From an uncultured Sulfurimonas sp. (GTDB lineage Bacteria > Campylobacterota > Campylobacteria > Campylobacterales > Sulfurimonadaceae): DNA of 32,443 nucleotides. Below the pieces are notes generated by a model, which was given only the letters and a program-made list of their open reading frames with translations, did not search any database and was not told the origin of the DNA. This document shows, in pieces, positions 1 to 32,443 of this stretch. Position 1 is the stretch's first letter. Each line of letters opens with the position of its first letter. Made by a program: the position numbers and the translations under genes. Where the stretch lies: contig CALCGG010000008.1 of the NCBI GenBank assembly GCA_937900945.1, positions 1-32,443 of the forward strand, in the 5' to 3' direction.

Positions 1-714
1 GAGTGTGGAAGCGGTAATTTGACAAGTTCCCGTCTTGGAACTGCCGAGGCTGTTAAAAATATCGCTGAGGAATTCCCCCAAGCGAGAGTTGAACAGTTTG
101 ACAGAGATATTATTACGACATCCAACAAGCTAAAAAAAGCACTGAAGCGATTTAATGACGAGGAAACGGATATATTAGTAGGAACTCAGATGCTAAGTAA
201 AGGGCATGATTATCATGGTGTTACCTTGGCTGTTGTTTTAGGGATGGACAATATGCTCAACATGAGCGATTATAGAGCAAGGGAAAAGGCCTTGTCTTCG
301 CTTATTCAGGTTGCGGGAAGAAGCGGAAGAAAGAAAAATGCCAAGGTTTTGGTGCAGAGTTTCAATGAAGAGTTCTTTAGCACCTATATAGATAATTATG
401 AAGCATTTTTGGAAGAGGAAAAAACTTACCGCCAAGAGCTTTATCCTCCTTATAAAAAACTATGTCGTGTTTTGTTCTCACATGTAAATGGATTAAAAGC
501 AAAAGAAGAGATGCTGAAGATGCATGAAGCTTTGGCGAAATTTACAAATATAGAGATAGTCGGTTTTGGCAAATGCGGGATTGAGCGGGTGGCAAATAAG
601 TACAGATTTGAGATTTTGCTCAGAAGCGATAAAAGTACGGATTTGATTAAAGCAATCTCTACATGTAAGGTCAGTTTGGCTGAGGTTGACATGGACCCTA
701 TTGAATTTGGATGA
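1..714 (+). CDS. priA: Primosomal protein N' (PriA helicase), C-terminal part; 5' end outside the window
   Basis: The reading frame is open from base 1, so the TTG start at 19 in the ORF track is an artefact of truncation. The first codons read ECGSGNL, which matches the last CxxC zinc-knuckle of PriA. Next come a segment like the family's GT..VE.....FP..RV.r.D.D, helicase motif V (ILVGTQMLSKGHDYHGV) and motif VI (QVAGRSGR), then the PriA C-terminal domain with the typical YPPY segment. PriA is the 3'-5' DNA helicase that recognises stalled forks and D-loops and reloads DnaB. About 237 residues are visible, roughly the last third of a protein usually 600-730 residues long. Key motifs are intact. 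The gene converges on the L,D-transpeptidase-like gene, with 6 bases between the stop codons. Confidence 0.95.
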   Translation, partial: ECGSGNLTSSRLGTAEAVKNIAEEFPQARVEQFDRDIITTSNKLKKALKRFNDEETDILVGTQMLSKGHDYHGVTLAVVLGMDNMLNMSDYRAREKALSSLIQVAGRSGRKKNAKVLVQSFNEEFFSTYIDNYEAFLEEEKTYRQELYPPYKKLCRVLFSHVNGLKAKEEMLKMHEALAKFTNIEIVGFGKCGIERVANKYRFEILLRSDKSTDLIKAISTCKVSLAEVDMDPIEFG

Positions 715-732
715 TTATTCCTAATTCAATAG
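698..732. terminator. Hairpin between convergent priA and ldt-like genes
   Basis: A perfect 10-bp inverted repeat, CTATTGAATT and AATTCAATAG, has a 15-base loop. The left arm carries the last priA codons, the loop holds the priA stop, and the right arm carries the end of the convergent gene. TTTT follows on the plus side only, so it could act as a weak intrinsic terminator for priA. The stem is AT-rich, so strength is doubtful. Confidence 0.45.
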
Positions 733-1416
733 TTTTGAAGCTCTTAACTGTGGAAATAAAGTTAAAATCTCCTTACTTGATGATTTTGGTATTTGAATTA
801 AAATAGGATTTTTAGTTTCATCCAGCCAAGAAGTTATCTGCTTCAACTCTTCCAACTTCATGGAAGTGCATCCGACTGTTGGCGCATTGTCAAATTTCTC
901 AACATGCATAAAAATACAGGAACCTTTTTGTTTAATGCCTGATTTATTATGAGCTACAACTATGCCTAACTCATACTGATTATCACCTCTTTTCATATAT
1001 TCAAAGCTTTTTGGTTTATTGTCGGGCATCTGAATGATTTGATTGTAGTACTCAGATACAACATCATCCACACAAATGAGATTTTTTGATGCAAAAAGGT
1101 ATGGCATGTGAAAATTTCTTTTTTCTTTATAACCAAAAATATTTGTGAGTTTAAACACTCCGGCGGGTGCTTTTTTATCTCCCTCTTTTTTGAAGGGCTC
1201 ACCACTTTTTTTTGTGAGAATCAGCTCTCCTAAACCCCAGCCTAAGCCATTTTTTCCGATGTTCACATGGAACGTCTCAAAGACTTTTTTATCATCTTCA
1301 TAGCACTCCATGGAAGCACCTGAAGTATTGAAGTCTGCACTGACAACCAAGATGACCTGTTGCGATGCAAACAAGAAAGTTTGAATACTTATTAAAATTA
1401 AGAATGTTTTTATCAT
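721..1416 (-). CDS. Secreted L,D-transpeptidase-like (YkuD-domain) protein
   Basis: The 231-residue protein has an N-terminal signal peptide (MIKTFLILISIQTFLFAS) followed by a YkuD-type fold. Visible signatures are the KKAPAGVFKL segment typical of the domain, and a late catalytic region with His in CIFMHVEKF and Cys in PTVGCTSM, matching the H...GC arrangement of L,D-transpeptidases. Such enzymes form 3-3 peptidoglycan cross-links or attach proteins. Some Campylobacterota relatives (Csd6, Pgp2) instead trim peptides as L,D-carboxypeptidases and control cell shape. This protein is shorter than those and has no extra C-terminal domain, so I do not equate it with them. It acts in the periplasm. 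It stands alone on the minus strand, divergent from the GNAT gene. Confidence 0.85.
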   Translation of the reverse strand: MIKTFLILISIQTFLFASQQVILVVSADFNTSGASMECYEDDKKVFETFHVNIGKNGLGWGLGELILTKKSGEPFKKEGDKKAPAGVFKLTNIFGYKEKRNFHMPYLFASKNLICVDDVVSEYYNQIIQMPDNKPKSFEYMKRGDNQYELGIVVAHNKSGIKQKGSCIFMHVEKFDNAPTVGCTSMKLEELKQITSWLDETKNPILIQIPKSSSKEILTLFPQLRASKLLN

Positions 1417-1468
1417 AAAGTATGGTACTATTACTCTTATATGAATTAAATTAAATTGAGAAGAAATT

Positions 1469-2092
1469 ATGGGTATTGAAATAAGAAAGGCTGGTGTTAA
1501 GGATGCTTCATTTTTAGCACAAATGATATTACAAAGTAGTAGAGCTGGAAAGAAGTCGGGTCTGTTTGATTTGATCTTTGAGAGTAATGATAATGAAAAA
1601 ATATTGAAATGTTTAGAAGCTTTAACTCAAACTGTGGCAAAGAATCATTGTCATTATGAGAATTTTTTAATTGCTGAACTTGATGGACAAAGTGTTGGTA
1701 CACTTTGCAGTTATGAGCCTAGAATCGCTACGAAGCAGGCTTTTGAGGATGCTTTACAAGAAGTTGGCTGCAGTGAAGATTTAGAGGAAAGTTTAGAGGT
1801 TCTGTATCAGTGTGATTTCAAGCTTAACACAAGAACTTTAATGTTTGATTTTATGGAAGAGCTGGAAGGTTTTGTTGATGTTGGGGTTTTAAAATCTCTT
1901 ATGCAAAAAAGCCTGCTTACCGCAAGATTGAAAGGTTATCGTATAGCACAGGCTATTGTTGAAATAGGTTCATTGGAAACTTTGTTGTTTTACAAAAAAT
2001 TAGGATTCAAAGAAGTTCAGGAAAAAGAGTGTGAACTTTATAAAGAGAAGTTTGGAAGAATCGGTTTAGTCCTTTTAGCTATAGAGTTTTAA
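1469..2092 (+). CDS. GNAT-family N-acetyltransferase
   Basis: The 207-residue protein opens with IEIRKAGVKDASFLAQMI, the usual first strand and helix of GNAT enzymes. It has a central strand LIAELDGQSVGTLCSYEP and ends with LLFYKKLGFKEVQEKEC, the typical C-terminal GNAT motif. The middle section (about residues 85-150) is longer than in minimal GNATs and is acidic. The substrate cannot be told from sequence. A purine-rich AGAAG precedes the ATG at 1469. The stop TAA lies in the same reading frame as the downstream NhaC-like gene and overlaps that gene's Shine-Dalgarno sequence, so the two are probably cotranscribed and translationally coupled. Confidence 0.8.
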   Translation: MGIEIRKAGVKDASFLAQMILQSSRAGKKSGLFDLIFESNDNEKILKCLEALTQTVAKNHCHYENFLIAELDGQSVGTLCSYEPRIATKQAFEDALQEVGCSEDLEESLEVLYQCDFKLNTRTLMFDFMEELEGFVDVGVLKSLMQKSLLTARLKGYRIAQAIVEIGSLETLLFYKKLGFKEVQEKECELYKEKFGRIGLVLLAIEF

Positions 2093-2101
2093 GGAACTCC
2101 C

Positions 2102-3469
2102 ATAGAACTTTCAGCCCTTTCTCTTTTACCCCCGTTACTGGCAATATTTTTAGCCCTTTATTCAAAAAATGTACTTTTATCACTTCTAAGTGGAACAGTT
2201 TTAGGACTTTTTATCTTAAATGATTTTGCTTTTATTGCATCTCTAGGAGCTATTTTTGAGCTATTTTTCTCATTGCTCTCAGAGCCTTGGATACTCAAAA
2301 CTCTAGGTTTTGCTATTTTGGTCGGCAGTATAATGGCTTTGATTGAAAAATCTGGCGGGATTTATGGATTTGTACATTTTGTTCAAAATCAAAAGCAGTT
2401 GGTCACTTCTCCCCGTTCCGGTCTTTTACTTAGTTATGTAGTCGGTGTTGTTATTTTTGTCGAATCCTCCATCACTGCACTTATCTCGGGTGCAGTCGGA
2501 AAACCACTGTGTGATCATTATAAGATTCCACATGCAAAGCTGGCCTATGTGTGTGATTCTACATCTGCACCTGTTAGTTCTCTCATCGTTTTAAACGGCT
2601 GGGGAGCACTTTTACTTGGACTTATCTCTACTCAAATAACAGAGGGGATGATAAGCGGAAGCAGCATAGATATTTTAATAGATGCTGTTTTGTATAATTT
2701 TTATGCCATGAGTGCTCTGGGAGTCACTTTTTTAGTTATATGGTTTGGCATAGATATCGGTCCGATGAAATATGCCGAGTACAACCCTTCTTCACATGTA
2801 AAAGAAAATGTTAAGCAAGTAAGTAAATACTATATGATTTTGCCAATAATTCTGATGGTATTGATGGTTTTTGTATTTTTATATATCACAGGAGATGGAA
2901 ATATCTTAAAAGGGAGCGGTTCAAGTTCTATATTTTACACTATGCTGACTACGCTTATTTTTATGCTTTTTTATTATGTAGGTACAAAAAATATGAGTTT
3001 TTCAACATGGGGAAGTACCGCTTTTAAAGGGGGTGTAAAATTTGTTCCAATAGCTCTTATTTTACTCTTTGCATTTTCAATAGGAAAAGTCACGATGGAA
3101 CTTAAAACAGGACTTTATCTTGCATCTTTGGCAAGCGAAAATTTAAATGTCCACTTTTTGTCAGGAGCAATCTTTTTGCTTAGTTCTGTCATAGCATTTG
3201 CCACAGGGACAAGCTGGGGAACTTTCAGCATCATGATACCGGTTGCCGTGCCGATGGCTGTTGGCATGGATGCGAATGTTGCACTTGCCATCGGGGCTGT
3301 AATCTCTGGCGGTGTTTTTGGCGACCACTGTTCACCTATTTCGGATACAACTATCATCTCGTCTATGGCAAGTGATTGTGAAGTTATCGAACATGTAAGA
3401 ACTCAGCTTCCTTATGCCTTAATCTCTGGGCTCATTGCATTAGTCTTTTTTATTGTTTTTAGTTTTTAA
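2102..3469 (+). CDS. NhaC-family Na+/H+ antiporter, probable AUA start
   Basis: This is a multi-pass inner-membrane protein with NhaC-superfamily signatures: SLLPPLLAIFLALYS near the N-terminus, STSAPVSSLIVLNGWGA, the late TGTSWGTFSIMIPVAVPMA and the hallmark GGVFGDHCSPISDTTIIS. The family exchanges Na+ (or amino-acid-like substrates) against H+. The ORF track starts at TTG 2273, which would remove the first one or two membrane helices. In frame upstream the coding sense runs back to the GNAT stop without any ATG, GTG or TTG. The only start with a good ribosome site is ATA at 2102, six bases after AAGGA (2091-2095), giving 455 residues. Either AUA is really used or the ATG has been mutated. 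Coding content and family are clear; the start is the uncertain part. Confidence 0.8.
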   Translation: MELSALSLLPPLLAIFLALYSKNVLLSLLSGTVLGLFILNDFAFIASLGAIFELFFSLLSEPWILKTLGFAILVGSIMALIEKSGGIYGFVHFVQNQKQLVTSPRSGLLLSYVVGVVIFVESSITALISGAVGKPLCDHYKIPHAKLAYVCDSTSAPVSSLIVLNGWGALLLGLISTQITEGMISGSSIDILIDAVLYNFYAMSALGVTFLVIWFGIDIGPMKYAEYNPSSHVKENVKQVSKYYMILPIILMVLMVFVFLYITGDGNILKGSGSSSIFYTMLTTLIFMLFYYVGTKNMSFSTWGSTAFKGGVKFVPIALILLFAFSIGKVTMELKTGLYLASLASENLNVHFLSGAIFLLSSVIAFATGTSWGTFSIMIPVAVPMAVGMDANVALAIGAVISGGVFGDHCSPISDTTIISSMASDCEVIEHVRTQLPYALISGLIALVFFIVFSF

Positions 3470-3575
3470 ATAGCTTCACCTTCATTTTTTTTATATAATG
3501 TTTTACACAAAAAAAAGATAGAATGTTTCTTATAAAGTATAACCCTTGAATTGTTTTTTTAGAATCTTATCAAAT

Positions 3576-3601
3576 AAAAGGTATATATGAATTATGAATA
3601 A
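3576..3601 (+). promoter_or_regulatory. Ribosome site plus 4-codon minicistron overlapping the next start
   Basis: AAAAGG (3576-3581) sits five bases before an ATG at 3587 that encodes only MNYE and stops at 3601. The start of the PAS-GGDEF-EAL gene (ATG 3594) lies inside this tiny ORF in another frame and is 12 bases from the same AAAAGG. Translation of the long gene may therefore be coupled to the minicistron, or the ribosome simply uses a long spacer. Confidence 0.35.
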
Positions 3602-5930
3602 TTATGATAAATCTCATAGTCTGAATATAGCTACCGAAGATCGTACAATCCATATTGGCAAAAGAATAGCATATGATAAATTGACATATTTTTATCTTTC
3701 AATGCCGGTTGTAATTATAGGGCATATGCTTGGTGCTCTCCTTTTAAGTGCTTTGCTATATAGAGTCATTGACGTATACAATATATTTGTATGGTTAGGA
3801 TTAAGTGTAATATTTTTCTTTTATCGTTTTTATCATTATTATCTATTTAAACGTGAAGAAGAACATAAGAAGATGCGTGATTATAGGATTTGGATAGACC
3901 GTTTTTACGCTGATGTTCTTATAAGTGCTCTTTTGTGGGGAAGCAGTGCTATTTTGATGTTTCCAGCCGGTGATATTATGAATCAGATGATTATTGTCAT
4001 TTTCATCTTTGCTGTGAGTTTTACTTCTATGGGAAACATCGGAGCAAAACTCGACCTTCTTATCTTTTATGCATTTTTTAGTTTTTTACCCTTGATTATA
4101 CAGTTAATCGTACTTGGACAACAGCAATATGTACAATTAGGCATACTTGTAATTGCTTTAATGATCGTTCTGATGGCTGTGAGTTATTATTTTGGTAATG
4201 TAGTAAATAACTCCCTTTATAATCATCAAAATTTCATTGAAATAAAACATTCCAATGAAATTTTACAAGAACGATTTTTTTCTCTTTTTGAGCGTGCACC
4301 GGTTGGCATATTTTACTATAACGATAAACTTGAAATATTGGATTCAAATACTTTCTTTTCGGAGCTTAATGATTGTGAAAGTAAGGAAGATCTTGTAAAT
4401 AAATCTATTAAATATACGAGTAACAAAGAGCTTTTGGATAGTTACAAAATTGTTTTTCAAAATACAATCGGTGATTATAGAGGGCCGTATACTTCTTTAA
4501 TGTCTGATAAACAACTCTATGTAGACCTCAATACTGTGCCGCTTATTGATGCAGGCGGGATAGTTAAAGGCGGTATTACTATTGTAAAAGATATCACAGA
4601 AGAAGTAAATGCCAAAGAAAGTATGGTCCGTAATGCCTATTATGATATATTAACCAACATCCCTAATCGTACTTTGTTTATGGATCGTCTCAATGAAGCA
4701 ATAGAATCAAGTAAAAAAGAACACACTTTTGCCGCAGTTTTGTATATGGATTTAGATAATTTTAAAAAACTTAATGAAACTTTTGGACATGACAAAGGTG
4801 ACTCAGCCTTGAAGCAAGTTGCTGAGCGTGCTTTAAATACGATTAATGCCCAAGACACTCTTGCTCGCCTTGGAGGAGATAAGTTCGCGGTACTTCTTCC
4901 TAATCTTACTCATGATTATAATTCTGCATACGAACAAGCGATGAAAAAGGCACAAAATATTCTTGATGTTTTGATAACTCCTTTAAAAATTTCCGGAGAA
5001 GATTATCATGCCGGTGCTTCTATCGGGATTTATTTATTTCCTTCAAATGGTGCTACCGCTTACGATATATTAAAAAGAGCGGAAACAGCAATGTATGAAG
5101 CAAAAAGAACCGGACGTAATACTATTATGCCTTATCAGGATTATATGGGGGATTCTGTTGCAGAATTTATCGGTATTGATAATGATTTAAGAAAAGCTCT
5201 TCTTAATGATGAACTTATGATGTATTACCATCCACAACTGGATGTACAGACCGGTAAAATTAGCGGAGCTGAAGCGCTTATACGATGGGCACATCCAACA
5301 AGAGGAATGGTTCCACCCGCAAAATTTATCCCTATTGCTGAAGAAAGCGGCTATATTATAGAACTGAGCCATTGGATTTTGGAGCGGGTTATCAAAGATA
5401 TTAAGAGACTCAGTGAACTTCCTGGAGGATTTAAACTCAATCATATTGCAATTAATATAAATAGTAACCATTTTTTAAGACCGGATTTTACTAAAGAGTT
5501 AAAAAGCATCATAGAAAAGCATCACATTCCGGCAAAGTGGGTCGAAATTGAGATTACAGAAGGTGTGATAATGGATAATATTGACGAAGCAATTAAAAAG
5601 ATGAAAGAGTTAAAGGAATACGGAATCAAGTTTTCTATGGATGATTTTGGAACAGGTTATTCATCTCTCTCCTATCTAAGTCAACTTCCTTTCGATACAT
5701 TAAAAATCGACCAAGCCTTTGTTATGAAAATGACAAATGACATAAGCGATTCTACTTTGGTATATGCCATCATAGACATAGCTAAGAACTTTAATTTTGA
5801 AGTTGTAGCAGAGGGAGTAGAAACACTTGAAATACTGGAGCTACTCCAAAAAAGTACCTGTAATATTTACCAAGGCTTTTATGCACATAAACCAATGCCA
5901 CTTAGTGACTTTACTAAACTTATATCATAA
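3594..5930 (+). CDS. Membrane PAS-GGDEF-EAL protein, probably a c-di-GMP phosphodiesterase
   Basis: The 778-residue protein has about six hydrophobic segments in residues 25-215 (a MASE-like membrane sensor). A PAS domain follows (about 225-345, starting FSLFERAPVGIFYYNDKLEILD), then a GGDEF domain and an EAL domain from about residue 540. The GGDEF signature reads GGDKF, so the glutamate needed for cyclase activity is replaced by lysine and this domain is probably regulatory. The EAL domain looks catalytically complete: AEALIRW, NINSNHF, EIEITEGVIMD, DDFGTGYSSL, KIDQAFV, VAEGVET and QGFYAHKPM are all present. The likely role is degrading c-di-GMP in response to a membrane or PAS ligand that cannot be named. 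It precedes the OM/FecR/cyclase operon on the same strand but is separated by 128 bases containing hairpins, so it is probably a separate unit. Confidence 0.9.
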   Translation: MNNYDKSHSLNIATEDRTIHIGKRIAYDKLTYFYLSMPVVIIGHMLGALLLSALLYRVIDVYNIFVWLGLSVIFFFYRFYHYYLFKREEEHKKMRDYRIWIDRFYADVLISALLWGSSAILMFPAGDIMNQMIIVIFIFAVSFTSMGNIGAKLDLLIFYAFFSFLPLIIQLIVLGQQQYVQLGILVIALMIVLMAVSYYFGNVVNNSLYNHQNFIEIKHSNEILQERFFSLFERAPVGIFYYNDKLEILDSNTFFSELNDCESKEDLVNKSIKYTSNKELLDSYKIVFQNTIGDYRGPYTSLMSDKQLYVDLNTVPLIDAGGIVKGGITIVKDITEEVNAKESMVRNAYYDILTNIPNRTLFMDRLNEAIESSKKEHTFAAVLYMDLDNFKKLNETFGHDKGDSALKQVAERALNTINAQDTLARLGGDKFAVLLPNLTHDYNSAYEQAMKKAQNILDVLITPLKISGEDYHAGASIGIYLFPSNGATAYDILKRAETAMYEAKRTGRNTIMPYQDYMGDSVAEFIGIDNDLRKALLNDELMMYYHPQLDVQTGKISGAEALIRWAHPTRGMVPPAKFIPIAEESGYIIELSHWILERVIKDIKRLSELPGGFKLNHIAININSNHFLRPDFTKELKSIIEKHHIPAKWVEIEITEGVIMDNIDEAIKKMKELKEYGIKFSMDDFGTGYSSLSYLSQLPFDTLKIDQAFVMKMTNDISDSTLVYAIIDIAKNFNFEVVAEGVETLEILELLQKSTCNIYQGFYAHKPMPLSDFTKLIS

Positions 5931-5935
5931 AAAAG

Positions 5936-6039
5936 TTAGAAGATTTGTAGTGGTTTTTTACTATTATGACTACAGCATCTGTTGTCATTATTTTTGGTTT
6001 TTAAATAACTTTAATCCTAAAAAGAGTACAATCTTCTAA
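5936..6039 (+). promoter_or_regulatory. Intergenic inverted repeats upstream of the OM/FecR/cyclase operon
   Basis: Two nested structures are visible. The outer arms TTAGAAGATTTGT (5936-5948) and ACAATCTTCTAA (6028-6039) are complementary apart from one bulged T. Inside them, ATGACTACA / TGTTGTCAT (5966-5988) forms a 9-bp stem with one mismatch and a 5-base loop, followed by a T-rich run, so it could be a terminator for the upstream gene. The outer pair ends just before the AAAAAGGG ribosome site of the next gene and might control it. Function is unproven. Confidence 0.35.
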
Positions 6040-6058
6040 TTTCAAAAAGGGTGTAGTC

Positions 6059-7357
6059 GTGAAAAATATTCTTATTTTTATGTTGATATTCCCTGCCTAT
6101 ATCTTAGCTTCAGATGTACAGCAGACATATAATGTTGCCATGAGCGCTTACAAATCAAAAGATTTTAAAACTTCTTATGATCTTTTATCAAAGCTTTATC
6201 TAACAAAACTCTCAGATGTAAACTTGAACTTTGCTCTTGGCATGTCCGCTTATGAAACAGGACATTACGAGATAGCTCTTGGGGCTTTTGAACGGGTTGA
6301 AATGCTTGAGCCTGCAAACTTAAGAAATAAGCTTGAAAAAGCTAGAACATATTTTATGTTAAAGATGTATGAGGATGCAGAACTTGGGTTTAAAGAAGTT
6401 CTAGACAACCCGATGATTTCCGAGAACGTACGAAAAAATATAGAATTATATCTATCTAAAGTTTCCAAGGTTCAACAAAAATCATTTACTTATGCGACGA
6501 TTAGCTTAGATTGGATTTATGATTCAAATGTAAACTATGGCTCATTGGATGATACTTACAACGTAGGTTCTACCGCATACCCAACAGCAGATGAACGCTC
6601 AGACAGAGCTCTTCAACTCTCAGCAGATATAATGAATATTTACGATATTGGTGAAGCAAACGGTTTTGCTCTCAAAAATAGAGCTATTTTATACTTGAAA
6701 GACTACCAACATGAAGATGATTATGATGTGCAATATTTGGCTTATATGCCAAGTTTGGTTTACAAATACACTCAATATACAGCAGAGATGGTTGTTGGCG
6801 TTGACGCTATGACATTGGGTAAAGAGCTTTATTTAAAAACAGTCTCTTTTATGCCAAGAATCGAGTATGCACATACCAATAGTTTAAGAAGTATTGCCTA
6901 TTTCAAATACCAAACAAAATTCTTTCAGCAATCTACTCAGTCTGATTTAAACTCAAACCATTATGAGTTGTCTTATGCTATGCAAGATATTTTATCTCCT
7001 CGCTCGTATATTCAAGTCAACATTGTCGGTGTACAAGAAAAGAAACAAAAAGGATCAAGAATAGATGTTGACTATAGTGAATATAAGCTAAATACAATTT
7101 ATGTAAATCAGTTTACACCAACTTATGGTGGGGAACTTTATGCTGAGATAAAAAAGAGAAAATATGACGACTATAGTTCTCTTTTTGATTCTACAAGAGA
7201 TGATGTCAGCCGAAGCGTAAGCGCGAGCGTAAGTGCAAAGATATTACAAACATTGCGTTTTAAAGTAAAAGCACTATACAACAGGGTTGATTCAAATCAA
7301 GACCTGTTTGGTTATCAGAAATACACGGTATCTGCCGGTATCGTAAAAACTTTTTAG
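6059..7357 (+). CDS. TPR-plus-beta-barrel outer-membrane protein (SLAM/DUF560-like)
   Basis: The 432-residue protein has a signal peptide (MKNILIFMLIFPAYILAS). TPR-like repeats cover roughly residues 20-140, including YEIALGAFERVEMLEPANLRNK and KMYEDAELGFKEVLDNP. The remainder is rich in alternating aromatic strands and ends in VSAGIVKTF, with the C-terminal Phe typical of OM barrels. The transition TISLDWIYDSNVNYGS resembles the start of the barrel in surface lipoprotein assembly modifier (SLAM/DUF560-like) proteins; the assignment to that family is inference. Start is GTG 6059 with AAAAAGGG about seven bases upstream. It is the first gene of an operon: the FecR gene begins 10 bases after its stop and the cyclase follows. 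Confidence 0.75.
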   Translation: MKNILIFMLIFPAYILASDVQQTYNVAMSAYKSKDFKTSYDLLSKLYLTKLSDVNLNFALGMSAYETGHYEIALGAFERVEMLEPANLRNKLEKARTYFMLKMYEDAELGFKEVLDNPMISENVRKNIELYLSKVSKVQQKSFTYATISLDWIYDSNVNYGSLDDTYNVGSTAYPTADERSDRALQLSADIMNIYDIGEANGFALKNRAILYLKDYQHEDDYDVQYLAYMPSLVYKYTQYTAEMVVGVDAMTLGKELYLKTVSFMPRIEYAHTNSLRSIAYFKYQTKFFQQSTQSDLNSNHYELSYAMQDILSPRSYIQVNIVGVQEKKQKGSRIDVDYSEYKLNTIYVNQFTPTYGGELYAEIKKRKYDDYSSLFDSTRDDVSRSVSASVSAKILQTLRFKVKALYNRVDSNQDLFGYQKYTVSAGIVKTF

Positions 7358-7367
7358 GAGAGTTGTT

Positions 7368-8177
7368 ATGGAAATATTTAAAAAAGTTATTTTATCTTTG
7401 ATCTTAGTTAGTTCATTTGTACTAGCAAACAGTGTTGGAACTATCACAGCATTAAAAGGCAGTGCTACGATTGTTCGTGATGATTCAAACATAGAAGCGA
7501 CAGTCGGTGCAAAACTAAACGAAAAAGACACCATTACAACAAAAGCAAAAAGTAAAATTCAAATTATTTTTAATGATGAAACTATTATAACCATTGGTCA
7601 AAATAGTAACTTTTCAATCTATGAGTATTTATTTGAAGAGAACAAAGCACCAAAGGCTAAGTTTGGACTATTAACAGGGGCTATTAGAACCATAACCGGA
7701 AAGATAGGAAAAATAGCACCTGATAAATTTAGTGTTGAAACTAAAACAGCACTTATTGGGATACGTGGAACAGACTTTACTATTTTAGCAAGAGAAGATG
7801 GCGGGATTAGAGCTTATTGTACTTTTGGAGCGATTAGTGTTAGTGTAAACGGTAAGATAGTTATTGTTGAACAAGGATTTTATGTTGATGTTTCTGCAGA
7901 TGGAAAAATAGGAAAACTCCAGAAGTTTACTCCACAACAGCTGAAAAAAATGAGAAGCGATAGTTTTGTAGTTGCTGAATCTACTAAAGAGACAGATCCG
8001 ACAGGATTAACAGAAACTACAGTAACTGACTCATCTGGTGATATTGATATGGTTGTTTCAGATATTACGCAGAGGACAACTACAGGTACGCAGGCAAATG
8101 CGCTAGATGCAGCTGAAGCAGCAGTTACTCCAGATCGAATAATTAATGATAATCTCGAAATAATCTCTGGACAATAA
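7368..8177 (+). CDS. Periplasmic FecR-domain protein
   Basis: The 269-residue protein has a signal peptide (MEIFKKVILSLILVSSFVLA) followed by a FecR domain. Visible segments are the repeated small strands of SVGTITALKGSATIVR, the KSKIQIIFNDETIITIGQNS segment and the signature SVETKTALIGIRGTDFTI. After about residue 200 the tail is low-complexity, rich in Thr, Asp and Ala, and probably unstructured. Unlike the classical FecR anti-sigma factor it has no N-terminal cytoplasmic sigma-binding part. Its position between an outer-membrane barrel and a cyclase with a periplasmic CHASE2 domain suggests that it carries or modulates a signal in the periplasm. AGGAG overlapping the upstream stop provides a good ribosome site. 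The gap to the cyclase gene is six bases. Confidence 0.85.
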   Translation: MEIFKKVILSLILVSSFVLANSVGTITALKGSATIVRDDSNIEATVGAKLNEKDTITTKAKSKIQIIFNDETIITIGQNSNFSIYEYLFEENKAPKAKFGLLTGAIRTITGKIGKIAPDKFSVETKTALIGIRGTDFTILAREDGGIRAYCTFGAISVSVNGKIVIVEQGFYVDVSADGKIGKLQKFTPQQLKKMRSDSFVVAESTKETDPTGLTETTVTDSSGDIDMVVSDITQRTTTGTQANALDAAEAAVTPDRIINDNLEIISGQ

Positions 8178-8183
8178 TAGAGG

Positions 8184-10403
8184 ATGAAAGATAAATACAA
8201 GGTACTCATCTTACTCTTTTTATTTATCTCTATTCTTCTCTCGAGTGCCTATCTCTTTATGCCAAGTCACTTCCAGTCTCTGGACGACAGGGTGCGGGAT
8301 TTTTACTTTAATGTTCGTGGACCTGAAAAAGCCAGTGATGATGTGGTGATTGTAGATATAGATGAACGAAGCATCAAAGAGTTGGGTCAGTGGCCATGGG
8401 AGCGGGATAAATTTGCTCAGATTTTGACAAACCTTGGTAACTACGGAGTTGGAATCATCGGGCTGGATATGGTTTTTGCAGAGGCTGACAAAACTTCCCC
8501 GGATAAACTTGCTAAAAAATGGGGGATAAGTAAAAAAAATCTCCCTGACTATGACCTTATTCTTTCTCATGTGGTTGCGCAGACACCTACTATACTGGGC
8601 TATGTGTTTGATTTTAATGCGAAAAATACAAAAGATGCGCCGCAAATACCTGCTATCTTTATAGAAAAAAATAAGCCTGAGAGAGAGTTTTTACCAGTGG
8701 CGTATGGGGTTTTAACAAATCTTGAAGTGATTCAGAAAAATGGCTATTCAAGCGGCTACATGAACAACATCCCAGATGCAACCGGTGTTATAAGAAGTGT
8801 TCCTCTCTGCATCAAGTATGATGATATGGTTTATCCATCTCTTGCATTTGAGATGTACCGCATAGCTGTAGACTCAAAAAAAGTTATTTTAACTTACAGT
8901 AGTGGTGGTATAGAAAATATTGAGCTTGGTTCGCAAGAGATAAAAACCGATAGATTTGGGAGGTTGTATCTAAATTTCAGAGGTCCGGCTAAAAGTTATA
9001 AATATATCTCAGCAGTAGATGTCTACAATAATACAGCTGATAAAAAAAGTTTAGAGGGTAAGTTTGTACTTATCGGGACATCTGCTTATGGACTTATGGA
9101 TCTTCGTTCTACCCCTATGGACAGTGTTATACCTGGAGTCGAAGTACATGCAAATATAATTGATAATCTGTTAAATGATGATATGATGAGAAAGCCGTCA
9201 TGGGTCGAAATAGCGAATATTGCAGCTATTGTCATAATTTCTTTCATTGTGATATTTATGTACTCCAGACTCTCTTTAACAATGCTTATGATTATCTATC
9301 CTTCTACATTATTTGCGCTTTTGTATGCAAATTATTATCTCCTTTTTACAGAGCATATTATTATAAATTCACTCTTTCCACTTTCTTCAATCATATTTTC
9401 ACTTATTGGAATTTTGGGTGTGAATTATCTCTTTGAAACGCGTCAAAAAGATATGATTAAAGGAAAGTTTGCCAGTAAAGTAAGTGCAAGTGTTATGGAC
9501 GATATTCTTAAAAAATCTGATACAAATACTTTAGATGGTGCTGAAAGGGAGATTACCGTATTTTTCTCTGATGTCAGAGGTTTTACAAATATTTCTGAAG
9601 CTATGGGGAATGCAAAATCACTTATTAAATTTATGAATGAAATTATGGAGCCTATGACAGAGATAATAATACAAGAAGATGGCACTGTTGATAAATATAT
9701 CGGTGATGCGATTATGGCGTATTGGAATGCACCGCTTGATGTGGAAAATCATGCTGACAGAGCTGTCACAGCAAGTCTTAGGCAGCTTCACAATCTTAAA
9801 AATTTGAATGCAAAGCTAAGAAAAAATCCAGAATTTAAAAATGTTACTAAAATGGCAGATGAGAATAATATACCACTTGTTGATATTGGGATAGGACTCA
9901 ACAGCGGGATTGCCATAGTTGGAGAGATGGGCTCTACAAAGCGTTCTGATTATACTGCTATCGGTGATCCTATAAACATAGGATCGAGATTAGAATCTTT
10001 GTGTAAATATTATAGCTCAAGACTCAATATCTCAAACTATACAAAAAATATGTTAACCGGAAAATATATTTTCAGATTCTTAGATTTGGTAACAGTCAAA
10101 GGTAAAGTTGAACCGCTTGAGATTTGGCAGGTTCATGATTTTGATAGTGAGGAAGAGGATGAGCCACTTTTTTACTCAAGCAAAAAAGAACTTTTAAGAG
10201 AGCTTGATTTTTATCATAAGGCTATCGATCTTTACAAAACAGAAAAATTTGAAGACGCTTTAAATATTTTTAAAGTTCTTAACGAATGGGAAAATAAGAG
10301 CAATCTCAGAATTTATGATATTTACATAGAGCGTTGTGAGCACTATATGGAATTTCCTCCTGAAAATTTTAATGGTGTTTTTGTCCATACAACAAAGAGT
10401 TAG
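8184..10403 (+). CDS. CHASE2-domain class III adenylate/guanylate cyclase
   Basis: The 739-residue protein has an N-terminal membrane anchor, a large periplasmic CHASE2 domain (about 30-340, containing DDVVIVDIDERSIKELGQWPW and GVEVHANIIDNLL), three membrane helices (about 345-430) and a class III cyclase domain (about 450-640). Catalytic residues are present: the first metal Asp in FFSDVRGFTN (about 460), the second in KYIGDAIMAYW (about 507), and the transition-state Asn/Arg pair in GDPINIGSRLE (about 600). The Lys of KYIGD favours ATP, hence cAMP, as substrate; this is family-based. The C-terminal part (about 665-725) looks like a TPR-like helical tail. The only purine-rich site, AGAGG, directly abuts the ATG, so translation is probably coupled to the FecR gene. 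Confidence 0.9.
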   Translation: MKDKYKVLILLFLFISILLSSAYLFMPSHFQSLDDRVRDFYFNVRGPEKASDDVVIVDIDERSIKELGQWPWERDKFAQILTNLGNYGVGIIGLDMVFAEADKTSPDKLAKKWGISKKNLPDYDLILSHVVAQTPTILGYVFDFNAKNTKDAPQIPAIFIEKNKPEREFLPVAYGVLTNLEVIQKNGYSSGYMNNIPDATGVIRSVPLCIKYDDMVYPSLAFEMYRIAVDSKKVILTYSSGGIENIELGSQEIKTDRFGRLYLNFRGPAKSYKYISAVDVYNNTADKKSLEGKFVLIGTSAYGLMDLRSTPMDSVIPGVEVHANIIDNLLNDDMMRKPSWVEIANIAAIVIISFIVIFMYSRLSLTMLMIIYPSTLFALLYANYYLLFTEHIIINSLFPLSSIIFSLIGILGVNYLFETRQKDMIKGKFASKVSASVMDDILKKSDTNTLDGAEREITVFFSDVRGFTNISEAMGNAKSLIKFMNEIMEPMTEIIIQEDGTVDKYIGDAIMAYWNAPLDVENHADRAVTASLRQLHNLKNLNAKLRKNPEFKNVTKMADENNIPLVDIGIGLNSGIAIVGEMGSTKRSDYTAIGDPINIGSRLESLCKYYSSRLNISNYTKNMLTGKYIFRFLDLVTVKGKVEPLEIWQVHDFDSEEEDEPLFYSSKKELLRELDFYHKAIDLYKTEKFEDALNIFKVLNEWENKSNLRIYDIYIERCEHYMEFPPENFNGVFVHTTKS

Positions 10404-10422
10404 GTCTTTTTATAAACCTAAC
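10399..10422. terminator. Hairpin at the convergent cyclase / exonuclease ends
   Basis: GTTAGGT and ACCTAAC form a perfect 7-bp stem around a 10-base loop. The stem contains the cyclase stop codon and the loop contains the stop of the convergent exonuclease gene. There is no T-run directly after either arm, so this is a weak candidate terminator or 3'-end stabiliser. Confidence 0.35.
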
Positions 10423-11153
10423 ACAGCGTTCAAAGAGTAGCGCATATCTTCATCAAGATTTTCCATGGAGCTTAACATCCATCTTAAATAGCCGGCATCA
10501 CTGCGTGCGACTTCTTCCAAAGTTTTGCCCTTGTATTTCCCAAATTTAAACGATTTTATTATGATGGGTGTATTTGTTAAGTCCACCATCTTTTCAACCG
10601 GATTTTCACTAGGAAACTGTTTTTGCACAGCTTCTTTTAGTTTTGAGAGAAACAGTTTCAAAACCAAAACATCCCCTATGGCATCATGGGCTTTTACTAC
10701 GATATCTAAAGCATCTGCTTCTTTTTGTTCCTCTTTGTAAAGACCCAGTTTATAGCGAAAATATTGAAGTCTGTGAGCTTCTTCATCTGCAAAAATATGC
10801 TTAGCAACCCTGAGAGTATCAATCACTTTCATCTGCGTGTTAAAACCCTCTTTTTTAAGCATATCCAAGTCAAAGGGAGCGTTGTGGATAATGATATAAT
10901 TATCGTTAGTGTTGAGCTCATTGAGTCTTTTATATGCGATACTCTCTTTACATGTAGACTTGCCTTCAAGCAAATCAGGAGTTATTCCATGTACTTCCAT
11001 AGCGCCGAAGCTGATAGGCATATCGGAAGAACAAAATTCATTATGCACCTCTACCTCTTTTGAGCCTAAAACGATATATCCGAGTTGAATCACTCTGTCA
11101 AGTTCGCCTGTTCCTGTTGTTTCCGTATCTAAAATAATGTATTGTTTTGCCAA
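10410..11153 (-). CDS. DnaQ-like DEDDh 3'-5' exonuclease with a C-terminal DUF3820-like segment
   Basis: The 247-residue protein starts with the Exo I motif ILDTETTGTG, has Exo II in IIHNAPFDLDML and Exo III as HDAIGDVLVLKLFL, giving the DEDDh catalytic set. It resembles the proofreading epsilon subunit of DNA polymerase III and related RNase T-like enzymes. After about residue 195 it carries FKFGKYKGKTLEEVARSDAGYLRWML, a short module (DUF3820-like) often fused to or found near such exonucleases. Because of this tail and the lack of a recognisable clamp-binding motif, I would not call it the replicative epsilon subunit with certainty. It is monocistronic and converges on the cyclase gene. Confidence 0.88.
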   Translation of the reverse strand: MAKQYIILDTETTGTGELDRVIQLGYIVLGSKEVEVHNEFCSSDMPISFGAMEVHGITPDLLEGKSTCKESIAYKRLNELNTNDNYIIIHNAPFDLDMLKKEGFNTQMKVIDTLRVAKHIFADEEAHRLQYFRYKLGLYKEEQKEADALDIVVKAHDAIGDVLVLKLFLSKLKEAVQKQFPSENPVEKMVDLTNTPIIIKSFKFGKYKGKTLEEVARSDAGYLRWMLSSMENLDEDMRYSLNAVLGL

Positions 11154-11206
11154 TTTTTAGTCCATATTTAAAAGTAATAGCATATTTTAGCGATAAACTT
11201 TTAAAA

Positions 11207-12568
11207 CTACTTTTTTGCTCTAAATTTTACTTTGAAAGTTTCTGTGCCCTCGTTTTTGACTTGCACTTCAAATGTTACCAGATTGCCTTTTGTATATTTG
11301 TACGGCTTTGTTGAATCAATACTGCTTGTAGTACTCTTGTTAAATGGAATCAGTAGCTCAATTGTTTTAGTTGAATCGGAACTATTTTTAATGCTATATT
11401 TTGCCGTAACTTCAATGTAGTTTTTGTTGTCATCTCTTTGTAAAACTGTCTCTGTCGTACTCAGGTCGAAGTTATTTCCAAGTTTTAAATCGATTGGAGT
11501 TTTCTTGGGCGTATGATTTAGATTTGATTCGCCTAAGAGTAAGCTCGTGCCTTTTACCTTTGAATAGCTTCTCACTACCCCTTTTGGCATAGGAAAATCA
11601 AAACCGTTACTATGGATATATTGGCTTACGTCATGCTTTTGTTCCCCTTGCATGTAGAGCGGATTTGATAATTGTGCGGTGTATTTACGGGTAATCTTGA
11701 TATTCTTTTTATCGATAAACTTGATTTGTGTTTTTTCATTATCGGCTAGATTCACTTTAAAAGGGATGGTGTAAAAATGGTAGCCTTCATGGGCTTGATG
11801 TTTAACCTCTTCAGCCATTGCATCCATAGCCATTGTCTTTCTTACCTGCATGTAGCGATTTTGCGCTCTTTGTGCACGATTGATATCCCCGGCTAAAACA
11901 TATAGTTCTGTATTCTCAAACTTTTTACCTGAACGGTTGTCTATGCTTATCCAGCCAGATAAATTTGCACTTTCATCCTTGACATCTAAAATATAGTTAC
12001 TTTGCCAGTCAACATTTTTTATGAGATAGTCTAGTTCCATCTCCGCTTTTAGGTCTTTTTTTGCAGAGATATTCCAGACTAGGGACGGCTTGGTTATCAG
12101 TTCATTTGGAATAGTTTTAAAAATGATATTGTTGCTGTTGACCGATATAATCTCGTTGGAATCAGTTTGAACAATACACAAATTTCCATCGTTTGATAAA
12201 AGTGTAGCTTTGAGAATCTGAAAATTCTTGCTGTCTTTCATAACGCGGACTTCCACTTCTTTGCCTATATGAGCTTCGAGCAGCTTCTTTTGTGTGAGTT
12301 TGTCAAAACGGTATTGCTGGGAGTAAAGCGTGATGGAATCATCAAGTTTTACATTGACTGAGTCTATCTCGATAGTATTGGCAACACCTTCGTAGATAAT
12401 GCTGCCATCGCTCTTTTGCGTACTTAATGCCCTTTGCTCATGCACTAAAGCAATGCCGCCATTGTAAACGATGAGTGAGTTGGAAGAGGGCTGTGCACCT
12501 AAAACAGCTCCAAAAGCGCTCAGTGAGAGAGCCGTTGAAGAGATGATTTTTAAAAATAAATGCTTCAT
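11207..12568 (-). CDS. DUF4139-domain secreted protein
   Basis: The 453-residue protein has a signal peptide (MKHLFLKIISSTALSLSAFGAVLGA) and then a mainly beta-strand protein. The order of elements matches DUF4139 proteins: an N-terminal beta region (SLIVYNGGIALVHEQR), a central LSGWISIDNRSGKKFENTEL segment followed by the LYVLAGDINRAQ run, and a C-terminal series of beta strands. No enzyme motif is visible and no biochemical role is established for the family. A good ribosome site, AAAGGATTT, precedes the ATG. It is divergent from the DUF819 gene across 87 bases, and no functional link to its neighbours is evident. Confidence 0.8.
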   Translation of the reverse strand: MKHLFLKIISSTALSLSAFGAVLGAQPSSNSLIVYNGGIALVHEQRALSTQKSDGSIIYEGVANTIEIDSVNVKLDDSITLYSQQYRFDKLTQKKLLEAHIGKEVEVRVMKDSKNFQILKATLLSNDGNLCIVQTDSNEIISVNSNNIIFKTIPNELITKPSLVWNISAKKDLKAEMELDYLIKNVDWQSNYILDVKDESANLSGWISIDNRSGKKFENTELYVLAGDINRAQRAQNRYMQVRKTMAMDAMAEEVKHQAHEGYHFYTIPFKVNLADNEKTQIKFIDKKNIKITRKYTAQLSNPLYMQGEQKHDVSQYIHSNGFDFPMPKGVVRSYSKVKGTSLLLGESNLNHTPKKTPIDLKLGNNFDLSTTETVLQRDDNKNYIEVTAKYSIKNSSDSTKTIELLIPFNKSTTSSIDSTKPYKYTKGNLVTFEVQVKNEGTETFKVKFRAKK

Positions 12569-12655
12569 TGGTAAATCCTTTAGAGATATTCTACTACTTA
12601 TGTTACACTATCAGGAAAAATAGATAGTAAAAATTGAAAGTATTTGGAGAAATAT

Positions 12656-13786
12656 GTGATTAGTTCAGCGCTTGTCTATCTTTTTGTGTTGGCTTTCATA
12701 GCGACAGGCTTTCATCAGTTAGAAAAACAAACAAATTTTAAAATATTTAAATTTCTTCCGGCAGTTGTGATGATATATGCTTTTAGCATGTTCTTGGCCA
12801 GTATGGGAGTGTTTGAATCAAATGAGGCAATAAACAATATTTACTCACTTACTAAAGCAAATCTGCTTCCGGCTATGCTTTTTTTGATGCTTCTCCAAGT
12901 TGATTTTACACACTTTTTTAAACTTGGGAAATCTTTGCTTATTGCTTATGTTTTAGCGGTTCTCTCAATTGCCATTGGTTTTATAGTTGTCTCTTTGGTT
13001 TTTGATTTTAATCATGACACTGCTGCGGCTTTTGGAGCTTTAGCTGGAAGCTGGATGGGCGGGACTGCAAACATGATAGCAGTCGGTTCAGCTCTGGGAG
13101 TGAGTCAGGAAGCTTATGGTTACGCTCTTATAGTTGACAGTGTAAACTACACTTTATGGGTAATGCTGCTTTTATTTTTGGTTCCGTTTGCCTCGGCTTT
13201 TAACAGATTTGTTGGGGCAAAAGACAGTGAAGCGATTTTTTCACAAATCGGCTGCGCATGTACTATTGGAACAAAAAGATATTGGCTTTTAATCTCTTTT
13301 GCAATTATTGTCTCACTGGCTTCTCAGATGCTGGCCGTACATGTAGAGTTTTTAAATAGAACAACAACGGTAGTTTTATTGGCAACAATTTTTGGTGTTT
13401 TAGCCTCTTTTACAAAGCTGAAATCTATGAACGGCTCAAGTGAAGTTGCGACTACGATGCTTTATATTTTGATAGCACTCATTGGCTCAAAAGCGGTGTT
13501 TGAGAGTTTTGGTGCAGTCGGCATTTATGTCGTGGCAGGTTTTTTGATTTTAGTGATACATGCCGCTCTTATGGTTGCAGGTGCGAAGATATTTAAGCTT
13601 GATTTGTTTTCCATTGCAGTCGCATCCCTCTCAAATATCGGAGGTGTCGCCTCAGCTCCAATCCTCGCGGCAACCTACAACAAATCACTTGTAAGTGTTG
13701 GAGTTTTGATGGCTGTTATGGGGTATCTAATAGGCACTTTCGGCGGGCTTTTGGTTGGAAGTATTTTAGTGAGTTTAGCAAAATGA
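12656..13786 (+). CDS. DUF819-family membrane protein, putative transporter
   Basis: This is a membrane protein of about ten or more hydrophobic segments, recognisable as DUF819 by GALAGSWMGGTANMIAVG in the middle and SIAVASLSNIGGVASAPILAATYN near the C-terminus; these are two similar broken-helix motifs in the two halves. The ORF track starts at TTG 12644. I prefer GTG 12656 because GGAG at 12647-12650 lies five bases before it, giving 376 residues. The family has no established substrate. Its last codons overlap the dipeptide epimerase start (ATGA), so the two are translationally coupled, which points to import of the epimerase substrate or a related peptide. Confidence 0.85.
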   Translation: MISSALVYLFVLAFIATGFHQLEKQTNFKIFKFLPAVVMIYAFSMFLASMGVFESNEAINNIYSLTKANLLPAMLFLMLLQVDFTHFFKLGKSLLIAYVLAVLSIAIGFIVVSLVFDFNHDTAAAFGALAGSWMGGTANMIAVGSALGVSQEAYGYALIVDSVNYTLWVMLLLFLVPFASAFNRFVGAKDSEAIFSQIGCACTIGTKRYWLLISFAIIVSLASQMLAVHVEFLNRTTTVVLLATIFGVLASFTKLKSMNGSSEVATTMLYILIALIGSKAVFESFGAVGIYVVAGFLILVIHAALMVAGAKIFKLDLFSIAVASLSNIGGVASAPILAATYNKSLVSVGVLMAVMGYLIGTFGGLLVGSILVSLAK

Positions 13787-14838
13787 AAATAATAAACATC
13801 CAAACAGAAGTAAAACACATTCCTCTAAAGACACCTTTTATAACTGCCCTCAGAAGAGTAGAAAATATAGAGTTTGTCAGAGTAAGCATTACATGTAAGA
13901 ATGGCTTAGTAGGGATAGGGGAAGCACCGGCGACTAAAGCGATAACAGGAGAGGGGATTGAAGATATTTTGGACTCTATAGAGAGTGTTAAAAGTACTTT
14001 AAATCATCACTCACCGCAAAATGCGCTGGAGCGCTTACACGAAAATAGACAGACGGACCATCCAATATGTTTGATAGGGAACAGTGCCAGAGCTTCTTTG
14101 GATATGGCACTTTTATCTTTGATAGCACAATCTGAAAATATGCCGTTGTATCAGTATTTCGGTGCAGAAGATGCAGTGCATTTACAAACAGATGTGACAA
14201 TCAGTTTAAATACTCCACAGGTTATGCTCGAAGATGCAAGGGCGGCATGTGAGAACAATATGGATATATTAAAAGTAAAACTAGGCGCAGACATTAAACA
14301 TGCGATAGAAGTGATACAATCCATCTCAAAAGAACTGCCTGCTGCAAAAATACTTGTCGATGCAAATCAAGCTTGGAGTGTGCAAAATTGTCTGCATTTT
14401 ATCGATAAGGTAAAGGACTGTGAAATCGAGCTTATTGAGCAGCCTGTAATTGCAGGTGATTTGGAAGGTCTTAAAATCATAACAGAGTATTCAGACATTC
14501 CTATTTTGGCTGATGAAGCAGTCTTTACACTCGAAGATGCCCAAAAAGTCATAGAGACTGCGAGTGCTGACATGATAAACATAAAACTTATGAAATGCGG
14601 CGGTGTGATTAAAGCGATTGAGATTTTAGAATATTGTAAAAGTAACAATGTTACATGTATGCTCGGTTCCATGCTCGAGGGCCCGACCTCAATAAACATA
14701 GCTTTACATCTGGCTATGGCTTACAGCGATGTTATAAAGTACATAGATCTAGACAGTCCTCTTCTTTACAAAGAGATGTCTGATGAGCTTGAGTTTATAT
14801 TTGAGGGTAAAGATATTGAATATATAGGGAAAGATTAG
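13783..14838 (+). CDS. Dipeptide epimerase (L-Ala-D/L-Glu epimerase type, enolase superfamily)
   Basis: The 351-residue protein belongs to the muconate-lactonising subgroup of the enolase superfamily. Catalytic features are in order: Lys in DILKVKLGAD (about 165), metal ligands Asp in ILVDANQAW, Glu in ELIEQPV and Asp in ILADEAVF, and the second base Lys in INIKLMKCGG (about 265). The C-terminal CMLGSMLEGPTSI also matches dipeptide epimerases. Members invert the second residue of dipeptides such as L-Ala-D-Glu released from peptidoglycan. The start overlaps the DUF819 stop by four bases. The stop overlaps the stop of the convergent nhaA. Exact dipeptide specificity cannot be read from sequence. 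Confidence 0.9.
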   Translation: MKIINIQTEVKHIPLKTPFITALRRVENIEFVRVSITCKNGLVGIGEAPATKAITGEGIEDILDSIESVKSTLNHHSPQNALERLHENRQTDHPICLIGNSARASLDMALLSLIAQSENMPLYQYFGAEDAVHLQTDVTISLNTPQVMLEDARAACENNMDILKVKLGADIKHAIEVIQSISKELPAAKILVDANQAWSVQNCLHFIDKVKDCEIELIEQPVIAGDLEGLKIITEYSDIPILADEAVFTLEDAQKVIETASADMINIKLMKCGGVIKAIEILEYCKSNNVTCMLGSMLEGPTSINIALHLAMAYSDVIKYIDLDSPLLYKEMSDELEFIFEGKDIEYIGKD

Positions 14839-14860
14839 TTACGTGAGGCTACGTACCTAA
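14835..14860. terminator. Hairpin over the overlapping epimerase / nhaA stop codons
   Basis: TTAG-T-TACGT and ACGTA-C-CTAA pair as 5 + 4 bp with one internal mismatch around a six-base loop (GAGGCT). Both stop codons lie in the left arm and the nhaA C-terminal codons lie in the right arm. No T-run follows on the plus side. It is a candidate shared 3' structure. Confidence 0.35.
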
Positions 14861-16166
14861 GCCATATAAATCCAAAGAGCCCGGCAAACAATGATGCTGC
14901 CAAGATTCCTACTTTCGCTTGAAAAATAAAAGATTCATTTCCTAAAAATGCCAAATCTGCTACAAAGATTGACATAGTAAAACCGATACCGCCTAAGAAT
15001 GCCACTCCAAAGAGTTGACTCATAGTGCTGTTATCCGGAAGTTTCGCGATACCAAGTTTTATAGCAATATATGCAACTCCGGCAATTCCAAGAACTTTTC
15101 CAATAATGAGTCCAGCAATGATGCCGATAGATATGGGTTCCAAAATAGTGGTGCTTATGGATGAAAAATCTATAGATATGCCGGCATTGGCAAGTGCAAA
15201 AAGAGGAATAACTACTAAGCTTACCGGAAGATGCAGGTCATGTTCGAGTCTTGCAGCAGGAGAGTTTACAGAGTCGATTTTATCTGTTATGTTGAGTAAA
15301 ATCGCTTTTTGCTTTTCATGCATCATGTGATCAGTTGTTACTGGATAGTTGTCATATTCATCTAGCAAATTTTTTGTATGTTTAGTAAAATCTACAGGGG
15401 CATACCTAGGCTTAGAGGGTATAGACATAGCTGCGATAACTCCTGCAATTGTCGCATGAACTCCTGATTCAAGCATAAAAAACCACATGGCAAGTCCAAT
15501 TATGAAATAGGGCAGAACAGCATGGATTCCAAAACGGTTAAATGAAACCAAGGTTAAAAAAGACACAAGAGCCAACGCAAGTGGCAGCATGTTGATTTGT
15601 TCAGTATAAAAAATTGCTATAACCACAACTGCACCAAGGTCATCTACAATTGCAAGTGCTACTAAAAATGTAACAAGTGCAGGGGAGACTCTCTTGCCTA
15701 AAAGCACAAGCGCACTGATGGCAAAAGCAATATCTGTTGCCATTGGGATACCCCAGCCGCTTGCAGCGTCAGTTCCATAGTTTATACTTAAGTATATGAG
15801 AGCCGGCAGTATCATCCCTCCTATTGCTGCAAGTATTGGAAGAATAGCAACTTTGATATTTGAGAGTTCACCTACCAGTATCTCTCTTTTTATCTCAAGT
15901 CCGACTATAAAGAAAAAGACAGCCATAAGACCATCATTTATCCAGTGGTGAATACTATGTGAGAGTTTCCAAGAGCCAACATTAAAATCTATCTGAATAT
16001 GAAAAAAATGCTTATAAGCGTCTGCAAGTGGCGAGTTCGCTAGCATAAGTGCTAACACGGTAGTAAACATTAACACAATACCGGTTGTAGTCTGTGCATG
16101 TAAAAATTCTTCAAAAGGAGTATACGCTTTATTAAAAGCCTTTTCCCATGGCGCATATAGTTTCAT
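14835..16166 (-). CDS. nhaA: NhaA-type Na+/H+ antiporter
   Basis: The 443-residue inner-membrane protein matches NhaA. GGMILPALIYLSIN and MATDIAFAISALVLLGKRVSPALVTFLVALAIVDDLGAV are the conserved helices, with the ion-binding Asp pair in VDDLGAV and the earlier Asp in ATDIAF. GLEIKREILVGEL and GFTMSIFVADLAF are also typical. It is longer than the 388-residue E. coli protein because of an extra hydrophilic stretch around residues 245-300 (YDNYPVTTDHMMHEKQKAI), as in other longer family members. It exports Na+ in exchange for protons and supports pH and salt homeostasis. The upstream gene on the same strand ends in the 20 bases before its start, so cotranscription with the c-di-GMP operon is possible. 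Confidence 0.95.
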   Translation of the reverse strand: MKLYAPWEKAFNKAYTPFEEFLHAQTTTGIVLMFTTVLALMLANSPLADAYKHFFHIQIDFNVGSWKLSHSIHHWINDGLMAVFFFIVGLEIKREILVGELSNIKVAILPILAAIGGMILPALIYLSINYGTDAASGWGIPMATDIAFAISALVLLGKRVSPALVTFLVALAIVDDLGAVVVIAIFYTEQINMLPLALALVSFLTLVSFNRFGIHAVLPYFIIGLAMWFFMLESGVHATIAGVIAAMSIPSKPRYAPVDFTKHTKNLLDEYDNYPVTTDHMMHEKQKAILLNITDKIDSVNSPAARLEHDLHLPVSLVVIPLFALANAGISIDFSSISTTILEPISIGIIAGLIIGKVLGIAGVAYIAIKLGIAKLPDNSTMSQLFGVAFLGGIGFTMSIFVADLAFLGNESFIFQAKVGILAASLFAGLFGFIWLRYVASRN

Positions 16167-16186
16167 CTTATTACCTCGTTTTCAAG

Positions 16187-17455
16187 TTAATCATCAATTA
16201 TGATGCGGTCTCTGCCGCTTTGTTTTGCTTGATATAAGGCAAAATCAGCAGATTTGACTAAATTTGATGGAATATTGCCTGTATCTGGAATGATACTGCT
16301 TACTCCAAAACTCATAGTGATAGGTCTTATCTTTATGCCATGTGCTTCAAAATTGCCTAAACTTTTAATGCCCTTTTGTATTGTCGTGCACAGTTCGTGT
16401 GCGCCATTAGTATTTGTATCATACAAGACAATAATAAATTCTTCTCCACCATATCTCGCTACAAAATCAGTACTTCTCTTAATTGAAGTTTTCATAACAT
16501 TTGCAACAATCTTTAAAACAATATCTCCTGCTGCATGTCCATAAGTGTCATTCACATGTTTAAAGTAATCAATGTCACACATGATTATAGACATATCAAC
16601 ATTTTTACGCTGTGCCATATCCCATGTATCTTTGAGATGCTGTTCAAAATATCTTCTGTTATATAATTGTGTTAATGCGTCAGTTATGGAAAGTGCTTTT
16701 AGTTTTTCGTTTACAGCTTCAAGCTCTTTAGTTCTCTCTTTTACTTTATCTTCCAGTGAGTGGTTAATAGCATCTAAATCTTTGGAATGTAGATCTATCC
16801 TCTCAACCATAGACATAATTGCATTGTGTATTACTCCAATTTCATCGGATCTTTTAGACTCCCTTAGTGAGAGATTATTGAGTTTTGGGTCATATGCCAA
16901 AACATCACGGCTTAGAACCTTTAAATCTTTAAGCTCTCTTTTAATGAGAAAAATAAATAAAAACAATAAAATAAAAGTTATCAAAAATATTGAAATAGTT
17001 GTATCTGTATTTTTTTGATGAACTTCTATTAACTCTTTATCTGAAAAATATAAATCAATAAAACCAAAATTTTCACCAGAGATAGGGTCAATTATATTTT
17101 TACTACAAAAGTTAGTATCACCTTCTTCTTTTTTTAAATGCTTTGTAGACTCTTTTATATAAGTATAAATAATATCTTTATTTACATTTTTAAGCTCTAA
17201 AAATTCCAAATCATCATTTTGCTTTACTATCTGGTTTAGGTATTCTTCATTTGCATCTTCTAATCCTAAGGAGATATTGAGTGCGATGATAGGTGAAATT
17301 GTATCTATCAGTAGATTGTTTTTTGATTTTTTTGATTTAATGAATTGATTGACAATATTATCTGAGAGTTGGTACCTCTCAGCTGATACAATCAATATGG
17401 TAAAAAGAATGATACCTATGATGATTTTGAGTTCTATGCTAAGGCTGCGTATCAA
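16187..17455 (-). CDS. Membrane sensor diguanylate cyclase of a YfiR-type operon
   Basis: The 422-residue protein has a TM helix at about 11-30, a periplasmic sensor of about 120 residues, a second TM at about 150-170, a HAMP-like linker, a coiled coil (about 220-250, ending VKERTKELEAVNEKLKAL) and a C-terminal GGDEF domain from about residue 255. The domain looks active: LYNRRYFEQHL, DIDYFKHVNDTYGH and the intact signature YGGEEF (about 333). Start is TTG, overlapping the YfiR-like stop in a TTGA junction. The periplasmic domain closely resembles the whole 202-residue protein encoded two genes upstream. By analogy with YfiN of Pseudomonas, activity is likely inhibited by the neighbouring periplasmic YfiR-like protein; that control is inferred. 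Confidence 0.9.
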   Translation of the reverse strand: MIRSLSIELKIIIGIILFTILIVSAERYQLSDNIVNQFIKSKKSKNNLLIDTISPIIALNISLGLEDANEEYLNQIVKQNDDLEFLELKNVNKDIIYTYIKESTKHLKKEEGDTNFCSKNIIDPISGENFGFIDLYFSDKELIEVHQKNTDTTISIFLITFILLFLFIFLIKRELKDLKVLSRDVLAYDPKLNNLSLRESKRSDEIGVIHNAIMSMVERIDLHSKDLDAINHSLEDKVKERTKELEAVNEKLKALSITDALTQLYNRRYFEQHLKDTWDMAQRKNVDMSIIMCDIDYFKHVNDTYGHAAGDIVLKIVANVMKTSIKRSTDFVARYGGEEFIIVLYDTNTNGAHELCTTIQKGIKSLGNFEAHGIKIRPITMSFGVSSIIPDTGNIPSNLVKSADFALYQAKQSGRDRIIIDD

Positions 17456-18018
17456 TTTTCTTTTCCTAGATAAATTTTTGAAACTCTTAAGAGTATGTTA
17501 TCGAGTTCAACTTTATTTTTAGTTATAGCTTTCATATTTATGTATGGTAAAACTTTTCTGCCAATAAATAAAGATATTTCAACACCATTCTCCAATAATG
17601 CTTCATCGTATGACATAGTCAAAATATTTTGTTTATTTGAAAAGAGTAAGGCATCATTTATATTTTTTTCATTTGAATTAAACATAAATAGAAGTTGTGT
17701 GTTTTCACATTTAGTAATCTCTGAATAGGGGGTGCTTACTAAATGAATATGATGATTTTTAATCCCATTTGGATAATTGTTATTTACTTTATCTATTAAA
17801 GAAAGTGCTGCTGATTTATCTATATCATCATTGAGAACACAAATATCTATATTGTCTTTTATCCTTTCTTTTTGGCTGCTCATCATGATAAATCGGGGCA
17901 TTAACTTTGAGAAAATACTTAAAATATCATCATCATATGTTAAAGCATAGAGTATAGTTGTATTTAAAATGATACTAATCAGTAAAAATAAACGAATGAT
18001 ACTTTGTTTAAATTTCAT
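17452..18018 (-). CDS. Periplasmic YfiR-like (DUF4154) protein
   Basis: The 188-residue protein has an N-terminal hydrophobic signal (IIRLFLLISIILNTTILYA). Its C-terminal half matches the YfiR/DUF4154 pattern: ILTMSYDEALLENGVEISLFIG followed by VLPYINMKAITKNKVELDNILLRVSKI. YfiR of Pseudomonas is a periplasmic repressor that binds the sensor of the diguanylate cyclase YfiN and responds to redox and envelope stress. Here two Cys are visible in the mature part (DICVLNDD and TKCENTQ), so a disulphide is possible. The start overlaps the upstream sensor-only gene by 11 bases and its stop overlaps the cyclase start, so all three are translationally coupled. No YfiB-like OmpA lipoprotein is present in the window. 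Confidence 0.82.
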   Translation of the reverse strand: MKFKQSIIRLFLLISIILNTTILYALTYDDDILSIFSKLMPRFIMMSSQKERIKDNIDICVLNDDIDKSAALSLIDKVNNNYPNGIKNHHIHLVSTPYSEITKCENTQLLFMFNSNEKNINDALLFSNKQNILTMSYDEALLENGVEISLFIGRKVLPYINMKAITKNKVELDNILLRVSKIYLGKEN

Positions 18019-18616
18019 GATCTTTCTCTACATCAAGTGGTAAGGTGATTGTAGATAACGCGCCGCCATTTTGATTGCTGAGTTCTTTAAAAGATAAAAA
18101 TTCTTTTTTTAAGAAAAAAGCAAAAAATATTAAAACGATGAATACAATAAAAAAGATTTCTATGGTAATTTTAGTATTGTTTTTTAATACTTCTTTATAT
18201 CTTTCATCTGAGATATATAACTCAATTTTAGCTACATGTTCATTCATAAAACTATCTGTAATATCTTGGCTGAAATAATTTTCATCACTTTTTTTAAGTA
18301 TGTTTTTTTCATTTTCAGCTTGATAGCCGTAGATTGTAACAGCTTCTTTATCTGAAATTTTTAACATTAAAATATCTGGATTTTGCTTCGCAATTTCATC
18401 CAAGTATTCTTTATTGGCATCCAAAAGACCAAGCGACAAGTTAAGAGATATGATAGGAGATATTGTATTTATGAGCAGAGTAGTTCTTGATTTTTCTAAT
18501 TCTAAAAATTGTCTGTTTTTATTTACGCTCATCTCATATACCCCAAGTACAGAAATAAATAAAGCTAATAATATGATTGAAATTACAACTTTTGCTTCAA
18601 GACCAAATTTTTTCAT
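18008..18616 (-). CDS. Sensor-only membrane protein, paralogue of the adjacent cyclase's input domain
   Basis: The 202-residue protein has a TM helix, a periplasmic domain of about 120 residues, a second TM (IEIFFIVFIVLIFFAFFL) and a short cytoplasmic tail with no HAMP, GGDEF or other output domain. Its sensor aligns by eye with that of the cyclase two genes downstream: LLINTISPIISLNLSLGL-DANKEYLDEIAKQN here against LLIDTISPIIALNISLGL-DANEEYLNQIVKQN there. It therefore looks like a duplicated and trimmed input module. It ends naturally in an 11-base overlap with the YfiR-like gene, so it is not an obvious pseudogene. Possible roles are heterodimer partner, decoy for the YfiR-like protein, or ligand-loading subunit. 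First gene of the operon. Confidence 0.85.
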   Translation of the reverse strand: MKKFGLEAKVVISIILLALFISVLGVYEMSVNKNRQFLELEKSRTTLLINTISPIISLNLSLGLLDANKEYLDEIAKQNPDILMLKISDKEAVTIYGYQAENEKNILKKSDENYFSQDITDSFMNEHVAKIELYISDERYKEVLKNNTKITIEIFFIVFIVLIFFAFFLKKEFLSFKELSNQNGGALSTITLPLDVEKDHEI

Positions 18617-18640
18617 TTAAAATAACTTTTAAACCTTATA

Positions 18641-18656
18641 TAATAATGATTATAAT
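18641..18656. promoter_or_regulatory. Overlapping divergent -10 boxes within a Fur-like palindrome
   Basis: TAATAAT-G-ATTATAA (18641-18655) matches the 7-1-7 Fur consensus TGATAAT-N-ATTATCA at all but two positions of the arms. Within it, TATAAT is read on the plus strand (18651-18656) towards the TonB receptor. TATAAT is also read on the minus strand (18654-18649) towards the sensor/YfiR/cyclase operon. In such AT-rich DNA a chance match is possible. Confidence 0.4.
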
Positions 18657-18725
18657 ATACTATTTTCTTATAGTTGGTAGTATATTATTTATTAACTTAA
18701 TCTCACATTTTTGGATAAATATCAA

Positions 18726-20864
18726 ATGAAAAAAATTATACTATCTGCCTTAATAGTTTTATCAACGTTAACTACAATCAGTGCAGACGAACTTAACAAG
18801 ATAGAGGATTTTGAATCATTGCTGAATGATGTGAGTGAGATTGCAACAAGAAAATCTTTGAATGTAGATTATATGCCATCGGTTGTAACAATCATAGATG
18901 CACAAACATACATGGATGCCGGTATCCAAAATATTGGGGAAGCTCTCGGCATGCTGCCTGGGATTCAAACCCAAACCAGTTCTATGGGCTATGCTACGAC
19001 GACAGTGCGGGGTTTAAAAACTCCAAATGCGTATATCTCAGATAAGATAAAAGTTCTTATAGACGGAGTCGCAATACATAACGAGATTTCGGGAACAAGT
19101 AACTTTTACATGGACTTTCCTATGCAGCTGGTGGACAAGATAGAAGTGCTTCGTGGACCGGGCTCTACGGTTTATGGATCGGGAGCATTTTACGGAACTG
19201 TGAATGTCATCACAAAACTCGGTAATTCAAAAAAAGAAAATCAGGTTTTTTTAGGTGGCGGCAGCTACAAATATATGACAGCCGGAACCAATGTATACAC
19301 AACTGCTGACAATTGGACTCTATTTGCAGATGGCTATTATCAGCAAAATGAGAAAAGACTGAATCAACCGGATCAGGAGCAAAGAACAGATGAACACATG
19401 GAAGATTTGTCTCTTGGCTTTAGGGCAGTAAACGGCGGTTTTGAGTTTCTAACTCGCCTCAAACAAAACACTTCCGGAAACTTTTACAGTTTTGAAGGTG
19501 AGCTTGACCCAATACCAGACCATCCTAAAGAGCATAAAAATGTATACTTTTTTGCAGAGGCTTCGTATAAGATAGATTTGAATGATTATAAGCTTGAGAC
19601 AAAAGCCGGCTTTTCACACAGAGAATCAGATATTGGAGCCAATATTGATAATGTTGCAGCAATAGCTAACAGGTTTAGTGTTGTAGGTATAAATGTGCAG
19701 GAAGGCTTTACAACGCAGGAAAAAATACAGGAACAAAATCTTGAACTTGAGAGTATCCTTACTTTTCCTGAGATAAACTCAAATGATATTTTAGTCGGAG
19801 TTGGAATTCGTAATGCGAGAGTGATGCAGGATGATTATTACAACAGTGTTGAAAATGCGATTACACAGAATTACACTGCCATTACAACTAGCGTTAATTT
19901 TGGCAGTTTTAGATATCGTCCTTCTAAAGAGCCTGCATTTTGGGCAAATCCGACAACACAGCTTTTAAAAGCAAATCTCAGTCGTACAATCGGCTATGGC
20001 TATCTTCAGGATTTGATATCACTCCACAATGATGTTGATTTATTTCTTGGAGTGCGGGTTGATGATTATTCCGATTTTGGAGCAAAATTGAGCAAGAGAG
20101 CCGGAATTGTATATAGAGCTACAGACAAAACTGTCCTAAAGCTGCTTTATGGTTCAGCTTTTAGAGCTCCTACTTTTACTGAGGCGTACTCAAACGGGCA
20201 TATCAACTTAAGACAAAGTGATGAAAACATAAAACCGGAGGAGACAAATACTTACGAAGCCGTTTGGATATACACCCCGACATTGAAGCATAAGTTTTCT
20301 TTAAATCTTTTTTACTCAGAGTTGAATAATGTAATTGATTTGGAAGAGGATGAAAGTACTCCTGCCGGGTATAAAAACTATGACAACAGAAGCTCACAAG
20401 GGCTCGAGTTTGAGTATTCTTACCGTACACAGCTTGAGCATAGTCTGTATTTTAATGCGAGCTATATAGAAACAAATTATGAGGTACCTTATGAAGGAGG
20501 AGCAAGTGCACTTCCAGAGGAGCAAACAGGCTATATCCAATCGATGCCCGATATTTCAAAACTGATGCTCAAAGCGATGTATATTTATCGTCCAACGAAC
20601 AAGCTCTCTTTTGGTACAACTTGGCATTACTATTCTAAAACAACGCCGACGGAGATAAGCTGGGTTGATGAGTCTTCTGTAGAGCCTGTAAATATTTTTG
20701 ATGAAACGCTTACTTACCGATTTTCCAGTTTAAGTGAGATGAGAGTAACTGTGAAAAATCTCTTTGATGCGGATGTGCGTCAGCCGAGTTATTACTATAA
20801 CATAAGTGGCGGAGTTCAAAGAGAAGGCAGAAATTACATGCTGAGTTATGTATATAGATTTTAA
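18726..20864 (+). CDS. TonB-dependent outer-membrane receptor
   Basis: The ORF track starts at TTG 18711, but ATG 18726 directly begins a signal peptide (MKKIILSALIVLSTLTTISA), so I choose it; the protein is then 712 residues. A plug domain spans about residues 45-165: MPSVVTIIDAQTYMDAGIQNIGEAL, LPGIQTQTSS, VEVLRGPGS-type segment IEVLRGPGSTVYGSGAFYGTVNVIT. The rest is a 22-strand-type barrel with FRAPTFTEAY and a C-terminal YVYRF ending in Phe. Receptors of this class import ferric siderophores, cobalamin or other ligands; specificity is not visible. It is divergent from the sensor/YfiR/cyclase operon, sharing a promoter region with a Fur-like box. TonB receptors beside YfiR-GGDEF genes suggest a ligand-sensing link. 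Confidence 0.92.
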   Translation: MKKIILSALIVLSTLTTISADELNKIEDFESLLNDVSEIATRKSLNVDYMPSVVTIIDAQTYMDAGIQNIGEALGMLPGIQTQTSSMGYATTTVRGLKTPNAYISDKIKVLIDGVAIHNEISGTSNFYMDFPMQLVDKIEVLRGPGSTVYGSGAFYGTVNVITKLGNSKKENQVFLGGGSYKYMTAGTNVYTTADNWTLFADGYYQQNEKRLNQPDQEQRTDEHMEDLSLGFRAVNGGFEFLTRLKQNTSGNFYSFEGELDPIPDHPKEHKNVYFFAEASYKIDLNDYKLETKAGFSHRESDIGANIDNVAAIANRFSVVGINVQEGFTTQEKIQEQNLELESILTFPEINSNDILVGVGIRNARVMQDDYYNSVENAITQNYTAITTSVNFGSFRYRPSKEPAFWANPTTQLLKANLSRTIGYGYLQDLISLHNDVDLFLGVRVDDYSDFGAKLSKRAGIVYRATDKTVLKLLYGSAFRAPTFTEAYSNGHINLRQSDENIKPEETNTYEAVWIYTPTLKHKFSLNLFYSELNNVIDLEEDESTPAGYKNYDNRSSQGLEFEYSYRTQLEHSLYFNASYIETNYEVPYEGGASALPEEQTGYIQSMPDISKLMLKAMYIYRPTNKLSFGTTWHYYSKTTPTEISWVDESSVEPVNIFDETLTYRFSSLSEMRVTVKNLFDADVRQPSYYYNISGGVQREGRNYMLSYVYRF

Positions 20865-20920
20865 AGAACTTTAGTAAAATGACAATGAGCTGAACATTAA
20901 AGAAGGTAAATATATATAAA

Positions 20921-20941
20921 ATGAGTATAATTAACTTATGA
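20921..20941 (+). promoter_or_regulatory. -10 box and 6-codon mini-ORF at the start of the repeat-protein gene
   Basis: TATAAT (20926-20931) ends six bases before the ATG at 20938, which would make the transcript leaderless. Alternatively, translation could begin at ATG 20921 (MSIINL), which ends in a TGA overlapping the gene start as ATGA; AGAAGG lies 14 bases before it. Only one of the two readings can be true for a given transcript. Confidence 0.35.
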
Positions 20942-22290
20942 ATTTAAAAGAACTAGAAAATAAAACCATATTGATGTTTGGAAAAAGCCGTGCATTTTCA
21001 GATGATGAGTTTATGCTTCAAATGAAACTGCATAACATACATGTAGTAAAGGAATACTCTGATGAGGTTGTTTTGATTGTTGATGGCAGAATGATGACGC
21101 CTTATGAAGACAATGAAAGTGTTAAACTTTATGAGCAAAAAAAAGCTGAATTTGTGGATATAGATACTTTAGACAGAGCATTGTCAAATTTTTTAGACGA
21201 AGATACACTTTTGATGAGTTTGAAGCTGAGTCATGATAAAGACAGGCTAAAAGGGTATCTTCAAAACGGTATGGTAAGTGATGCGCTTTTTTTAAAACTT
21301 ATGAAAATGTATACATGGGATGGAGATGATTTTTTTGGAAATGATGATAACCGCGACATAAGTGCAGCATTTATAAGCAGATTCTACAAAAATATTGAAA
21401 GAAATCATAATGTACAATATTCAAGCAGGGGTTTTTTACACTTAATTATCCAGACAACAGATGAAGGGCTCATAGAAACTGTTAGCTTGCTTGAACCCTT
21501 GCAAAAAAGCTTTCAGGCGGATGCAGAAGATAGTAACTATAGGATTATAACTGCTATAGCAACGCACTATAGAACGCCCAAAAGAGTGTTGAAGATGCTC
21601 ATTAAAAATTCAAATTCCTATGTTAGGACACTCATAGCCATGAGAGAGGATTGTGATGAATCTATGCAGATTCAACTCTTTGAAACTGACGATGAAGAAG
21701 TCCTCAGAGCGCTTTCTTATAATGAAAAACTGAATATAAATCTGGCTTTAAAGCTTATGAAAAATAAAGAATATGCAAAAAATATAGCAAAATATATTAA
21801 TCTGGATAATAGAGTATTTGATATGCTTTATGAAAGCTCATCTCTGGAGTTAGCAATAAATAACAGCATAAGATATGATATGCAAAAAAAATTAATTGAT
21901 ACAAATAATATCGACATAATGACAGCATTGGCTACAAATAAATATTTACATAAAGATATCTTTTATGAACTTGTTGCAAAAAAAGATGAAAACATAAATA
22001 TAGCTATCTACCGGAATCCTTCTGTACAAAAAACTACACTTGCAAAAGCTTATAAAAATAAAAAATATTATACATCTTTGGCAAGTAATGAAAATACACC
22101 GGAAGATATTTTACAAAAACTTTCCCAGAGTGAAGATACAGTCATACTTTTAGGTCTTGCTAAAAATCCAAGCACTCCTATCGATGTTTTGTATCAGTTG
22201 CAGCTAGATAGCAGGTTTGAACGCTCAGTAAAAGAAAATCCTACTTTTGGCAGACATATCCAAACTGAAAATATCGGCTGGCAAGAATAA
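20938..22290 (+). CDS. Helical-repeat protein (LRV-like) with a possible BRCT-like N-terminus, partner of a MoxR/VWA pair
   Basis: I do not recognise a named family for this whole 450-residue protein. Residues 1-90 (LENKTILMFGKSRAFSDDEF through FVDIDTLDRAL) have the order of strands and helices of a BRCT-like fold; this is a weak, by-eye call. From about residue 190 the protein is built of short helical repeats of 20-25 residues. These include LAKNPSTPIDVLYQL and LASNENTPEDILQKLSQSED, typical of leucine-rich-repeat-variant or HEAT-like solenoids. It has no signal peptide and is acidic in places. The AAA ATPase gene starts at the base after its stop. The probable role is a substrate- or complex-binding scaffold for the MoxR/VWA machine. 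Confidence 0.6.
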   Translation: MNLKELENKTILMFGKSRAFSDDEFMLQMKLHNIHVVKEYSDEVVLIVDGRMMTPYEDNESVKLYEQKKAEFVDIDTLDRALSNFLDEDTLLMSLKLSHDKDRLKGYLQNGMVSDALFLKLMKMYTWDGDDFFGNDDNRDISAAFISRFYKNIERNHNVQYSSRGFLHLIIQTTDEGLIETVSLLEPLQKSFQADAEDSNYRIITAIATHYRTPKRVLKMLIKNSNSYVRTLIAMREDCDESMQIQLFETDDEEVLRALSYNEKLNINLALKLMKNKEYAKNIAKYINLDNRVFDMLYESSSLELAINNSIRYDMQKKLIDTNNIDIMTALATNKYLHKDIFYELVAKKDENINIAIYRNPSVQKTTLAKAYKNKKYYTSLASNENTPEDILQKLSQSEDTVILLGLAKNPSTPIDVLYQLQLDSRFERSVKENPTFGRHIQTENIGWQE

Positions 22291-23286
22291 GTGAAAGCAT
22301 CTAGTTTAATAAGCACAATATCTTCTCTGATAGAGCAAAAAGTGCCAACTTTTCTTTGGGGCGCGCCGGGGATTGGAAAATCATCCATTGTCAAACAGAT
22401 TGCAAAAGATAAGGCTATAGGTTTTATAGATTTAAGGCTTGCTCTTATGGACCCGACCGACTTGAAAGGTATTCCTTTTTACGACAAAGAATCCCACACA
22501 GCACTTTGGGCACCTCCTGCATTTTTACCGCGAGAAGGCGAGGGGGTGTTATTTTTAGACGAGTTAAACTCGGCTCCTCCTTCCGTTCAGGCATCCGCTT
22601 ATCAGCTGATTTTAGACAGAAAAGTGGGTGAGTATGAACTCCCAAAAGGCTGGGCAATAGTCGCTGCCGGAAACCGTGAAGGAGACAGAGGTGTTACTTA
22701 CCGCATGCCTTCCCCTTTGGCAAATAGGTTTGTCCATTTTGAGATGGAAGTAGATGTGAATGACTGGAGATACTGGGCTTATCAAAACAGTGTTGATGAG
22801 AGGATAATATCTTACATCACTTTTAAGAATGAACACCTGTTTACCTTTGATGCAAAAAGTGATGTTAAAAGCTTTGCAACACCTAGAAGCTGGGAGTATG
22901 TTGATAGCATTTTAAAGAGCAATATTAAAGAAGAATTACTTTTAGACTGTTTGTCCGGAGCCATCGGAAGAGAAGTTTCTGTCGGCTTTTTGAGTTTTGC
23001 CAAAGTTATGAATAAACTCCCCGATATTCAAGCTATTCTGGCAAGCGGAAGCGGCGAATACAGCGATGAGGTAGATGTGCTTTATGCTCTAAGTACAGGT
23101 CTTGTCAGTGCTTTACTCAAAGACAATACAAAAGACAACTTAGATAATCTGTTAAATTACTCCTTAGAGTTAAAGAGTGAATTTGCTGTCATGGTCGTTC
23201 AGGATTTGCAAAGAAACGGCATCAACATGGAACACTCAGAAGTTTTTAAAAAATGGGTCAGAAAATTTGCTTATCTTTTAGCGTAA
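22291..23286 (+). CDS. MoxR-like AAA+ ATPase
   Basis: The 331-residue protein has Walker A in WGAPGIGKSSIVKQIA (about residue 20), Walker B in GVLFLDELNSAPPSVQASAYQLI (about 85), a sensor-1-like AAGNREGDRGVTYRMPSPLANRF with the arginine-finger region, and a C-terminal lid. This matches the MoxR/CbbQ-like branch of AAA+ ATPases, which act as chaperone-type activators with VWA-domain partners. Start is GTG directly abutting the TAA of the repeat-protein gene, so it is translationally coupled. It lies in the same reading frame as both neighbours. The VWA-like partner follows after 24 bases. Confidence 0.88.
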   Translation: MKASSLISTISSLIEQKVPTFLWGAPGIGKSSIVKQIAKDKAIGFIDLRLALMDPTDLKGIPFYDKESHTALWAPPAFLPREGEGVLFLDELNSAPPSVQASAYQLILDRKVGEYELPKGWAIVAAGNREGDRGVTYRMPSPLANRFVHFEMEVDVNDWRYWAYQNSVDERIISYITFKNEHLFTFDAKSDVKSFATPRSWEYVDSILKSNIKEELLLDCLSGAIGREVSVGFLSFAKVMNKLPDIQAILASGSGEYSDEVDVLYALSTGLVSALLKDNTKDNLDNLLNYSLELKSEFAVMVVQDLQRNGINMEHSEVFKKWVRKFAYLLA

Positions 23287-23310
23287 TTTTCTTTTTCCAA
23301 AAAATCTCAC

Positions 23311-24447
23311 ATGTCAATCAAACAAAAAATCTCTCAGGCAAAAGCAAAACTTTTAGTCGATTATCCTTACTTTGGAACAATCGCGTCAAAGTTAGAACTT
23401 ATCCAAAATGATGATATTCAAGCTTTTAAAAGTGACGGAAAAAAGGTGGAGTATAATGGCGATTATTTTGAAGCTCTTGAACTTGCTGAGATGGAATTTG
23501 TTCTTGCAAACGGGGCTATGCACGCATCACTCTCACATGAGCAAAGAAAAAATGGCAGAAGCGGCTGGCTTTGGCAGATGGCTACGGATTATGCAGTCAA
23601 TGACATGTTGGTTGAAAATGGACTGCAAAGACCGGATTGGGCAACGTATTCCAAAAGATTTTCAGGGCTTTATGCTGAAGAAATTTATGCAGAGCTTAAA
23701 GATGACATACTTCGTGATGAACTCGAATATGAAGCTGATGATTTGGACGATGTTCAAGAGAATGAAAACAAAAATGAGGATTCAAGCTCAGGAGAGACAA
23801 AAGAGCAGATTGAGCAAGATAAACTCTTAGAAGAACAGCTCTTTGAAGAGTTTACAAAATCAGTCCTTGAAGCAGAAGAAAAAAGAGGGGAATTGCCTCT
23901 TAGCATGGAGCGATTTTTTAACCTTGAAAAATCTTCAAAGATTGACTGGCGAAATGAACTCAAAGTTGCTATTGACAGATTTCATAAAGACGATTACATT
24001 TTAATCCCTCCAAATAAAAAGTTTTTGTATCTTGGCATGTATCTTCCTTCGTCTGTAAGTAATAAGTTTCAGCTCGTTATTGCAGTTGACAGTTCCGGTT
24101 CTGTGGATGAGAAGCTTCTTGATGAGTTTTTAAGTGAGATTGATTTTTTGATGTCAAGTGTGCAGAATTTTCAGATTGATTTGCTTGTCAGTGATGATAA
24201 GATTCACTCCCATCATGTTTTTTACAGTGGGGATACTTTGGAAGTGGACTTAAAAGGTGGTGGAGCAACTGATTTCAGACCTGTCTTTGAGTTTATAGAA
24301 AATGAGCTTGAAGGTACAAAACTCCTTTTATATTTTACAGATTTAGAAGGAAAATTTCCACATGCAGCTCCAAATTATGATGTGAAGTGGATCTCTCCAA
24401 AAGAGCAAATAATTCCTTTCGGAGAGATTATCATTTTGAAAGATTAG
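23311..24447 (+). CDS. DUF2201-type protein with a VWA-like metal-binding C-terminal domain
   Basis: The 378-residue protein has an N-terminal predicted metallopeptidase-like region (residues 55-120: LANGAMHASLSHEQRKNGRSGWLWQMATDYAVNDML). The canonical zinc motif HExxH is not visible there, so activity is doubtful. An acidic linker (about 135-195) is rich in Glu and Asp. The C-terminal VWA-like domain carries the MIDAS motif AVDSSGSVDE and later GGGATDFRP and LLYFTDLEG. VWA proteins paired with MoxR ATPases deliver the ATPase to a target. No ribosome site is obvious before the ATG, and there is no earlier in-frame start after the upstream stop. The stop overlaps the convergent regulator gene. 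Confidence 0.82.
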   Translation: MSIKQKISQAKAKLLVDYPYFGTIASKLELIQNDDIQAFKSDGKKVEYNGDYFEALELAEMEFVLANGAMHASLSHEQRKNGRSGWLWQMATDYAVNDMLVENGLQRPDWATYSKRFSGLYAEEIYAELKDDILRDELEYEADDLDDVQENENKNEDSSSGETKEQIEQDKLLEEQLFEEFTKSVLEAEEKRGELPLSMERFFNLEKSSKIDWRNELKVAIDRFHKDDYILIPPNKKFLYLGMYLPSSVSNKFQLVIAVDSSGSVDEKLLDEFLSEIDFLMSSVQNFQIDLLVSDDKIHSHHVFYSGDTLEVDLKGGGATDFRPVFEFIENELEGTKLLLYFTDLEGKFPHAAPNYDVKWISPKEQIIPFGEIIILKD

Positions 24448-25688
24448 TTCGAAATTACTTGATTTTTACCGCCCTGTTTAGCGTTGTATAAAAGTAAATC
24501 TGCCGCACTGACATCATTCTCAAGTGTGTCTTCATGGTTTATAGATAAGCCAATAGAGATCGTAAATCTAATTTCTTCTCCTTCATCAGATAGAATTAGA
24601 TGTTTTTTTACACTATTCCTTAGTCGCTCCATTGCAGTAAAAGCATTTTGTGAAGAAATATTTTTTAAGATAATGCAAAACTCTTCTCCTTCAAATCTTG
24701 CAACAATATCATCTTTATTTGTATTTGTTCTTATAATTTCTGAAATAGCAACTATCACCTTATCGCCAGTATCATGACCATAAGTATCATTTATCTTTTT
24801 GAAATTGTCAATATCTACCATTGCAATTGCAAAGCTTTCGTTATTTTCTACTGCATCAGAAAAATAGCTCTCCATGTTAGAAAAAAAGTAGCGGCGATTA
24901 TATAATCCAGTTAAAAAGTCCCTATTCGCATGGTTAGTGATGAAATGAATATTTTCTAATGCCTCTATAGCATTATTTATACGACATGAAAATTCCTCTT
25001 TCGAAAAAGGTTTTTTAATATAGTCATTCGCTCCATATTTTAAAAAGAGTGCAGTTGCTTGGTCATCTGTATTTGAAGAAAGAGCGATTATGCTTAGGTC
25101 ATTTTTATTGTGTGTTTTTCTGATTTCACGGGTAAGCTCAAGTCCATCCATGACTGGCATATTGTAATCTGTGAGCACAAGAGAGATATCAGGATAAGTT
25201 TTTAACATGCCAAGAGCTTCTTCACCATGAGCGACACTTATCACTTTAAAGAAAAGATTTTCTAACATCCCTTGCATTTGCTTACGAAAAACCATAGAAT
25301 CATCAACTACCAATATTTTGTGTTTTTGATTTTTGTATAATCTTCTTACCGTTTGTAGGATGTAGTTTATATCATCAATTCCACTTTTAGTAACATAATC
25401 TATAATGTTTTTCTTTAACATTTTTTCTCTAAAATCTTTGTCTACGTTCGAGCTTAAAACTATTACATGATTTTTCTTTTCTAAAAGATAATCAATTACT
25501 TCGCCATTTGGGGCATCTGGTAAATTTAAATCACTTAACACAATAAAGTATTTATATTTATGCAAAAAAAGTTTAGCTTCAGAGAGAGTGTATGCTACAT
25601 CAACATCAAAACTGAGTTCAGAACTTATTTTCTTCGCAATAAGCTTTGCCAGTGTTTTACTGTCTTCTACTACTAGAATTCTATTCAT
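24444..25688 (-). CDS. Response regulator with two receiver domains and a GGDEF domain
   Basis: The 414-residue cytoplasmic protein has a first receiver domain (residues 1-120, ILVVEDSKTLAKLI, phospho-Asp in VLSDLNLPD) and a second (about 126-245, ILVVDDSMVFRKQM, Asp in VLTDYNMPVMDG, Lys in DYIKKPFS). A GGDEF domain runs from about residue 255 (FLTGLYNRRYFFSNM, DIDNFKKINDTYGHDTGD). The signature reads FEGEEF (about 332), with Glu in place of the first Gly. The substrate-contacting GEEF part is kept, so activity is uncertain. The layout resembles PleD-type regulators. No cognate histidine kinase is in the window. It converges on the VWA gene with a 4-base overlap. Confidence 0.9.
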   Translation of the reverse strand: MNRILVVEDSKTLAKLIAKKISSELSFDVDVAYTLSEAKLFLHKYKYFIVLSDLNLPDAPNGEVIDYLLEKKNHVIVLSSNVDKDFREKMLKKNIIDYVTKSGIDDINYILQTVRRLYKNQKHKILVVDDSMVFRKQMQGMLENLFFKVISVAHGEEALGMLKTYPDISLVLTDYNMPVMDGLELTREIRKTHNKNDLSIIALSSNTDDQATALFLKYGANDYIKKPFSKEEFSCRINNAIEALENIHFITNHANRDFLTGLYNRRYFFSNMESYFSDAVENNESFAIAMVDIDNFKKINDTYGHDTGDKVIVAISEIIRTNTNKDDIVARFEGEEFCIILKNISSQNAFTAMERLRNSVKKHLILSDEGEEIRFTISIGLSINHEDTLENDVSAADLLLYNAKQGGKNQVISN

Positions 25689-25838
25689 TCTTTAACTCCA
25701 ACGGTTTTAGATAGTTTTGTCGAGATTGTACTGTTATTATTAAAATTTTTAGTTTAAGAAAAACAAATTTATAATGTAAATTTAGTTTTATAAATATGTA
25801 AAATTTTGTAAAGAAGCATAAGATGAGGATTTCTAATG

Positions 25839-25913
25839 TGGTGCCCGATAGCGGATTTGAACCACTGACTTTTTCCTTGTCGAGGAAACACTCTACCACT
25901 GAGTTAATCGGGC
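25839..25913 (-). tRNA. tRNA-Val (anticodon GAC), with C at position 33
   Basis: On the minus strand a 75-base cloverleaf including encoded CCA is visible. The acceptor stem GCCCGAT/ATCGGGC is perfect. The D stem is ACTC/GAGT with a 7-base loop. The anticodon stem TTTCC/GGAAA has loop TCGACAA. The variable loop has five bases. The T stem AGTGG/CCGCT (one G-U pair) has loop TTCAAAT. The anticodon is GAC, for valine codons GUC/GUU. Position 33, normally an invariant U, is C here. It lies between the response-regulator gene and pckA. Confidence 0.93.
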
Positions 25914-26102
25914 TGTTTTATATTTTTTATCATGTCAAGGTAATATTCTAACTTACTGAGTTAAGCGGTCGAATTTTAGGAATTTTACATAAGAAAGCCT
26001 TAAAAGCTTCTTCTTTTTGCAAATAAAAATATGATAGTTTTAAATTGTAGAAAATATATAAGGTAATGAATATATTTACTTTTAATTTAGGTTTATTGAT
26101 AG

Positions 26103-26108
26103 TATAAT
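26103..26108 (+). promoter_or_regulatory. Candidate -10 box of pckA
   Basis: TATAAT lies 34 bases before the pckA ATG, leaving room for a leader with the strong ribosome site GGAAGG. No clear -35 hexamer is visible, which is usual for sigma-70 promoters in Campylobacterota. The rest of the 229-base gap between the tRNA and pckA shows no other feature. Confidence 0.5.
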
Positions 26109-26142
26109 TTTGGCATATTAGAAAAGAATCGGAAGGCAAATT

Positions 26143-27729
26143 ATGAATTTAATTGAACTAGAAGAGTTAGGGCTAAAAAATATTGGTAAAATTCATCGCA
26201 ATATTAGTTATGATGAGTTGATTGAGCACGAGCTTGAAAATGGTGAGTGTTTGCTTACAAGTAGTGGTGCTACTACTGTTGATACAGGTATATTTACAGG
26301 AAGAAGTCCAAAAGACAAGTATATTGTGGATCGAGACCCATCAAATAAACATATTGCTTGGGGTAAAGTAAATCAAAAAGTAAGTGAAGAAATTTTTAAT
26401 GAACTTTTAGAACTCTCAAGAAAAGAACTCTCAGGTAAAGACCTTTATGTGACAGATGTGTTTACCGGTGCAAGCGCCGCTTCCAAAAGATCGGTTCGTT
26501 TTGTTTCTGAAATAGCATGGCAGTCACATTTTGTTAAAAATATGTTCATTCGTCCAACTGCATCAGACTTGGATGTATTTAAAGCTGACTTTACGGTGTT
26601 AAATGCATGTAAAGCAGTCAATGATAGATGGAAAGAGCATGGTTTAAATTCTGAAGTTTTTGTCATGTTCGATATTGAAAACAACATAGCGATTATTGGT
26701 GGAACTTGGTACGGCGGTGAAATGAAAAAAGGTATTTTTTCTATGATGAACTACTGGCTGCCACTAGAAGGTAAGCTAGCTATGCATTGTTCTGCAAATG
26801 TTGGCAAAGAAGGTGATACAGCTCTTTTCTTCGGACTCAGCGGAACAGGTAAAACAACACTATCAACTGATCCTCACCGTGCTTTAATCGGTGATGATGA
26901 GCATGGCTGGGATGATCATGGTATATTTAACTTTGAGGGTGGATGCTATGCAAAAGTTATCAACCTTGATGCCCAAAGCGAGCCGGAAATTTATGGTGCA
27001 ATCAAAAAAGGTGCATTACTTGAAAATGTTGTAGTAGATGATGACGATGAAGTAGATTATACAGATGGTTCTAAGACAGAAAATACCCGTGTTTCTTACC
27101 CGATTGACCACATCGAAAATCATACACCGGATCTTATGGGTGGACATCCAAACAATATAATCTTTTTATCTGCTGATGCTTTTGGTGTACTGCCTCCTGT
27201 TTCTAAACTTACAAAAGAGCAAGCAATGTACTACTTCTTAAGCGGATACACTGCTAAAGTGGCCGGAACGGAGCGCGGTATCACTGAACCGGTTGCTACA
27301 TTCAGTTCATGTTTTGGTGAAGCATTTTTGCCACTCCATCCAACAGTATATGCAAAACTTCTAGGCGAGAAAATAGATCAGCATGATGTGCATGTTTATT
27401 TAGTGAACACTGGCTGGACGGGGGGTGCTTACGGCGTTGGCAAGCGTATGAGCATTAAAGATACTAGAGCATGTATCCATGCTGTTCTTGATGGCACGAT
27501 TCATAATAGTGACTTTAGAACAACTAAAGTATTTGGTTTTAGTGTTCCCAACCATATTGATGGTGTTGACCCTAAAGTGCTTTTCCCTAGAGAAGCATGG
27601 GCGGATGAATGGGAATATGAAAAAGCCAGAGATAAGTTAGCACAGATGTTTATAGATAACTTTCACAAATATGAGACAGCAAGTCATGAATTTGACTACT
27701 CCGCTGCTGGACCTCAACTAGAAGCGTAG
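26143..27729 (+). CDS. pckA: Phosphoenolpyruvate carboxykinase (ATP)
   Basis: The 528-residue protein matches the ATP-dependent PEP carboxykinase family in length. Visible motifs are [11 protein letters not shown] near residue 52, the PEPCK-specific segment [19 protein letters not shown], the kinase-1a P-loop [14 protein letters not shown] (about 236) and the metal-binding [24 protein letters not shown] (about 252). The late [15 protein letters not shown] is also typical. It converts oxaloacetate and ATP to PEP, CO2 and ADP, the gluconeogenic step. In autotrophic Campylobacterota using the reductive TCA cycle it would link cycle intermediates to sugar synthesis; that is inference. Good ribosome site; single-gene unit. 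Confidence 0.97.
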
Positions 27730-27772
27730 CCTAAGCTTCTAGTGTTTGGAAATCCATCCTCTGTTGAGGGTG
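27717..27772 (+). terminator. Two hairpins after pckA
   Basis: ACTAGAAGC / GCTTCTAGT (27717-27743) is a perfect 9-bp stem with the pckA stop in its 9-base loop. CATCCTC / GAGGGTG (27755-27772) is a 7-bp stem with a TGTT loop. Neither is followed by a T-run. They could act as a 3'-end stabiliser, or as a terminator shared with the convergent dedA-like gene. Confidence 0.4.
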
Positions 27773-27785
27773 TGAATTCTAGCGA

Positions 27786-28352
27786 CTATTTAGTCCTTTT
27801 CTTTGTAGCATGCGTTAAATAAAACCATAAAGTTCCACCCAGTACAACAAGTACAAGCGGAGCAATCCAAGGCTTATCACCGATAATTTCAGCAAACTTC
27901 ACTAAAGCATTTCCAGAATAATAACTTCCAAGCCCAAAAGTTAAAGCCCAAACTCCAGCACTGAAAACATTTAAGATAGCAAATTTTTTAAAGTCATATT
28001 TTGTAAGACCGATTGCAATCGGGATAAGCGTTTTGATTCCATAAATATATTTTTGAATTAAGATTATCCAAGAGCCATACTTTTTCATCATGATATGTGA
28101 AAGTGCTAATTTCCTTCTATGTTTACGTATACCGTCCATCATGGTTGCCTTATGGTATCTTGCCATGTAAAAAAGAAGAACATCTCCTAAAGCATTTGCA
28201 AAAAAGGCAATGGCAATCGAGTAAGTTAAGTCCATTTTCCCCAAAAACGATAAAACTCCCGCACCAATCAGTGCTACAAAACCACCGCCAAGTGAATATA
28301 AAAATAGTCCTATATATCCATAAGTTGCTAAATTGCTAAAAGTATCTTCCAT
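27786..28352 (-). CDS. DedA-family membrane protein
   Basis: The 188-residue inner-membrane protein shows the DedA (SNARE-associated) pattern: IGLFLYSLGGGFVALIGAGVL, then GDVLLFYMARYHK, and the core QKYIYGIKTLIPIAIGLTKYDFKKFAILNVFSAGVWAL. DedA proteins act in lipid-carrier or phospholipid translocation and support envelope integrity and pH or drug tolerance. Members keep acidic and Arg residues in the core. Here the usual RF.PG.R segment reads KYIYGIK, so it is a diverged member with Lys in place of Arg. It starts seven bases after the uvrB stop, so it is probably cotranscribed with uvrB. Confidence 0.85.
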   Translation of the reverse strand: MEDTFSNLATYGYIGLFLYSLGGGFVALIGAGVLSFLGKMDLTYSIAIAFFANALGDVLLFYMARYHKATMMDGIRKHRRKLALSHIMMKKYGSWIILIQKYIYGIKTLIPIAIGLTKYDFKKFAILNVFSAGVWALTFGLGSYYSGNALVKFAEIIGDKPWIAPLVLVVLGGTLWFYLTHATKKRTK

Positions 28353-28359
28353 GTTATTC

Positions 28360-30342
28360 CTAAAGTTGTTTTATTTTCATGATCTCATCACGAAGTCTGG
28401 CGGCTTCTTCAAAGTTTAATTCTTTCGCTGCTTGTTTCATTCTCAGCATAAGTTCTTTTGTTATTGCTTTGCGCTCTGATGCCGGTATTTTATCCATTTT
28501 TTTGTGTTTTTGGTAAAGGTCACCGTAATCTTCTAGCTTTAGATTTTCATCAAGTGAACGCTTGGTCGTTGTTGGAGTAATGTTGTGCTTTTTGTTGTGA
28601 GCATCCTGCATCTCTCTTCTGGCAGTTGTCTTTTCTATGGCTCTTTGCATAGAACCCGTTATCTTATTTGCATATAAAATAACTCTGCCCTTAGAATTTC
28701 TGGCACCTCTGCCTATAGTTTGAACCAGGGCAGTTTCACTTCTTAAAAATCCCTCTTTATCAGCATCCAAAATAGCCACTAAACTAACTTCCGGCAGGTC
28801 TAAGCCTTCCCGTAGTAAATTTATTCCTATCAAAACATCAAACTCGCCAAGACGAAGAGCACGAATGATTTGATTTCTTTCAATAGTGTCAATATCTGAG
28901 TGCATGTACTGAACTTTTATTCCTAAATCAGCAAGATATTTTGTGAGAGCTTCTGCCATTTTTTTTGTGAGAACAGTTATGAGAACCCGTTCGTCATTAA
29001 CAGTGATTTTCTTAATCTCGTCATGAATATCTTCTACCTGATTATCAGATGATTTGATTTCAATAATTGGGTCAAGCAGTCCTGTAGGACGTATAATCTG
29101 TTTTGCCGTCACACTTGACATCTCCAATTCATACACAGAAGGTGTCGCCGATACAAAAAGATAGTGAGGTGCTTTGTTGATATACTCATCTGCCTTAAGC
29201 GGTCTGTTGTCAAGAGCACTCGGAAGTCTAAAGCCGTATTCTACAAGAACTTCTTTTCTAGCTCTGTCTCCGGCATACATGCCACGATACTGAGGAAGCG
29301 ATACATGTGATTCATCCACTATGACAAGATAATCTTTGTGGTGAAGTTCAAAATAGTCAAGCAGAGTATAAGGCGCTTCTCCAGGTTTTTTGTTTGTCAA
29401 AAGTCTTGAGTAGTTTTCTACACCTTTACACATGCCGGTTGTTTGAAGCATCTCTAAGTCAAACTCAACTCTTTGTTTGAGTCGCTGATGTTCTAAAAGC
29501 TTTCCTTCGGCTTGGAAAAAGGCAAGCCGCTCATCCAGCTCTTCTTCAATCCTTTTAATAGCAACTGCCATTTTTTCCTGAGAAACACTAAACTGGGAAG
29601 TAGCGTAAATAGTAAACTGTTTATGGTCTTCGAGTCTTTTGTTATCTATGATATCAAAGGTGTAAATGGCTTCTATTTCATCACCGAAAAATTCTATACG
29701 GATAGCTTCTTGTTCAAAATAAGGTGGATAAATATCCAAGCTTTCCCCATTGACACGGATATGCCCGCTGTCAAAATAGGTGTCATTTCGACTGTAACCC
29801 ATCTCAACAAGACGAAGAAGAAGTTTTTTCTGAGCAATTACATCTCCTATAGCAATAGACTGAACCATATTCTCATACTCTTGGGGGTCACCAAGTCCGT
29901 AGTTGGCGGAGACAGAAGCTATAACTATTACATCATCATAACTAAGCAAGTTGGCAGTTGAAGAGAGTCTCATTCGCTCCAATTCATCATTGATAGCACT
30001 GTCTTTTTCTATAAACAGATCTTGACGAGGAATGTAAGCCTCCGGCTGATAATAATCATAATAAGACACAAAATATTCAACATGATTATTCGGAAAGAAT
30101 TGTCTAAATTCCGAGTACAACTGAGCGGCTAATGTTTTGTTGTGCGTCATGATGATGGTTGGCATCTTAACATTCTCAATAACCCGCGCCATAGTGTAGG
30201 TTTTACCACTGCCTGTCACACCTTCAAGTGCTTGGTAACGATTCCCCTTGAGAATAGACTCTGTGAGCTCTTTGATGGCTGTCGGCTGGTCTCCGGCTGG
30301 AGAATAATCTGATTTTACTATAAAATTCGCTTCTTTTTTCAT
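28360..30342 (-). CDS. uvrB: Excinuclease ABC subunit B
   Basis: The 660-residue protein is a full-length UvrB. It has the Walker A motif [12 protein letters not shown] (about residue 40), the beta-hairpin with [15 protein letters not shown], and the helicase motifs [11 protein letters not shown] (Walker-B-like) and [11 protein letters not shown] plus QTIGRGARN. The C-terminal UVR domain is present ([20 protein letters not shown]). UvrB carries UvrA-delivered damage and recruits UvrC for nucleotide excision repair. Start ATG is at 30342. TATAAT lies seven bases upstream with no Shine-Dalgarno in between, so the mRNA may be leaderless. The downstream dedA-like gene follows closely. Confidence 0.97.
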
Positions 30343-30349
30343 GTTTGGA

Positions 30350-30355
30350 ATTATA
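30350..30355 (-). promoter_or_regulatory. Candidate -10 box of uvrB giving a leaderless mRNA
   Basis: On the minus strand TATAAT is followed by seven bases (TCCAAAC) and then the uvrB ATG. Transcription would start at or next to the A of ATG. No purine-rich ribosome site is present. Confidence 0.5.
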
Positions 30356-30451
30356 GCTAAATGTGGAAAATGGATGGGAAAGGTGATGATTTTGATTAGT
30401 TTTGTTGAGTATGGCTACTATTAGGCTGCCGAGAAGTTATTCTAAATATAT

Positions 30452-30601
30452 TCAACCTTCAATTAAACGAACTACATTACTAGAACAATTTTCACATTTA
30501 CCTTTTAGTATTAAATCATTGTTCTCCATACTAGCTTCAAAATCAACTATTTTAATCATATCTTTACATTTTGAACAATATTGAAATTTTAATAAATTCC
30601 C
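30452..30601 (-). pseudogene. Small zinc-ribbon reading frame without a normal start codon
   Basis: This frame is absent from the ORF track. On the minus strand, 49 codons read open from a GGG codon to TGA and encode a likely zinc ribbon with two knuckles, YCSKCK and GKCENCSS, and a spacer of about 24 residues between. There is no ATG, GTG or TTG ahead of the first knuckle; the first ATG comes after it. The frame overlaps the end of the integrase remnant by 13 bases in another frame. It may be a decayed small gene (start lost) or a frameshifted C-terminal part of the integrase. In the wider gap 30343-30918 this, the integrase remnant and the repeat are the only features I see. Confidence 0.5.
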
Positions 30602-30795
30602 TCAACCGCTGATACCTTATTCGCCTCACTTAGCTTCATGTAGCGCAAAGTTATATTAATATCTTTGCGGTTCAAAAGCTTCTGAATTTCAAATAACGGC
30701 ACTTGATTTATCGCTAAGTGCGAAGCAAAAGTGTGATTACAAACACGAAATTTATAATCATCCTCTGATTTTGTTATTGCAGTATGCATTTTCAA
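30589..30795 (-). pseudogene. Tyrosine-recombinase (XerC/phage integrase type) C-terminal remnant
   Basis: The fragment of 68 codons contains HTFASHLAINQVPLFEIQKLLNRKDINITLRYMKLS, clearly the end of a tyrosine recombinase catalytic domain. The nucleophile Tyr is present in RYMKLS. The box II HxLRH reads FRVCNH, so the active-site Arg is lost. The expected GHKD is NRKD, so the second His is lost too. Everything N-terminal (about 200 residues in a complete enzyme) is missing; the apparent TTG start is fortuitous. This is a decayed mobile-element gene between uvrB and the lipoprotein gene. Confidence 0.85.
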
Positions 30796-30866
30796 GCTGG
30801 AGCTTTGGAGTGAGAAATAAGTGACGGTGGAATTGGTTTGGGACAGGTTTATTACGCTTTTCTCAC
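30793..30866. repeat. Palindromic repeat-like segment beside the integrase remnant
   Basis: CAAGCTGGAGCTTTGG (30793-30808) contains the dyad AAGCT/AGCTT. It is followed by an 8-bp inverted repeat GTGAGAAA (30810-30817) and TTTCTCAC (30859-30866). Between the arms lies GTGACGGTGGAATTGG followed by GGGACAGGTTTATTA. These words resemble dispersed palindromic repeats found near REP-associated transposases in other proteobacteria; this is recalled resemblance, not checked. No transposase is present. Confidence 0.4.
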
Positions 30867-30918
30867 AATTTTGAAATCTGTTTGATACAATTCCAATATT
30901 ATATTAAAGGAGTTTATC

Positions 30919-31626
30919 GTGATACATGTGAGAAATTTTTTTTATTTTGCAGCTTCGGCTGTTTTACTCGTTCTACTTGGCGGGTGTGCAAGCACTACTC
31001 CTTCTACTACTCCGCCGGTTGCAGCCAAAGCTGAATGTATGCAAGACGGCATAAGTGCACCTTTTTGGATCTGTAAACCTCAGGTAGCAGATGCTTATGT
31101 AAGCTTGGCAATTGCAGAAACAAATGGGGCTGATAAGGCTCAGACAATAAAAGCTGCTCTAGAAATCGGTCGCATAGAGATTGCAAAACAGATGCAATCA
31201 CATGTAAGAGAAAAACTTGATAATTTTGCCCGCACACCAGAAGGAAGCAATAAAGAAAAAGTTGATAATCTTTATGCATCCATTGCAGATGAGGTTAAAC
31301 CGAGGGATTTACATCTTCAAAAAATGCTAAAATCTTGGATCACTCCTTCTGGCAAAGTGTATATACATGTCATAGCTCCAAAATCAAATTTTGATGCAGA
31401 TCTAAAAAGAGCAGTGAAATTAAGTTATATCCACCATAAGCGTACATGGCTTAGTTTTAAATCCAAGCAATCTATTGCTAATCTTGAAAAAGAGTTTGAT
31501 GTAAGGATGCCGGTAGAACAGGGAATAAAAATAGCGCAACGATTAGAGCAGGGAGAAAAAGTATCGGAACTGTTTCAAGTAGAGAGAGTGCCTAATATGA
31601 TAGTGGGACGTAATAGAAGAAACTAA
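30919..31626 (+). CDS. LPP20-like outer-membrane lipoprotein
   Basis: The 235-residue protein has a lipoprotein signal with lipobox VLLGGC (Cys about residue 23), a Thr/Pro-rich linker, then a domain with ISAPFWICKPQVADAYVSLAIAE and AALEIGRIEIAKQMQSHVREKL. This matches the LPP20 family of Helicobacter and relatives, whose members follow a 'P.W......a.G.a......A...A...Ar..la' pattern. The C-terminal 60 residues (WLSFKSKQSIANLEKEFD onwards) are an extension rich in charged residues. Start is GTG 30919 with a strong AAAGGAG six bases upstream. The family's function is not settled. The gene lies just after the decayed integrase patch and appears intact. Confidence 0.75.
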   Translation: MIHVRNFFYFAASAVLLVLLGGCASTTPSTTPPVAAKAECMQDGISAPFWICKPQVADAYVSLAIAETNGADKAQTIKAALEIGRIEIAKQMQSHVREKLDNFARTPEGSNKEKVDNLYASIADEVKPRDLHLQKMLKSWITPSGKVYIHVIAPKSNFDADLKRAVKLSYIHHKRTWLSFKSKQSIANLEKEFDVRMPVEQGIKIAQRLEQGEKVSELFQVERVPNMIVGRNRRN

Positions 31627-31651
31627 TTCTTAAAACCGTATATCAAGAATT
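31625..31651 (+). terminator. Weak hairpin after the LPP20-like gene
   Basis: AATTCTT / AAGAATT forms a 7-bp AT stem with a 13-base loop directly over the stop codon, followed by TT and then GGG. The rest of the gap to 31739 shows nothing recognisable. Confidence 0.25.
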
Positions 31652-31739
31652 TTGGGATGCTAAAACACCTTTGAAATTACGGGATGTTGTTAGTAAACAA
31701 AAGTTTATCTAGAAATTGACTTAAATACATCACAAGCAA

Positions 31740-31991
31740 TCAATATTTTTTTAAAAAAGTTGTTGCAGAACATGGCATTTCACAAGGTCTTAAAAGTCCA
31801 TCGCCTATGTGTGGATAGTAGTTTAGACTCATAAAATCATTGTCTCCCAACTCTTTGGCATAGAGCTTTATAAGTTTGCCATCCAGTTCAGTCTGTTTGG
31901 ATAGTAAGTATCGTTTGTTATAGTAAAAAACATCATAACTCCCATCTTTTAAGGCTAAGAGTTTAGTATGAAATAGTTTCTTTAAACTCAT
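31740..31991 (-). CDS. Small protein of unknown function coupled to a radical-SAM-type gene
   Basis: I do not recognise this 83-residue protein. It has no signal peptide or membrane segment. Visible features are a beta-rich N-terminus (KLLALKDGSYDVFYYNKRYLLSKQ) and a conserved-looking C-terminal part (FMSLNYYPHIGDGLLRPCEMPCSATTFLKKY) with two Cys in RPCEMPCS. Its ATG directly follows the TAA of the upstream gene (TAAATG), so it is cotranscribed and probably works with that protein. The tidy junction supports its being a real gene rather than a chance ORF. Confidence 0.65.
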   Translation of the reverse strand: MSLKKLFHTKLLALKDGSYDVFYYNKRYLLSKQTELDGKLIKLYAKELGDNDFMSLNYYPHIGDGLLRPCEMPCSATTFLKKY

Positions 31992-32443
31992 TTAAAAACC
32001 TCTAAAAATATTTGGGATTAATGCATCACTGCCAATATTCATAGCTATATCCAATTGTGCTAAAAGTTTATCTGTATCTTTTGGGAGTGTTCCAGATAGA
32101 TGAAGTGCGTTTGATGCATGGTTTGAACGGAAGATGATTTGATTGGTAGGATCTAAAAGTTCTAAGAATCTCTTTTGTTCGTCTAAAACTTGAGAATCAT
32201 CTAGTGGGGTAAAATTACTAAAGTGTTTGTAAAAGTTATCCTTGGCATCCTCTTCTATTCCTAGTTGTAGAGTGCTGAGATAATTTATAGTTGTATTGTT
32301 TATAATATTTGCAGTATCAATTATATGCTCTTTTGTGTATTTAGTTCCACCTATGCCTAAGATAACAGTTGCAGATATTTTCATCCCTTTTGGAACTTTG
32401 TTTAGTGATTTTATAATCTCACTTTTATTTACACCCTTTGTAA
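31992..32443 (-). CDS. Radical-SAM-type protein, C-terminal part; 5' end outside the window
   Basis: The frame remains open past the ATG at 32384 to the window edge (NKVPKG precedes MKISATV), so the true start is outside and about 150 residues are visible. ATVILGIGGTKYTKEHIIDTANIIN matches the late part of a radical-SAM barrel. IIFRSNHASNALHLSGTLPKDTDKLLAQLD matches the C-terminal end of a family of uncharacterised radical SAM proteins with the pattern 'fRSnHaSNyLpL.GtLPkDk..LL'. The cluster-binding CxxxCxxC would lie upstream and cannot be seen. The reaction is unknown. The 83-residue protein follows without a gap. Confidence 0.7.
   Translation of the reverse strand, partial: TKGVNKSEIIKSLNKVPKGMKISATVILGIGGTKYTKEHIIDTANIINNTTINYLSTLQLGIEEDAKDNFYKHFSNFTPLDDSQVLDEQKRFLELLDPTNQIIFRSNHASNALHLSGTLPKDTDKLLAQLDIAMNIGSDALIPNIFRGF

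Follow-up and report, generated by a model that had tools for sequence, protein, structure and literature searches.

A putative AUA/AUC start codon maintained in an NhaC-family transporter gene across most of the Sulfurimonadaceae

Organization of the Locus

The window, i.e., the whole analysed DNA stretch of 32,443 nucleotides from an uncultured Sulfurimonas sp. (contig CALCGG010000008.1), carries a GNAT-like gene followed by an NhaC-family transporter gene, with a stop codon, a Shine-Dalgarno (SD)-like motif and an apparent AUA start at the junction of the two (Table 1). The spacer between AAGGA and the ATA is ACTCCC (2096–2101), and the ATA is in frame with the GNAT-like TAA, with GGA ACT CCC in between. 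These coordinates agree with the original prediction, which placed AAGGA six bases before the ATA and had it overlap the in-frame GNAT stop. It had also held that coding extends 57 codons 5' of the TTG picked by ORF calling and that this extension holds no ATG, GTG or TTG. Both statements were borne out by a re-scan of the frame, which is open from the ATA to its stop (455 codons), has this TTG (codon 58) as its first canonical codon and contains none between the GNAT-like TAA and position 2273.

Table 1. Features of the GNAT-like/NhaC-family junction (window positions).
Feature	Positions	Strand	Basis
GNAT-like gene, 207 aa	1469..2092	+	ORF; homologue upstream in 130/130 testable loci
Possible hairpin across the stop/start junction; no selection across genus	2078..2115	+	
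TAA stop of GNAT-like gene, overlaps SD-like motif	2090..2092	+	
AAGGA, SD-like motif, six bases 5' of ATA	2091..2095	+	
Apparent AUA start codon, NhaC-family gene	2102..2104	+	Family-wide codon comparison
NhaC-family transporter gene, 455 codons plus stop	2102..3469	+	Pfam PF03553, 144 bits; structure model
TTG picked by ORF calling, codon 58; judged non-start	2273..2275	+	

The protein read from the ATA matches the Pfam family Na_H_antiporter (PF03553) with 144 bits against a cut-off of 23, while the NCBIfam equivalog antiport_nhaC (TIGR00931) gives 55.8 bits against a cut-off of 370; by these profiles the transporter is assigned to the Na_H_antiporter superfamily, whereas the equivalog model does not place it in NhaC proper. 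The named homologues are mostly from Sulfurimonas sp. A structure model from the ATA, built with a 29-sequence alignment, reached a mean pLDDT of 88, and its best PDB structure match was MleN, itself an integrative model (TM 0.69/0.68, E 8.9e-7), pointing to a member-like fold; the PDB search by sequence profile gave no match. Residues 5–60 are modelled confidently as three helices (5–21, 24–39, and 44–60), all of which a start at codon 58 is predicted to remove. The GNAT label of the upstream gene goes back to a weak Pfam match below cut-off (Acetyltransf_7, E 0.012).

Conservation of the Start Codon

Homologous loci were gathered from the genus and the family, and the codon aligned to residue 1 of the window protein was read in each; for a few loci (genus g28, L024), where the start is offset by a few codons, the rule was a near-cognate codon followed by GAN. 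Among 137 distinct loci of the window's family, the start-position codon is ATA in 105, ATC in 16, ATG in 14, TTG in two and ATT in none, i.e., ATA or ATC (AUH) in 121 of 137; within the window's genus (n = 104) the figures are 92 ATA, one ATC and 11 ATG. Internal isoleucine codons of the same genes are most commonly ATT (2541), followed by ATA (2438) and ATC (1920). The loci without AUH carry ATG or TTG either at the AUH position or one codon upstream (10 of the 14 ATG starts lie one codon earlier and four at the same position), as expected for a start codon. In loci L062, L092, and L159 the start-position codon comes immediately after an in-frame stop. The start is less certain in six AUH loci, where a canonical codon occurs in frame after the upstream stop and before the AUH. 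As a separate observation, the NhaC-family frames of L004, L053, and L079 contain internal stops or a frameshift and may represent assembly errors or pseudogenes.

On a phylogeny built without the start codon (FastTree only), the full start codon changes 13 times. Its third letter changes seven times among the 121 AUH loci, compared with 23–51 times (mean 41) for the third letter at 14 conserved columns where nearly all loci have isoleucine. A low third-letter count alone is not unique, as some conserved phenylalanine columns change as rarely, but no isoleucine column comes near. The position appears to evolve as a selected start codon, unlike an internal isoleucine: the codon lies outside AUG/GUG/UUG, no usable canonical codon is nearby, and its retention in 121 of 137 loci with seven against 23–51 changes argues that selection keeps it across species. 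Relatives with an ATG at the site, named beforehand as evidence to the contrary, account for only 14 of the 137 loci and about four changes on the tree. The codon comparison across the family thus supports the original prediction that AUA is the NhaC-family start; on these sequences, initiation at 2102 is well supported, and the AUA/AUC start seems to be a maintained feature across most of the family.

A sequence error or a start-codon mutation had been offered as alternatives, and the window does come from a draft assembly of 244 contigs. Yet, the frame, the codon and its position behind the GNAT-like gene are conserved in more than 100 other genomes, and since the same codon recurs in so many independent genomes, error and recent mutation are rejected; editing of AUA into an AUG-like codon fares no better, as A-to-I conversion cannot turn AUC (16 loci) into an AUG-like start. 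We give this group of explanations practically no credence. Translation could instead begin inside the frame, at the TTG at 2273, the first canonical codon, or at another such codon. Eighteen loci, the window included, have no canonical codon ahead of codon 58, and in the other loci those within the first 57 codons are scattered, with no position in common. Initiation at 2273 would thus lack a counterpart common to the relatives and would cost the protein conserved sequence along with the three predicted helices; on the scattered codons and the structure model an internal start was ruled out and is, in our estimate, very improbable.

The Upstream Gene and the Junction

In each of the 130 loci whose upstream DNA is long enough, a GNAT-like homologue lies directly 5' of the NhaC-family gene. 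The two frames are in register in the window, which speaks for the proposed GNAT-NhaC fusion by stop readthrough; however, relative to NhaC, the GNAT-like stop lies in phase 0, 1, and 2 in 50, 38, and 42 loci, respectively, and the gaps are variable. Stops in all three phases exclude a general fusion by readthrough or frameshift, and this explanation was discarded as scarcely credible.

With respect to spacing, 87 loci have a stop-to-start gap of 8–11 nt, and most of these, like the window, carry an SD-like motif at the stop. In 27 of the 130 loci the gap is 1–2 nt and a recognisable SD is mostly absent. A strong or extended SD, reported for the Staphylococcus aureus cases and not defining for conserved non-canonical starts, is not typical here: the longest match to TAAGGAGGT does not exceed 4 in 99 of 137 loci, nor 3 in 26 of the 27 loci with the 1–2 nt gap. 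In the sister family f4 (L161–L176) and in genome L347, no GNAT-like match was found near the NhaC-family gene, which there typically has an AAAGGAG-type SD and starts mostly with TTG or GTG (ATG in L174). Within the window's family, it seems, the AUH start and the GNAT-like neighbour occur together, a single clade-level correlation that is not proof of cause.

The junction could also fold: in the window, the end of the GNAT-like gene, stop included, can pair with nucleotides at the start of NhaC (z −2.27), and the codon might be kept for this RNA hairpin and not for start strength. Across the genus, however, the hairpin displays no covariation and gains no stability over synonymously recoded sequences (p 0.88), AUG in place of AUA would fold equally well, and the hairpin is largely absent in other genera keeping AUA/AUC. 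A search against Rfam gave no match. In view of the missing covariation and excess stability, the hairpin was rejected as the reason for AUA, and we judge this explanation quite improbable.

Rarity of AUH Starts in These Genomes

In the related genome G012, 1.2 Mb (about 1180 genes) were surveyed for coding potential, and 243 ortholog pairs were compared between G012 and G005. Together these revealed only two other genes in which conserved coding precedes every canonical start, tex and a gene for a VTT-domain protein; most other cases flagged by the survey, judged by eye, were leaders ahead of an SD and a canonical start. Both approaches overlook a gene whose true start is closely followed by a canonical codon, so the count of AUH starts is a lower bound; the coding-potential survey missed even the NhaC-family gene of G012, which has an in-frame TTG upstream. 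The tex gene has an apparent ATT start in six related genomes (L267–L272; e.g., G012:C1:112315-114411, minus strand); in other Sulfurimonas, of which the window's own genome (L274) is one, this start is mostly ATG. The small VTT-domain-like membrane protein, whose Pfam match is below cut-off, has an apparent ATA/ATC start in 13 of 30 Sulfurimonas loci (L297–L326), among them that of the window's own genome (L305; G000:C196, near 2137), and the rest mostly ATG. No tRNA anomaly was found in the 1.2 Mb sampled, which is part of the genome and holds two Met(CAU) and one Ile(GAU). In most of these Campylobacterales genomes, infC (L177–L205) has a TTG start.

A Proposed Role of the Weak Start

We consider it probable, given the conservation and the gene context, that the weak AUA start serves low transporter synthesis, with the ratio set by coupling to translation of the GNAT-like gene. 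IF3 discriminates against start triplets without a 3' G (PMC4611024), and AUA and AUC, being such triplets, would be read poorly by initiator fMet-tRNA. This poor reading would hold transporter output low; by analogy, attenuation of transporter synthesis by AUA/AUC is likely. Conserved AUA/AUU starts of S. aureus reach, in poor medium, about 10% of the output of AUG (PMC13009471). Most NhaC-family initiation would come from ribosomes completing the GNAT-like gene, the stop of which overlaps the ribosome-binding site or sits directly before the start. The presence of the GNAT-like gene in every testable locus points to such translational coupling, which we regard as likely from the spacing. Weak codon and coupling together would fix the transporter at a low ratio to the GNAT-like protein, a ratio that the state of the initiation machinery may tune; gating of the transporter start by IF3 is possible by the same analogy.

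The two spacing classes may differ in this respect. In Escherichia coli and Haloferax, reinitiation is best at overlaps and nearly lost at about 20 nt (PMC10666635), and this steep loss with distance makes the 1–2 nt class the better candidate for true reinitiation. In the 8–11 nt class, initiation may be of the ordinary SD-driven kind, at a site just cleared by the upstream ribosome.

Alternatively, the AUA/AUC start could be a regulatory gate of the kind proposed for ccpN and sigR, through which IF3 activity or growth state changes transporter synthesis, with the GNAT-like neighbour mattering little. In other bacteria, codons of this class respond to IF3 (PMC4611024; PMC5472188), the output of the ccpN AUA depends on the medium, rising from about 10% of that of AUG to about 30% in rich medium (PMC13009471), and two more AUH-start genes occur in the genus. 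The GNAT-like gene, however, adjoins in every testable locus, which favours coupling, and we hold a gate of this kind to be unlikely. Its broader form is more doubtful still: in the Sulfurimonadaceae, AUH starts would serve by design as a low-fidelity gate of initiation on a few genes, namely the NhaC-family transporter family-wide and, in parts of the genus, tex and the VTT-domain membrane protein. If true, ion transport would respond directly at translation to changes in the activity of IF3 or in the stringency of initiation.

With coupled, attenuated synthesis as the preferred explanation, the locus is of interest for two reasons. Few conserved non-canonical starts are known, and ancestral reconstruction found a change from AUG to AUU in only 1 of 61,358 ancestral AUG starts (PMC5622118); a family-wide transporter start of AUA/AUC behind an upstream stop would offer a natural test of why an inefficient start persists. 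Moreover, ORF calling limited to ATG, GTG, and TTG is expected to pick a wrong start in most of these genomes and to lose membrane helices from the predicted protein.

Comparison with Known Systems

The infC gene starts with AUA in S. aureus (PMC13009471), ATT in E. coli and ATC in Streptomyces (PMC5472188), and the NhaC-family gene resembles it in having a start that lacks a 3' G and that IF3 is expected to disfavour. Yet, infC encodes IF3 itself and lies elsewhere in the genome, whereas the NhaC-family gene encodes a transporter; as this is not a translation factor, there is no obvious feedback loop. In these genomes, infC itself has mostly TTG in place of the AUU, AUC or AUA of other bacteria, and an IF3 feedback like that of E. 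coli infC was rejected on this ground.

Pairs of genes linked by termination-reinitiation are similar in that stop and start are 1–2 nt apart in the corresponding NhaC-family class (27/130). In the loci described here, stop and start do not overlap and are mostly 8–11 nt apart with an SD-like motif at the stop, and the NhaC-family start codon is non-canonical; a link between the two genes is suggested by their spacing.

The sigR gene of Streptomyces likewise has a non-canonical start misplaced by gene callers. In sigR the codon is GTC and repression by IF3 is reported (PMC5472188); the NhaC-family gene has AUA/AUC, on which an effect of IF3 is predicted. In turn, ccpN of Staphylococcus and Bacillus encodes a repressor and has an extended SD, while the gene described here encodes a transporter in a different phylum, with a modest or absent motif after a GNAT-like stop; the two have in common that an AUA start outside infC appears to be kept across distant lineages.
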